From Pseudomonas eutrophicaquae (GTDB lineage: Bacteria; Pseudomonadota; Gammaproteobacteria; Pseudomonadales; Pseudomonadaceae): DNA of 64,000 bases. The position numbers and the translations under genes are program-made. The stretch spans positions 22,459-86,458 of the forward strand of contig NZ_JAMJEZ010000011.1 in NCBI RefSeq assembly GCF_023544715.1, read 5' to 3'. A model generated the notes under the pieces. It was not told the origin of the DNA. It saw nothing but the letters and a program-made list of their open reading frames with translations, and did not search any database. The first letter of the stretch is position 1. The number at the start of each line of letters is the position of its first letter. Shown here piece after piece: positions 1-64,000 of the stretch.

Positions 1-823
1 TGCCGAGAAACTTGATCGGCTTGCCGGTGATGGCACGCACCGACAGCGCCGCACCACCACGGGCGTCACCGTCGACCTTGGTCAGCACCACGCCGGTGAG
101 CGGCAGCGCATCATTGAAGGCGCGAGCGGTATTGGCGGCATCCTGACCGGTCATGGCATCCACCACGAACAGGGTCTCGACCGGATTGATCGCCGCGTGG
201 ACCTGCTGGATCTCCGCCATCATGTCGGCATCGATATGCAGACGACCGGCAGTATCGACGATCACCACATCAATGAACTTGAGCTTCGCCTCGGCAATCG
301 CCGCCCGGGCGATGTCCACCGGCTTCTGGCTCAGGTCGGAGGGGAAGAAGGTGACGCCGACCTCACCGGCCAGGGTCTCCAGCTGCTTGATCGCCGCCGG
401 ACGGTACACATCTGCGGAGACCACCAGCACTGACTTCTTCTTGCGCTCCTTAAGAAAGCGCGCCAGCTTGCCGACCGTGGTGGTCTTGCCTGCACCCTGC
501 AGGCCGGCCATGAGGATCACCGCCGGCGGTGCGGCAGCAAGGTTGAGGTCCTCATTGGCCTCACCCATCAGCGCTTCCAGCTCGGCGCGGACGATCTTCA
601 CGAAGACCTGGCCCGGCGTCAGGCTCTTGGACACCTCGGTGCCGACGGCACGCTCCTTGACCTTGTTGACGAAATCCTTGACCACCGGCAGCGCGACGTC
701 GGCCTCAAGCAGGGCCATGCGCACCTCGCGCAGGGTGTCCTTGATGTTGTCTTCGGTCAGCTTGGCGCGGCCGGTGACATTGCGCAGTGTCTGCGACAGG
801 CGCTCGGTCAGATTCTCGAACAT
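1..823 (-). CDS. ffh: Signal recognition particle protein Ffh (5' part; gene runs off the window)
   Basis: GTPase subunit of the signal recognition particle, which binds 4.5S RNA and targets nascent inner-membrane proteins to FtsY. About 274 N-terminal residues are visible: the helical N domain from MFENLTERLS, the G1 loop GLQGAGKTTT near residue 107, DTAGRLH near 190, and KVDGDARGG near 250. The rest of the G domain and the methionine-rich M domain lie beyond base 1. The ATG at 823 matches the conserved family start and an AAGGA-like SD lies just upstream. It is divergent from the CcsA-like gene on its other side. Identification is secure; only the truncation by the window edge limits it. 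Confidence 0.97.
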   Translation of the reverse strand, partial: MFENLTERLSQTLRNVTGRAKLTEDNIKDTLREVRMALLEADVALPVVKDFVNKVKERAVGTEVSKSLTPGQVFVKIVRAELEALMGEANEDLNLAAAPPAVILMAGLQGAGKTTTVGKLARFLKERKKKSVLVVSADVYRPAAIKQLETLAGEVGVTFFPSDLSQKPVDIARAAIAEAKLKFIDVVIVDTAGRLHIDADMMAEIQQVHAAINPVETLFVVDAMTGQDAANTARAFNDALPLTGVVLTKVDGDARGGAALSVRAITGKPIKFLG

Positions 824-863
824 GCACGGTCCTTTAAGGAGGGAGCTTGCGGCAAGGCGGCGG

Positions 864-869
864 ATTATA
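864..869 (-). promoter_or_regulatory. Putative -10 element of the ffh promoter
   Basis: A perfect TATAAT lies on the minus strand about 40 nt upstream of the ffh start. No convincing -35 hexamer sits at 16–18 nt, so only the -10 is proposed. Confidence 0.35.
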
Positions 870-966
870 GCGAAGTGCAACGCACACCGACACCGGTAGC
901 GGACTTTCGAAGACCGCTGGTTCTGTGCCACACTCGCCCCCCTACAGGCATCCTCCACAAGGACTT

Positions 967-1767
967 ATGACGCCTCTGCTGCCCAGCCTGGCAGCTGCCG
1001 GACTGTATGCCGGCGCTGCACTCTACCAGGCCCTGCTGCTCTCCCGCCGCACCAGCCCTGCCCCGCGCCTGCTGGCCGGCCTCGGTGTTCCTGCCCTGCT
1101 GCTGCACCTCCTAGCCCTCTATCAGCTGCTGCTGGGGGACGGTACCCTGCTGCTCAACTTCTTCAATGCGGCCAGCCTGCTGGCAGCGGCAGTGATCGCT
1201 CTGACCCTGCTGGCCTGCCTGCGCATGCCGGTGCACAACCTGCTGCTCTTGCTGTTCCCGCTGGGCAGCCTGACCAGCCTGCTGGCGGTCCTGGTGCCCG
1301 CCGGCACCCTGCAGCCGATCCGCGAGGCGCCGGGGATTCTTGCGCATATCCTGCTGTCGCTGCTGGCCTATGGCCTGCTGACCATCGCCGTGCTGCAGGC
1401 GCTGCTGCTGCTGCTGCAGAACCGCCAGCTCAAGCTCAAGCACCCCTCGGGGATCATCCGCACCTTCCCGCCGCTGCAGACCATGGAAAGCCTGCTGTTC
1501 GGCTTTCTGTGGGCCGGCTGGACCCTGCTGTCGCTGTCGCTGCTGTCGGGCTGGCTGTACCTTGATGACCTGCTCGCCCAGCATCTGGCCCACAAGACCC
1601 TGCTGGCCTGCCTCGCCTGGCTGGTATTTGCCGTACTGCTGGGCGGGCGCTACCGGCTCGGCTGGCGCGGCGCCACGGCGATCCGCTGGACCCTGGCCGG
1701 CTTCCTGCTACTGATGCTGGCCTACTTTGGCAGCAAGCTGGTACGCGAATTTATCCTGCACATCTGA
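967..1767 (+). CDS. CcsA/YpjD-like inner-membrane protein (cytochrome c assembly family)
   Basis: A 266-residue, very leucine-rich polytopic membrane protein with about eight hydrophobic segments. It resembles the YpjD/CcsA-like proteins that sit next to ffh in pseudomonads. The family name comes from similarity to the haem-handling CcsA/CcmC proteins; a cytochrome c role for this copy is inferred only. The open frame starts with GTG at 925, but the ATG at 967 (MTPLLPSLAAAGLY) matches the usual family start and follows AAGGA at 959–963, so it is preferred. The C-terminus KLVREFILHI ends 16 nt before the corC-like gene, suggesting co-transcription. Confidence 0.85.
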   Translation: MTPLLPSLAAAGLYAGAALYQALLLSRRTSPAPRLLAGLGVPALLLHLLALYQLLLGDGTLLLNFFNAASLLAAAVIALTLLACLRMPVHNLLLLLFPLGSLTSLLAVLVPAGTLQPIREAPGILAHILLSLLAYGLLTIAVLQALLLLLQNRQLKLKHPSGIIRTFPPLQTMESLLFGFLWAGWTLLSLSLLSGWLYLDDLLAQHLAHKTLLACLAWLVFAVLLGGRYRLGWRGATAIRWTLAGFLLLMLAYFGSKLVREFILHI

Positions 1768-1783
1768 GACCAAGGCACCCACC

Positions 1784-3070
1784 GTGGACGACCTCCATTC
1801 CAGCTTCCTGTTCGGATTGCTGATCTTCCTGATCCTCTGCTCGGCCTTCTTCTCCAGCTCCGAGACCGGCATGCTCAGCCTCAACCGCTACCGTCTGCGC
1901 CACCTGGAGCGTGAAGGCCACAAGGGCGCGCAGCGCGCCAGCAACCTGCTGGCGCGCCCTGACCGTCTGCTCGGTACCATTCTGGTCGGCAACAACGTGG
2001 TCAACATCCTCGCCGCCTCGATCGCCACCGTGCTGGCGGTCGATATCTGGGGTGAAGCCGGAATCGCCATCTCGACCGTACTGCTGACCATCGTGGTGCT
2101 GATCTTCGGCGAAATCACCCCCAAGACCCTCGCCGCCCTGCGCCCGGAAACCATCGCCTTCCCGGCCAGCAGCGTGCTGAGCCTGCTGATGCGCCTGCTC
2201 TACCCGGTGGTGTGGATCACCAGCGCAATCAGCAACCTGCTGCTGCGTCTTCTCGGCGTCGATCCGGCCCACAAGCCCCAGGACAGCCTGTCCACCGAGG
2301 AGCTGCGCAGCGTGGTGCGTGAATCCGGCCACGCCCTGCCGGCCAACCGCAAGAACATGCTGCTGGGCATCCTTGACCTGGAAAAGGTCACCGTCAACGA
2401 CATCATGATCCCGCGCAACGAGGTCATCGGTATCGACCTGGACAGCGACCTTGAGCAGATCACCGAGCAGCTGCGCACCACCACCTTCACCCGCCTGCCG
2501 GTCTACCGGCACGATCTCAACCAGATCGAGGGCGTGGTGCACATGCGCCAGATCGCAAGGCTGCTGACCCACAACACCCTCAGCAAGGACAGCCTGCTGG
2601 CGGCCTGCAGCAGCCCCTACTTCGTCCCGGAAAGCACGCCGCTATCCACCCAGCTGATCAATTTCCAGAACGAGAAGTGTCGCCTCGGTATCGTGGTAGA
2701 TGAATACGGCGAGGTGATCGGCCTGGTGACCCTTGAGGACATACTCGAGGAGATCGTCGGCGAGTTCACCAGCCCAGCCAGCCAGCGCACCCCGGACATC
2801 CAGGCCCAGCCCGATGGCAGCTACCTGATCGAGGGCAGCGTCAACATCCGTGACGTGAACAAGAGCCTGGGCTGGGAGCTGCCCTGGGAAGGCCCCAAGA
2901 CCCTCAATGGCCTGATCACCGAAGCCCTTGAGCAGATCCCCGACAGCGGCGTCTGCCTACAGATCGGCGACTACCGTCTGGAGATCATCCAGGCCACCGA
3001 AAACCGGGTGAAGAGCCTGCGCGCCTGGCTGGCAGTGCAGGCCCCGGCGCCCACGGAGGGCGATGGCTGA
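1784..3070 (+). CDS. CNNM/CorC (HlyC) family transporter-associated protein
   Basis: A 428-residue inner-membrane protein of the CorC/HlyC family, linked elsewhere to magnesium or cobalt efflux. Order of domains: an N-terminal DUF21/CNNM membrane domain (residues about 1–190, containing SSSETGMLSLNRYRLR), a tandem CBS pair (about 200–330, with DIMIPRNEVIGID and VVDEYGEVIGLVTLEDILEE), and a C-terminal CorC_HlyC domain (IEGSVNIRDVN, ending near 420). The GTG at 1784 is chosen because family proteins begin close to the first membrane helix; the longer frame from 1727 would overlap the preceding gene. Function as a transporter or as a regulator of one is not settled for the family. Confidence 0.88.
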   Translation: MDDLHSSFLFGLLIFLILCSAFFSSSETGMLSLNRYRLRHLEREGHKGAQRASNLLARPDRLLGTILVGNNVVNILAASIATVLAVDIWGEAGIAISTVLLTIVVLIFGEITPKTLAALRPETIAFPASSVLSLLMRLLYPVVWITSAISNLLLRLLGVDPAHKPQDSLSTEELRSVVRESGHALPANRKNMLLGILDLEKVTVNDIMIPRNEVIGIDLDSDLEQITEQLRTTTFTRLPVYRHDLNQIEGVVHMRQIARLLTHNTLSKDSLLAACSSPYFVPESTPLSTQLINFQNEKCRLGIVVDEYGEVIGLVTLEDILEEIVGEFTSPASQRTPDIQAQPDGSYLIEGSVNIRDVNKSLGWELPWEGPKTLNGLITEALEQIPDSGVCLQIGDYRLEIIQATENRVKSLRAWLAVQAPAPTEGDG

Positions 3071-3095
3071 TCCAGCCTCCCCCGCCCCACCATAC

Positions 3096-3130
3096 AAAAG
3101 GCCGGCCCCTCACCAAGAGCCGGCCTTTTT
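3096..3130. terminator. Bidirectional rho-independent terminator
   Basis: AAAAGGCCGGC (3096–3106) and GCCGGCCTTTT (3119–3129) form a perfect 11-bp stem with a 12-nt loop. A-rich and T-rich flanks would give U-tracts on either strand. It lies between the convergent corC-like and purT genes. Confidence 0.85.
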
Positions 3131-3150
3131 GCAGGCGAAAGACAAACCAC

Positions 3151-4332
3151 CTACAGCTCGATGCGTACCGCCTGCGCAGCCCGCAGCGCCTTAGCCCGCG
3201 CCGCCTCGATGGATTCATCGCGGGCCAAAGCCACCCCCATGCGCCGCTGACCACTGACCTCTGGCTTGCCGAACAGGCGCAGCGCGGTATCGGCTTCGGC
3301 CAGCGCGGCCTCCAGATTGCCAAAGCGCACAGACTGCGACTCACCCTCGACCAGAATCACCGCCGACGCCGAGGGGCCAAGCTGACGAATCGCCGGAATC
3401 GGCAGACCGAGGATCGCCCGTGCATGCAGGGCGAACTCCGACAGATCCTGGGAGATCAGCGTCACCAGCCCGGTGTCATGGGGGCGCGGCGACACTTCAC
3501 TGAACCACACCTGATCGCCCTTGATGAACAGCTCGACCCCGAACAGCCCACGCCCACCGAGCGCCTCGGTGACCGCGCAGGCGATGCGTTCGGATTCGGC
3601 CAAGGCCTGCGGGCTCATCGCCTGCGGCTGCCAGGATTCCTGATAGTCGCCCCGCTCCTGACGGTGGCCGACCGGTGCACAGAAGGTGGTGCCACCGCTG
3701 TGGCGCACGGTGAGCAGGGTGATCTCGTAGTCGAAGTCGATAAAGCCCTCGACGATCACCCGCCCCTTGCCGGCACGTCCACCTTCCTGAGCGTAGTCCC
3801 AGGCCTTCTGCACATCGGCGTCACTGCGCAGCAGACTCTGGCCCTTGCCGGAGGAGCTCATGATCGGCTTGACCACACAGGGGAAGCCCAGCGCAGCCAC
3901 TCCCGCGGCATAGTCCTCGAAGGTATCGGCGAAGCGGTACGGCGAGGTCGGCAGGCCCAGCTCTTCGGCAGCCAGACGGCGGATGCCCTCGCGGTTCATG
4001 GTCAGCTGTGCAGCGCGGGCGGTCGGGATCACCGTGAAGCCTTCGGCTTCCAGCGCGACCAGGGTGTCGGTGGCGATCGCCTCGATTTCCGGGACGATGT
4101 AATGCGGCTGCTCCTGCTCGATCACCGCGCGCAGCGCCGCGCCGTCGAGCATGCTGATCACGTGGCTGCGGTGCGCCACCTGCATGGCCGGGGCATGGGC
4201 GTAGCGATCGACGGCAATCACCTCACAGCCCAGACGCTGCAGCTCGATAGCCACTTCCTTGCCCAGCTCACCCGAGCCGCACAGCAGTACACGGGTCGCG
4301 CTCGGCGACAGCGGGGTTCCGATCATGGTCAC
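3151..4332 (-). CDS. purT: Formate-dependent phosphoribosylglycinamide formyltransferase PurT
   Basis: An ATP-grasp enzyme making formyl-GAR from GAR, formate and ATP, the folate-independent alternative to PurN in purine synthesis. 393 residues, the usual family length. The N-terminus [15 protein letters not shown] aligns without a gap to E. coli PurT, followed by a GSGELGKEV dinucleotide-fold loop. ATP-grasp residues [13 protein letters not shown] (near 150) and [23 protein letters not shown] (near 270) are present. The start is GTG at 4332: GAGGA lies 7 nt upstream, whereas the ATG at 4326 is too far away. It is the last gene before a shared terminator. Confidence 0.96.
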
Positions 4333-4342
4333 AAAGCATTCC

Positions 4343-4540
4343 TCAGAGGGGTTTCAACAATCCGCTGGCCAGGGCGCGCTCGCGGCAGCGTGCCAGCACC
4401 GCGCGGCGCTCGGCATTATCCATGCGCCCCCAGCGGGTGATTTCTGCACCGCTGCGCTGACAACCGATGCAGATGTCCTCGTCATCCAGCGCGCAGACGT
4501 GTACGCAGGGCGATGCGACAGATTGGTCTTGCGGGTTCAT
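4343..4540 (-). CDS. DUF1289 small cysteine-rich protein
   Basis: A 65-residue protein with the DUF1289 signature [20 protein letters not shown]: two cysteine pairs that probably bind a metal ion (inference). It then has the family's [21 protein letters not shown] helix. Its ATG at 4540 directly abuts the stop codon of the upstream carbonic-anhydrase-like gene, so the two are likely translated together. The function of the family is unknown. Confidence 0.85.
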
Positions 4541-5065
4541 TCAGTCCAGCTGCTCGCTCAGTTCACGGGCATAGCGCCGCGCATTTTCGACGTAATGGGC
4601 GGCGTTGCGCTTGAGGCCCTCGATCTGCTCCTCACTGAGCAGGCGCACCACCTTGCCGGGCACGCCCATCACCAGGCTGCCGTCAGGAATTTCCTTGCCC
4701 TCGGGAATCAACGCACCGGCGCCGATCAGGCAGTTGCGGCCGATCTTCGCGCCGTTGAGCACTACCGCACCGATGCCGACCAGGCTGTGATCGCCGACGG
4801 TGCAGCCATGCAGGGTGACCTTGTGGCCGATGGTCACGCCTTTGCCAATGCTCAGCGGCCAGCCCATATCGGTGTGCAGCACGCTGCCATCCTGCACGTT
4901 GCTGCCCTCGCCAACGTGGATCAGCTCGTTGTCACCACGCAGCACGGCGCCGAACCAGACGCTGGCGTCCGCCTCCAGGCGCACCTTGCCAATCAGGCTG
5001 GCATCCGGCGCGATCCAGCTATCGGGATGGACTTCTACACGGGCATCGCCCAAGCGGTATTTCAT
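4541..5065 (-). CDS. Gamma-class carbonic anhydrase family protein
   Basis: A 174-residue left-handed beta-helix protein of hexapeptide repeats ([32 protein letters not shown]). The three histidines expected to bind the catalytic metal are present in VLHTD, IGHKV and TLHGC. Members of this group (YrdA/PaaY-like) are assigned as carbonic anhydrases, but many have unmeasured activity. The frame extends upstream to 5164; the ATG at 5065 ([17 protein letters not shown]) is chosen because it matches the family start and follows AAGGAG. Its stop abuts the start of the DUF1289 gene. Confidence 0.9.
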
Positions 5066-5099
5066 CGGCAGGCTCCTTTCAAAGCGGGGCAGCGCGCAG

Positions 5100-5702
5100 T
5101 CAGCGCAGGATACGGAAATCAGCCGGCGGGTGGCGCAGGTCAATGCCGGCATCGTAGAGCACATTGACCAGCTCGACGATCATCAGCGCGGTGAGCCCCC
5201 AGATGTGAAAGCCTTCCCAGCGATAGCTCGGCACATAGTGGCTGACGCCCAGGTAGTCGATGCGGTGGGTGACCTCACGCGGGTCGGTGCGAAAGAACGC
5301 CAGCGGCACGGAGAATACTGCGGCAATCTCATCCTGATTGGCCTGCAGCGGCACCGCCTCGGGCACCAGACCGACGTAGGGCGTGACCTTGATGCCGTAA
5401 CGCGAGACCTGCGGGCTGAGCGGGCCGACCACCTCGACCAGCGACGGCGCCAGTCCCACCTCCTCCTCGCTCTCGCGCAGGGCCGTGAAGGCCAGCGAGG
5501 CATCACCAGGATCCCGTCGCCCGCCCGGAAAGGCCACCTCGCCGCCGTGGGTCGAGAGGTTCATGGCCCGCTGGGTGAGGATCAGTCCGGGCTCGCAGCC
5601 GCAGGTCACCGGCATCAGCACGGCCGCCTCCGGAAAGGCCTGGGTTCTGGGCAGGGACAAGGGCTGATGGGTGCGCACGCGGTGGCGCAGGTCGTCCAGC
5701 AT
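5100..5702 (-). CDS. Nudix hydrolase, CoA-pyrophosphatase type
   Basis: A 200-residue Nudix protein of the NudL/YeaB (CoA diphosphatase) type. The Nudix box begins in [20 protein letters not shown] and continues EEVGL, preserving the GX5EX7REUXEEXGU pattern. The preceding [12 protein letters not shown] segment is typical of CoA-hydrolysing members, hence the narrower call. It probably cleaves CoA or its oxidised forms to 4'-phosphopantetheine and 3',5'-ADP; substrate is inferred from subfamily. It is the first gene of the leftward run with the carbonic-anhydrase-like and DUF1289 genes, with a 34-nt gap. Confidence 0.88.
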
Positions 5703-5790
5703 GGGGCGGTCTCGCGGTCAGAAAACGCTGGCGCATGATGGCACGAAAGCCATCGCCACCAAAAGGCACGCCCGCCGCACCGCGCCCCCT

Positions 5791-5818
5791 TTGCCGGACT
5801 CGCGCACTTGCCTAGAAT
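5791..5818 (+). promoter_or_regulatory. Candidate sigma-70 promoter of the L,D-transpeptidase gene
   Basis: TTGCCG (5791–5796) and TAGAAT (5813–5818) are separated by 16 nt and lie about 60 nt before the start codon at 5879. Confidence 0.5.
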
Positions 5819-5878
5819 GCCCGGCGCTGCAGGCCATGCGGCGCCGTTCACACCTCTGCCTTGCGCGAGCTGCCAACC

Positions 5879-6415
5879 ATGACATCCCTCTCACTGCCGC
5901 TGGTACATCCGCTCATTCGCGGGCTGTGCCTGCTTTGCCTGTTGCTGCTCGCCTACCCCGGCCATGCCAGCACCAGCGTCTCCCTGCGCGCACCGTCTGT
6001 GGACAAGGTGCTGGTGGTCAAGTCCGAGCGCCAGTTGCACCTGCTCAGCCGTGGCGAGGTGCTGAAGAGTTACCGGGTTTCGCTGGGCAAGCAGCCAGGG
6101 CCCAAGCGCTTTGAGGGTGATCAGCGCACGCCGGAGGGGCTGTACTGGATCAACTGGCGGCAGAGCAGCGAGAAGTACCACCTGTCGATGCACATCTCCT
6201 ACCCCAATGCGCGCGACAGCGCCTATGCCGCGCGGCACGGCCTGTCGCCGGGCAACATGATCATGCTGCACGGCACCCCGCTGGATGAGGAGTATCCGGA
6301 GTGGTTCTTCCATACCCTCAACTGGACCGAGGGCTGCATCGCCCTGAAGAACGATGACATGCGCGAGCTCTGGGAGCTGGTCAGCGACGGCACGCTGATT
6401 GAGATCCGCCCCTGA
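5879..6415 (+). CDS. L,D-transpeptidase family protein (YkuD domain), exported
   Basis: A 178-residue periplasmic YkuD-domain protein expected to form 3-3 cross-links or attach proteins in peptidoglycan. An N-terminal signal-like segment (GLCLLCLLLLAYPGHAS, residues about 15–31) precedes the YkuD fold starting at VDKVLVVKSERQLHLL. The catalytic region carries MLHGTP and, 19 residues on, WTEGCIALKNDDM with the nucleophilic cysteine. The usual SHGC motif reads TEGC here, a variant found in this subgroup. The ATG at 5879 gives a proper signal peptide; a TTG at 5861 is less likely. It stands alone. Confidence 0.88.
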   Translation: MTSLSLPLVHPLIRGLCLLCLLLLAYPGHASTSVSLRAPSVDKVLVVKSERQLHLLSRGEVLKSYRVSLGKQPGPKRFEGDQRTPEGLYWINWRQSSEKYHLSMHISYPNARDSAYAARHGLSPGNMIMLHGTPLDEEYPEWFFHTLNWTEGCIALKNDDMRELWELVSDGTLIEIRP

Positions 6416-6460
6416 ATCCGCCGCCGCAGCCATCCAGGCCGGGCGGCGCCTCGCGACGAC

Positions 6461-6772
6461 TCAGAAATCCTCCAGCCGCCAGACTTCATAGGCCGGCGTC
6501 TGGTAAGGATGCACCGCCTTGAGCGCCGCCACCGCCGCATGGATCAGCGCATCGCTCACCACCATCTCTACCTTCCACTCCGGCACCTGCTCAACCTGGC
6601 CGTGGCTGCCGATGAACGGCTGGCTGCCCGGCAGCGGGCGAAACTGCCCGAGTCCCTCCACCTGCCAGCAGCACTGATCATAGTCACCGATGCGCCCGGC
6701 ACCGGCAGCAAACAGGGCATCCTTGACCACCTGCAGGTGGCTGGCAGGCACGAAGAAATTCAGCTTGTACAT
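6461..6772 (-). CDS. YqfO/NIF3-insert-type small protein
   Basis: A 103-residue protein resembling the stand-alone form of the domain inserted in, or carried at the end of, YqfO/NIF3-like proteins. Recognisable segments are MYKLNFFVPASHLQVVKDALFAAGAGRIGDYDQCCWQ and the C-terminal ALKAVHPYQTPAYEVWRLEDF (given here by its key parts HPYQTP and Y-E-V). The dinuclear-metal NIF3 core itself is absent, so it is not a hydrolase by itself. Its role is unknown. The ATG at 6772 follows a GAGGTG SD; the open frame upstream is not needed. It lies downstream of purL on the same strand. Confidence 0.8.
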   Translation of the reverse strand: MYKLNFFVPASHLQVVKDALFAAGAGRIGDYDQCCWQVEGLGQFRPLPGSQPFIGSHGQVEQVPEWKVEMVVSDALIHAAVAALKAVHPYQTPAYEVWRLEDF

Positions 6773-6824
6773 GAAGGCACCTCGCTGCATCAGCGTTGAA
6801 CGTAAAAGCCTGCCCACAAACGCC

Positions 6825-6881
6825 AAGGGCGCCAACGCGGCGCCCTTGAACGGGGTCAGGCCGGGCGGCAGACCGCCCGGC
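6825..6881 (-). terminator. Two tandem hairpins downstream of purL
   Basis: AAGGGCGCC/GGCGCCCTT (6825–6847) and GCCGGGCGG/CCGCCCGGC (6860–6881) are both perfect 9-bp stems in the gap after the purL stop. Neither has a clear U-tract, so they may stabilise the transcript end or assist Rho-dependent termination. Confidence 0.4.
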
Positions 6882-6891
6882 GAGCGCCGGA

Positions 6892-12412
<5,521 letters not shown>

Positions 12413-12448
12413 CGGGGCGCTCTGCGCAGTGCGCCCACACGGCACACC

Positions 12449-13018
12449 TCATGCACCGCCCGCCGAATCCTCCGCCCCCTGCGGCAGCGGTGCCTCAGCG
12501 GCGTCCACAGACAGTGATACTTCTGTGGATGGGGCGGGCACCTTGCGCCGCCGGGCGCGGAAAAATTCACTGAGCAGCGTCCCACAGGCCTCCCCCAGCA
12601 CCCCACCCTCGACCGGCAGGCGGTGATTGAGAAAGGGCTGCTCGAAGAAGCGCCCACGACTCTCCGCCACCCCGGCCTTGGGTTCGCGCGCACCGTACAC
12701 CACCCGGCCAATACGGGCATGCACGATCAGCCCCGCACACATGCTGCACGGCTCCAGAGTCACGTACAGGGTGCTGTCCAGCAGCCGGTAATTGCCCAGC
12801 CGCTGAGCGGCATCGCGGATCGCCACCATCTCGGCATGGGCGCTGGGATCATGGGTGGAAATCGGGCAATTGAAGCCGCGCCCAACGATCTGCCCCCCGA
12901 TCACCAGCACCGCACCGACCGGCACCTCCCCTTGCGCTGCGCCCTCGGCGGCCAGCGCCAGTGCCTCGCGCATGAAGTGCTCGTCCTGGCTTCGATCGAT
13001 GATCTGGAATGTATTCAT
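12449..13018 (-). CDS. tadA: tRNA-specific adenosine deaminase TadA
   Basis: A zinc cytidine-deaminase-fold enzyme that converts A34 to inosine in tRNA-Arg(ACG). 189 residues. Zinc and catalytic motifs: DPSAHAEMVAIRDA (His and the proton-shuttling Glu) and LEPCSMCAGLIVHARIGRV (two Cys). The segment FLNHRLPVEGGVLGEACGTLLSEFFRARR matches the TadA-specific C-terminal part (key residues N-H, E-G, FFR-RR). About 25 additional C-terminal residues rich in Ala/Pro/Glu follow. ATG at 13018 is the preferred start. A guanine or cytosine deaminase is less likely given those C-terminal residues. Confidence 0.93.
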   Translation of the reverse strand: MNTFQIIDRSQDEHFMREALALAAEGAAQGEVPVGAVLVIGGQIVGRGFNCPISTHDPSAHAEMVAIRDAAQRLGNYRLLDSTLYVTLEPCSMCAGLIVHARIGRVVYGAREPKAGVAESRGRFFEQPFLNHRLPVEGGVLGEACGTLLSEFFRARRRKVPAPSTEVSLSVDAAEAPLPQGAEDSAGGA

Positions 13019-13073
13019 GGCCGCAGATTGTCTGTTACAGAAGGCGGGCAGTGTGGCGCATCGGCGCGCGCCG

Positions 13074-14027
13074 TCAAGCCGCCGGCCAGAGCGCAGCAGC
13101 GCGCTGCAGCAGACGCTCGCGCAGTTCGGCCGGCAGCAGCGCCAGCCCCTCAAGCAGCAGCGCGTGCAGCGCCTCGTGCAGTATTTGGCGCTCTTTGGCA
13201 TCCAGCGCCTGCCAGCACGCCTGCACTTCCCGGCGCACACCCTGCCACTGGAGCGCCAGAGCGCGATCCAGGCGGCACAGGGCGCCATACCACTGCTGGT
13301 CAAGCAATGCGCAGTAATCCGGCTGAGCTTGCAGCGCCTGCCCAAGGTTGACCAGCCCCTGCGCCAGCAGGCGCGGCAGTCGACCCTCGGCGACCGAGAG
13401 ATCCTGACGCAGCGCGCGCTGGCCGCGGGTCAGGTAGCGTCGCCCGCGCTGCAGCAAGGCCGGATGACGCCGCAGCTCGTCCCGCAGCCAGGCCAGCGAA
13501 CAGCCCTCTGCCTGAGCACGGGCCAGTACCTCGCTCAGCTGCCCGGCCAGCTGCTTGCCACGCGCCAGCGCCGCCAGGCACAGCGGATGGGCGGGGGTGT
13601 CCGCCACCTCCTGGCACAGCGCCGCCAGCTGCAGCAGCCAGGCGTCCAGCGCAACTGGCGACAGTCGCGACTCAAGCCACTGCCCGCGCGCCTCCAGCGC
13701 ACAGAGCGCCTCCACCAGCGCGGCACGCGGGGCGCGGGCGCGCAGGCCTGCAGCCAGCTGGCGCAGGGTCGCCTCGACCCAGGCGGCAGGCAGATCCAGC
13801 CGCTGCAACCGCGCCCAGCCGCGCGCCAGCAGCACGGCCAGATCCTGTGACGCCAGCTGGGGCCAGAGACGGTGCCACAGCCAGCGGCGCAGCACCCGCA
13901 GCTCGCTCAGGCGCAGCAACACGGCCAGCGCGCGGCAGCTGCTGCCGGCCAGCGCACGGGCGACGGCCGGTTCAGCCAGCCAGTGGGCCAGCAACAGGAC
14001 AAGGGCAGGGGGCGCTTGGCGACTCAT
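13074..14027 (-). CDS. Hypothetical helical, Leu/Ala/Arg-rich protein
   Basis: I do not recognise this 317-residue protein. It is almost wholly predicted alpha-helix, very rich in Leu, Ala, Arg and Gln, with repeated amphipathic segments (for example RLLAQGLVNLGQALQAQ) and scattered Trp and Cys residues, no signal peptide and no clear membrane segment. It lies between tadA and guaA on the same strand as both. The start is uncertain: ATG at 14027 or GTG at 14042, neither with a good SD. Overlapping open frames on the other strand exist, but the minus frame is the one with consistent G/C third positions and operon orientation. Real-gene status is likely, not certain. Confidence 0.6.
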   Translation of the reverse strand: MSRQAPPALVLLLAHWLAEPAVARALAGSSCRALAVLLRLSELRVLRRWLWHRLWPQLASQDLAVLLARGWARLQRLDLPAAWVEATLRQLAAGLRARAPRAALVEALCALEARGQWLESRLSPVALDAWLLQLAALCQEVADTPAHPLCLAALARGKQLAGQLSEVLARAQAEGCSLAWLRDELRRHPALLQRGRRYLTRGQRALRQDLSVAEGRLPRLLAQGLVNLGQALQAQPDYCALLDQQWYGALCRLDRALALQWQGVRREVQACWQALDAKERQILHEALHALLLEGLALLPAELRERLLQRAAALWPAA

Positions 14028-14145
14028 GGTCGGCAGCGACACCGGGCATCACGGGCGAAAGCGGCTGACGGCATCCAGCAATTCCGGCAGACGGCACAGA
14101 GGCAGCCGAAGCTGCCTCTGTTCATCGCTCAACGCCCAGCGCCGA

Positions 14146-15726
14146 TCACTCCCACTCGATGGTCGCCGGCGGCTTGCTCGACACGTCGTAAGTGACGCGG
14201 GAGATGCCGGCGATTTCGTTGATGATGCGGTTGGAGACCTTCTCCAGCAGCTCATAGGGCAGGTGTGCCCAGCGCGCGGTCATGAAGTCGATGGTTTCCA
14301 CCGCACGCAGCGCCACGACCCAGGCGTAGCGGCGGCCATCACCGACCACGCCGACCGACTTGACCGGCTGGAACACCACGAAGGCCTGGCTGGTCTTGTG
14401 GTACCAGTCGAAGTTGCGCAGCTCCTCGATGAAGATGTGGTCAGCCTGACGCAGCAGGTCGGCGTACTCCTTCTTCACCTCGCCGAGGATCCGCACGCCA
14501 AGGCCCGGACCCGGGAACGGGTGGCGATAGACCATGTCGTAGGGCAGGCCCAGCTCGAGGCCGATCTTGCGCACCTCATCCTTGAACAGCTCACGCAGCG
14601 GCTCGACCAGCTGGAACTTCATGTCCTCCGGCAGGCCACCGACGTTGTGGTGCGACTTGATCACGTGGGCCTTGCCAGTCTTGGCGCCGGCCGACTCGAT
14701 CACGTCCGGGTAGATGGTGCCCTGGGCGAGAAAGTCGATGCCATCGAGCTTCTTGGCCTCGGCATCAAACACCTCGATGAAGGTGCGGCCGATGATCTTG
14801 CGCTTCTCTTCCGGATCGCTGACGCCTTCTAGGCGGCCAAGGAACAGCGCCTCGGCATCGGCGCGGATCACCTTGACGCCCATGTTCTCGGCAAACATCG
14901 CCATCACCGCATCGCCTTCGTTCAGGCGCAGCAGGCCGTTGTCGACGAACACGCAGGTCAGCTGCTCACCGATCGCGCGATGCAGCAGCGCCGCGACCAC
15001 CGAGGAATCCACGCCGCCGGAAAGACCCAGCAGCACCTTGCGATCACCGACCTGCTGGCGCACGGTGGCGATGGCGTCCTCGACGATATTGGCCGCCGTC
15101 CACAGCGCCTCGCAGCCACAGATCTCCAGCAGGAAGCGCGACAGGATGCGCCCGCCCTGCTTGGTGTGGGTCACTTCCGGGTGGAACTGCACGCCGTAGT
15201 AGCCGCACGCATCATCGGCGATAGCGGCAATCGGGCAGCTGGGGGTGCTGGCGATGATGTGGAAGCCGGGCGCCAGCTGGGTGACCTTGTCGCCATGGCT
15301 CATCCAGACATCGAGGCTCAGCATGCCATCGGCATCCATGTGGTCTTCGATGCCATCCAGCAGGCGGCTCTTGCCGACGATATCGACGCGGGCGTAGCCA
15401 AACTCGCGCAGCTCCGAGCCCTCGACCTTGCCACCGAGCTGCTCGGACATGGTCTGCATGCCGTAGCAGATGCCCAGCACCGGCACGCCCAGCTCGAACA
15501 CCGCCTGCGGGGCGCGCGGGCTGTTCGCCTCATGCACCGACTCAGGACCACCGGCGAGGATGATGCCGCGCGGTGCGAAGCTGCGGATCGCCGCATCGTC
15601 CATGTCGAACGGGTGGATCTCGCAGTACACACCGATCTCGCGCACGCGGCGGGCGATCAGCTGGGTGTACTGGGAACCGAAATCGAGGATCAGGATCCGG
15701 TGAGCGTGAATGTCGTGGTGGGCCAT
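14146..15726 (-). CDS. guaA: GMP synthase (glutamine-hydrolysing)
   Basis: Converts XMP to GMP using ATP and glutamine. 526 residues, full length. An N-terminal class-I glutamine amidotransferase domain begins [20 protein letters not shown], has the nucleophilic Cys in [15 protein letters not shown] and HPEVTHT. The ATP-pyrophosphatase domain has the P-loop [18 protein letters not shown], and the C-terminal dimerisation domain ends [11 protein letters not shown] at 15726 ([12 protein letters not shown]) is used; the upstream extension is an artefact. It follows guaB with a 79-nt gap holding a small hairpin, so guaBA is one operon. Confidence 0.98.
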
Positions 15727-15760
15727 GGCCGTCTCTCGTAGCGGAATGCACAAACGACAC

Positions 15761-15780
15761 GGGGCTGAAAAAGCAGCCCC
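15761..15780 (-). other. Intercistronic hairpin between guaB and guaA
   Basis: GGGGCTG and CAGCCCC form a 7-bp stem with an A-rich loop in the guaB–guaA gap. There is no U-tract after it on the minus strand, so it is more likely an mRNA-processing or stability element than a terminator. Confidence 0.4.
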
Positions 15781-15805
15781 GTATCGCTCTGGCGGAAGTC
15801 TGGAA

Positions 15806-17359
<1,554 letters not shown>

Positions 17360-17908
17360 TCAGGGCTCGACCCGCACCAGACGCACGGCAAAGCCCAGCT
17401 GCTCGGCAAAGGTCGCCAGAAAATCCTCGTGCAAGCCCGCCTCGGCCCAGCCGTTGAAGATGAAGCCGAGGTTGGAGAAGCCGCAGGGCTGCAGGAACAG
17501 AAAGCCGTTGATGTCGTCCTCAAAGCCGCATTCGGGACAGATGAAATTGTCGGTCTGCCCCGGCCACCACTCCTCCAGGCTCTCAAACAGCGGCTCGCCA
17601 ATCTCGCGGCGACACTGCGGGCAGCCGGCTTCCTCGAGAAAATCGCGGGTCGGGGTGTAGATACAGCGCCGGGTGATGATCTCAAGGCCATTGACCGGCT
17701 GACCGAAGGGCAGCCGCTCCGGATGCACGGCCACCCGCCGCGCCCCGGAGGCAATCGCCCAGCCCATGCGGTTGCCCGTCTGCCCGCAGGTGCTCGGCAG
17801 CGCCTCGACAATGCCACGGCGGATCAGGCTATTGAGCAAGCGCTGCGCGCGGGTTTCGTGGGCGGGCACGGTGGAAATCTGCGGAACGAGGATCAGCTGT
17901 TCGGTCAT
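17360..17908 (-). CDS. Conserved zinc-ribbon hypothetical protein
   Basis: A 182-residue protein of a pseudomonad family often misnamed as a sugar ABC transporter ATPase; no Walker motif is present, so that name should not be used. Visible features are two CxxC pairs, EAGCPQCRREIG and NFICPECGFEDD, which would form a zinc ribbon, and an additional Cys-rich segment (STCGQTGNRMGW, RRCIYTP). The C-terminal part is aromatic-rich (GFLFLQPCGFSNLGFIFNGW). The function is unknown. ATG 17908 (MTEQLILVPQIST) is preferred over longer starts. It lies between guaB and the divergent xseA. Confidence 0.8.
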   Translation of the reverse strand: MTEQLILVPQISTVPAHETRAQRLLNSLIRRGIVEALPSTCGQTGNRMGWAIASGARRVAVHPERLPFGQPVNGLEIITRRCIYTPTRDFLEEAGCPQCRREIGEPLFESLEEWWPGQTDNFICPECGFEDDINGFLFLQPCGFSNLGFIFNGWAEAGLHEDFLATFAEQLGFAVRLVRVEP

Positions 17909-18040
17909 GGCGACACGCGGCGGGGTCAGGGCCGGGCAGCTTAGGCGCTGGCGCGGACAAAGCAAGCCCCAGTAGCCCCGGTGGCGATGCGCAGGCGCCG
18001 AGCATGGAGATCACGGCCTGCTCGGCTTATCATGCCGGCC

Positions 18041-19399
18041 ATGTACAGCGATCCCTTCCAGCGGCTCGGCCTTGATCGCGAGGTCCTGACCGTCAGCCAG
18101 CTCAACCAGCGCGCCCGCCAGCTGCTCGAAGATGTCTTCCCGCAGGTCTGGGTCGAGGGCGAGATCTCCAACCTGGCGCGTCCCTCCTCCGGGCACCTCT
18201 ACTTCACCCTCAAGGATGCCGGTGCCCAGGTGCGCTGCGCACTGTTTCGCGGCAATGCCGCGCGGGTGCGTCAGGCGCTGCGCGACGGGCTGGCGGTACG
18301 CGCCCGTGGCCGGGTATCGCTCTATGAGGGGCGCGGCGACTACCAGCTGATCGTCGATACGCTGGAGCCGGCCGGTGATGGCGCCCTGCGTCTGGCCTTC
18401 GAGGCGCTGCGCGAGCAGCTGGCCGCCGAGGGGCTGTTTGCCGAGGAGCGCAAGCGCACCCTGCCCGCGCACCCGCGGCGCGTTGGCATCATCAGCTCGC
18501 CGAGCGGCGCGGTGATCCGTGACATCGTCAGCGTGTTTGCCCGCCGCGCGCCTCATATCGAGCTGACCCTGATCCCCAGCGCCGTACAGGGCCACGAGGC
18601 CACGGCTCAACTGGTCCGCGCCCTGGCGCTGGCCGATGCCCAGGGTTTTGATGCACTGGTCCTCGCCCGTGGCGGTGGCTCGCTGGAGGATCTCTGGTGC
18701 TTCAACGAAGAAGTGCTGGCGCGCGCCATCGCGGCCTGCAGCACCCCGATCGTCAGCGCGGTCGGTCATGAAACCGATGTGACCATCGCCGATTTTGTCG
18801 CCGATGTACGCGCCCCCACCCCCTCCGCTGCCGCCGAGCTGCTGGCGCCCGATACGCAGGCGCTGCGCCAGCGCCTGGCCGATCTGCAGGCCCGCCTGCA
18901 GCGCCGCCTGCGCCAGCAGCTCAGCCAGTATCAACAGCAGCTCGATGCCCTGACCCGGCGACTGCGCCACCCCGGTGAGCGGCTGCACCAGCAGGCACAG
19001 CGCCTCGACGAGCTGGAATTGCGCCTGCAACGCGCCCTGCTGAGCCACCAGCAGCGCCGCCAGCAGAGCCTGGACAGCCTGAGCGCGCGCCTGCACGCCC
19101 AGCATCCAGCCCGCGCGCTGCCCCAGGCTCATCAGCGCCTGCACGCGCTGGCCGCGCGACTGCCCCGCGCCATGCAGGCGCTCCTGCGCCAGCGCCAGCA
19201 GCAGCTGCAGGCCAGCGCCCAGACCCTGCAGGCGGTCAGCCCGCTGGCCACTCTGGCGCGCGGCTACAGCATCCTGCTGGATGCCGATGGCCGGGCGATC
19301 CGCCAGAGCAGCGACACCCAGCCCGGCCAGCAACTGACCGCCCGTTTGCAACACGGCACGCTGACTATCCGGGTGGAAAAGGCCGAGCCATCCGCCTGA
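18041..19399 (+). CDS. xseA: Exodeoxyribonuclease VII large subunit
   Basis: Large subunit of the ATP-independent single-strand exonuclease ExoVII, acting with XseB (not in this window). 452 residues. The N-terminal OB-fold domain begins LTVSQLNQRARQLLEDVFPQ and has VWVEGEISNLARPSSGHLYF. The catalytic core has GIISSPSGAVIRDI, LARGGGSLEDLWCFNEE and SAVGHETDVTIADFVADVRA. A long Gln/Arg/Leu coiled coil (about 270–400) follows, then a short C-terminal cap ATLARGYSIL. ATG 18041 (MYSDPFQRLGLDRE) is preferred; ATG 18032 is a close alternative. Confidence 0.96.
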   Translation: MYSDPFQRLGLDREVLTVSQLNQRARQLLEDVFPQVWVEGEISNLARPSSGHLYFTLKDAGAQVRCALFRGNAARVRQALRDGLAVRARGRVSLYEGRGDYQLIVDTLEPAGDGALRLAFEALREQLAAEGLFAEERKRTLPAHPRRVGIISSPSGAVIRDIVSVFARRAPHIELTLIPSAVQGHEATAQLVRALALADAQGFDALVLARGGGSLEDLWCFNEEVLARAIAACSTPIVSAVGHETDVTIADFVADVRAPTPSAAAELLAPDTQALRQRLADLQARLQRRLRQQLSQYQQQLDALTRRLRHPGERLHQQAQRLDELELRLQRALLSHQQRRQQSLDSLSARLHAQHPARALPQAHQRLHALAARLPRAMQALLRQRQQQLQASAQTLQAVSPLATLARGYSILLDADGRAIRQSSDTQPGQQLTARLQHGTLTIRVEKAEPSA

Positions 19400-19444
19400 C
19401 ACCCGGCGCTCGCGCACCCCTTCCCCCATGAATCAGGAGAGCCC

Positions 19445-20719
19445 ATGCCCGAGGAACTGAGCATCGCCCTGCACTGGCTGCAGGGTCAGCCTGAACTGTT
19501 TGCCATTCTCTGTTTGAGCCTGCTGGCCTTTGTCGCCTGGCTGGTCAACTGGCTGGTCAAGCACCTGCTGGTGCGAGGCATCCACCGGGCGCTGGGTTTT
19601 ACTGCGCTGGGGCGCGATGTGGTTTCGGGGGATCAGAGCGTGATCCGCCGCCTTTCCAACATGACGCCCGCGCTGGTCATCTCCAACGGCATCGGGCTAA
19701 TCCCGCACCTGCCCGCGCCGCTGGTCAGCGTGGTGCATAACGTGTGCAGCGCCTTTGTGGTCCTGACCCTGGCGCTGGCCATCAGCGGCACCCTGACGCT
19801 GGCCAACCGGCTGTACCAGCGCCGCCCGGATGCCCACCTGAAGCCGATCAAGGGCTATATCCAGGTGGTGAAGATCGGTGTGTTTGCCATCGCCACCATC
19901 CTGATCATCGCCACCCTGATCGATCGCTCACCGCTGATCCTGCTGTCCGGCCTTGGGGCGATGGCGGCGGTGCTGATGCTGATCTTCCAGGACACCCTGC
20001 TGTCGCTGGTGGCCAGCGTGCAGATCTCTTCCGGGGATATCGTGCGGGTCGGCGACTGGGTGGAGATGCCGACGCTGAGCGCCGATGGCGATGTGATCGA
20101 CATCGCCCTGCACACCGTCAAGGTGCAGAACTGGGACAAGACCATCACCACCATCCCCACGCGCCGCTTTATCACCGACGCCTTCAAGAACTGGCGCGGC
20201 ATGCAGGAGTCGGGCGGGCGGCGCATCAAGCGCAGCCTGTATCTGGATCAGAACAGCGTGCATTTTCTCGATGCCCGGGAAATCGAGCATCTGAGCGGTT
20301 TCGCCCTGCTCAGCGACTATGTCGCCAGCAAGCAGGACGAGCTGGATACCTGGAACCGCCGCCTGCGCGAACAGGGCGCGGCCGCGCTGAACCAGCGCCG
20401 GGTCACCAACCTCGGCACCTTCCGCATCTATGTGGAAAGCTACCTGCGCCACAACCCGCGCATCCGTCAGGACATGACCCTGCTGGTGCGCCAGCTCGGC
20501 CCGACCGCCGATGGCCTGCCGCTGGAGCTGTACTGCTTCACCGCGACCACCGCCTGGGCGGAGTACGAGGCGATCCAGGCGGACATCTTCGACCACCTGC
20601 TGGCGATTCTGCCGGAGTTCGGTCTGCGGGTGTTCCAGCATCCCAGTGGGCAGGATCTGCAGCGCCTGCAGCCGATGCATCCTGCGGCACAGCACAACAA
20701 CACCCTGTCCGGCGCCTGA
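19445..20719 (+). CDS. MscS-family mechanosensitive channel, YbdG-like
   Basis: A 424-residue inner-membrane protein of the small-conductance mechanosensitive channel superfamily, closest in architecture to E. coli YbdG. About five membrane segments occupy residues 1–190. The pore-lining helix and upper beta domain follow: LLSGLGAMAAVLMLIFQDTL, SGDIVRVGDWVEMP, VKVQNWDKTITTIPTRRF. A soluble C-terminal domain continues to the end with LPLELYCFTATTAWAEYE. It probably opens on hypo-osmotic stress (family knowledge). SD AGGAG at about 19435–19440 supports ATG 19445. It is 45 nt after xseA, so may be co-transcribed. Confidence 0.9.
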   Translation: MPEELSIALHWLQGQPELFAILCLSLLAFVAWLVNWLVKHLLVRGIHRALGFTALGRDVVSGDQSVIRRLSNMTPALVISNGIGLIPHLPAPLVSVVHNVCSAFVVLTLALAISGTLTLANRLYQRRPDAHLKPIKGYIQVVKIGVFAIATILIIATLIDRSPLILLSGLGAMAAVLMLIFQDTLLSLVASVQISSGDIVRVGDWVEMPTLSADGDVIDIALHTVKVQNWDKTITTIPTRRFITDAFKNWRGMQESGGRRIKRSLYLDQNSVHFLDAREIEHLSGFALLSDYVASKQDELDTWNRRLREQGAAALNQRRVTNLGTFRIYVESYLRHNPRIRQDMTLLVRQLGPTADGLPLELYCFTATTAWAEYEAIQADIFDHLLAILPEFGLRVFQHPSGQDLQRLQPMHPAAQHNNTLSGA

Positions 20720-20744
20720 ATGCAGGCCTGACACAACGGCTATA

Positions 20745-20779
20745 GGCACCGGGCCTAGGTACATACCGGGCCCGGTGCC
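20745..20779. terminator. Long hairpin between convergent genes
   Basis: GGCACCGGGCC (20745–20755) and GGCCCGGTGCC (20769–20779) form a perfect 11-bp stem with a 13-nt loop between the convergent channel and oprC genes. There is no U-tract; it probably limits read-through on both strands. Confidence 0.55.
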
Positions 20780-20785
20780 ACGGAC

Positions 20786-23164
20786 TCAGAAGTCCAGGCT
20801 CATCCCGGCATAGAAGGAACGCCCCATGCCTGGCACCGCCGTGCCCCAAGGCAGACCTTGCAGCTGCATGGTGCTGCCCTGGGCGGTATAGGCGCCGCCG
20901 GTGGGCAGGAAGTACAGCTTGTCGGCAAGGTTCTCGACCCCGAAATCGACCCGCAACTGATCCCAGCGGTGACTGAGGCGCAGGTTGAACAGGGTGTAGC
21001 CCGGGGTTTCGATTTCGTTACGGATATCCGAGCCGTCATTCTTGGCCTGCACACTGACCATCTCCAGACGATTGCTCCAGCCTTGCCACTGCTGGGTCAG
21101 GCTGACGGTCGCGTTGAGGGGCATGATGTTGTACAACTCATCATCGGTGTCACGGTTCTTGCCGTTGCTGTAGTTGACCAGCGCCTCCAGCCCCCACTGC
21201 CCCAGCGCGCTGCGCAGCAGCGGCATGCGCCCGGCAATATCCACCCCATAGATACGCGCTGACTGGTTGGCGTATTGCAGGACGTTGAAGGTATTGGGCT
21301 GCCACGGCCGGTCAGGACGGCTGACCGCATCGATGTAGTTGTCGATGTGGGTGTAGAACGGCGTGATCTTCAGCTCATGGCGTCGATCGGCACTGTGCCA
21401 GTCGAAGGCGCTCGACAGGGTGTAAGCGGTTTCTGGCTTGAGCCCGACATCACCGACGTAGCCGTTGCCGTCCCCGGCAAAGTTGTTCATGCCCGCAGCC
21501 ATCGGCCAGCTCGACCAGGTGTAGCGCTCGTACAGATTGGGCGAGCGCACCTTACGGGCCAGGCCAAATTCGATGTCCAGGGTTTCATCGTGGCTGTAGC
21601 GTGCCAAAGCCGTGGCATCCCAGTTGTGATCGACGCGCCGGTGCTCGCGGGCATTGAAGGCCGCCGCTTCGCTGGCCTGGCGAGCGCCCATGTGCTTGGC
21701 ATCATCCAGCGGATTCGTGCTGTAGCCGCGCGCCGGCCCCGCGTCACTGGAGACCCGCTCGTAGCGCAGCCCTACCAGGGTCAGCCACGCGGGCGTGATG
21801 GCCCGCTCCCACTCGGCAAACACGGCCAGGCGGTCACGCTCACCGTCATTGATGTTCTCAAAGGTCCCTGGCCACATGCCGCCACCGGAAGCCGGCCAGT
21901 AGTCATCCAGCCGGTAACGCTGATATTCGCTGCCCAGACGCAACTGATCGCGACGGCTCAGATCGATGCTGGCCTTGACACTCGCGCCCAGGGTGGTGCT
22001 TTCGCTGAGCATCGGCATGCCCGCCGCGCAGGTGGCACCAATCGGACCGCAGGGTTTTCCGTCGATCGAGCCCGGGATCATCGACTGCGGGCCGTACCAG
22101 AAGCGCTTGTCCGGGCCGAAGTCCATCTCATGCTCGACCGACTCGCGATACACACGGGTTTCCAGGCTGCCCCAGGCCTGCTGGCTCAAATAGCGCAGGT
22201 TGATCCGCTCCTGGGTGTTGTCGGTCAGGTCCATGCGCTGATTGGGGAACAGCTCCTCCGGCACTTCCTGACGTCCCAGCGACAGTTCCAGCAGGTCCTC
22301 ACCGAAGCGATGGGCCATGCTCAGCTGATGATTGCGGCTCTCAAAGGCGCTCGAAGCCACCTCATCCAGCGCGGCGCGCTCGCCCAGGCGACCGGTGGCC
22401 TGGGATACCTTGAAATCGCCCCCGGCCGTGTAGTTGTTGGCCTTGCTGTAGCTGCCGCTGTAACGAATGTTGAAGGCGTCGCTGGCATGCGTCAGGGACA
22501 GGTTGCCGCGGCGCGCATCATTGTTGCTCTGCCATGAAGCCCCCACCGTGCCCTTGTTCAGGGTCTGACCGGCTTCGGCAAACTCCGGCTCGCGGCTGTC
22601 GGCGATGATGGTGCCGCCGATGCTGTCACCACCAACACTCACCGGGGTGATGCCGGCAAACACCTTCAGCTCACCGAGCGCACTGGGCTCGACGTAGGAG
22701 AGCGGCGGGTTCATATGGTTGGGGCAGGAGGCGATCAAGTCCATGCCATCAACCTTGATGCGCAGGCGATCATCGGCCAGACCGCGGATCGAGGGCAGGC
22801 TGGAGATCCCGCCGGCGCCATTGAGGTTCACGCCGGGGACACCGCGCAGCAGCTCAGCGGTATCGGCACGGTTAGCGCTGGCCGCACGCTCGCCCAGCTC
22901 GACGCGCTGACTGGCCGGCCAGTCACGGGCTACGGCCCGCACTTCACGGGAAGGTGCAGCCGGGTTGCCACGCTTGATCACCAGCGGCGCGGTCTCTTCG
23001 GATTCGGCCAAGATCGCCTCCGGGGAGGCTGCTGCAGCCTGCAACGGCAGGGCCAGCGCCCCCAGCAGCGCCGCATGGGCCGGCCACCAGCGGCGCTGGA
23101 ACGGATGGAGGGCAAACAGGGAAGACGGGCGCGCGGCGCCGCGGATCGAACGGATAACGGACAT
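20786..23164 (-). CDS. oprC: TonB-dependent copper receptor OprC
   Basis: Outer-membrane, TonB-dependent receptor of the OprC copper-acquisition type. 792 residues. A signal-like N-terminus (AALLGALALPLQAAAA, about 31–46) leads to a plug domain (TAELLRGVPGVNLNGAGGIS; IRGLADDRLRIKVDGMD) and a 22-strand barrel ending in Phe (GMSLDF). The plug carries C147-P-N-H-M151 in LIASCPNHMNPPL. This matches the CxxxM motif that binds copper in P. aeruginosa OprC; further Met-rich segments (GMPMLSES) could supply the other ligands. The ATG at 23164 is used. The DUF2946 gene lies 74 nt upstream on the same strand, as in P. aeruginosa. Confidence 0.93.
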   Translation of the reverse strand: MSVIRSIRGAARPSSLFALHPFQRRWWPAHAALLGALALPLQAAAASPEAILAESEETAPLVIKRGNPAAPSREVRAVARDWPASQRVELGERAASANRADTAELLRGVPGVNLNGAGGISSLPSIRGLADDRLRIKVDGMDLIASCPNHMNPPLSYVEPSALGELKVFAGITPVSVGGDSIGGTIIADSREPEFAEAGQTLNKGTVGASWQSNNDARRGNLSLTHASDAFNIRYSGSYSKANNYTAGGDFKVSQATGRLGERAALDEVASSAFESRNHQLSMAHRFGEDLLELSLGRQEVPEELFPNQRMDLTDNTQERINLRYLSQQAWGSLETRVYRESVEHEMDFGPDKRFWYGPQSMIPGSIDGKPCGPIGATCAAGMPMLSESTTLGASVKASIDLSRRDQLRLGSEYQRYRLDDYWPASGGGMWPGTFENINDGERDRLAVFAEWERAITPAWLTLVGLRYERVSSDAGPARGYSTNPLDDAKHMGARQASEAAAFNAREHRRVDHNWDATALARYSHDETLDIEFGLARKVRSPNLYERYTWSSWPMAAGMNNFAGDGNGYVGDVGLKPETAYTLSSAFDWHSADRRHELKITPFYTHIDNYIDAVSRPDRPWQPNTFNVLQYANQSARIYGVDIAGRMPLLRSALGQWGLEALVNYSNGKNRDTDDELYNIMPLNATVSLTQQWQGWSNRLEMVSVQAKNDGSDIRNEIETPGYTLFNLRLSHRWDQLRVDFGVENLADKLYFLPTGGAYTAQGSTMQLQGLPWGTAVPGMGRSFYAGMSLDF

Positions 23165-23238
23165 GACAAAATTTCCACACAAGAACGCTGCACAGCATCC
23201 CCCGCAGGCGCAGCCGCGGGGCGATGGTTTCGGATAAT

Positions 23239-23616
23239 TCAGGCGTGGAAGGTTGGCGGGCCGCGTGGCCGGCGGGCCGCCGGTGGCGCCTGCGGCAGGC
23301 TCTGGCGTGCGGGCAGGTAGTGGTGCGGGTTGGCCGTCGGCTCCGGCAGCCACAACTGCAAGGCAGGCAGCAGCGCGGGGCTCGCGCTCAGCAAGGTGCA
23401 GTAACCACACTGCGCCAGGCATTGCACCCACTCGGGCGGTCCCGACTCTGCCGAAAGCGCCTCATCGCTGCAATGCAGGGCTTGCAGATCGATGACATCA
23501 GCCAGAGCGGCGCCGTCCAAGGCGCGCAGCTGCGAGTAGAGCGGCCCGGCAAAAGCCATCAGCACCGCGAACAGGCCAAGCCAGGCCGCCAGATGCGTGC
23601 GTGCATGACGTATCAC
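23239..23616 (-). CDS. DUF2946 family protein, copper-receptor partner
   Basis: A 125-residue protein of the DUF2946 type found next to copper receptor genes. An N-terminal hydrophobic segment (HLAAWLGLFAVLMAFAGPL, about 8–26) would insert or export it. A cysteine cluster WVQCLAQCGYC (about 75–85) plus an earlier LHCSDEA could bind a metal such as copper (inference). The C-terminus is rich in Pro and Arg. The start is GTG at 23616: the strong SD AGGAGGGC lies 6 nt upstream, while the ATG at 23676 has none. Predicted to form one transcript with oprC. Confidence 0.82.
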   Translation of the reverse strand: MIRHARTHLAAWLGLFAVLMAFAGPLYSQLRALDGAALADVIDLQALHCSDEALSAESGPPEWVQCLAQCGYCTLLSASPALLPALQLWLPEPTANPHHYLPARQSLPQAPPAARRPRGPPTFHA

Positions 23617-23814
23617 CCGAAAGCCCTCCTGTGCGCGGGGTGGAGCGGCGACGAACCGCGTTGCGGTGGCGATCATCGCATGGGCGCTGCCGTCACCCGG
23701 TGCGACACGCCGCCGCAGCCAAAATAGCTGCGCAAAATATGCCGAAAATTAGCCTGATTAGCGCAATAAAAAATGAATTAACGTTTGCCATAAAGTCAGA
23801 AATCTCATTTTTTT

Positions 23815-23858
23815 TACAATGCTTGCCATATCTTGCCGGCACTTCTAGGGTAAGTGCC
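23815..23858 (+). promoter_or_regulatory. Candidate -10 and leader hairpin of leuA
   Basis: A TACAAT -10-like hexamer (23815–23820) follows a T-tract in an unusually A+T-rich spacer. About 18 nt later GGCACTT (23838–23844) and AAGTGCC (23852–23858) form a 7-bp hairpin in the leader. No -35 at the right spacing, no leucine-rich leader peptide and no U-tract are seen, so attenuation is not supported. Confidence 0.35.
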
Positions 23859-23898
23859 ATCGGACCGCTGTTGTGTCCCGCCTCTTCAGGAATCTGCC

Positions 23899-25551
23899 AT
23901 GCCCATGCTCAAAGACCCTTCGACCAAATACCGTCCGTTCCCGCAGATCAACATCCCCGACCGCACCTGGCCGAATCAGGTGATCGACAAGGCACCGATC
24001 TGGCTGTCTTCTGATTTGCGTGACGGCAACCAGTCGCTGATCGAGCCGATGGACGCCGAGAAGAAGCTGCGCATGTTCAAGGCGCTGGTCGCAGTTGGCG
24101 TCAAGGAAATCGAAGTGGGCTTTCCGTCCGCCTCGCAGACCGACTTCGACTTCGTGCGTGAGCTGATCGAAGGCGGCCACATTCCCGATGACACCACCAT
24201 CCAGGTGCTGACCCAGGCCCGTGAGGATCTGATCACCCGCACCTTCGAGTCGCTCAAGGGCGCGAAGAAGGCCATCGTTCACTACTACAACGCCACCGCG
24301 CCGAGCTTCCGCCGCATCGTCTTCAACCAGGACCAGGCCGGCGTGATCCAGATCGCTGTCAACGCCGGGCAGATCATCAAGCGTCTGGCCGCCGAGAATC
24401 CGGACACCGACTGGCGCTTCCAGTACTCGCCGGAGATCTTCAGCTCCACCGAGCCGGAGTTCGCTGTCGAGGTGTGCAACCAGGTGATCGAGGTGTTCCA
24501 GCCGACGCCGGAGCGCAAGCTGATCCTCAACCTGCCGGCCACCGTCGAGGCAGCCACGCCGAACGTCTACGCCGACCAGATCGAGTGGTTCTGCCGGCAC
24601 ATCAACCAGCGCGACAGCGTGCTGGTCAGCCTGCACACCCACAACGATCGTGGCACCGGCGTGGCCGCGACTGAGCTTGGCCTGATGGCCGGCGCGGATC
24701 GCGTCGAAGGCTGCCTGTTCGGCAACGGCGAGCGCACCGGCAACGTCGACCTCGTTACCGTGGCGCTGAACATGTACACCCAGGGCGTTGATCCTAAGCT
24801 CGATTTCTCCGACATCGACGGCGTGCGCAAGGTGGTCGAGGAGTGCAACCAGCTGCCGGTGCACCCGCGTCATCCGTATGTCGGCGATCTGGTGCACACC
24901 GCCTTCTCCGGCTCGCACCAGGACGCGATCCGCAAGGGCTTTGCCCAACAGGACCCGAATGGCATCTGGGAAGTACCCTATCTGCCGATCGACCCGGCGG
25001 ACATCGGTCGCAGCTACGAGGCGGTGATCCGCGTCAACAGCCAGTCCGGCAAGGGCGGCATCACCTTCCTGCTCGAGCAGGAATACGGCATCAGCCTGCC
25101 GCGGCGCATGCAGATTGAGTTCAGCCAGGTGGTGCAGCGTGAGACCGACCGCCACGGTCTGGAAATGAGTGCCCGGCAGATCCACGACCTGCTGGTCGAG
25201 GAGTACCTGAGTGGCCCGGCGGCCTATGTGCTGAAGAGCCATCGCCTGCAGGAAGAGAACGGCGTCACCCAGGTCGAGGTGCAGATCGAGCACAACGGTA
25301 GCGCGCAAACCCTCGCCGGGACTGGTAACGGCCCGCTGGAAGCGCTGGTCGCCGCCCTGCCCGAGCAACTGGAAATCATGGATTACAGCGAGCACGCCAT
25401 CGGCGCCGGTACCGACGCCAAGGCCGCGGCCTATATCGAACTGCGTGTGAACGGTGGCCGCCCGCTGCATGGGGTCGGCATCGACGGCAACCTGACCACG
25501 GCGAGCTTCCGCGCCCTGTTCAGCGCGCTGAACCGCGCTCTGCACGCCTGA
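23899..25551 (+). CDS. leuA: 2-isopropylmalate synthase
   Basis: First committed step of leucine synthesis: acetyl-CoA + 2-oxoisovalerate gives 2-isopropylmalate. 550 residues, the long actinobacterial/pseudomonad type rather than the E. coli type. The TIM barrel has the catalytic arginine and metal ligand in [15 protein letters not shown] and the metal-binding histidines in [28 protein letters not shown] follows. The C-terminal LeuA regulatory domain (about 430–550) is complete, so leucine feedback inhibition is expected. ATG 23899 has AGGA upstream; the ATG at 23905 is an alternative. A terminator follows. Confidence 0.97.
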
Positions 25552-25582
25552 TCGCCGCCTCCCGCACCCCGGGAGATGCGCC

Positions 25583-25612
25583 ACGCCTCGGCCCACAAGG
25601 CCGGGGCGTTTT
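25583..25612 (+). terminator. Rho-independent terminator of leuA
   Basis: ACGCCTCGGCC (25583–25593) pairs with GGCCGGGGCGT (25599–25609) with one G·U pair and a 5-nt loop, followed by four Ts. Confidence 0.8.
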
Positions 25613-25624
25613 CATGGGTGCCGC

Positions 25625-26419
25625 TCAGTCCTTCAGCTCGAACGCATCCGCATCGCGCCAGGCCGGGAAGCGGCTGCGGAACTTGGCCAGCGCCGCTGCC
25701 GACAGGGTGATGCGAAACACCCCCTCGGCCTCGCCGGCATCCAGCAGGCTGTCGCCCATGAAATCCAGCACCTGGCTGTCGCCGGCGTGCGGGTAGCCGT
25801 TGCCGTCGGCGCCGATGCGGTTGACGGCCGCCACAAAGCACAGATTCTCGATGGCGCGGGCCGGCAGCAGACGGTTCCACGGATTGCGCCGCGCCGCCGG
25901 CCAGCTGGCGATATAGAGCAATAGGTCGGTGTCGTGCGGGTCGCGGCTCCACACCGGGAAGCGCAGGTCGTAGCAGACCAGCGGGCGCACGTGCCAGCCC
26001 TTGATCTCCAGCATTACGCGCTCGGTGCCCGGCGCGTAATGCTCATGCTCGCCAGCCATGCGGAACAGGTGGCGCTTGTCGTAGTGGGCGCAGCTGCCGT
26101 CCGGGCGCGCCCAGTACAGGCGGTTGCGGTAGCTGCCATCCGCGGCTTGAGTGATCACGCTGCCGACCACCACGGCATTCAGGCGCGCGGCCTGTTCGAG
26201 CAGCCAGGCGCGGCTCGGGCCGTCTTCCGGCTCGGCCAAGGCAGCGGCATCCATCGAGAAGCCGGTGGCAAACATCTCCGGCAGGATCACCAGATCGGCA
26301 CCCGCCGCCTGATCGAGCAGGCGGGCGAAGTGGGCGTGGCTGGCGGCCGGGTTCTGCCAGACCGGGGCGGTCTGCACCAGGGCCAGCGTCAGGTCAGGCA
26401 AGAGGGTCAGGTCACGCAT
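25625..26419 (-). CDS. Omega-amidase, nitrilase superfamily (YafV-like)
   Basis: A 264-residue carbon-nitrogen hydrolase of the YafV/Nit2 group. The Glu-Lys-Cys triad is visible: VILPEMFATGF (Glu), HYDKRHLFRM (Lys) and PLVCYDLRFPVWSR (Cys). It probably hydrolyses 2-oxoglutaramate or 2-oxosuccinamate, and in methionine salvage 2-oxo-acid amides (family knowledge). Its ATG shares one base with the TAA stop of the upstream aminotransferase gene (TAATG). This pairing, transaminase then omega-amidase, matches their coupled use: the glutamine-derived oxo-amide made by the first is cleaved by the second. Confidence 0.92.
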   Translation of the reverse strand: MRDLTLLPDLTLALVQTAPVWQNPAASHAHFARLLDQAAGADLVILPEMFATGFSMDAAALAEPEDGPSRAWLLEQAARLNAVVVGSVITQAADGSYRNRLYWARPDGSCAHYDKRHLFRMAGEHEHYAPGTERVMLEIKGWHVRPLVCYDLRFPVWSRDPHDTDLLLYIASWPAARRNPWNRLLPARAIENLCFVAAVNRIGADGNGYPHAGDSQVLDFMGDSLLDAGEAEGVFRITLSAAALAKFRSRFPAWRDADAFELKD

Positions 26420-27576
26420 TATCGCTCTCCGCAGGTTCTCAGGCGCTGGGCCGCCGCCCGCAGGGTCTCGTCGCGCTTGGCAAAGCAGAAGCGCACCAGG
26501 CGCAGCTCAGCCGGCGGCTGCTGATAGAACACCGAAACCGGAATCACCGCCACGCCCTGCTCACGGGTCAGCCACTCGGCCATCGCCACGTCATCCAGAT
26601 CCGGGCGGATCTGCGAGTAGTCGGCCAGCTGGAAATAGGTGCTGGGGCTGGGCGTGAACTGCCAGCCCGAATCCTTGAGCAGGCTGCAGAACAGGTCGCG
26701 CTTGGCCTGATAGAAGCCCGGCAGCTCCTCGACATGCTCGGGATGCGCGGCCATGAACTCAGCCAGCGCCGCTTGCACCGGCGTGACGCCGCAGAAGGTG
26801 ACGAACTGATGCACCTTGCGCAGCTCCGCACTCAGCGCCGCCGGGGCCACCACATAGCCGGTCTTCCAGCCGGTGACGTGGTAGGTCTTGCCGAACGAGC
26901 TGACCACCAGGGCGCGCGCATACAGCTCCTCATGGGCCAGTACGCTGGCGTGGCGGGCACCGTCATAGACCAGATGCTCATAGACCTCATCGCTGATCAG
27001 GTAGATCGGCTTTTCGCGGATCAGTCCGGCCAGCAGGCGCAGGTCGTCACTGCTGAGCAGCGCCCCGCTGGGGTTGTGCGGGCTGTTGAGGATGATCAGC
27101 CGGGTCCGCGCGCTCAGGCAGCTTTCCAGCAGGTCCCAGTCAATGGCAAAGCCCGGCAGGCTCAGCGGTACATGCACGCAGCGCCCACCGGCCAGCTCGA
27201 CAGCCGGCGCGTAACTGTCGTAGCAGGGATCAAAAACGATCACCTCATCGCCCGGACGCACCAGCGCCTGCACCGCACAGAAGATCGCCTCAGTCGCGCC
27301 GGGAGTGATGGTCACCTCGGTCTCGGCATCCACCAGGCGGCCATACAGCCGTGCCACCTGGGCGGCCACCTGCTCGCGCAGCGCGGCCAGCCCGGTCATC
27401 GGCGCATATTGCTGATTACCTTCCAAGGCCTGGCGGGCCAGCGCCTCACGCAGGGCCTGCGGCCCGTCAAAATCCGGGAAGCCCTGGGACAGGTTGATCG
27501 CCCCACACTCCGCCGCCAGGCGCGACATGCGGGTGAAGATGGTGGTGCCCACGCTGGGCAGTTTGCTGGTGAGCAT
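26419..27576 (-). CDS. Methionine aminotransferase-type PLP enzyme (YbdL-like)
   Basis: A 385-residue fold-type I class-I/II aminotransferase, closest to YbdL and kynurenine/glutamine transaminase-like proteins. Motifs: INLSQGFPDFDGP at the N-terminus, LNSPHNPSGALL, ISDEVYEHLVYDG, and the PLP lysine in VSSFGKTYHVTGWKTGYVVA. It likely transaminates methionine or its oxo acid using glutamine, consistent with the downstream omega-amidase. ATG 27576 with GAGGAA upstream is preferred to a TTG at 27579. Substrate is inferred from subfamily and neighbourhood. Confidence 0.9.
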   Translation of the reverse strand: MLTSKLPSVGTTIFTRMSRLAAECGAINLSQGFPDFDGPQALREALARQALEGNQQYAPMTGLAALREQVAAQVARLYGRLVDAETEVTITPGATEAIFCAVQALVRPGDEVIVFDPCYDSYAPAVELAGGRCVHVPLSLPGFAIDWDLLESCLSARTRLIILNSPHNPSGALLSSDDLRLLAGLIREKPIYLISDEVYEHLVYDGARHASVLAHEELYARALVVSSFGKTYHVTGWKTGYVVAPAALSAELRKVHQFVTFCGVTPVQAALAEFMAAHPEHVEELPGFYQAKRDLFCSLLKDSGWQFTPSPSTYFQLADYSQIRPDLDDVAMAEWLTREQGVAVIPVSVFYQQPPAELRLVRFCFAKRDETLRAAAQRLRTCGER

Positions 27577-27648
27577 CAACGTTCCTCACGGGGACAGCAC
27601 AGGGGATGCGCCCAGCCGCTGGCCGGGGCACCGTCAGGACGATGGCCG

Positions 27649-29136
27649 TTAGCGGCGCTTGTCCTTCTTCTTTTTCTCGGCTTTCTTGTGGTGGCTCATC
27701 AGGCGGCGCTTCTTGTTCACCTGCCGGACGGTGAGGGTGTTCTTCTTGCCCTCATAGGGGTTTTCGCCACCCTTGAACTCGATGCGGATCGGCGTGCCGA
27801 CCAGCTTGAGCACCCGCCGATAGGTGTTCTCCAGATAGCGCACATAAGAGCGCGGCACGGCATCGACCTGATTGCCGTGGATCACCACCAGCGGCGGGTT
27901 GGCTCCGCCGAGATGCGCATAGCGCAGCTTGATGCGCCGGCCATTGACCAGCGGCGGCTGGTGCACGCTGATTGCATCTTCAAGGATCTGGGTCAGGTAG
28001 CTGGTCGGCCAGCGGGTCACCGCCGAGCGGAACGACTCCTGCACCGACTTGTACAGATGCCCCACGCCCGTGCCATGCAGCGCGGAGATGAAGTGAATGT
28101 CGGCGAAATCGACGAACTGCAGGCGGCGCTCCAGCTCAGTCTTGACCCGCTCGCGCTCGTGGCTGTCCATGCCATCCCACTTGTTCAGGGCGATGACCAG
28201 CGCGCGGCCGGTCTCCAGCACGAAGCCGAGCAAGTTGAGGTCATGATCGACCACGCCTTCGCGGGCATCCATGACGAACACCACCACGTTGGCGTCCTGG
28301 ATCGCCTGCAGGGTCTTGACCACCGAGAACTTTTCCACCGCCTCGAAGATCTTGCCGCGCCGGCGCACCCCGGCGGTGTCGATCAGGGTGTACTTGACCT
28401 CATCACGCTCGAAGGGGATGTAGATGCTGTCACGGGTAGTACCCGCCTGATCGAAGACGATCACCCGCTCTTCGCCGAGCATGCGATTGACCAGCGTCGA
28501 CTTGCCGACGTTCGGCCGGCCGATGATGGCGATCTTGATCCCGGTCTTCTCGTCCGGGCCTGGGATCCGCGGTTTTTGCTCGGCGGGCGCAGCGCCCTCC
28601 TCGCCTTCACCCACCTCGGCGAACTCGTCGTCCTCGCCCTCATCCTTGGGGAAGGTGCCCAGCGCCGCCTGCAGCAGCGCGTTGACGCCACGGCCATGGG
28701 CCGCCGCGATCGGGAAGGCATCGCCGATGGCCAGCGGGCTGAATTCGGCGCGGGCGATCTCCGGATCGACGGTGTCGACCTTGTTGGCGACCAAGAAGGT
28801 GTGCTTGTTGTTCTTGCGCAGGTGCTCGGCAATCATCTGATCGGCGGCGGTCATCCCGGCGCGCGAGTCGACCATGAACAGCACCGCATCGGCCTCTTCG
28901 ATGGCCTGCAGCGACTGCGCGGCCATCTTGGCATCGATGCCTTCTTCATCACCGGAGATCCCCCCGGTATCAATGACGATGTACGTGCGGCCTTGCCATT
29001 TCGCTTCACCGTACTTGCGGTCGCGGGTCAGGCCGGCGTAATCGGCGACGATGGCGTCGCGGCTCTTGGTCAGGCGGTTGAACAGGGTGGACTTGCCGAC
29101 GTTCGGACGGCCCACCAGGGCAATAACGGGAACCAT
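27649..29136 (-). CDS. der: Ribosome-assembly GTPase Der (EngA)
   Basis: Double-domain GTPase for 50S subunit biogenesis. 495 residues. Two G domains in tandem: G1 loops [17 protein letters not shown] (residues about 6–22) and [17 protein letters not shown] (about 205), with [11 protein letters not shown] and [12 protein letters not shown] as G3, and NKVD / NKWD as G4. An acidic linker ([18 protein letters not shown]) separates them. The C-terminal KH-like domain ends in a lysine/arginine-rich tail, [15 protein letters not shown] 29136 is used. A strong terminator separates it from bamB. Confidence 0.97.
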
Positions 29137-29161
29137 GCGGCTCTCCATGGGGTGATTCGTG

Positions 29162-29203
29162 AAAAACGCAGCGGCCGCTGCAGTCTGGACGCAGCGGCCG
29201 CTG
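29162..29203 (-). terminator. Strong rho-independent terminator after bamB
   Basis: A perfect 13-bp inverted repeat, CAGCGGCCGCTGC (29169–29181) with GCAGCGGCCGCTG (29191–29203), has a 9-nt loop. On the minus strand it is followed by CGTTTTTC. Each arm is itself a GCGGCCGC palindrome. Confidence 0.85.
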
Positions 29204-29261
29204 ATGGATAAATCAGACCGCCTCCCGGCGGTCCTGGGCGCCTGGCCGGCCGCAGCCAGCC

Positions 29262-30404
29262 TCAGCGCAGGCGATAGGCCGCCAGCTTGCCGCTGTTGCC
29301 GTAGGCATACAACCAGTCGCCGACCACCAGGGGTGCCGCGCGCAGGCCATCGCTGTCAACCCGCACACGCGCGACAAAGCGGCCATCGACTTGGCTCAGC
29401 AGGTGCAGGTAACCCTCAAGGTCACCGACCACCACGTTGCTGGAGAAGGCCGCCGGGCTGGTCAGCTGGCGACGGGCCAGCGCTTCGTTGCTCCACATCG
29501 CCGAGGTCGAACGCTGATCGACGCCCTCGACCGTACCACTGGCCTGGCTCAGGTAGATGCTGCCAAAACCGCTGGCCAGCCCCACATAACTGGAGGCCTG
29601 ACGCTGCCACAGCGGACGACCGCTCTGCAGATCCAGCGCCGCCAGCTGGCCCTGATAGGTCACGACATACACAACGCCGCCCGACAGCAGCAGGCCGCCG
29701 TCGATATCGACCATGCGCTCCAGCTCGGAACGCCCCTGGGGCACCGCGACGCGCTGCTCCCAGACCGGGATGCCACGCTCGACATCCACGGCAATCACCT
29801 TGCCACTGGACAGCCCCGCCACGGCCAGGCGGTTGGTGACCAGCGGCGCACTGGTGCCGCGCAGGGTCAGCACCGCCGGGGTGCTGTCATAGCGCCAGCG
29901 CTGCTGACCATCGGCGGCATCCAGCCCGATCAGCCGATCGTCCTGGGTCTGCACCACCACCACGCTGCCGTTGCTGGCCGGTGCCGCGAGCACCTCGCCA
30001 CCGACCCGGGCGCGCCAGCGCTCCTCACCGCTTTCGCTGTCCAGGGCGATCACCTCGCCCTTGAGGGTGCCGAGCAGCACCAGGCCGTAGCCGGCGCCCA
30101 CACCGCCGGAGACCGGACGCTTGAGCTTCTGCTTCCAGAGGATTTCACCGCTTTCCTGATCCAGAGCGACGACCAGCCCCTCGACATCCGCCGCAAACAG
30201 GCGACTGCCCTCGGCGGCCAGCCCCAGCTGATTCCAGGTGCTGCCCTGACCGACGCCGATCGAGCGGCTCCACTCGCGCTCCAGGCGCACCTCTTCTTCA
30301 AAGCGGGTCAGCTCTGCCGGTGGCAGCTCCTTGCTCCCGCTGCTGCTGCAGCCGGCCGCGAGCACGGCCGCTGCCAGCATGACTGCATGTGTCCAGCGCA
30401 TCAT
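29262..30404 (-). CDS. bamB: Outer-membrane protein assembly factor BamB
   Basis: Lipoprotein of the BAM complex that inserts beta-barrel proteins. 380 residues. Signal and lipobox: [11 protein letters not shown]. The body is an eight-bladed beta-propeller of PQQ-like repeats, for example [59 protein letters not shown] and [14 protein letters not shown]. Start ATG at 30404 overlaps the stop of the upstream yfgM-like gene by one base; a second ATG follows directly. It ends the hisS–yfgM–bamB series before the terminator. Confidence 0.96.
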
Positions 30405-31045
30405 CAGGCCTCTTTGTCCGTCAGGTTATCCAGCTTCATCTGCAGGGCGCCGACGGCATCCTGCGGCTGTGCCGCGCGGGCCTTCTCATAGGCGCTGCGC
30501 GCCTCGCCCAGGCGATTGAGGCGGACCAGCACATCACCGCGCAGCTCCTCACGACTGGCCACGAACGCCGCCGGGGCGTCGCCTGCCAGCAGCTTCAGCG
30601 CTTCCTCGGCCTGCGCCTGGGCCAGCCGTACACGGGCCAGACGCTGGCGAGCCAGCTCGCCCACGGTGACATCCACCGGCTTGTCGAGCACCTTGCCCAG
30701 TTCCGCGGCCGCCTCGTCCAGGCGATCGCCCTCGACGGCCACCCGGGCCAGCAGCAGGCTGGCGTACTGGGCGTAGTGCGTGCCGGAGAAATCAGCACTC
30801 AGGCGATTGCCCAGCTCACTGAGCTTGCCCAGCTCGCGGGTCTCGGGCTCGGCCAGGCTCAGCTCGACCAGCTGCTGGTAGAGGGCCGAGGCATTGTCGG
30901 CACGGGTGGCCTGGCTGTCCTGCCAGATCTGCCAGCCCAGTACGCCGGCCACGGCCAGTGCAGCGCCGCTCAAGAGGGGCTTGCCATTGCGCTGCCACCA
31001 TTCCTTGATCGCTGCCAGTTGTTCTTCTTCGCTCTGCGCGCTCAC
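30404..31045 (-). CDS. YfgM-type periplasmic TPR chaperone (ancillary SecYEG-translocon subunit)
   Basis: A 213-residue single-span membrane protein of the YfgM/TPR_21 family. The cytoplasmic start SEEEQLAAIKEWWQRNGK is followed by a membrane segment (PLLSGAALAVAGVLGWQIW, about 24–43) and a periplasmic TPR-like region. YfgM works with PpiD at the SecYEG exit side (family knowledge). The GTG at 31045 is chosen because AGGGAG lies 8 nt upstream; the GTG at 31054 sits on top of that SD. One-base overlap with bamB. Confidence 0.9.
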   Translation of the reverse strand: MSAQSEEEQLAAIKEWWQRNGKPLLSGAALAVAGVLGWQIWQDSQATRADNASALYQQLVELSLAEPETRELGKLSELGNRLSADFSGTHYAQYASLLLARVAVEGDRLDEAAAELGKVLDKPVDVTVGELARQRLARVRLAQAQAEEALKLLAGDAPAAFVASREELRGDVLVRLNRLGEARSAYEKARAAQPQDAVGALQMKLDNLTDKEA

Positions 31046-31074
31046 CGCGGTCACTCCCTAGCTCGTGTTCAGGT

Positions 31075-32364
<1,290 letters not shown>

Positions 32365-32373
32365 AAAGATTCC

Positions 32374-33483
32374 TTAACTGCGGGCGATCAGGCGGGCATC
32401 GGCCTCGGCCTTCTCCGCTGCCTTCTGGCGGATCAGCTTTTCCAGCTCATCCACCAGGTTGTCGTTGTTCAGCTTGTACGCCGGCTTGCCGTCGACGTAG
32501 ACCAGATTCGGCGTGCCGCCGGTGAGGCCGACGTGCGCCTCCTTGGCCTCGCCCGGGCCGTTGACCACGCAGCCGATCACCGCCACATCGAGCGGCACCA
32601 AGAGGTCCTCGACGCGGCTCTCCAGCTCGTTCATGGTCTTCACCACATCGAAGTTCTGCCGCGAGCAGCTCGGGCAGGCGATGAAGTTGATGCCCCGCGA
32701 GCGCAGGCGCAGCGACTTGAGGATGTCGAAGCCGACCTTGATCTCCTCGACCGGGTCGGCGGCCAGCGACACGCGCAGGGTGTCGCCGATGCCCTCGGCG
32801 AGCAGCATGCCCAGGCCCACTGCAGATTTCACGGTACCCGAGCGCAGGCCGCCGGCCTCTGTGATCCCCAGGTGCAGCGGCTGCTCGATCTGCGCCGCGA
32901 GCAGCCGATAAGCGGCCACCGCCATGAACACGTCGGACGCCTTGACGCTGACCTTGTACTCCTGAAAATCCAGACGATCGAGGTGTTCAACATGGCGCAG
33001 CGCCGATTCGACCAGCGCCTCGGGGGTCGGCTCGCCGTATTTCTTCTGCAGGTCCTTCTCCAGCGAGCCGGCGTTGACGCCGATGCGGATCGGGATGCCC
33101 TTGTAGCGGGCACAATCCACCACCGCGCGCACCCGGTCCTCGCGGCCGATGTTGCCCGGGTTGATGCGCAGGCAATCGACGCCCAGCTCGGCGACGCGCA
33201 GAGCGATCTTGTAATCGAAGTGGATGTCGGCGACCAGCGGCACGCGGACCTGCTGCTTGATGCGGCCGAACGCCTCGGCGGCGTCCATGTCCGGCACCGA
33301 GACGCGCACGATGTCGGCGCCGGCCTGCTCGAGGCGGCGGATTTGCGCCACGGTGGCGGCCACGTCACAGGTGTCGGTGTTGGTCATGCTCTGCACCGAG
33401 ATCGGCGCATCGCCGCCCACCAGCACAGAGCCGACACGGATCTGCCGCGATTTGCGGCGAACAATCGGGGAATGGCAGTGCAT
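32374..33483 (-). CDS. ispG: 4-Hydroxy-3-methylbut-2-enyl diphosphate synthase
   Basis: Iron-sulphur enzyme of the MEP isoprenoid pathway, converting MEcPP to HMBPP. 369 residues. TIM-barrel motifs [32 protein letters not shown] and RINPGNIG. The cluster-binding C-terminal domain has [11 protein letters not shown] (two Cys), then [16 protein letters not shown] with the third Cys and the conserved Glu. Its proximity to the ISC operon in this window fits its need for a [4Fe-4S] cluster, but no shared regulation is visible. It begins one base after the rodZ stop. Confidence 0.97.
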
Positions 33484-33484
33484 G

Positions 33485-34492
33485 TTACTGTCCCAGTTTG
33501 AGGCGGACGGTGCCGCTGGCAGTCATATTCTTCAGGTGCTCGACCAGCTCGCCGTTGTAGCGCACATCCCGCGCACCACGGGCATTGCCCAGACGCAGTT
33601 CCAGAGGCGTCCGGCCACTGATCTGCAGGGTCTCGCCAGCGCGTTTGACAGTGCTGAGCAGCACCCGGCCATGCCCATCGGTCACCTGCGTCCAGCAGTC
33701 GGCGGTGAAGGCCAGGGCAATCTGCCCCTCACCGGCGGCCAGGGGCGGCTCACTGGCGGCCGGCGGCGGCGCCGTGGCGGTTTCAGCGGCACTGAGGCGC
33801 GGCTGTTCAGGTACCGCGGGGGGCTGTACTGCCGGTGCAACGGAGGTCGGTGCAGCGGGCAGTGCCAGAGGCACTGCGGCCTCAGGGCGGGTCACGGGAG
33901 CGGACGCAGCCTCGGGTAGCACTTCGGTGGTGGTATCCGGCAGCGCGGTACGGGTCTCGGACGGGCTCGGCAGCGCACTGGCCGGCTCCTCGACCGGATG
34001 GATCTGGGTCACGCCCTCGGCGCTGTCCACCTCGATATGCTGCAGGCTCAGCGCCCCCAGCTCGCCAAAGGGCTGCGGACGCTCCTGCCACCAGAAGAAG
34101 CCCAGCAGGATCAGCAGCAGCAGAAGCAGGCCTGCCGTAGCCAGACGCAGTACGTTGCGCGACAGGCGCAGCGGCTCACGGATCCGGCCAAGACTCTGCA
34201 CCGTACTGCCACGCGCATCAGTGCCGGTATAACGATCAAAGGCTTCAGCCAGGCGCGCCGGATCCAGACCCAGCAGGCGGGCGTAGGCGCGCACGTAGCC
34301 GCGCGCAAAGGTATGCCCTGGCAGCCGCTCGAAGGCACCGGCCTCCAGTTGCTGCAGGGCGTAGACGGTCAGATTGAGTTCGGTGGCGACATTTTCCAGC
34401 GACCAGCCGGCGGCCTCGCGGGCACGGCGCAAGGTCTCGCCCGGGTTGCCTGCAGGCGCGGCGGCGACGGCATCATGGGGCGACGTGCTCAT
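33485..34492 (-). CDS. rodZ: Cytoskeleton protein RodZ
   Basis: Bitopic membrane protein that links MreB to the elongation machinery and helps set rod shape. 335 residues. A cytoplasmic helix-turn-helix domain (about 15–85: [38 protein letters not shown]) is followed by a basic stretch, one membrane helix ([18 protein letters not shown], about 118–135), a Pro/Ala/Thr-rich periplasmic linker (about 160–260) and the DUF4115 beta-domain ([14 protein letters not shown] to [16 protein letters not shown]). It overlaps pilF by 4 nt (ATGA). Confidence 0.94.
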
Positions 34493-35247
34493 GGTTGCTC
34501 CGAAAGATAACGCTGATGTTCTGGGGAGTCGGGATATAGCCGCTGCAGCTGGCGGACCTGGCGCATGACCTCTGACTCGTCATCGAACAGACGGGCCAGA
34601 CGGGTCGCCAGCAGCAGGCGGCGCGCACTCGGGTGCGCTTCAAGACCGACAAGGCGCTCATAGTACCCGCGCGCACCGGCATAGTCGCGGGTCGCGTAGG
34701 CGAGTTCCGCGATTTCCAGCAGCACCCTGGGCTGGCGGGGATTCAGGCGCAGCGAGCGCTCGAAGTGCTCACGCGCCTCGCCCGGACGCTCGCGGCGCAG
34801 GGCGGTCAGACCCAGGCTCTCGAAGACCCGCGAGCGCTCGGCGTACAGTGGATCGGCGGCCGCTTCGCTGAACAGTGCCGCCGCCTCTGCATAGCGCTGG
34901 CGCTGGTACAGAAAGCCCGCGTAGTTGTTGAGCAGCCGGGTGCTGCGTTGCAGATTCAGCGCCTGGCGATAATGTCGCTCGGCCAGCGCCACCTCCCCTT
35001 CCTGCTGGAAGACCAGCGCCAGGGCGGCATGGGCCTCGGCACTCGCCGGATCCAGCGCCAGTGCCTGGCGCAGCGGCTCACGAGCCTGCTCGCTACGCCC
35101 CTGCTGCAGGTAGCCCAGCCCCAGTTGCACATACGCGGCAGCGGCGGCCTCCCGGCCCTCGGCGTGGCGCAGCGGATCACGCGTGCTCGACACCATGCAG
35201 CCGCTCAGCAGGGCGACGAGGCTCAGGACGATCGCGCTACGCCGCAT
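34489..35247 (-). CDS. pilF: Type IV pilus pilotin PilF (TPR lipoprotein)
   Basis: Outer-membrane lipoprotein needed for PilQ secretin assembly in type IV pili. 252 residues. Signal and lipobox LSLVALLSGC, then about six TPRs, for example AAYVQLGLGYLQQGRSEQA, AHAALALVFQQEGEVALAE and LLNNYAGFLYQRQRYAEAA. Position between rlmN and rodZ is the conserved pseudomonad order. Stop overlaps the rodZ start by 4 nt, so translation is probably coupled. Confidence 0.92.
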   Translation of the reverse strand: MRRSAIVLSLVALLSGCMVSSTRDPLRHAEGREAAAAAYVQLGLGYLQQGRSEQAREPLRQALALDPASAEAHAALALVFQQEGEVALAERHYRQALNLQRSTRLLNNYAGFLYQRQRYAEAAALFSEAAADPLYAERSRVFESLGLTALRRERPGEAREHFERSLRLNPRQPRVLLEIAELAYATRDYAGARGYYERLVGLEAHPSARRLLLATRLARLFDDESEVMRQVRQLQRLYPDSPEHQRYLSEQP

Positions 35248-35261
35248 CGGCCAGTCCCGGA

Positions 35262-36410
35262 TCAGCGACCGGCGGCGGCGGCCTGCACCACCTCGGTATC
35301 GCTATCGATCTGGCGCAGTGCAATGTAGCGCTCGCTGCGCCGGGTGCGGTCCTGCACCTGGCCGACCAGCTGGCCACAGGCGGCATCGATGTCGTCACCA
35401 CGGGTGGTGCGCACGGTGACGTTGTAACCGGCCTTCCACAACAGATCCTGGAAGCGGCGGATCACGTTGTTGCTCGGCCGCTCGTAGCCGGAATGCGGGA
35501 AGGGGTTGAAGGGAATCAGGTTGATCTTGCACGGCGTGTCGCGCAGCAGCTCGGCCATCTGCAAGGCGTGCTCGGGCTGGTCGTTGACATCCTTGAGCAG
35601 GGTGTACTCGACGGTCAGCACACGCTCCTTGCCGAGCCCGGAGATGTAGCGGTTGCAAGCGGCCAGCACCACTTCCAGCGGGTACTTCTTGTTCAACGGA
35701 ATCAGCTGATTGCGCAGCTCGTCGTTCGGCGCGTGCAGGGAGAGTGCCAGCGACACGTCGATCACCTTGCCCAGCTCATCGATCATCGGTGCCACACCCG
35801 AGGTCGAGAGGGTCACCTTACGCTTGGAAATGCCGTAGCCAAGATCGTCCATCATGATGTTCATGGCGGACACCACGTTATCGAAATTCAGCAGCGGCTC
35901 GCCCATGCCCATCATCACCACGTTGGTGATGGCGCGATCGATCTTCGCCGGCACGGTGCCGAAGGATTTGTTGGCGATCCACACCTGACCGATGATCTCG
36001 GCGGAGGTCAAGTCGCTGTTAAAGCCCTGCTTGCCGGTGGAGCAGAAGCTGCAATCCAGCGCGCAGCCAGCCTGCGAGGACACGCACAGGGTGCCGCGCC
36101 CATCGACCGGGATGTACACGGTCTCGACGCAGCTGCCGGATGCCACGCGCACCACCCACTTGCGGGTGCCGTCGCTGGAGATGTCCTGGCTGACGATCTC
36201 GGGACCGCGAATCTCGGCGCAGGCCGTGAGCTTTTCACGCAGGGCCTTGCCGAGATTGGTCATGGCGTCGAAGTCTTCGGCGCCAAAGTGGTGAATCCAT
36301 TTCATCACCTGGCCGGCACGGAAGCGCTTCTCGCCGATCGACTCGAAGAACTGCTCCAGCTGTGGCTGAGTCAGTCCCAGCAGGTTCACTTTGCCGGTTG
36401 TTTCAGTCAT
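35262..36410 (-). CDS. rlmN: Dual-specificity 23S rRNA/tRNA adenine-C2 methyltransferase RlmN
   Basis: Radical SAM enzyme methylating A2503 of 23S rRNA and A37 of some tRNAs. 382 residues. N-terminal NTPase-helix-like domain [20 protein letters not shown]. The radical SAM triad is in [17 protein letters not shown] (CxxxCxxC). [16 protein letters not shown] and [16 protein letters not shown] follow. The cysteines used for the methyl carrier and resolving steps are expected near SQAGC and [15 protein letters not shown] is present near the C-terminus. Upstream of pilF by 14 nt. Confidence 0.96.
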
Positions 36411-36434
36411 GGATTCACCCTCACCACAGGCCGC

Positions 36435-36866
36435 TTAGCGGATGCGGTTGCACAGCTCGGTAGCGGAGAAGAAGTAGGCGATTTCGCGGGCAGCGGAGGC
36501 CTCGGAGTCGGAACCGTGCACGGCGTTCTCGTCGATGGACACGGCGAAGTCGGCGCGGATGGTGCCGGCAGCGGCTTCTTTCGGGTTGGTGGCGCCCATC
36601 AGCTCGCGGTTCTTCAGCACGGCGTCTTCACCTTCCAGCACCTGGACGATGACCGGACCGGAGGTCATGAAGGCAACCAGATCCTTGAAGAAGCCACGCT
36701 CGCTGTGCTCGGCGTAGAAGCCAGCGGCTTCGCGCTCGGACAGCTGCAGCATCTTGGAGGCAACGACGCGAAGGCCAGCCTTCTCGAAACGGGTGGTGAT
36801 TTCACCGATCACGTTCTTGGCGACGGCATCGGGCTTGATGATGGAGAAGGTGCGTTGCAGGGCCAT
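36435..36866 (-). CDS. ndk: Nucleoside diphosphate kinase
   Basis: Transfers gamma-phosphate between NTPs and NDPs through a phosphohistidine. 143 residues, full length. [18 protein letters not shown] at the N-terminus, and the active-site histidine in [18 protein letters not shown]. The start ATG 36866 has an SD-like GGAGTG upstream. It heads the run ndk–rlmN–pilF–rodZ and probably has its own promoter. Confidence 0.97.
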
Positions 36867-36905
36867 GGAATCACTCCGATAGGCAAGGTGGGGTTAAACC
36901 AGAGC

Positions 36906-36934
36906 GCGCCGCCATCGACAGTCGATGGCAGCGC
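36906..36934 (-). other. Tight hairpin upstream of ndk
   Basis: Two 13-nt arms (36906–36918 and 36922–36934) pair with one mismatch around a 3-nt loop; the inner 8 bp, GCCATCGA with TCGATGGC, are perfect. It lies between iscX and ndk and would be in the ndk leader if the -10 at 36964 is used. No U-tract follows on the minus strand. Confidence 0.45.
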
Positions 36935-36963
36935 ACGGGAAATCCGGTCGATGAAGCGCGCGG

Positions 36964-36969
36964 ATTATA
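36964..36969 (-). promoter_or_regulatory. Candidate -10 element for ndk
   Basis: A perfect TATAAT on the minus strand lies about 98 nt upstream of ndk. No consensus -35 was found at 16–18 nt. Confidence 0.4.
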
Positions 36970-37012
36970 CGCAGGTTAGCGTGAAAATGCGTACCGGCAG
37001 GCGCCGGCCGTC

Positions 37013-37213
37013 TCACTCGGCCTCGTCGATCCAGGCGGCCTGGATGGCTTCCAGCACCTTCTCACCGCCACGCTGCGGATCGTCGGAGAACTCCGGCAAC
37101 TCCACCACCCAGCGATGCAGATCGACGAAGTTGACGTAGCGCGGATCGACATCCGGCTTGCTATCGACCAGCTGGATGGCAATCTCCAGCACATCGGTCC
37201 ATTTCAGGCTCAT
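37013..37213 (-). CDS. iscX: Fe-S assembly protein IscX
   Basis: A 66-residue acidic protein that binds IscS and modulates sulphur transfer and iron supply in the ISC system. It begins MSLKWTDVLEIAIQLVD; DPRYVNFVDLHRWV and the ending EAIQAAWIDEAE are the family hallmarks. The ATG at 37213 has AGGAG upstream. It is the last gene of the isc operon, 13 nt after fdx. Confidence 0.95.
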   Translation of the reverse strand: MSLKWTDVLEIAIQLVDSKPDVDPRYVNFVDLHRWVVELPEFSDDPQRGGEKVLEAIQAAWIDEAE

Positions 37214-37226
37214 GGGACGGCTCCTG

Positions 37227-37565
37227 TCAGTGGCTCTCGTTGACCTGGTTGATGGTGTACTTGGGAATCTCCACCACCAGATCCTCGCTGCCAACCCGCG
37301 CCTGGCAGGACAGCCGGGATTCCGGCTCCAGTCCCCAGGCCTTGTCGAGCATGTCGTCTTCCAGCTCATCGGAAGGCTCCAGGCTGTCAAAGCCCTCACG
37401 GACGATCACATGGCAGGTAGTGCAGGCACAGGACATCTCGCAGGCATGCACGATGTCGATATCGTTGCGCAGCGCGGCCTCGATGATGGTTTCGCCGGTC
37501 TGCGCCTCGACCACCGCCCCTTCTGGGCAGTAGTCGGCGTTGGGCAGGAAAACGATCTGCGGCAT
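37227..37565 (-). CDS. fdx: ISC-type [2Fe-2S] ferredoxin
   Basis: Adrenodoxin-type ferredoxin delivering electrons to ISC cluster assembly. 112 residues. Cluster cysteines are in HACEMSCACTTCHV (C-x5-C-x2-C, with an additional Cys) and RLSCQARVG. Start ATG 37565 lies 3 nt after the hscA stop. Confidence 0.96.
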   Translation of the reverse strand: MPQIVFLPNADYCPEGAVVEAQTGETIIEAALRNDIDIVHACEMSCACTTCHVIVREGFDSLEPSDELEDDMLDKAWGLEPESRLSCQARVGSEDLVVEIPKYTINQVNESH

Positions 37566-37568
37566 GGC

Positions 37569-39428
37569 TTATTCCTCGAGTTCGTTGAGCTGGCGCCCGG
37601 ACAGGGCGGCCTTGACGCTGGCGTTCATGCGCCGCGCGGCAAATTCATCGGTGAGCTGCGACAGACGGCGGATCTGCTGCTCGATCAGGGCGACATCACG
37701 ACCCTCGGCCTCGACACGCAGCGCCTGCATGGCCGCCTCGATGGCCTGCCGCTCGTCGGCATCCAGCAGCCGCTCGCCATCGACGACCAACGCCGCCTGT
37801 ACTGCTTCCAGCAGCCGCTCAGCTTCGACCTGCTGCTCGCGCAGCGCACGGGCCTGCTTGTCGTCGCCGGCGTGAGCGAAGGAGTCCTGCAGCATGCGGG
37901 CGATCTCGCCATCACTCAGGCCGTAGGACGGCTTGACCTGGATGCTGGCCTCAACGCCCGATCCCAGCTCGCGGGCGGCCACATTCAGCAGGCCATCGGC
38001 ATCGACCTGGAAGGTCACGCGGATCTTGGCCGCACCGGCGACCATCGGCGGAATGCCGCGCAGCTCAAAGCGCGCCAGCGAGCGGCAGTCGCTGACCAGC
38101 TCGCGCTCGCCCTGCAGCACATGGATGGCCATGGCGCTCTGGCCATCCTTGTAGGTCGTGAAGTCCTGGGCACGCGCCACCGGAATGGTGGTGTTGCGCG
38201 GGATGATTTTCTCCATCAGCCCGCCCATGGTCTCAAGCCCCAGCGACAGCGGGATCACATCGAGCAGCAGCAGCTCCTCGCCCTGCTTGTTACCGGCCAG
38301 GGTATCGGCCTGCACGGCGGCACCGATGGCCACCACCTCATCCGGGTTGATATCGGTCAGCGGCGTGCGGCCGAACAGCTCGCCGACGGCCTCGCGCACC
38401 CGCGGCACGCGGGTCGAGCCACCGACCATCACCACCGCCTCGACCTCGTCCAGCTCGATGCCAGCGTCGCGCACCGCGCGGCGGCAGGCCTTTAGGCTGC
38501 GGGCAATCATCGGTTCGATCAGCGCCTCGAACTGGGTGCGGCTCAGTGTGCCCTGCCAGTCACCGTGCTGCACGCTCACCGAGTCAGCCGCGGTGAGCGC
38601 TTCCTTGGCGGCGCAGGCGCTCTGCAGCAGCTGGCGCTGGGTACCGGGATCCAGATCGGCGGAAATCCCCGCCTGCTCAATGATCCAGCCGGCGATGGCA
38701 TGGTCGAAGTCATCACCACCCAGCGCGCTGTCGCCACCGGTGGCCAGCACCTCGAACACGCCGCGGGTCAGGCGCAGGATGGAAATATCAAAGGTGCCAC
38801 CGCCCAGATCATAGACTGCGATCACGCCCTCGGCGCCCTTGTCCAGACCATAGGCAACGGCAGCGGCGGTCGGCTCGTTGAGCAGACGCAGGACATTGAG
38901 CCCGGCCAGGCGCGCGGCATCCTTGGTGGCCTGACGCTGGGCATCATCGAAGTAGGCCGGCACGGTAATCACCGCCCCGACCAGCTCGCCACCCAGCGTG
39001 GACTCGGCACGCTCGCGCAGCACCCGGAGGATCTCCGCCGAAACCTGCACCGGGCTCTTGACGCCCTGCACGGTCTCGATGAACGGCATCTGCGAATCGC
39101 CGGCGACAAAGCGGTAAGGCAGCTGCTCGCCGAGCTGTTTGACATCAGCCAGCCCGCGGCCCATCAGGCGCTTGACGGAGAGAATGCTGTTGAGCGGATC
39201 GCTGCTGGCCGCGTTCAGCACGCCATAGCCAACGTCGATACCGTGCGCGAGATAACGCACAGCCGAGGGCAGGATAACCCGCCCCTGAGCATCCGGCAGC
39301 GGTTCGGTACGGGCACTGCGCACAGCAGCAACCAGGGAATTGGTGGTACCAAGATCAATGCCCACCGCCAGACGACGCTGGTGCGGCTGGGGGCTCTGTC
39401 CCGGTTCGGCAATCTGCAGTAGGGCCAT
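37569..39428 (-). CDS. hscA: Fe-S cluster chaperone HscA (Hsp70 family)
   Basis: Specialised Hsp70 that with HscB helps transfer clusters from IscU. 619 residues. ATPase domain: [50 protein letters not shown] and [15 protein letters not shown]. Substrate-binding domain from about 395 ([17 protein letters not shown]). Its target sequence LPPVK is present in the IscU encoded two genes upstream. ATG 39428 ([14 protein letters not shown]) gives the family start; the frame upstream is not used. Confidence 0.97.
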
Positions 39429-39477
39429 GGTCTTCGCAGTGTCGGGCACCGCCCGCCGCCAGGCGGAACGGCGCGGG

Positions 39478-39996
39478 TTAATCGTCGAGGCGCTCTTCCA
39501 GTTCACGCACCTCAAAGGCGAGCTTGTCGAGGAACTGCAGGCGGCGCATCAGGCGCTCGGCCTGCTCACGCTGCCCCGGCTGATCCCAGCAGGCAGAAAA
39601 ACTCTGCTCAAGCTCTGCCTGAGCCTTCTTCAGCCGGCGCTTGAAGCTGGCCACACCGGCCAGATCGGCGCTGTCCTGCAGCTCTTCCAGCTCCTCGCGC
39701 AGCATCATCTGCTGCATGAGAAACTCAGGGTCCTGCACGGTCGCTTCCAGTGGCAGCAGCTCACCGCGCAGCCCCAAGAGGTAGAGTGCGCGGCGGCTCG
39801 GGCTTTTCAGCGTCTGGTAGGCGTCGTTGAGCTGGGCGGCGCGGCTCAGGGCCTGGCGCTGCTCGGCGGCTGGCGCATCGGCAAAGCGGTCCGGATGGGT
39901 TTCCCGGGCCAGTTGCCGATAGCGCGCAGCCAGTGCCTCCAGGTCGATATCGAACGCTGGCTGCAGGTCGAACAGCGCGAAGTGACAGGTGCTCAT
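39478..39996 (-). CDS. hscB: Fe-S co-chaperone HscB (J-domain)
   Basis: J-protein that recruits IscU to HscA and stimulates its ATPase. 172 residues. The J-domain starts [18 protein letters not shown] and has the essential HPD in [14 protein letters not shown]-terminal three-helix bundle (from about 95) binds IscU. Nine nt after iscA and 49 nt before hscA, in normal isc order. Confidence 0.95.
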
Positions 39997-40005
39997 CGGC
40001 GCGCC

Positions 40006-40329
40006 TCAGACATTGAAGCTCTCACCGCAGCCGCACTCGCCACGCACGTTGGGGTTATTGAACTTGAAACCCTCGTTCAGCCCCTCGCGGGTGAAGTCCA
40101 GCTCGGTACCGTCCAGGTAGGCGAGACTCTTCGGGTCGATGAACACCTTGACGCCAAAGTTCTCGAATACCTGGTCTTCCGGCGCCTGCTCGTCGACAAA
40201 CTCCAGCACATAGGCCAGACCGGAGCAGCCGGTGGTGCGCACCCCAAGACGGATGCCCTCACCCTTGCCCCGGCTGTCCAGGGAGCGGCGAACGTGCTGC
40301 GCGGCAGCTTCGGTCATGCTGATGGCCAT
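40006..40329 (-). CDS. iscA: Iron-sulphur cluster assembly protein IscA
   Basis: A-type scaffold or carrier protein in ISC assembly. 107 residues, identical in length to the E. coli protein. The three conserved cysteines are in [13 protein letters not shown] and [14 protein letters not shown] 40329 ([13 protein letters not shown]) is chosen because AGGAG sits 6 nt upstream; the in-frame ATG at 40335 is directly next to that SD. Confidence 0.96.
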
Positions 40330-40339
40330 GGGCATCTCC

Positions 40340-40726
40340 TCAGACCAGACCTTTCTTCTGCTTGTAATCGCGTACGGCCGCCTTGATGGCGTCCTCGGCG
40401 AGTACCGAGCAGTGAATCTTCACCGGCGGCAGGGCCAGCTCTTCAGCCAGCTGGGTGTTCTTGATGCTCTCGGCTTCATCCAGGGTCTTGCCCTTCATCC
40501 ACTCGGTGGCCAGGGAGCTGGAAGCGATCGCCGAGCCACAGCCGTAGGTCTTGAACTTGGCATCCTCGATGACGCCCGCCTCGTTGACCTTGATCTGCAG
40601 GCGCATCACGTCGCCGCAGGCCGGGGCGCCGACCATGCCGGTACCGACATCCGGATCCTCAGCATCGAGCTTGCCGACGTTGCGCGGGTTTTCGTAGTGG
40701 TCGATGACCTTGTCGCTGTATGCCAT
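40340..40726 (-). CDS. iscU: ISC scaffold protein IscU
   Basis: Scaffold for [2Fe-2S] and [4Fe-4S] assembly. 128 residues, standard length. Ligands are in [23 protein letters not shown] and [10 protein letters not shown], with the HscA recognition sequence LPPVK just before the last. ATG 40726 ([18 protein letters not shown]) is the family start. Confidence 0.98.
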
Positions 40727-40754
40727 GGCGGTATTCCTCGCTGAATCTTGGGCG

Positions 40755-41969
40755 TCAGTGCGCCTGCCATTCGACCTTGGACAGGTCGACACCTTCTTTG
40801 TACATGTCCCACAGCGGCGACAGTTCGCGCAGCTTAGTCACGGCGTCGCGCACCTTGGCGGCGGCGTAATCGACTTCTTCCTCGGTGGTGAAGCGGCCGA
40901 AGGTGAAGCGGATCGAGCTGTGGGCCAGTTCGTCGTTGCGCCCCAGGGCGCGCAGTACATAGGAGGGCTCCAGGGAAGCCGAGGTGCAGGCCGAGCCGGA
41001 AGATACGGCCAGATCCTTGAGCGCCATGATCAGCGACTCGCCCTCGACGTAGTTGAAGCTGAGGTTGAGGTTGTGGGGCACGCGCTGGGTGGCGCTGCCG
41101 TTCAGGTACACCTCTTCCATGTCCTTGAGCTGGTTCCAGAAACGCTCGGCCAGGGCCTTGATGCGCACGTGCTCGGCAGCCATCTCTTCCTTGGCGATGC
41201 GGAAGGCCTCGCCCATGCCGACGATCTGGTGGGTCGCCAGGGTGCCCGAACGCATGCCGCGCTCATGGCCACCGCCGTGGATCTGCGCCTCGAGACGCAC
41301 GCGCGGCTTGCGGCGCACGTACAGGGCACCTACGCCCTTGGGACCGTAGGTCTTGTGGGCGCAGAAGGACATCAGATCAACCTTGAGCGTCTCCAGATCA
41401 ATCTCCACCTTGCCAGTGGACTGGGCTGCATCCGAGTGCAGCAGGATGCCGCGGGCGCGGGTGATTTCACCGATCGCCGCCAGATCGTTGATGGTGCCGA
41501 TTTCGTTGTTGACGTGCATCAGCGACACCAGAATGGTGTCCTCGCGCAGGGCCGCTTCGACCATGGCCGGCGTGATGATGCCGTCTTCGCCCGGCTCAAG
41601 GTAAGTGACCTCAAAACCTTCGCGCTCCAGCTGGCGGGTGGTGTCCAGCACCGCCTTGTGCTCGATTTTCGAGGTGATGATGTGCTTGCCCTTGCCACTG
41701 TAGAAGTGTGCAACACCCTTGATGGCCAGGTTGTTGGACTCGGTCGCGCCGGAAGTCCAGACGATCTCGCGCGGGTCAGCGTTCACCAGTTCGGCCACCT
41801 GGCGGCGGGCTTCTTCGACCGCCTCCTCCGCTTTCCAGCCAAACACATGGGAGCGGGAAGCCGGGTTGCCGAAGTTGCCGTCCAGAGTCAGGCACTCGCA
41901 GAGCTTCTGGGCCACGCGCTGATCGGCCGGCGTGGTCGAGGAATAATCGAGGTAGATCGGCAGTTTCAT
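40755..41969 (-). CDS. iscS: Cysteine desulphurase IscS
   Basis: PLP enzyme that provides sulphur from cysteine to IscU and tRNA thiolation. 404 residues, same as E. coli. [19 protein letters not shown] at the start, PLP lysine in [17 protein letters not shown], and the persulphide cysteine in [19 protein letters not shown] 41969 is used; the open frame extends upstream without support. 28 nt precede iscU. Confidence 0.98.
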
Positions 41970-42004
41970 CAGGTCTCTCCTGTCAGGCTGGCAGTCCGCG
42001 GCAT

Positions 42005-42505
42005 TCAGTCGATGGCGGACGCTTCTATCTTTTCGAGCACAGTGACGGGCCGCTCCCGGCCATTCAGGCGGCGCAGGTTCTGGCGCTGGGCCACATCCTG
42101 GACTTCCTGACGCCTGACCAGATCGGCCAGGCTGATGCCACTGAGAAACTCGTGAATCCGATCGCTCAGACCACACCACAGATGGTGCGTCAGGCAGGTA
42201 TCGCCTTCATGGCAGGCCGCCATGCCCTGGCAGCGGGTGGCATCGACCGACTCGTTGACCGCGTCGATCACCTGGGCCACATCAATGCTGGCCATGTCCC
42301 GCGACAGCTGGTAACCGCCGCCGGGCCCGCGCACGCTGCTGACCAGGCTGCTGCGACGCAGCTTGGCAAACAGTTGCTCGAGGTAGGACAGGGAGATCCC
42401 CTGCCGTTCGGAAATATCCGCGAGGGACACCGGCCCCTCCTGGGCATGCAGGGCCAGATCCAGCATGGCCGTCACGGCATAGCGGCCCTTGGTGGTCAGT
42501 CGCAT
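42005..42505 (-). CDS. iscR: Iron-sulphur cluster regulator IscR
   Basis: Rrf2-family regulator that senses [2Fe-2S] status and represses its own operon when loaded. 166 residues. The winged helix starts [20 protein letters not shown] and has [15 protein letters not shown] and [12 protein letters not shown]. Cluster ligands are in [17 protein letters not shown]: three cysteines spaced as in E. coli IscR. It is the first gene of the isc operon and carries an IscR-type site in its promoter. Confidence 0.97.
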
Positions 42506-42538
42506 GGGCTTGCACCCCTGTCACTTGAAAGTGGCGCG

Positions 42539-42571
42539 ATTATGCAATTCCCGACAAAATCAGTCAACTAT
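42539..42571 (-). promoter_or_regulatory. isc operon promoter with overlapping type-1 IscR site
   Basis: On the minus strand TTGACT (42562–42567) and CATAAT (42539–42544) are separated by exactly 17 nt. A 25-bp sequence at 42547–42571 matches the type-1 IscR consensus as I recall it: an ATAG-TTGACT half, an A/T-rich centre and a GTCGG-AAT half. It covers the -35 and spacer, so holo-IscR binding would block RNA polymerase. This predicts iron-sulphur feedback as in E. coli and P. aeruginosa. Confidence 0.8.
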
Positions 42572-42651
42572 AAGTCCCAGCAAAAGACTCGGAGATCATG
42601 CATGACCGGGGTGGGCGGCGATGGTAGCAGATCACCTACCCCCCTGGCAGG

Positions 42652-43467
42652 TCACGGCGTCGGCGTGTCGGTATCCGATACCGGGGCACGAGCCGAGCGC
42701 GCCGCGTTGCGAACCACCGCAAAATCTTCCGCACGCAGCTGCGGCAGATCCTTGGCGCAGTAGTCGCTGCCCAGCGCGGTCAATGCCTTGCACATGCCCT
42801 CCAGCCGGTCATCGACCGCCTGCAGGTGATCAAGCAGCTGACCGATGGCGCGCGCCACCGGATCCGGCATGTCCTCGCCCACACCGTAGGCATCAAAGCC
42901 GATCTTCTCGGCCAGTGCCTTGCGCCGCGCCTCCAGCGCATCATCCGATTCGCCGGCACGCGGGATGATCCGCCCGGGAATACCGACCACCGTGGCACCC
43001 GGCGGCACCTCTTTAGTGACCACCGCATTCGAGCCGACCTTGGCGCCAGCACCGACGGTGAACGGGCCAAGGATCTTCGCCCCGGCACCGACGATCACCC
43101 CATCGGCCAGGGTCGGGTGGCGCTTGCCCTTGTTCCAGCTGGTGCCGCCAAGGGTCACGCCGTGATAAAGCGTCACGTCGTCACCAATCTCAGCGGTCTC
43201 GCCGATCACCACGCCCATGCCGTGATCGATGAAAAAGCGCCGTCCGATCCGTGCGCCCGGATGGATCTCAATGCCGGTCAGCCAGCGGCCGAGATGCGAC
43301 ACCGTGCGCGCCAACAGCTTCCACTCGGCACTCCACAGCGCGTGAGCGATGCGGTGCAGCCACACCGCGTGCAGGCCGGGATAGCAGATCAGCACCTCGA
43401 GGGTGCTGCGCGCCGCCGGGTCGCGATGAAAGACGCTTCGGATATCTTCTCGCATGCGCTCGAACAT
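42652..43467 (-). CDS. cysE: Serine O-acetyltransferase
   Basis: Acetylates serine with acetyl-CoA to supply cysteine synthase, the step before sulphide incorporation. 271 residues. The N-terminal helical domain is short (EpsC/NifP-like, not the longer E. coli form). Left-handed beta-helix repeats: [41 protein letters not shown] and [15 protein letters not shown]. The catalytic His and Asp are in FIDHGMG and LYHGVTL. A C-terminal tail of about 100 residues is longer than in EpsC. It overlaps trmJ by one base and lies upstream of the isc operon, which uses the cysteine. Confidence 0.94.
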
Positions 43468-44240
43468 CAGTCTGTGCTCCGCTGGGAAAGCTCGCCACGG
43501 GCGGCTTTCTGGGTTTCGGTGAGGATACCGCGCAGGATGTTCATCTCCAGCTTGCTGATCCCCGCACGCCCGTACAGACGGCGCAGACGAGCCATCAGGT
43601 GACGCGGCTTGGCCGGATCGAGGAAGGCAATCTGCACCAGGGTTTCTTCCAGATGAGCATAGAAGCGTTCCAGCTCATCGGCCGTCACCGGCACCGCATC
43701 CAGCATGGCCGTGGTTTCGAGCTTTTCCTGCTTGGTCGGCTGCCCGGCGCGGGCCAGCCAGTCCATACGCACCTCATAGGCCAGCACCTGCACGGCGGTG
43801 GCCAGGTTCAGCGAGCTGAACTCGGGGTTGGCCGGAATATGCACATGATACTGGCAGCGCTGCAGTTCCTCGTTGGTCAGCCCGGCGTACTCGCGGCCAA
43901 AGACCAGCGCCACCTCGCCGCCCAGCTCGGCGTGTTCAAGGCTTTTTTGCGCACACTCGCGCGGGTCGAGCAGCGGCCAGGGGATGCGCCGGTCACGGGC
44001 GCTGGTGCCCAGCACCAGGCTGCAGCCGGTCAGCGCCTCTTCAAGCGTCTCGACCACCACGGCGTTCTCCAGGATATCGGTCGCTCCGGAGGCCCGCGCA
44101 TTGGCGTCACCGCTGGGAAATTCCTCCGGCTGCACCAGCACCAGTTTCGACAGGCCCATGTTCTTCATGGCCCGCGCCGTTCCGCCGATGTTGCCCGGAT
44201 GGCTGGTGTTGACCAGTACCACGCGAATCTTGTCGAGCAC
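43467..44240 (-). CDS. trmJ: tRNA (cytidine/uridine-2'-O-)-methyltransferase TrmJ
   Basis: SPOUT-family methyltransferase modifying position 32 of tRNAs. 257 residues from the GTG at 44240 ([20 protein letters not shown]), which has GGGAG 7 nt upstream and matches the length I recall for P. aeruginosa TrmJ. Motifs [34 protein letters not shown] and [17 protein letters not shown] make up the trefoil-knot SAM site. A C-terminal helical extension follows from about 165. A longer frame from 44264 is disregarded. Confidence 0.94.
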
Positions 44241-44336
44241 GCCCACTCTCCCAACCTGCGCCAAAAAGGGACGGCGATGTTACCCAAGCGCCGGGCAGCG
44301 CGCCATGCCGGCCTACGCCGGGGCGGGCATCCTCGT

Positions 44337-44342
44337 TATACT
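44337..44342 (+). promoter_or_regulatory. Candidate -10 element of valS
   Basis: TATACT lies 38 nt upstream of the valS ATG in the spacer between divergent trmJ and valS. No -35 was found at the expected distance. Confidence 0.35.
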
Positions 44343-44380
44343 CCGCGGTTTTGATCAGCCGCCCCAAGGTTCCGCCGCGC

Positions 44381-47212
44381 ATGGACAAGACCTATCAGCC
44401 CCACGACATCGAATCCCGCTGGTATGCCGAGTGGGAGTCGAAGCACTACTTCGCTCCGCAAGGCTCCGGCGAGTCCTACACCATCGCCCTGCCGCCGCCC
44501 AACGTCACCGGCAGCCTGCACATGGGCCACGGCTTCAACAACGCGATCATGGACGCGCTGATCCGCTTCCGCCGCATGCAGGGCCGCAACACCCTGTGGC
44601 AGCCGGGCACCGACCACGCCGGCATCGCCACCCAGATGGTGGTGGAGCGCCAGCTGGCCGCGCAGAACCTGTCGCGCCACGATCTGGGCCGCGACAAGTT
44701 CCTCGAGAAGGTCTGGGAGTGGAAGGAACAGTCCGGCGGCACCATCACCCGGCAGATCCGTCGCCTCGGCTCCTCGGTGGACTGGTCGCGCGAGCGCTTC
44801 ACCATGGACGAGGGCCTCTCCGAGGCGGTCAAGGAAGCCTTCGTGCGCCTGTTTGATGACGGCCTGATCTACCGCGGCAAGCGCCTGGTCAACTGGGACA
44901 CCAAGCTGCACACGGCGATCTCCGACCTCGAGGTGGAGAACCACGACGAGAAGGGCAGCCTGTGGAACCTGCGCTACCCGCTGGCCGACGGCGCCAAGAC
45001 CGCCGAGGGCCAGGACTACCTGATCGTCGCCACCACCCGCCCGGAAACCATGCTTGGCGATTCCGCCGTGGCGGTGAACCCGAATGACGAACGCTACCAG
45101 GCGCTGATCGGCAAGTTCGTCGAGCTGCCGCTGGTCGGCCGGCGCATCCCGATCATCGGCGACGACTACTGCGACCCGGAGTTCGGCACCGGCTGCGTGA
45201 AGATCACCCCGGCGCATGACTTCAACGACTATGAAGTCGGCAAGCGCCACAACCTGCCGCTGATCAACATCCTCGACAAGAACGCCGCCGTGCTGGCCAC
45301 CGCGCAGGTGTTCAACCTCGACGGCAGCGTCAACAGTGAGCTGGACGCCAGCCTGCCAGCGCAGTTCGCCGGATTGGACCGCTTCGAGGCGCGCAAGCAG
45401 ATCGTCGCCGCCTTCGACGCCGCCGGCCTGCTGGAGAAGATCGACGAGCACGCGCTGAAGGTGCCGAAGGGCGACCGTTCCGGCACCATCATCGAGCCGT
45501 GGCTGACCGACCAGTGGTACGTGTCCACCAAGCCGCTGGCCGAGAAGGCCATCGCCGCGGTGGAGGACGGCTCGATCCAGTTCGTGCCCAAGCAGTACGA
45601 GAACATGTATTTCTCCTGGATGCGCGACATCCAGGACTGGTGCATCAGCCGCCAGCTGTGGTGGGGCCACCGCATCCCGGCTTGGTACGACGAGGCCGGC
45701 AACGTGTTTGTGGGCCGCGACGAGGCCGAGGTACGCGCCAAGCACAACCTCGGCGATGCGCCGCTGCGCCAAGACGACGACGTGCTGGACACCTGGTTCA
45801 GCTCGGGCCTGTGGACCTTCTCCACCCTCGGCTGGCCGGAACAGACCGAGTTCCTCAAGACCTTCCACCCCACCGACGTGCTGGTCACCGGTTTCGACAT
45901 CATCTTCTTCTGGGTCGCCCGGATGATCATGATGAGCCTGCACCTGACCGGGCAGATCCCGTTCAAGACCGTCTACGTCCACGGCCTGGTGCGCGACGGC
46001 CAGGGCCACAAGATGTCCAAGTCCAAGGGCAACGTGCTCGACCCGCTGGACATCGTCGACGGCATCGACCTGGAAACCCTGGTGGCCAAGCGCACCAGCG
46101 GCATGATGCAGCCCAAGCTGGCCGAGAAGATCGCCAAGCAGACCCGCGCCGAGTTCCCCGACGGCATCGCCAGCTACGGCACCGACGCCCTGCGCTTCAC
46201 CTTCTGCTCGCTGGCCTCCACCGGCCGCGACATCAAGTTCGACATGGGCCGCGTCGAGGGCTACCGCAACTTCTGCAACAAGCTGTGGAACGCCACCAAC
46301 TTCGTGCTGGAGAACACCGACGGCAAGGACTGCGGCGCGGGCGACGAGACCGTGGAGCTGTCGGCGGTGGACCGCTGGATCCTCTCCGCCCTGCAGCGCT
46401 GCGAGCAGGACGTCACCCGCCACCTCGACCAGTTCCGCTTCGACCTGGCCGCGCAGTCGCTCTACGAGTTCATCTGGGACGAGTACTGCGCCTGGTACCT
46501 GGAGCTGGTCAAGCCGGTGCTGTGGGACGAGACCGCCAGCGTCGAGCGCCAGCGCGGCACCCGCCGCACTCTGGTGCAGGTACTGGAGGCCATCCTGCGC
46601 CTGACCCACCCGATGATGCCGTTCATCACCGAGGAGATCTGGCAGCGCATCAAGGCGCTGGCCGGCAAGAGCGGCCCGACCCTGATGCTGCAGCCCTGGC
46701 CGAGTGTCGAGGCCAACCTGCTGGATGCCGGTGCCGAGGGCGACATCACCTGGGTCAAGGACTTCATGCTCGGCGTGCGGCAGATCCGCGGCGAGATGAA
46801 GATCTCCATGGCCAAGCGCATCGACGTGGTGCTCGGCAACGCCAGCGAGCAGGACGTCGCCCGCCTGGCCGCCTTCGAGCCGCTGATCGCCAAGCTGGCC
46901 AAGCTCGAATCGGTGCGCGTACTGGCATCTGGCGAGGAAGCGCCGCTGGCCGCCATCGCCCTGGTCGGCGACATGCAGGTGCTGGTGCCGATGGCCGGGC
47001 TGATCGACAAGGATGCCGAACTGGCGCGTCTGGACAAGGAAATCCAGCGTCTGCAAGGCGAAGTGGCGCGGGTCGGCGGCAAGCTGGCCAACGAGGGCTT
47101 CGTCGCCAAGGCCCCGGAAGCGGTGCTGGAGAAGGAGCGCGCCAAGCTGGCCGAGGCCGAGCAGGCGCTGGCCAAGCTGGCCGAGCAGCGCGCGCGCATC
47201 GCCAGCCTGTAA
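44381..47212 (+). CDS. valS: Valyl-tRNA synthetase
   Basis: Class-I synthetase charging tRNA-Val, with an editing domain that removes threonine. 943 residues. HIGH-type motif in [18 protein letters not shown] (residues about 41–58), editing domain from about 190 ([19 protein letters not shown]), KMSKS signature in [16 protein letters not shown] near 543, anticodon-binding domain, and a C-terminal coiled coil ([19 protein letters not shown]). ATG 44381 ([14 protein letters not shown]) matches the family. A long terminator follows. Codon third positions are even more G/C-biased than in neighbouring genes, as expected for a highly expressed gene. Confidence 0.98.
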
Positions 47213-47227
47213 TCTCGCGACACACAG

Positions 47228-47269
47228 CCAAGGGCCCGCCTCCGTCAGGAGCCGGGCCCTTGGTCTTTT
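47228..47269 (+). terminator. Rho-independent terminator of valS
   Basis: CCAAGGGCCCG (47228–47238) and CGGGCCCTTGG (47253–47263) form a perfect 11-bp stem, followed by TCTTTTC. Confidence 0.82.
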
Positions 47270-47430
47270 CTGCGCCAGCCGGCCACGCCTTCACTGCCAG
47301 CACTGCCGGGCCGATGCTCCGTGCATCCAGCACACAGCGGCGCTTTTCAAGCCAGCGCGACAGGCGCATTCTTGCGGCAATTTACCTCAAGATATTTCCA
47401 AGCCTTCCCCTTCCCGCAGGAATTTCTCCC

Positions 47431-48795
47431 ATGCTTGCCTACACGCTGATGGCACTGCTGTTCGTCCTCGGATACCTGTGCATCGCCCTCGAACACCCGC
47501 TGAAGATCGACAAGGCCGCCTCGGCCATCCTCACCGCCGTGCTGTGCTGGACGGTACTGGTACTCGGCGAAGGCAGCCTGCTGCCGGCGGCTAGCAGCGG
47601 CCACGGGGTGGTCGGCGAGCTGCGCCATCACCTCGGTGAGATCTCCGAGATCCTGTTCTTCCTGCTCGGCGCGATGACCATCGTCGAGCTGATCGACTCC
47701 CATGAGGGCTTTCGCGCCATCACTGACCGCATCCAGACCCGCAAGCGCGTACACCTGCTATGGATCGTCGGCCTGCTGACCTTCTTCCTCTCCGCGGTGC
47801 TCGACAACCTGACCACCACCATCGTCATGGTCTCGCTGCTGCGCAAGCTGGTGCGCGGGCGTACCGAGCGCTGGCTGTACGTCGGCATTGTGGTGATTGC
47901 CGCCAACGCTGGCGGGGCCTGGTCGCCGATCGGTGACGTGACAACTACCATGCTGTGGATCGGCAATCAGATCACCGCACCCGGGGTGATCGCTGGGCTG
48001 TTCCTGCCCAGCCTGGTCTGCCTGCTGGTGCCGCTGCTGATCCTCAGCCTGCGCCTCAAGGGCGAGGCGCCGCGCCAGCGCCAGCGCGATCACCTCGGCG
48101 AGGCTGCCCGCAGCACCACCACGGCCTTCGAGCGCAATCTGGTGCTGGCTCTGGGCATCGGCGCGCTGCTGTTTGTTCCGGTGTTCAAGACTGTGACCCA
48201 CCTGCCACCCTATATGGGCATCCTGTTCGGCCTCGGCGTGCTGTGGGTGACCACCGAGCTGCTGCACCGCGGCAAGAACGACGAGGACAAGCACCCGCTC
48301 TCCGTGGTCGGCGTGCTGCGCAAGGTCGACACCCCCAGCGTGCTGTTCTTCCTCGGCATCCTGCTCGCGGTGTCCAGCCTGGCCAGCGCCGGCCACCTCA
48401 CCCAAGTCGCCGACCTGCTGCGCGAGTCGCTGGGCAATATCTATGCGATCAACTACGCCATCGGCCTGCTCTCGGCGGTGGTCGATAACGTGCCGCTGGT
48501 GGCGGGTGCAATCAAGATGTACCCGCTGATCGAGCCGGCCAGCCTGGTCGGGGCGCCGGCTGCCGAGCAGGCCTGGCAGGCCCAGTTCGTCGCCGACGGT
48601 ACGTTCTGGGAGCTGCTTGCCTACTGCGCCGGCACCGGCGGCAGCAGCCTGATCATCGGCTCGGCCGCCGGTGTCGCGGCCATGGGCATGGAGCGCATCG
48701 GCTTCTTCTGGTACCTCAAGCGGGTGAGCCTGCTGGCGCTGCTCGGCTACACTGCCGGTGCCGCCACTTATCTGGGCCAGATGGCCCTGACTTGA
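47431..48795 (+). CDS. nhaD: NhaD-type Na+/H+ antiporter
   Basis: A 454-residue polytopic protein of the NhaD branch of the ion-transporter superfamily, exchanging Na+ (or Li+) for H+. About 11–12 membrane helices. Conserved segments: FFLLGAMTIVELIDSHEGF, FFLSAVLDNLTTTIVMVSLL, IVVIAANAGGAWSPIGDVTT, LLSAVVDNVPLVAGAI and YCAGTGGSSLIIGSAAG. The two discontinuous DN/N-rich motifs (LDNLTTT and VDNVPLV) are the likely ion-binding sites. AGGAA upstream supports ATG 47431. It is preceded by a terminator and must have its own promoter, which I could not place. Confidence 0.92.
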   Translation: MLAYTLMALLFVLGYLCIALEHPLKIDKAASAILTAVLCWTVLVLGEGSLLPAASSGHGVVGELRHHLGEISEILFFLLGAMTIVELIDSHEGFRAITDRIQTRKRVHLLWIVGLLTFFLSAVLDNLTTTIVMVSLLRKLVRGRTERWLYVGIVVIAANAGGAWSPIGDVTTTMLWIGNQITAPGVIAGLFLPSLVCLLVPLLILSLRLKGEAPRQRQRDHLGEAARSTTTAFERNLVLALGIGALLFVPVFKTVTHLPPYMGILFGLGVLWVTTELLHRGKNDEDKHPLSVVGVLRKVDTPSVLFFLGILLAVSSLASAGHLTQVADLLRESLGNIYAINYAIGLLSAVVDNVPLVAGAIKMYPLIEPASLVGAPAAEQAWQAQFVADGTFWELLAYCAGTGGSSLIIGSAAGVAAMGMERIGFFWYLKRVSLLALLGYTAGAATYLGQMALT

Positions 48796-48820
48796 CCCCT
48801 ACGAGGAGTCCCGACCCGTC

Positions 48821-49147
48821 ATGGATGCAAGCAAGACCCGCAGCAGCTTCTACCGCCGCCTGTACGTGGCCTGGCTGATCGACAGCGGCACCGCCACCCG
48901 CGTGCCGGCGCTGATCGCCGCCACCGGTATGCCGCGGCGCACCGCCCAGGACACCCTGACCGCGCTGGCCGAGCTGGACATCGACTGCGTGTTCGAGCAG
49001 GCGGCCGGCGAGCGCAACAATACCGGTCACTACGTGATCCGCGACTGGGGTGCCATCGATCGCCGCTGGGTCGTCGCCAACCTTGCGCGGATTCGGGCCG
49101 TGCTCGGCTATCCCTGCCCACCACCCGCCGCCACGGAGGCGCCATGA
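48821..49147 (+). CDS. Small winged helix-turn-helix protein
   Basis: A 108-residue protein that looks like a winged helix-turn-helix domain of the HTH_43 type (family call by recall). Key segments are SSFYRRLYVAWLIDSGTA, VPALIAATGMPRRTAQDTLT (recognition-helix region) and ALAELDIDCVFEQ, then a wing TGHYVIRDWGAID. There is no sensor domain. It overlaps nfeD by 4 nt (ATGA), so it is translated with the NfeD/stomatin pair and could be its regulator, or a nucleic-acid-binding protein of unrelated role. It starts 25 nt after nhaD. Confidence 0.78.
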   Translation: MDASKTRSSFYRRLYVAWLIDSGTATRVPALIAATGMPRRTAQDTLTALAELDIDCVFEQAAGERNNTGHYVIRDWGAIDRRWVVANLARIRAVLGYPCPPPAATEAP

Positions 49148-49587
49148 ACATCGAATGGTGGTACTGGATCATCGCCGGCATCCTGCTGATTCTGCTGGAG
49201 CTGGTGATTCCCTCGTTCTTCGTGCTGTGGTTTGGCCTCGGGGCACTGCTGGTCGGCGGCCTGCTCCTGCTGAATGGCGAGCTGGGGCTGACCGGCCAGC
49301 TGCTGATCTGGCTGGGCGCCTCGCTGGCGATGGTCGTCCTCTGGCTGCGGGTGTTTCGCAGCAGCCGGCAGAAGACACTGATCGGCACCGCCGCCGGCGA
49401 GGTCATGGGCGAGATCGGTCTGCTGGTCGGTGCGGTGGCGCCCTTTCAGCGCGGGCGGGTACGCTTCCAGAAACCGATCCTCGGCGCCGAGGAATGGGCC
49501 TGCGTGGCCGACAGTGCGATTGCCGCCGGCGCGCGGGTGCGGATTGTTTCCATCGAGGGCAGCTACCTGAAGGTCGCGCCCCAGTAA
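49144..49587 (+). CDS. NfeD-family membrane protein (short form)
   Basis: A 147-residue NfeD protein of the short type without the N-terminal ClpP-like protease. Two to three membrane helices (WWYWIIAGILLILLELVIPS, VLWFGLGALLVGGLLLLN, LLIWLGASLAMVVLWLRV) and a C-terminal OB-fold domain (IGTAAGEVMGEIGLLVGAV to VRIVSIEGSYLKVAP). Such proteins are encoded beside and act with stomatin-like SPFH proteins in membrane organisation. Its partner is 25 nt downstream. Confidence 0.9.
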   Translation: MNIEWWYWIIAGILLILLELVIPSFFVLWFGLGALLVGGLLLLNGELGLTGQLLIWLGASLAMVVLWLRVFRSSRQKTLIGTAAGEVMGEIGLLVGAVAPFQRGRVRFQKPILGAEEWACVADSAIAAGARVRIVSIEGSYLKVAPQ

Positions 49588-49612
49588 CGGCCACTGGCCA
49601 AGGAGTCATCGT

Positions 49613-50476
49613 ATGAGTGCAGGTCTGGCCGTTACCCTGGCGCTGGTGCTGCTGGTGCTGATCACCGTCGCCAAGGGCGTGCGTCTGGTGTCCCAGGGCG
49701 AGGAATGGGTGGTCGAACGCCTCGGCAAGTACCACGTCACCCTGCGCCCGGGGTTGAACATCATCATTCCGTTCCTGGACACCGTCGCCTACAAGCTGGT
49801 GACCAAGGACATCATCCTCGATGTGCAGGAGCAGGAGGTGATCACCCGCGATAACGCGGTGATCCTCACCAATGCCATCGCCTTCGTGAAAGTCACTGAT
49901 CCGGTCAAGGCGGTGTATGGTGTCACCGATTTCTCCGAAGCGATCCGCAATTTGATCATGACCACCCTGCGCTCGATCGTCGGCGAGATGGAGCTGGATG
50001 AGGCGCTGTCCTCGCGGGACAAGATCAAGGCGCGCCTGCGCGAGAGCATCGCTGACGAGGCGGTGGACTGGGGGCTGACCGTCAAGTCGGTGGAGATTCA
50101 GGACATCAAGCCCTCGCTGTCGATGCAGGGCGCCATGGAGCTGCAAGCCGCTGCCGAGCGCGAACGCAAGGCCGCAGTGACCAAAGCCGAGGGCGCCAAG
50201 CAGGCGGCGATTCTGGAAGCCGAGGCGCGCCTTGAGGCCGCCCGGCGCGATGCCGATGCCCAGGTGATGCTGGCCGAGGCCAGTGCCGAGTCGATCCGCC
50301 GGGTCAGCAGCGCGATTGGTCAGGAAGCCGGGCCGATGATGTACCTGCTGGGCGAGAAGTACATCGCCGCCCTGGAAACCCTCGGCCAGAGCGATAACGC
50401 CAAGCTGGTGGTGCTGCCGGCGGACCTGCAGGACAGCCTGCGCGGCGTACTGGGCAAAACCGGAGCGCGCCCTTGA
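49613..50476 (+). CDS. SPFH/Band 7 (stomatin, QmcA-like) protein
   Basis: A 287-residue membrane-anchored SPFH protein. N-terminal membrane segment ([19 protein letters not shown], about 3–21), then the Band 7 domain [39 protein letters not shown] and [21 protein letters not shown] long Ala/Glu/Arg coiled coil (about 170–240) would drive oligomerisation into a membrane-bound ring or cage. Works with the adjacent NfeD; E. coli QmcA is the closest well-known relative. Stop overlaps the rlmF start. Confidence 0.92.
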
Positions 50477-51477
50477 AACCCTCGACGCCCAAACCCGCCC
50501 GCCCCGCTACGCGCACGCCCGTACGCGCCGCGCTGCACCCACGCAACCGCCATCAGGGCCACTATGACTTCCCGGCACTAATCCGCGGCTGCCCGGAGCT
50601 GGCAGCTTTCGTGATCCGCAACCCCTACGGCAAGGAGAGCATCGACTTTGCCGATCCGGCGGCGGTGCGGGTGTTCAACCGCGCCCTGCTGCAGCAGTTC
50701 TACGGCATCCGTCACTGGGATATTCCACCGGGCTACCTGTGCCCGCCGGTGCCAGGGCGCGCTGATTATCTGCATGGGCTGGCCGATTTGCTGGCCGAGG
50801 AAAACCACGGCGCGCTGCTGCGCGGGCCGCGGGTCCGGGTGCTGGACATCGGCACCGGCGCCAACGGCATCTATCCGCTGATCGGGCAGCGGGAATATGG
50901 CTGGCGGTTTGTCGGCTCGGACATCGACGCCACCGCGCTGGCCAGCGCCCAGACCATCGTGCGTGCCAACGGTCTCGGTCAGGCCATCGAGCTGCGCCAG
51001 CAGCCTCACCCGCAGCAGATCTTCCAGGGCCTGCTGCAGGCGAGCGAGCGCTTCACCCTGACGCTCTGCAACCCGCCCTTCCATGCCTCGGCGGCCGAAG
51101 CCCAGGCCGGCAGTCGGCGCAAGTGGAAGAACCTCGGCAAGCTCGATCCCAGCCGCCGCCTGCCAGCGCTGAACTTTGGCGGGCAGTCCAACGAGCTGTG
51201 GTGCGAGGGTGGCGAGATTGCCTTCATCCGCCGCATGGTGCGCGAGAGCCGCGCGGTGGCCGCGCAGGTGCTGTGGTTCAGCTGCCTGGTCTCCAAAGGC
51301 GGCAACCTGCCGCTGGTCGAGCAGGCGCTGGCCGCCGCCAAGGCGCAGACGGTGCGCACCGTGGCGATGGGCCAGGGCCAGAAACAGAGCCGCTTTATTG
51401 CCTGGACTTTCCATGACGCGGCCGCGCGCCGCACCTGGCTAAACGCCCTGTGCGGCCAGCCTCAGGATCACGGATAA
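50473..51477 (+). CDS. rlmF: 23S rRNA (adenine-1618-N6)-methyltransferase RlmF
   Basis: Adds a methyl group to A1618 of 23S rRNA. 334 residues. A basic N-terminal tail precedes [23 protein letters not shown]-binding motif I is [18 protein letters not shown], motif IV is [15 protein letters not shown], and [25 protein letters not shown] are family-specific. The start is TTG at 50473 within a TTGA overlap with the stomatin gene; no ATG or GTG gives the complete N-terminus. Confidence 0.94.
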
Positions 51478-51481
51478 GCCG

Positions 51482-52072
51482 ATGCCCTTTACCCTGAGCG
51501 GCCCCTGCGAGCACCGCGAGGAGATCCGCAAAAGCCGCTTCATCGCCCTGGCCGCGCCGATTGCCAGTGAAGCCGAGGCGCGCGCGTTCATCGCCGCCCA
51601 CAGCGATCCCAGCGCCTCCCACAACTGCTGGGCATGGAAGTGCGGCGCCCAGTACCGTTTCAGCGACGACGGCGAGCCTGGCGGCACCGCCGGACGGCCG
51701 ATGCTCACCGCCATCGAGGGTCAGGACTGCGATCAGGTGGTGGTGCTGGTGATCCGCTGGTTCGGCGGCATACAGCTTGGTACCGGTGGGCTAGCGCGTG
51801 CCTATGGTGGCTGCGCCGCCCGCTGCCTGCAGCAGGGCGAGCGCATCGAGCAGATTCCACGGGTGCAGGCCACCTGTCAGGTGCCATTTGCCGAGCAGGC
51901 GCTGCTGCGGGCGCGTCTGGCGGAGTTTCAGGCGCAGATCGAGCAGGAGCAGTTCAACGCCCAGGGCGCGCGGTGGCAATTGAGTGTGCCGGCCGCCCAG
52001 TTCGAGGCGCTGGCCCGGCGCTTCACGGATCTTGGCCGCGGCCAGATCCACCTACAGCGCCTCACGGACTGA
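51482..52072 (+). CDS. IMPACT/YigZ family protein
   Basis: A 196-residue protein of the YigZ (UPF0029/IMPACT) family. The signature YRFSDDGEPGGTAGRPML (about 58–75) and VVVLVIRWFGGIQLGTGGLA are present, followed by a C-terminal DUF1949-type ferredoxin-like domain. The yeast and mammalian relatives inhibit Gcn2; the bacterial role is not settled. ATG 51482 lies 4 nt after the rlmF stop. Confidence 0.92.
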   Translation: MPFTLSGPCEHREEIRKSRFIALAAPIASEAEARAFIAAHSDPSASHNCWAWKCGAQYRFSDDGEPGGTAGRPMLTAIEGQDCDQVVVLVIRWFGGIQLGTGGLARAYGGCAARCLQQGERIEQIPRVQATCQVPFAEQALLRARLAEFQAQIEQEQFNAQGARWQLSVPAAQFEALARRFTDLGRGQIHLQRLTD

Positions 52073-52087
52073 CGCGCGGCACGCGCC

Positions 52088-52210
52088 TCAGCACACCCCG
52101 ACGCCCAGCTGCTGCACCGCCAACCCGCCCTGCTGCCAGCCCCACCAGCCGAGCGCCAGCAGCGCGGCCAGCAGCAGCGCGCCGAGCAGCCAGCACAGAC
52201 CACGGCTCAT
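52088..52210 (-). CDS. Small membrane protein (40 aa) coupled to an MFS transporter
   Basis: A 40-residue ORF: ATG at 52210, a single hydrophobic segment (LLGALLLAALLALGWWGW, about 8–25), then a short polar tail ending LGVGVC. Its ATG overlaps the stop codon of the MFS gene by 4 nt (ATGA), the same coupling used elsewhere in this window. It may be an accessory subunit of the transporter, or a chance ORF; no family is recognised. It is too short for usual gene finders. Confidence 0.55.
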   Translation of the reverse strand: MSRGLCWLLGALLLAALLALGWWGWQQGGLAVQQLGVGVC

Positions 52211-53421
52211 CCGCGCACGGCCGCCTGCAGGCGCACGACCGGCTGCTCGCGCACCGGCGCGTTGAGCAGCGCCGCCAGCAGGCTGAGCAGGATGGCGATC
52301 TGCCAGACCAGGTCATAACTGCCGGTACGATCGAACATCCAGCCCCCCAGCCAGCCGCCGACAAACGAGCCCAGCTGGTGGAACAGGAACACCACACCGC
52401 CGAGCATCGACAGGTTACGCACGCCAAACAGTGTGGCCACCGTGCCGTTGGTCAGCGGCACGGTCGACAGCCACAAAAAGCCCATCGCCATGCCGAAGGC
52501 ATACGCCGACCACTCGCTGAGCGGGGCGTAGAAGAAGGCGGCGATCACCACCGCGCGGATCAGGTACAGCCCGACCAGCAGCCGCGGCTTGGGATAGCAG
52601 CCGCCCAGCCAGCCGGAGAGATAGGTGCCGAACACATTGAACAGCCCGACCAGCGCCAGCACCGTGGTACCGACCCCGGCAGCCAGCTGGCGATCGACCA
52701 GATAGGCCGGCAGGTGCACACCGATGAACACCACCTGAAAGCCGCAGACGAAGAATCCCAGCCCCAGCAGCCAGAAATCACGCTGCGCCAGCGCCTCGTG
52801 CAGCGCCGCTCCGGCGCCCTGTACCACCTCATCCGCTGCGGGCGCCGGGCGCTGCGCACCGCGCAGCAGCAGCGCCAGCGGCACCAGCAGGGCGATCAGC
52901 GCGGCCAGCACCAGCAGCGCCGCCGACCAGCCGAGCGTCGAGATCAGCCCAAGGCTGGCTGGCAGCATGATGAACTGGCCGAAGGAGCCCGCGGCAGCCG
53001 CCAGGCCCATCGCCATGCTGCGCCGCTCCACCGGCGCGGCCTGCCCGACCGCACCCAGCAGCACCGAGAACGAGGTGCCGGACAACCCGATGCCGATCAG
53101 CAGCCCGGCACTCAGCGACAACAAGCCCGGCGTGCCTGAAAAAGCCATCAGCAGCAGCCCCGCCACATACAAGAGCGCCCCGATCACCACTGTGCGCGCC
53201 ACGCCAAAGCGGTCGGCAAACGCACCGGTGAAGGGCTGTACCAGCCCCCAGATCAGGTTCTGCAGGGCAATCGCAAAGGCAAACACCTCGCGCCCCCAGC
53301 CAAACTCGCTGCTCATCGGCGGCAGGAACAGGCCGAAGCCATGCCGCACCCCCAGCGACAGGGCGAGGATCAGTGAACTGCCCAGCAGCATCCAGCCGCA
53401 GTGGCGCCATAGCGAATTCAT
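52207..53421 (-). CDS. MFS transporter (YcxA/MCT-like)
   Basis: A 404-residue, 12-helix major facilitator. Helix 1–2 region GVRHGFGLFLPPMSSEFGW and QNLIWGLVQPFTGAFADRFG carry the MFS loop motif; helix 5 has LIGIGLSGTSFSVLLGAVGQ. A central cytoplasmic loop contains RGAQRPAPAADE. The pattern resembles the YcxA / monocarboxylate-type subgroup, so an organic acid is a possible substrate; this is inference only. ATG 53421 (MNSLWRHCGWMLL) is chosen over the longer frame. It is followed by the 40-residue membrane ORF. Confidence 0.85.
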   Translation of the reverse strand: MNSLWRHCGWMLLGSSLILALSLGVRHGFGLFLPPMSSEFGWGREVFAFAIALQNLIWGLVQPFTGAFADRFGVARTVVIGALLYVAGLLLMAFSGTPGLLSLSAGLLIGIGLSGTSFSVLLGAVGQAAPVERRSMAMGLAAAAGSFGQFIMLPASLGLISTLGWSAALLVLAALIALLVPLALLLRGAQRPAPAADEVVQGAGAALHEALAQRDFWLLGLGFFVCGFQVVFIGVHLPAYLVDRQLAAGVGTTVLALVGLFNVFGTYLSGWLGGCYPKPRLLVGLYLIRAVVIAAFFYAPLSEWSAYAFGMAMGFLWLSTVPLTNGTVATLFGVRNLSMLGGVVFLFHQLGSFVGGWLGGWMFDRTGSYDLVWQIAILLSLLAALLNAPVREQPVVRLQAAVRG

Positions 53422-53542
53422 CGGCACGCTCCCCAATGCAAAGCGCGAGGATAGCACCCTCGCCCGCCCCTGCTCAGCCCAGCCCTGAGCTGCCCGGGCA
53501 TCGGTTAAACTCCAAGGCTCCATCGTCTGTCACGAGACCGCC

Positions 53543-54547
53543 ATGCCGATCCAACATGCCATCGTCCACCTGATCGACAAAAAGCCCGACGGCAACCCCG
53601 CCAGACTGCACCTGAGCACCCAGGCACTGCCGGCCAGCGAGACCATCGAGCACCTCTTGGCCGACCTCAATGACAGCTACAACGCCAAGCCCAACAAGGT
53701 CTGGGGCTATTTTCAAGCCGACACACAAAGCTACCCGCTGAGCAGCTGGCTGCAGCGCTATCTGGAGGATGGCGATTTTGTCGCCTTCAGCCAGGCCTGC
53801 GCCGAGCGCCTGACCACCCTGATGGATGCCTCCAACCTGTCGACCGGCGGCCATGTGCTGATCGCCCGTTACCAGCAGGGCATGAGCGATTTTCTGTGCA
53901 TCGCCCTGCTCCACCACAGCGAGGGCGTGACCGTCACCGAGCAGCTCGAACTGAGCAGCGCCCGGCATCTTGATCTGGGCCAATTACACCTCGCCGCGCG
54001 GATCAACCTCAGCGAGTGGCGCAACAACCCGGCCTCGCGGCAGTACCTCTCGCTGATCCGCGCCCGCCACGGCAAGAAGGTCGCCGACTACTTCCGCGAG
54101 TGCCTGGGCTGCAGCGAGGGCGTCGATGCGCCGAGCGAGACCCGCACCCTGCTCAAGGCCTTCAGCGACTACGTCGAAAGCGAGGATCTGGCCGAGGAGC
54201 AGGCCCGCGAGAAGACCCAGACCCTGGTGGACTACGCCAGCGATCAGGCCCGGCGCGGCGAGCCGATCGCGCTGGAAGAACTCTCCGAGCTGCTCGATGA
54301 GCAGCAGCCGCGGGCCTTCTTCGAGCATATCCGCCACAAGGATTACGGTCTGGCGCCGGAGATCCCGGCGGACAAGCGCACCCTCAACCAGTTCCGCCGT
54401 TTCACCGGGCGCGCGGAGGGGCTGTCGATCAGCTTCGAGGCGCACCTGCTGGGTTCGCAGATCGAATACGACGCCGAGCAGGATGCGCTGATCATCCGCA
54501 AACTGCCGGGCAAGCTGCGCGAACAACTGACCAAGGACCGCCATTGA
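53543..54547 (+). CDS. yejK: Nucleoid-associated protein YejK/NdpA
   Basis: A 334-residue protein of the YejK/NdpA (37-kDa nucleoid-associated) family, found bound to the nucleoid in E. coli. Typical segments: [71 protein letters not shown] and [12 protein letters not shown]. Its exact biochemical role is unknown. ATG 53543. It overlaps the PPK2-like gene by 4 nt (TTGA). Confidence 0.93.
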
Positions 54548-55407
54548 GCCCTCTGCCGGATGCCAGCGCGCCGGCCGCGAATGCCGCCCTGCTGCGTCTG
54601 CGCGATGAGTCGCTGGAGGCCTGCCTATGCCACCCAGCGGCGCCCTTCGCCCAGAATCCCAACCGCGATCTGGGCCTGAGCCACGACAGCGCCGCGGCGC
54701 AGCTGCAGGCGCTGCGGCCCTGGCTGATCGAGCAGCAGCATCTTTTGCGCATGCGCCGCCGCGAGGCGCTGCTGATCTGGCTGCAGGGACCGGACTGCGC
54801 CGGCAAGGATGGCGCCATCGAGCGACTGTGCGCCGGTTTCAGCCCGCTGGGGCTGGCGGTGCACAGCTTTGGCCGCCCCACCGTGGCGCAGTGTACGGCG
54901 CCCTTTCTCGCGCGCTACCGCCAGCGCCTGCCCGAGCCCGGCCAGCTGGGCCTGTTCAACCGCACCCCGTATGAAGGGGTAGCCAGCGACCTGTTCGATG
55001 GCTTTATTGACGCCGAGGCGCTGCCAGCACGCCTGATCCAGCTGGCCGACTTCGAGGATCAGCTGGCCGCTCACGGCATCCGGCTGCTCAAGGTCTACCT
55101 GCAGATTTCCCAGGCCGAGCAGCACGCGCGCCTGCGCAAGCGTCTGCTCGACCCGCGCAAGCACTGGAAGCTCTGCGCGGATGATCTGACCGCCCATCGC
55201 CAGTTCGCCGCACGCGAGGCGCACTGGGCCGCGCTGCTGCGCGCCAGCCATCGCCCAGAGGCACCCTGGTACATCCTGCCGGCCAATCACAAGTGGCTGC
55301 GCGATCTGCTGCTGGCCAGCCTGCTGGCCCGCGCGTTCGAGACGCTGCAGCAGACTTGGCCCACCCCCACGCCGCCCTTCACCCTGGAGGCGCTGGAGCG
55401 CGGCTGA
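54544..55407 (+). CDS. Divergent PPK2-family polyphosphate kinase-like protein
   Basis: A 287-residue protein of the PPK2 fold, most like the polyphosphate:nucleotide phosphotransferase group (TIGR03709). Walker A reads [27 protein letters not shown] corresponds to the usual [29 protein letters not shown] and [19 protein letters not shown] are well kept. However, the normally conserved DFLWRxH segment reads PFLARYRQ and the following VVRVH reads SDLFD. Two lid arginines thought to contact phosphate are therefore not evident. The start is TTG 54544 overlapping yejK; internal starts are possible. Confidence 0.82.
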
Positions 55408-55416
55408 GCCGGACGT

Positions 55417-55704
55417 TCAGCCCTCGCCCGCCATCCAGCCGGCGACCAGCTGCTCCTTGGCGGATTTACGCAGGCGCTTGATCGCCCACTCGCGCTGCAG
55501 GGCGGCGCGCTGACTGCCGCAGGCCTCGATATACACCAGCGCACAGGCCGGGCTGCTGCAAAAGAAGCGCGCACCACGCCCGCGCACATGCTGCTCAAAA
55601 CGCCGCCACGGATCATCGCTGATCCCGCAGTACAGCGCGCCATTGGCCGCCCGCACCAGATACACCCGCCAGATCCGCGGCCCCATCACGCGGGTGCGCT
55701 TCAT
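55417..55704 (-). CDS. GIY-YIG domain protein (UPF0213/YhbQ-like)
   Basis: A 95-residue single-domain GIY-YIG protein. The two-part signature is [20 protein letters not shown] (here VYL…YCG) and [15 protein letters not shown]. The catalytic Arg and the later Glu ([19 protein letters not shown]) are kept. YhbQ-like proteins are proposed nucleases; activity is unproven for most. ATG 55704 shares one base with the stop of the upstream glycosyltransferase-like gene. Confidence 0.88.
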
Positions 55705-56423
55705 CACCGGTCCCTGGCCCGCGAGCGTTGCTGCCAGCGCGCCAGATGCCTCACCGGGACGCCGCAGAGAAACCCCAGCGCCAGCAGGCGATGCAGCAGG
55801 GCGCGCCGCCACCAGCCGTCACGCTGCCAGCGGCGCGGATCAACCCGCAGCCCCTCGCTGACACAGGCCAGAGCCCCCTGCCGGCGCAGACCACGCACCA
55901 ACGGCACCTCCTCGAACAACGGCCAGGGCGCATGGCCGCCGGCAGCCCAGTACGCCTCGCGGGTGGCAAACAGACCCTGATCCCCGTAGGGCACCCCCAG
56001 CGGCAGCCGCACCCGCCAGTTGGTCAGCCGCACCAGCCAGCGGGCCTGCCAGGGCAATGGCCCGCTCAGGCGAAAGGCGAAATAGCCGCCCGGTGCCCCC
56101 TGCGCCAGCGCGGCCTGCAGGGCGGCAAAGGGCGCGCCGTACAGCTCGGCATCGGCGTGCAGAAACCACAGCCGCTCATGCTGCGCCGCCGCCGCACCGG
56201 CGCGCAGCTGCTGGCCGCGACAGGGTTCGGCCGGCAGCCACTCAGCCCCCTGCGCGTGGCACAGCGCCTGGCACTGCGCGCTGCGCGCGGCATCGACGAC
56301 GATGATCTGCAGCGGCTGCGCGCAGCGCTCGGCCAGCGTGTGCAGCTGCGCCAGCAGGCGAGCCAGCGGCGCCTCATCGCGGTAGCAGGGGATGATCACG
56401 CTGCACGCAGGCGTCGTACTCAC
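55704..56423 (-). CDS. Glycosyltransferase, rSAM/selenodomain-associated transferase 2 type (TIGR04283)
   Basis: A 239-residue GT2-fold protein. It begins [20 protein letters not shown] and has [36 protein letters not shown] (donor-site region), then [20 protein letters not shown] and a C-terminal [16 protein letters not shown]. These features match the TIGR04283 group, named for repeated co-occurrence with ArsS-like radical SAM proteins. The start is GTG at 56423 in a GTGA overlap with the TIGR04282-type gene. Donor and acceptor are unknown. Confidence 0.85.
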
Positions 56424-57109
56424 CGGCAGTGCTCCAGCAGCGGCAGCAGCTGCGCCCGTAGCGCACGGCGCGCGGGGCGCAGGTCTTCGGCCAGCGCCTG
56501 ATAGGCGGCGAGCAGATCAGCCGGCTCATCGACATCACGGCACAAGCCGACCCGGCGCACCTGCTGCCCCGCCGCCTCACACAGCGCCTGCAAGGCATCC
56601 CCCAGCGCCGGGGTGCTCCAGGGCAGCCCGGCCAGCGCCGGCCAGGGCTGGCGCGAGGCCATCAGCACCACGCCGCCGTCACAAGCCGGCACCAGCACGG
56701 TATCGACCTCGGTCAGCGCCGCGCGCACCTCGGCATACAGCGCCGGGGTCAGTGCTGGAATGTCGCTGCCGATGATCACCAGCACCCCGTGCCCTTGGGC
56801 GCGCAACTGCCGGTCCAGGGTGTTCAGCCGCTCGCCAAGATTGCCGCCGCCCTGCGCCTGACAGTGCGCGGCGGGGGCCTGCTGGCGCGCCCAGTCGGCA
56901 TCTTCGGCGCGGTCCGGGGCGATCACCTGCGGGCCGGGCCAGGCGGCCAGATCCTCCAACGCACAGGCCAGCAGCGCCTCGGCAATCGGCAGGGTGGCCT
57001 CTGGCCCGAGCCGGCGGGCCAGACGCTGCTTGCCATGCCCGAGGGCTGGGCGCTTGCAGACCAGCACCAGGGTCGGAGCAGCGGGCAGTGCATCAGGGGG
57101 CGTGGGCAT
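56420..57109 (-). CDS. Transferase 1, rSAM/selenodomain-associated type (TIGR04282, DUF2064)
   Basis: A 229-residue GT-A / nucleotidyltransferase-like protein of the TIGR04282 (DUF2064) group. Key parts: LVLVCKRPALGHGKQRLARRLG near the N-terminus, GVLVIIGSDIPALTPALY (the GSDxP loop) and VLVPACDGGVVLMASRQ (the DGG loop), ending with LCRDVDEPADLLAAYQAL. ATG 57109 is chosen; the upstream open frame into the intergenic region is not supported. It leads the leftward unit and faces the ArsS-like gene across 185 bp. Confidence 0.86.
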   Translation of the reverse strand: MPTPPDALPAAPTLVLVCKRPALGHGKQRLARRLGPEATLPIAEALLACALEDLAAWPGPQVIAPDRAEDADWARQQAPAAHCQAQGGGNLGERLNTLDRQLRAQGHGVLVIIGSDIPALTPALYAEVRAALTEVDTVLVPACDGGVVLMASRQPWPALAGLPWSTPALGDALQALCEAAGQQVRRVGLCRDVDEPADLLAAYQALAEDLRPARRALRAQLLPLLEHCR

Positions 57110-57137
57110 GGCAGACACTCGTGATGATGGATCCTCA

Positions 57138-57173
57138 AGGGGCTTGCCGGTGCTCCATTCAGGCACCGCCCCT
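57138..57173 (-). other. Bulged hairpin in the divergent spacer
   Basis: AGGGGC, a 5-nt bulge and GGTGC (57138–57153) pair with GCACC-GCCCCT (57163–57173), giving an 11-bp stem with a 9-nt loop. It lies in the likely leader of the leftward glycosyltransferase unit. No U-tract and no known riboswitch pattern is seen. Confidence 0.35.
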
Positions 57174-57294
57174 CGGCCGGCCGGCAGCATAGAGAGCCAA
57201 GCCGCGGCCCGGCAAGCACCGGGATGGCTGGGCGGATGCGACCAATGCCGGCAGAATGCCCAGGCCCCGCCCTCGCTCTGGAGCACCGCTGACC

Positions 57295-58260
57295 ATGTAT
57301 GACACCCTGCCGCTGCTCGATGCCCACGCTTTCCCCGCGCTGCAGCGCACGCCGCTCGACACCCTGCAGGTCAATCTGACCTACCAGTGCAACCAGCGCT
57401 GCCTGCACTGCCATGTCAACGCTGGCCCGACCCGTCAGGAGCGGCTCGACGATGAGAACCTGGCCTGCCTGTTCGAGGTCATCGAGCGGCTGCCGCTGCG
57501 CTGTCTGGACCTGACCGGCGGTGCGCCGGAGCTGCACCCGCGCTTTCGCGAGCTGGTGCGCCATGCCCGCCGCCAGGGCCTGCGGGTGATCGATCGCTGC
57601 AACCTGACCATCCTCAGCGAGCCCGGCCAGCAGGATCTGGGCGCCTTTCTCGCTGCCGAGGGCGTCGAGGTGGTCGCCTCGCTGCCCTGCTATAGCGCGG
57701 ACAATGTTGATCGCCAGCGCGGTGATGGAGTGTTCGCCCGCAGCATCGCAGGCCTGCGCCAGCTCAACGCGCTGGGCTATGGCCAGCCCGGCCGCGACCT
57801 GTCACTGAGCCTGGTCTACAACCCGCAAGGCCCACAGCTGCCACCGCCCCAGGGCCCGCTCGAGGCGGATTACCGGGCGCGGCTACAGGCAGATTTCGGC
57901 ATCGTCTTCACCCGGCTGCTGACCATTACCAACCAGCCGATCGCCCGCTTTGGCAGCACGCTGGTCAGCCGTGGCGAGCTGGCCAGCTACCTGCAACTGC
58001 TGCGGGACAACTTCCAGGCCAGCAACCTGGACAGCGTGATGTGCCGCTCGCTGGTCAGCGTCGATTGGCAGGGCTATCTGTATGACTGCGACTTCAACCA
58101 AATGCTCGGCCTCGGCCTGCCGCCGCTGATCGCCCGCCAGCGCCCGCACCTGCGCGACCTGCTGCACCAGTCGCTGGCGCAGCACCCGATCGCCACCCGC
58201 GAGCACTGTTACGCCTGCACCGCCGGACAAGGTTCGAGCTGCGGCGGCGCCCTTGCCTGA
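57295..58260 (+). CDS. ArsS-type radical SAM protein (TIGR04167, rSAM/selenodomain)
   Basis: A 321-residue radical SAM enzyme of the arsenosugar-biosynthesis ArsS family. The cluster motif is YQCNQRCLHCH (C32, C36, C39), followed by CLDLTGGAPELHP and VIDRCNLTILSEPGQQDL. The C-terminal SPASM-like part has VMCRSLVSVDWQGYLYDCDF and ends YACTAGQGSSCGGALA. In some relatives the cysteine of GSSC is selenocysteine (recall); here TGC encodes Cys. In cyanobacteria ArsS acts with ArsM on methylated arsenicals. No arsM is in this window. TGGAG lies 11 nt before ATG 57295. Confidence 0.9.
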   Translation: MYDTLPLLDAHAFPALQRTPLDTLQVNLTYQCNQRCLHCHVNAGPTRQERLDDENLACLFEVIERLPLRCLDLTGGAPELHPRFRELVRHARRQGLRVIDRCNLTILSEPGQQDLGAFLAAEGVEVVASLPCYSADNVDRQRGDGVFARSIAGLRQLNALGYGQPGRDLSLSLVYNPQGPQLPPPQGPLEADYRARLQADFGIVFTRLLTITNQPIARFGSTLVSRGELASYLQLLRDNFQASNLDSVMCRSLVSVDWQGYLYDCDFNQMLGLGLPPLIARQRPHLRDLLHQSLAQHPIATREHCYACTAGQGSSCGGALA

Positions 58261-58280
58261 TGCCTGACTCTGGAGTGCCG

Positions 58281-60464
58281 ATGTCCCTGCCCCGTCTTGC
58301 CCTGCTGCTGGTGCTCACCAGCCTGCTGGCCGCCTTCGTGCTGCTCGATCTGCACGCTTATCTGCACCTGGACACCCTCCAGCAGCAGCACCAGTACCTT
58401 GAGGCCCAGGTGAGCGCCCACCCCTGGCAGGCGGCGCTGCTGTACCTGCTGGGCTATGTGGCCGTCACGGCGCTGTCGATCCCCGGCGCCGCGCTGCTGA
58501 CCCTGCTGGGCGGTGCGCTGTTCGGCCTGCTCGGCGGCACGCTGCTGGTGTCGCTGGCCTCGACCCTCGGCGCGACCCTGGCGATGCTCGGCAGCCGCTA
58601 CCTGCTGCGCGGCGCCGTGCAGCGGCGCTTTGCCCAGCGCCTGGCCGCCATCGACCGTGGCATTGAGCGCGAGGGGCCGTTCTACCTGTTCGCCCTGCGG
58701 CTGGTGCCGCTGTTTCCGTTCGTGCTGATCAACCTGGCGATGGGCCTGACCCGCCTGCCGGCGCGCACCTTCTGGTGGGTCAGTCAGCTGGGCATGCTGC
58801 CGGGCACGCTGGTCTATGTGAACGCCGGGCGGGAGCTGGGGCGCCTGGACTCGCTGGAGGGCATCCTCTCGCCGGGGCTGCTCGGCGCCTTTGCCCTGCT
58901 CGGGCTGTTCCCGCTGCTGGCACGGCGTCTGCTGGCCTGGCTCAAGGCGCGCCGCGTGTACGCTGGCTGGACGCGCCCGCGGCGCTTCTCGCGCAACCTG
59001 GTGGTGATCGGTGCCGGGGCCGGTGGGCTGGTCAGCGCCTATGTCGCCGCTGCCGCCCAGGCGCGGGTCACGCTGATCGAGCGGGCCAAGATGGGCGGCG
59101 ACTGCCTGAACAGCGGCTGCGTGCCCTCCAAGGCACTGATTCAGGCCGCCGCACAGGCCCATGCCCTGCGTGAGGCGCAGGCGTTCGGGCTGAGCGAGGT
59201 GCAGGGGCGCGTCGATTTTGCCGCGGTGATGCAGCGGGTACGGGCGGTGATCCAGGCCATCGAGCCCCATGACTCGATCGAGCGCTACACCCGCCTGGGG
59301 GTGGAGGTGATTCAGGGTGAGGCGCGCATCACCTCGCCGTGGAGCGTGGAGGTCAACGGCCAGACCCTAACCACCCGCGCGATCATCATCGCCTGCGGGG
59401 CGCGCCCGCGCCTGCCAGAGATTCCGGGGCTGGCGGCGATGCAGCCGCTGACCTCGGACACCTTCTGGCAGCTGGATACACCGCCCGAGCGCCTGCTGGT
59501 GCTGGGCGGCGGGCCGATCGGCTGCGAGCTGGGGCAGGCCATGCAGCGCCTAGGGGTTCCGGTGACGCTCATCGAGCGCGGCGAGCGTCTGCTTAGCCGC
59601 GAGGATGCCGAGGCCAGCGCGGTGCTTGAAGCGCAGTGGCAACGCGAGGGCCTTGACCTGCGCCTGGCGCATCAGGCCGAGCGCTTCGAGCAACGCGGAG
59701 CGCAGCGTGTGCTGATCGCCCGCGATCTGCGCCGCGACGCTCTGGTGGAAATCCCCTTCGACCGGGTGCTGGTCGCGCTGGGCCGCGAGGCCCGCCTGGA
59801 AGGCTATGGCGTCGAGACCCTGCAGCTGGCGGTGCGGGCCGACCAGACCCTGGAGACCGACGCCTGCCTTGCCACCCGCTACCCGAATATCTTTGCCGTC
59901 GGCGATGTGACCAGCGCCCTGCAGCTCACCCACGGCGCAGCCCATCAGGCCTGGTACGCCAGCATCAACGCACTGTTTGGCGACCTGCGCCGCTTCAAGG
60001 TCGATGAGCGGGTGATCCCGCGGGTGACCTTCACCGATCCGCCGATTGCCCGAGTCGGCCTCAGCGAGGCCGAGGCCCGCGCGCAGGGGCTCTCCTTCGA
60101 GGTGACCCGTTATGCGCTGGCCGATCTTGACCGCGCGCTGATCGAGGGCCGCACCGAGGGCTTCGTCAAGATCCTCACCGCCGCCGGGCGCGACCGCCTG
60201 CTCGGGGTGACGCTGGTCGGGGCGCGCGCCGACGAGCTGATCGCCGTCTACGCCCTGGCCATGCGCCACAACCTGGGCCTGGGCCAGCTGCTCGCCACCG
60301 TCCACAGCTACCCGACATTTGCCGAGTCGGCCAAATACGCCGCTGGGCAGTGGCGCCGGGCACGGATTTCACCGCGGGCGCTACGCCTGCTGGCAGCCTT
60401 CCAGCGCTGGCGGCGCCAAGGCGGTGCGGAGCCGGCAGCGCCGCGCGATGAGTCTGCACCGTGA
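58281..60464 (+). CDS. VTT (TVP38/TMEM64) membrane domain fused to a pyridine nucleotide-disulphide reductase
   Basis: A 727-residue fusion. Residues about 1–225 form a VTT/SNARE-associated membrane domain with ALSIPGAALLTLLGGALFG and RLVPLFPFVLINLAMGLTRL. Residues about 238–700 form a flavin disulphide reductase: FAD loop VVIGAGAGGLVSAY, redox-active C275/C280 in GGDCLNSGCVPSKALI, NAD loop VLGGGPIGCELGQAM, FAVGDVTSALQLTH, and the His-Glu dyad in VHSYPTFAESAK. There is no HMA domain and no C-terminal vicinal Cys pair, so it is not a typical MerA. ATG 58281 with TGGAG upstream is preferred to ATG 58260, which overlaps the ArsS-like stop. Confidence 0.9.
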   Translation: MSLPRLALLLVLTSLLAAFVLLDLHAYLHLDTLQQQHQYLEAQVSAHPWQAALLYLLGYVAVTALSIPGAALLTLLGGALFGLLGGTLLVSLASTLGATLAMLGSRYLLRGAVQRRFAQRLAAIDRGIEREGPFYLFALRLVPLFPFVLINLAMGLTRLPARTFWWVSQLGMLPGTLVYVNAGRELGRLDSLEGILSPGLLGAFALLGLFPLLARRLLAWLKARRVYAGWTRPRRFSRNLVVIGAGAGGLVSAYVAAAAQARVTLIERAKMGGDCLNSGCVPSKALIQAAAQAHALREAQAFGLSEVQGRVDFAAVMQRVRAVIQAIEPHDSIERYTRLGVEVIQGEARITSPWSVEVNGQTLTTRAIIIACGARPRLPEIPGLAAMQPLTSDTFWQLDTPPERLLVLGGGPIGCELGQAMQRLGVPVTLIERGERLLSREDAEASAVLEAQWQREGLDLRLAHQAERFEQRGAQRVLIARDLRRDALVEIPFDRVLVALGREARLEGYGVETLQLAVRADQTLETDACLATRYPNIFAVGDVTSALQLTHGAAHQAWYASINALFGDLRRFKVDERVIPRVTFTDPPIARVGLSEAEARAQGLSFEVTRYALADLDRALIEGRTEGFVKILTAAGRDRLLGVTLVGARADELIAVYALAMRHNLGLGQLLATVHSYPTFAESAKYAAGQWRRARISPRALRLLAAFQRWRRQGGAEPAAPRDESAP

Positions 60465-61546
60465 GCGCCGACTTCGACCTGCTGCTGGCCGGCGCCGGGC
60501 ACAGCCATCTGGGCGTGCTGCGCCGCTGGGCCCGGGGCGCCCGACCGGCCGGGCGCATTGCGCTGGTCTGTGGCGAGCCGCAGGTCTGGTACTCGGGGAT
60601 GTTGCCGGGCCTGCTGGCCGGGCGCTATCGACCCGAGGATTGCCGGATCGAGCTGGCGGCGCTGTGCCGCGCGGCGCAGGTGGAGTGGATCGCCCAGCCG
60701 GTCCGCGCCCTCGATGCCGAACGCTCCGCGCTGACCCTCGCCGACGGCAGCACGCTGACCGGGCGCTGGCTGTCGCTGAATGTCGGCGCCCAGCCGGCCA
60801 GCCTCCCCCAGCAGGGGACGGCCCTGCAGGTGCTGCCGGTCAAGCCCTTCGCGACTTTTCTGCACGGCTGGGCGGACTGGCAGCGCGATCCCCAGCCGCT
60901 GGCGATTCTCGGCGGCGGGGCCGCGGGTGTGGAGCTGGCTCTGGCGCTGGCCGCACAGGTGCCGTCCCTGACGCTGTTTGCCGGCCAGCGGCTGCTGGGC
61001 AGCCATCCAGCGGCGCTGCGCCGGCGGGCGCTGGCGCACTTGCAGCGGGCCGGTGTGACGGTGCGCGAAGCGTGCCGCATCGAGGCGATCACCGATGATG
61101 CGCTGTACGCCGATCGGCAGCCGCTCTGGCGCGGGACGCGCTTGCTGCTGGCCAGCGGCCCGGCAGCGCTGCCCTGGCTGCGCGAGTCAAACCTGGCCTG
61201 CGATGCCGCAGGCTTTGTCGCCCTCACCGCCACCCTGCAAAGCCGCTCTCACCCGCAGATTTTTGCCAGCGGCGACTGCGCCAGCCTGCCGGGGGCGCGG
61301 CGCAACGGCGTGCATGCAGTGCGTCAGGGCCCGGTGCTGGCCGAGAATCTGGCCCGCGCCCTGCAGGGCGAACCGCTGCGCCCCTACACGCCGCAGCGCC
61401 GCACCCTGGCCCTGCTCGCCGATGGCCGGGGCGGCGCGCTATATGCCTGGGGCAACCTGTGCGGCGAGGCGCGGCTGGCCGGGCGCCTCAAGGACTGGCT
61501 GGACCGGCGCTTCATCCGCCAGCATCGACCGGCCGAACATCTATAA
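60461..61546 (+). CDS. FAD/NAD(P)-dependent oxidoreductase of the SelD-associated type (TIGR03169-like)
   Basis: A 361-residue type-II NADH-dehydrogenase-like flavoprotein. It begins FDLLLAGAGHSHLGVLRRWA, with VWYSGMLPGLLAGRY, NAD loop LAILGGGAAGVELALALAAQ and IFASGDCASLPGARRNGVHA. This resembles the domain (TIGR03169) that occurs alone or fused to the N-terminus of selenide water dikinase SelD. Here it is stand-alone. The start is GTG at 60461, in a GTGA overlap with the fusion protein gene. Substrate is unknown; a redox step on sulphur, selenium or quinone is plausible. Confidence 0.85.
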   Translation: MSADFDLLLAGAGHSHLGVLRRWARGARPAGRIALVCGEPQVWYSGMLPGLLAGRYRPEDCRIELAALCRAAQVEWIAQPVRALDAERSALTLADGSTLTGRWLSLNVGAQPASLPQQGTALQVLPVKPFATFLHGWADWQRDPQPLAILGGGAAGVELALALAAQVPSLTLFAGQRLLGSHPAALRRRALAHLQRAGVTVREACRIEAITDDALYADRQPLWRGTRLLLASGPAALPWLRESNLACDAAGFVALTATLQSRSHPQIFASGDCASLPGARRNGVHAVRQGPVLAENLARALQGEPLRPYTPQRRTLALLADGRGGALYAWGNLCGEARLAGRLKDWLDRRFIRQHRPAEHL

Positions 61547-61646
61547 GGCCAGTGCACGGCATACGCGCTACGCTGCAAGGGCAGCGACATGGCGCCCCAA
61601 CGCCGGGCGCTGTCCGCTGCACTCTCTGGCCAGCAGGAGAATCACC

Positions 61647-62042
61647 ATGTCCATGCCCATGACCGAACTGCTGCAAACCCTGCTCAGCGCCGAGCGAGCG
61701 GGCGCACTGGTAGCCCGCGACAGCCTGCGCCAGTGCGATGACCCAAGCCTTGTGCCGCTCTTGCAGCAGATCCTCGCTGGGGAAAGCGAGAGCTGCCGGC
61801 GCCTGATGACCTGCCTGCGGCATCTGGGGCTTGAGGCCAACCGTGAGGTCGGCGCCTTTCATGCCCAGGCGATGGCCATCGAGGATCTGGCGCAGCGGCT
61901 GGCCTTCATCGATCGCGGCCAGCGCTGGGTGATCCGCCGCCTGCAGGAGGCGCTGCCAACCTGCCGCGATCCGCTGCTGCAGGAGGAGCTACAGGCAGTG
62001 CTGCGCCTGCATGAGGAAAACAGCGCCGCCAGCGCCCGTTAG
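61647..62042 (+). CDS. Small all-helical protein, DUF6306/ferritin-like
   Basis: A 131-residue protein. MTELLQTLLSAERAGALVAR starts a helical bundle, and QILAGESESCRRLMTCLRHLG, FIDRGQRWVIRRLQEALPTC and LQEELQAVLRLHEENSA follow. The pattern resembles DUF6306, a four-helix ferritin-like family (by recall). Glu and His residues on helices (E-R-A, E-S-E, L-H-E) could bind metal, but this is not certain. AGGAGA lies 6 nt before ATG 61647. It follows the FAD protein by 100 bp and its stop overlaps the convergent gabD stop by 4 nt. Confidence 0.7.
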   Translation: MSMPMTELLQTLLSAERAGALVARDSLRQCDDPSLVPLLQQILAGESESCRRLMTCLRHLGLEANREVGAFHAQAMAIEDLAQRLAFIDRGQRWVIRRLQEALPTCRDPLLQEELQAVLRLHEENSAASAR

Positions 62043-63496
62043 CTGCCGATGCCCAGACACAGGTACTTGAGTTCGAGGTAGTCGTCGATGCCGTAGCGGG
62101 AACCCTCGCGCCCGACACCCGACTCCTTGACGCCGCCAAAGGGGGCGACTTCGGTGGAGATGATCCCCTCATTGACGCCGACCATGCCGTACTCCAGCGC
62201 CTCACTGACCCGCCAGGCTCGTCCCAGGTCGCGGGTATAAAGGTAGGCAGCCAGCCCGTACTCGGTATCGTTGGCGAGATGAATCGCCTCGGCCTCGTCA
62301 CTAAAGCGGAAGATCGGCGCCAGCGGCCCGAAGGTTTCCTCGCGGGCCACCTGCATGTCGGCGGTGACCTCCGCCAGCACGGTCGGCTCGAAGAACTGCC
62401 CGCCCAGCGCGTGGGGTTTGCCGCCGGTCAAGAGGCGCGCGCCCTTGGCCAACGCATCGTCGATATGCGCCTGCACTTTGCTCAGTGCCCGCGGGCTGAT
62501 CAGTGGCCCCTGCTGGGCGCCCTCGACATCAAATGGCGCCACCTTGAGCGCCGCCACCGCCTGGGCCAGACGCTGAATGAACGCCTCGTAGATCCCGTCC
62601 TGCACCAGGAAGCGGTTGGTGCAGACGCAGGTCTGCCCGCTGTTGCGGTACTTGGAGGCCAGCGCCCCGGCGATTGCCGCGTCCAGGTCAGCATCCTCGA
62701 AGACAATGAACGGCGCATTGCCGCCCAGCTCCATGCTGACCTTCTTCATGGTCGGCGCACACTGCGCCATCAGCTGCTTGCCGACCGCAGTCGAGCCGGT
62801 GAATGACAGCTTGCGCACCTGTGAACTGGCGGTCAGCACCGCACCGATGGCCGGGGCGTCACGGCCGGTGACGATGTTCAGCACCCCGGCCGGCACCCCG
62901 GCGCGCTGCGCCAGTTCGGCCAGCGCCAAGGCGGATAGCGGCGTTTCTGCCGCCGGCTTGACCACCACGGTGCAGCCAGCCGCCAGCGCCGGGGCAACCT
63001 TGCGGGTGATCATGGCATTGGGGAAATTCCACGGGGTAATGGCCGCCACAACGCCAATCGGCTGACGCAGCACCAACAGGCGCCGCCCCGGCTTGTCGTG
63101 GGGGATCACATCCCCGTAGGTGCGCTTGGCCTCTTCGGCGAACCACTCGATGAAGCTTGCGCCATAGGCAATCTCGCCACGGCTTTCGGCCAGCGGCTTG
63201 CCCTGCTCGGCGCTGAGCAGCTGCGCCAGATCCTCCTGATGGGCCATGATCAGCGCAAACCAGCTGCGCAGGATAGCCGAGCGCTCGCGAGCGGTACGGC
63301 TGCGCCAGTCGGCCAGTGCCGCCTCGGCCGCAGCGATGGCGCGGGTGGTCTCGGCGGCGCCCAGATCCGCCACCTGAGCCAGCAACCGCTGACGGGCCGG
63401 ATCGATCACCGGGAAGGTTCCGGCATGGTCCGCATCGACCCACTGGCCGGCGATGAAGGCCTGGGTACGCAGCAGGGTGCTATCGGTCAGTTGCAT
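62039..63496 (-). CDS. gabD: NAD(P)-dependent succinate-semialdehyde dehydrogenase
   Basis: An aldehyde dehydrogenase oxidising succinate semialdehyde to succinate in GABA catabolism. 485 residues, standard GabD length. Motifs: ITPWNFPNAMITRKVAPALA (nucleotide site), FTGSTAVGKQLM, the catalytic Glu in SMELGGNAPFIVFEDAD, the catalytic Cys in RNSGQTCVCTNRF, and the C-terminal GGVKESGVGREGSRYGIDDY. The partner transaminase gabT is not in the window. ATG 63496 with AGGA upstream. Read-through from the right is blocked by a terminator at about 63640. Other short-chain semialdehydes are possible substrates. Confidence 0.92.
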   Translation of the reverse strand: MQLTDSTLLRTQAFIAGQWVDADHAGTFPVIDPARQRLLAQVADLGAAETTRAIAAAEAALADWRSRTARERSAILRSWFALIMAHQEDLAQLLSAEQGKPLAESRGEIAYGASFIEWFAEEAKRTYGDVIPHDKPGRRLLVLRQPIGVVAAITPWNFPNAMITRKVAPALAAGCTVVVKPAAETPLSALALAELAQRAGVPAGVLNIVTGRDAPAIGAVLTASSQVRKLSFTGSTAVGKQLMAQCAPTMKKVSMELGGNAPFIVFEDADLDAAIAGALASKYRNSGQTCVCTNRFLVQDGIYEAFIQRLAQAVAALKVAPFDVEGAQQGPLISPRALSKVQAHIDDALAKGARLLTGGKPHALGGQFFEPTVLAEVTADMQVAREETFGPLAPIFRFSDEAEAIHLANDTEYGLAAYLYTRDLGRAWRVSEALEYGMVGVNEGIISTEVAPFGGVKESGVGREGSRYGIDDYLELKYLCLGIGS

Positions 63497-63615
63497 GGCA
63501 AGATCCTCGAACGGAGCGCGCAGCGGTGGCGCCGAAAAAGTGCGCCTTAGTATTGCAGGATGCCACGCGGTTCGGGCCAGTGCTGTTGGCCTGCGTCAGC
63601 GCTGCTTGCCGGGCG

Positions 63616-63658
63616 AAAAAGAAAAACCCCTGAAATTCTCTAGGAAAATCAGGGGTTT
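63616..63658 (-). terminator. Rho-independent terminator upstream of gabD
   Basis: AAACCCCTGA (63624–63633) and TCAGGGGTTT (63649–63658) form a perfect 10-bp stem with a 15-nt A/T-rich loop. On the minus strand the stem is followed by a T-rich tract (TTTTT-C-TTTTT including stem bases). It would stop a leftward transcript coming from a gene to the right, none of which I can identify. Confidence 0.75.
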
Positions 63659-63887
63659 AGCTCTGTTAAAATGGGCCGGGGTCGTTTGAACAAACACCTA
63701 CAGGTCTCGCCAATCAAACCTTTGCGGGTTCTATGGGCCTTGGGGATACACCAAGGGATACAGAATCACCGCTGCTGCCCTATTTTTGAGTGTTTTTCGA
63801 CCAAGTGCCGTACGTTTCCTGATTGCGCAGACTTTAGCATTTCGCCGGGGCTTGGGCACCGGGCTTCCTCAGTCGAGGCAAGACCGC
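63659..63887. other. Gene-poor, lower-G+C stretch; no supported gene
   Basis: Between the terminator and the IS-like sequence no open frame resembles a known protein on either strand. Codon use in the short frames is unlike the rest of the window and base composition is more even. A CCTTGG–CCAAGG inverted repeat and two copies of the GGATACA-like sequence (near 63742 and 63757) are present. It looks like a degenerate remnant of a mobile element. Confidence 0.5.
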
Positions 63888-64000
63888 AGATTGTGTCCCA
63901 GGAAGTGGTGTAACTGAGCGCCGTGAACCGCCCCGGGAACTCCGGAGGCTCTCTGGTTTGAGTCATGCCGCCAGGGCTGACTCGTCGAGTTGTCGATAAT
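63888..64000. mobile_element. Probable insertion-sequence terminus or termini at the window edge
   Basis: The sequence from about 63924, starting TGAACCGCCCCGGG and continuing with CCGGAGGCTC, resembles left ends of IS3-family elements as I remember them. Immediately left, GTGTCCCAGGAAGTGGTGTAA (63894–63913, quoted in part: GGAAGTGGTGTAA) resembles ends of IS256-type elements. No transposase is encoded before base 64000, so the call rests on end similarity recalled from memory. Confidence 0.3.

Follow-up and report, generated by a model that had tools for sequence, protein, structure and literature searches.

A pseudomonad ArsS gene cluster with the probable later steps of a bacterial arsenosugar pathway

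We have analysed a gene cluster at positions 55417-62042 of a 64,000-nucleotide stretch of DNA from Pseudomonas eutrophicaquae (the whole stretch is called the window here). The preliminary description placed seven genes there in two divergent units. All seven reading frames were confirmed in this place and arrangement, and their families were assigned by profile search. The features are as follows.

55417-55812, minus strand: GIY-YIG protein (PF01541 domain, residues 48-119)
55704-56423, minus strand: TIGR04283-type family 2 glycosyltransferase, 239 aa, proposed arsenoribosyl transferase (TIGR04283, 178.2 bits, cut-off 182; PF00535)
56420-57109, minus strand: TIGR04282/DUF2064 nucleotidyltransferase-like protein, 229 aa (TIGR04282, 118.1 bits, cut-off 134; PF09837)
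57110-57294, no strand: intergenic region between the divergent units, the gap between two starts and presumed site of both promoters
57295-58260, plus strand: ArsS radical SAM enzyme, 321 aa (TIGR04167, 434.5 bits, cut-off 300; DUF3641)
58260-60464, plus strand: VTT membrane domain and FAD/pyridine-nucleotide disulphide reductase in one frame, 734 aa (PF09335, PF07992, PF02852)
60461-61546, plus strand: TIGR03169-type flavoprotein without a SelD domain, 361 aa (291.5 bits, cut-off 310)
61647-62042, plus strand: DUF6306 protein (PF19825)

Because the PF01541 domain spans only residues 48-119, a shorter start is likely for the GIY-YIG frame; the start codon of the TIGR04282 frame was our choice. 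Overlaps of 1-4 bases between frames (56420/56423, 58260/58260 and 60461/60464), which amount to 4 bases both between the TIGR04282 and TIGR04283 genes and between the TIGR03169 gene and the VTT/reductase fusion gene, suggest that translation may be coupled. A consensus promoter search found no sigma-70-like promoter at 55300-62100, including the divergent intergenic gap, and no Rfam match was found at 53000-64000.

The window ArsS scored well above the curated TIGR04167 cut-off. Its C36, C39, C132, C250, C265, C305, C308 and C316 occur in all 164 alignment rows and C32 and C102 in 163, so that both the radical SAM CxxxCxxC motif (C32, C36, C39) and the C-terminal C305, C308 and C316 are present. 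Cys316 seems to stand where selenoprotein relatives have Sec (GxxU). No ArsL model, if the profile library includes one, appeared among the families listed for this protein (25 of 29). The glycosyltransferase-type protein matched a single family, TIGR04283, and retains the invariant positions of a 54-member alignment, including H89, D91, G147-D148-Q149, E171, R197 and W199; its AlphaFold model has a pLDDT of 95.9, and no phage copies were found at E<=1e-15. For its neighbour, TIGR04282 was the best family match, and it keeps the positions that never vary in a 51-member alignment (K27, R29, G114, D116, D144-G145-G146, D192 and D194). The TIGR04282 profile matches the uncharacterised structure 3cgx and structures of the CofC/FbiD/3-phosphoglycerate guanylyltransferase type. 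Thus, of the two GT-like enzymes proposed earlier, this one rather resembles nucleotidyltransferases, while a glycosylated end product, also proposed, is plausible.

Co-occurrence was surveyed in 203 genomes of the window's class, 103 with and 100 without ArsS, and in related genomes of the same family. ArsS was accompanied by TIGR04283 in 103/103 and by TIGR04282 in 101/103 of the ArsS genomes, and within the family a strong TIGR04283 match was present in 49/49 ArsS genomes vs 0/20 without ArsS (the first-listed 20 of 150). These results support ArsS, TIGR04282 and TIGR04283 as one module, and for these three families the earlier statement that they co-occur is borne out. The VTT/reductase pair is often linked to this module: each part was seen close to ArsS at 69 of the 80 named loci, with 0 matches in a small control of six unrelated stretches. 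The tally of fused and separate forms is rough, as an alignment indel can make a fusion look separate. A TIGR03169-type flavoprotein lies near ArsS in 51/80 named loci vs 2/95 class loci, and a fragment of this type (175.5 bits) adjoins TIGR04282, TIGR04283 and an MTAP-family gene on a Burkholderia plasmid. The earlier gene set also included DUF6306 and GIY-YIG proteins, and we found no support for either as a module part: DUF6306 was near ArsS in 0/80 named loci and present in 2/203 class genomes, one of them without ArsS, and GIY-YIG was found in 0/80 named loci, though with an 82-residue query it could be missed. Separately, a protein weakly like sodium/solute symporters lies near ArsS in 35/80 named loci, and a Marinobacter plasmid carries a 61% identical, symporter-annotated protein next to a substitute radical SAM gene.

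We consider it probable that the locus encodes the later steps of a pathway that leads to an arsenosugar (5-deoxy-5-dimethylarsinoyl-riboside) through ArsM, ArsS, a phosphorylase, TIGR04282 and TIGR04283. From the gene content, motifs, co-occurrence and linkage demonstrated here, we infer each catalytic step in this organism, the step order, the donor and the acceptor. The ArsM-like protein, whose gene is on a different contig of this genome, would produce dimethylarsenite, and ArsS, described as adenosylating arsenic (PMC12159101), would move the 5'-deoxyadenosyl group of SAM onto the arsenic. The base would then be removed by an MTAP/MTIP-family nucleoside phosphorylase, giving alpha-arsenoribose-1-phosphate; alpha-ribose-1-phosphate is described as the yield of nucleoside phosphorylases (PMC7226091). 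TIGR04282 would activate the arsenoribose-1-phosphate to NDP-arsenoribose, from which TIGR04283 would hand arsenoribose to an acceptor, for example glycerol or phosphatidylglycerol. Other GT2 enzymes are inverting, and if TIGR04283 inverts like them, the product would be the beta-riboside that occurs in nature; the title of PMC6656958 calls an AsSug a beta-ribofuranoside. The disulphide reductase, anchored in the membrane, and the TIGR03169 flavoprotein may maintain arsenic or thiols in the reduced state, perhaps at the membrane. Counting against this pathway, the window TIGR04282, TIGR04283 and TIGR03169 proteins and the ArsM-like protein of the genome all score below curated cut-offs.

Among relatives, an MTAP-family gene lies beside or inside the module in several unlike arrangements. 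It adjoins the module in 5 of the 80 named loci (L154, L156, L158, L161 and L162), lies about 6.4 kb away in L150, and is beside the module in L050 of the 95 class loci and in the ArsS-less genome G139. On a Burkholderia glumae plasmid it sits with TIGR04283 and TIGR04282, about 6 kb from ArsS. On megaplasmid p1 of Cupriavidus sp. KK10 (L266), a nearly unannotated record whose frames were called in this analysis, nine genes follow one another on a single strand, overlapping or separated by small gaps, in the order PiT-like, ArsM-like, peroxidase-related, ArsS, reductase, VTT, TIGR04283, TIGR04282 and MTAP. An MTAP-family gene was listed in 97/103 genomes with vs 64/100 without ArsS (p=7e-8, uncorrected for kinship or genome size), and it lay within 10 kb of ArsS in just 1/103 ArsS genomes of the class. 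The sole MTAP-family gene found in the window's own genome is a thioinosine phosphorylase, MTIP (397 bits, cut-off 223), unlinked on contig C43. A phosphorylase about 7 kb from ArsS in Pseudomonas psychrophila (L137) groups with this MTIP and was set aside.

It has been described that 5'-deoxyadenosine inhibits radical SAM enzymes and requires disposal (PMC8102628), and a linked MTAP might accordingly just clear this compound after abortive radical SAM turnover, taking no part in the pathway. We regard this as rather unlikely, considering that the B. glumae gene sits with TIGR04283 and TIGR04282 at a distance from ArsS, and that an ArsS adenosylating arsenic would use the group. A second alternative, which we also regard as rather unlikely, concerns TIGR04282. 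The characterised relatives matched by its profile act, by name, on phosphorylated acids and not on sugar-1-phosphates, being guanylyltransferases, so the enzyme could activate the acceptor side (a phospho-acid or glycerol phosphate) while the ribosyl donor arises otherwise. However, a GT2 enzyme would need an activated sugar, for which no other gene of the set is an obvious supplier, and TIGR04282 directly adjoins MTAP in L154, L161 and L266.

The preliminary description noted that arsM and selD were missing near the cluster and considered that methylated arsenic could be made elsewhere. Whole-genome searches showed that this absence is an effect of the window, because the same genome encodes an ArsM-like protein (the sole match at E<=1e-20) on contig C33, which agrees with that suggestion, and selD (the sole match at E<=1e-40) on contig C56. 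The ArsM-like protein gives 184 bits to NF008823 (cut-off 263) and 92.5 bits to NF038099 (cut-off 400). Its C24, C25, C52, C145, C345 and C346 occur in 36/36 alignment rows and C195 in 35, the rows having been picked for similarity, and proteins with 66-86% identity to it are encoded at most about 6.5 kb from ArsS at 12/80 named loci.

In the class sample, 26 of the 103 ArsS genomes had no ArsM by either model (NF008823, NF038099), and the Synechococcus elongatus control was positive for ArsS, TIGR04283 and TIGR04282 and negative for both ArsM models. Our own ArsM profile, run on the loci of 23 of these 26 genomes (G042, G090 and G153 have no long locus), gave one marginal match (E 0.004). No methyltransferase was seen among the Pfam families listed (25 of 73) for 81 of the 93 open frames within about 1.8 kb of ArsS at these 23 loci; the other 12 frames were very long or were TIGR04282, TIGR04283 or MTAP genes. 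These genomes, together with the symporter-like proteins, would fit a dispensable ArsM: methylated arsenic would be taken up, or ArsS would accept another arsenical, and the system would scavenge or detoxify environmental DMA instead of ending a de novo pathway. We consider this quite unlikely, since ArsM-like matches are strongly associated with ArsS (77/103 vs 16/100 genomes), the window's own genome has one, and some of the 26 genomes are incomplete (e.g. G090, 76%). Selenium, offered earlier as a substrate, was rejected as very improbable even as a metabolic or selenoprotein-linked function, because ArsS and selD are independent in the 203 genomes (24/103 vs 19/100, Fisher p=0.49) and the window ArsS has Cys316, although selD is present in the own genome and in 24/26 genomes with a strong TIGR03169 match and the TIGR04167 family is described as including a predicted selenoprotein (PMC13188914).

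The arsenosugar reading is nevertheless weakened in its simple form by the ArsM-less genomes and the rarity of phosphorylase linkage in the class, as well as by the unlinked MTIP and the phosphorylated acids used by named TIGR04282 relatives. We put forward only tentatively, as a possible but less than probable whole, that the window is one example of a wider system: a complete arsenoriboside pathway via arsenoribose-1-phosphate and NDP-arsenoribose (ArsM, ArsS, MTAP-family phosphorylase, TIGR04282 and TIGR04283) may exist in about half of the sampled class genomes, coupled to the membrane disulphide reductase, that it may work on imported methylated arsenic in about a quarter of carriers, and that a different, unnamed radical SAM protein may replace ArsS in a few lineages.

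The cluster had been called the best candidate for a new system. However, ArsS, TIGR04282 and TIGR04283 are already listed together by NCBI under the name arsenosugar biosynthesis, so the cluster is of a known kind. On the one hand, it is similar to the ArsM/ArsS arsenosugar pathway of Synechocystis (Xue 2019 and Cheng 2021, as cited in PMC8552651 and PMC12159101) in its ArsS-type radical SAM enzyme, the ArsM-like protein of the genome and the NCBI arsenosugar names of its TIGR04282 and TIGR04283 partners. On the other hand, it belongs to a pseudomonad, arsM is unlinked, the ArsS unit contains the fused VTT-reductase and a stand-alone TIGR03169 protein, and the below-cut-off TIGR04282 and TIGR04283 represent a divergent subtype. 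The Cupriavidus p1 cluster shares ArsS, reductase, VTT, TIGR04283 and TIGR04282 with the window, but holds the ArsM-like, peroxidase-related, PiT-like transporter and MTAP genes in the same run and has VTT and reductase as separate genes. The arsinothricin cluster arsQML of Burkholderia gladioli also combines radical SAM C-As bond formation with ArsM, but as described in PMC8552651 it has three genes, without TIGR04282 or TIGR04283, and the reaction predicted for its ArsL is transfer of an aminocarboxypropyl group. NucPNP of nucleocidin offers a loose precedent for the MTAP step proposed here: this purine nucleoside phosphorylase is described as essential to a natural product that contains a heteroatom, though with fluorine instead of arsenic and with other partners (PMC8694150). 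The literature searched, whose scope lay outside the primary ArsS papers, assigned no enzymes to the steps from dimethylarsinoyl-adenosine to the arsenosugar, and our searches found no pathway paper beyond those cited.

In summary, the cluster resembles the second half of a pathway, widespread in bacteria, from methylated arsenic to an arsenic-containing sugar, and its relatives suggest enzymes for the missing steps. The comparative data give one candidate per step and point to cultivable bacteria. If this is true, arsenosugar chemistry would be common among heterotrophic bacteria instead of being chiefly an algal and cyanobacterial trait, and this would matter for arsenic cycling in soil and sea.

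We have assigned the cluster to the NCBI-named arsenosugar set, of which it is a divergent pseudomonad form. The nearest named loci indicate a pseudomonad host, in the class Gammaproteobacteria. Frame calling and family scans confirmed the reading frames and families proposed in the preliminary description, and the genes are arranged as follows:

Leftward unit: TIGR04282 and TIGR04283 genes, with a 4-base overlap, then a GIY-YIG frame
Rightward unit: ArsS (the TIGR04167 radical SAM enzyme), a VTT/disulphide-reductase fusion (734 residues) and a TIGR03169 flavoprotein, with 1- and 4-base overlaps
DUF6306: 100 bases past the TIGR03169 gene, with its own AGGAG

The window proteins scored 178.2 bits for TIGR04283 (cut-off 182), 118.1 for TIGR04282 (cut-off 134) and 291.5 for TIGR03169 (cut-off 310). 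All three fall just under their cut-offs, the first two because the window pair is a divergent subtype. This pair showed 49-63% identity to most homologues at the named Pseudomonas and Stutzerimonas loci, merely 26-39% to a few homologues at L108, L117, L136, L141 and L142, and, in the class sample, 21-32% for TIGR04282 (26 rows) and 26-42% for TIGR04283 (28 rows). Both proteins retain the invariant residues of their alignments (51 and 54 rows for TIGR04282 and TIGR04283, respectively), and ArsS retains the cysteines conserved across 164 aligned rows. The reductase sequence contains a GGDCLNSGC stretch, which we take to be a redox dithiol. A gabD-like gene (62039-63496 in the window) adjoins the cluster, and homologues of it occur no further than 9 kb from ArsS at 17 of the 80 best of 490 named loci (at L159 with only 31% identity, over part of the protein); this neighbour perhaps marks the ancestral site of the cluster.

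The co-occurrence of ArsS, TIGR04282 and TIGR04283, expected from the preliminary description, was borne out in 203 genomes of the class, where they were found in 103, 110 and 116 genomes. All 103 ArsS genomes carried TIGR04283 and 101 carried TIGR04282 (Fisher p<1e-43 each, without phylogenetic correction). ArsM-like matches (93 genomes, 40 above the cut-off) occurred in 77/103 genomes with ArsS versus 16/100 without, and strong TIGR03169 matches (at least 250 bits; 26 genomes) in 18/103 versus 8/100 (p=0.058). Within the family, 49 of 199 genomes carried ArsS, as did 8 of the 9 listed genomes of the genus. TIGR04283 was strong in all 49, though often away from ArsS, and in none of 20 ArsS-less genomes of the family tested (top match 95 bits). 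The suggested selenium link is not supported, since selD (43 class genomes) occurred in 24/103 genomes with ArsS versus 19/100 without (p=0.49). DUF6306 likewise has no support as a cluster part, being present in 2/203 class genomes, one of them without ArsS.

Around ArsS in the 80 best of 490 named loci, we found the VTT domain and the reductase (69 each), TIGR03169 (51), TIGR04283 (43), TIGR04282 (40), DUF3047 (36), a weakly sodium/solute symporter-like protein (35), a protein with no family match, which we read as phosphoesterase-like (35), ArsM-like proteins (12) and the MTAP family (7). The window's YejK, PPK2, GIY-YIG and DUF6306 were found in none of these 80. The 95 class loci contained TIGR04283 in at least 61, TIGR04282 in at least 45, VTT in at least 28, ArsM-like in at least 27, the reductase in at least 26, TIGR03169 in at least 2 and MTAP in at least 1; these counts are lower bounds because the queries were few and some loci are cut off by the end of a contig. 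Of the 83 loci bearing both VTT and reductase, 60 have the two fused and others have them separate, which suggests joint action. As far as our searches reach, this membrane reductase unit is conserved and has no description in the literature searched. A fatty-acid-hydroxylase-like protein lies near ArsS at L183:1179-2051 and 20 other class loci (at least 21), often beside the VTT protein; that at L189 is weakly like the ornithine lipid hydroxylase OlsE, a hint of a lipid-linked product.

On the one hand, arsM and selD are absent from the cluster, as first described. On the other hand, our whole-genome search (2.55 Mb, 57 contigs, 99.85% complete) found selD on contig C56 and, on contig C33, an ArsM-like protein (346 aa with our choice of start; 184 bits to NF008823, cut-off 263), encoded amid dapA, purC and other chromosomal genes, as named from our reading of the translations. 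At 12 of the 80 best of 490 named loci (L104, L105, L108, L117, L125, L129, L131, L156, L158, L162, L165 and L167), a gene no more than about 6.5 kb from ArsS codes for a protein with 66-86% identity to the C33 protein, which argues that the latter is probably the arsenosugar pathway's own enzyme, relocated. Two models found no ArsM in 26 of the 103 ArsS class genomes, and near ArsS in 23 of these 26 the 25 families displayed, out of 73, included no methyltransferase. Their hosts may take up methylated arsenic or rely on a different substrate, and it is mainly because of these genomes that we do not claim a closed pathway.

Radical SAM adenosylation of arsenic by ArsS is described in PMC12159101, PMC7226091 gives an alpha-1-phosphate as the product of phosphorolysis, and the title of PMC6656958 names an arsenosugar as a beta-riboside. 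The TIGR04282 profile matches CofC-type nucleotidyltransferases and 3cgx, a solved but uncharacterised relative; considering this likeness, NDP-arsenoribose would be the simplest donor for TIGR04283. GT2 enzymes are generally inverting, and TIGR04283 is GT2-like by family match. In the proposed mechanism, ArsS would transfer the adenosyl group of SAM to arsenic, which the reductase may hold trivalent, and MTAP-family phosphorolysis would release the alpha-1-phosphate of arsenoribose. TIGR04282 would then form NDP-arsenoribose for use by TIGR04283, which, if inverting, would yield the beta-riboside.

MTAP (TIGR01694) adjoins the module in several unlike arrangements, and two further MTAP-family genes lie apart from ArsS:

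L156, L158 (two Massilia): MTAP upstream of ArsS
L050 (genome G108): downstream of ArsS
L154, L161 (Cupriavidus and Polaromonas): after TIGR04282
L162 (Paraperlucidibaca): divergent from ArsS
Burkholderia glumae plasmid: adjoining TIGR04283
Genome G139: next to genes for a substitute radical SAM protein, ArsM-like and TIGR04282
L150: MTAP-family gene about 6.4 kb from ArsS
Genome G179: MTAP-family gene adjoining an ArsM-like gene rather than ArsS

On one strand of Cupriavidus plasmid p1, genes that overlap or have small gaps encode, in this order, a PiT-like transporter (57% identity to a PHO4-family protein), ArsM-like, a peroxidase-related protein, ArsS, reductase, VTT, TIGR04283, TIGR04282 and MTAP. 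In the phosphorylase tree (47 rows), 8 of 9 linked proteins fell in an 11-row group that includes 3 unlinked ones, contains a long branch flagged by the tool (L269) and is split from the other 36 rows by a branch with full support; one clade (98/96) comprises five of the linked proteins. The ninth linked protein, L137, clusters with the thioinosine phosphorylase (MTIP) of the window's genome. Among class genomes, the MTAP family is commoner with ArsS (97/103) than without (64/100), being widespread regardless, and is encoded no more than 10 kb from ArsS in 1/103. The window's genome has only an unlinked gene of the MTIP type, and therefore base removal there would require a deamination first, or else a different enzyme.

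A different radical SAM protein occurs in three ArsS-less genomes (L043:4298-5263, L253:7519-8445 and L251:448-1377), with 54-65% mutual identity. Its top NCBIfam match is far under the cut-off (two of three scanned), and hhalign aligned it with ArsS over just 146 core columns (probability 96). Its gene directly adjoins an ArsM-like gene in all three, with TIGR04283, TIGR04282 and VTT-reductase also near at L043, and TIGR04282 and MTAP at L253; this protein may replace ArsS. The same gene lies in two pieces, unannotated, on Marinobacter adhaerens plasmid pHP-187 (L264:8001-8892), adjoined by a sodium:solute symporter with 61% identity to a protein encoded next to ArsS in many Pseudomonas. Together with a DUF547 gene, a further radical SAM protein (L266:13413-14885, L263:12117-13514), with weak similarity to TrsS and tetraether lipid synthase, accompanies the arsenosugar genes in Cupriavidus and on the B. 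glumae plasmid, and might point to arsenolipids. ArsS was also found on 52 plasmid records, 47 of them from Burkholderia, which makes transfer of the module from host to host probable.

The locus itself is of moderate interest, and the assembled pathway is a testable hypothesis which, if true, would supply the steps downstream of ArsS.
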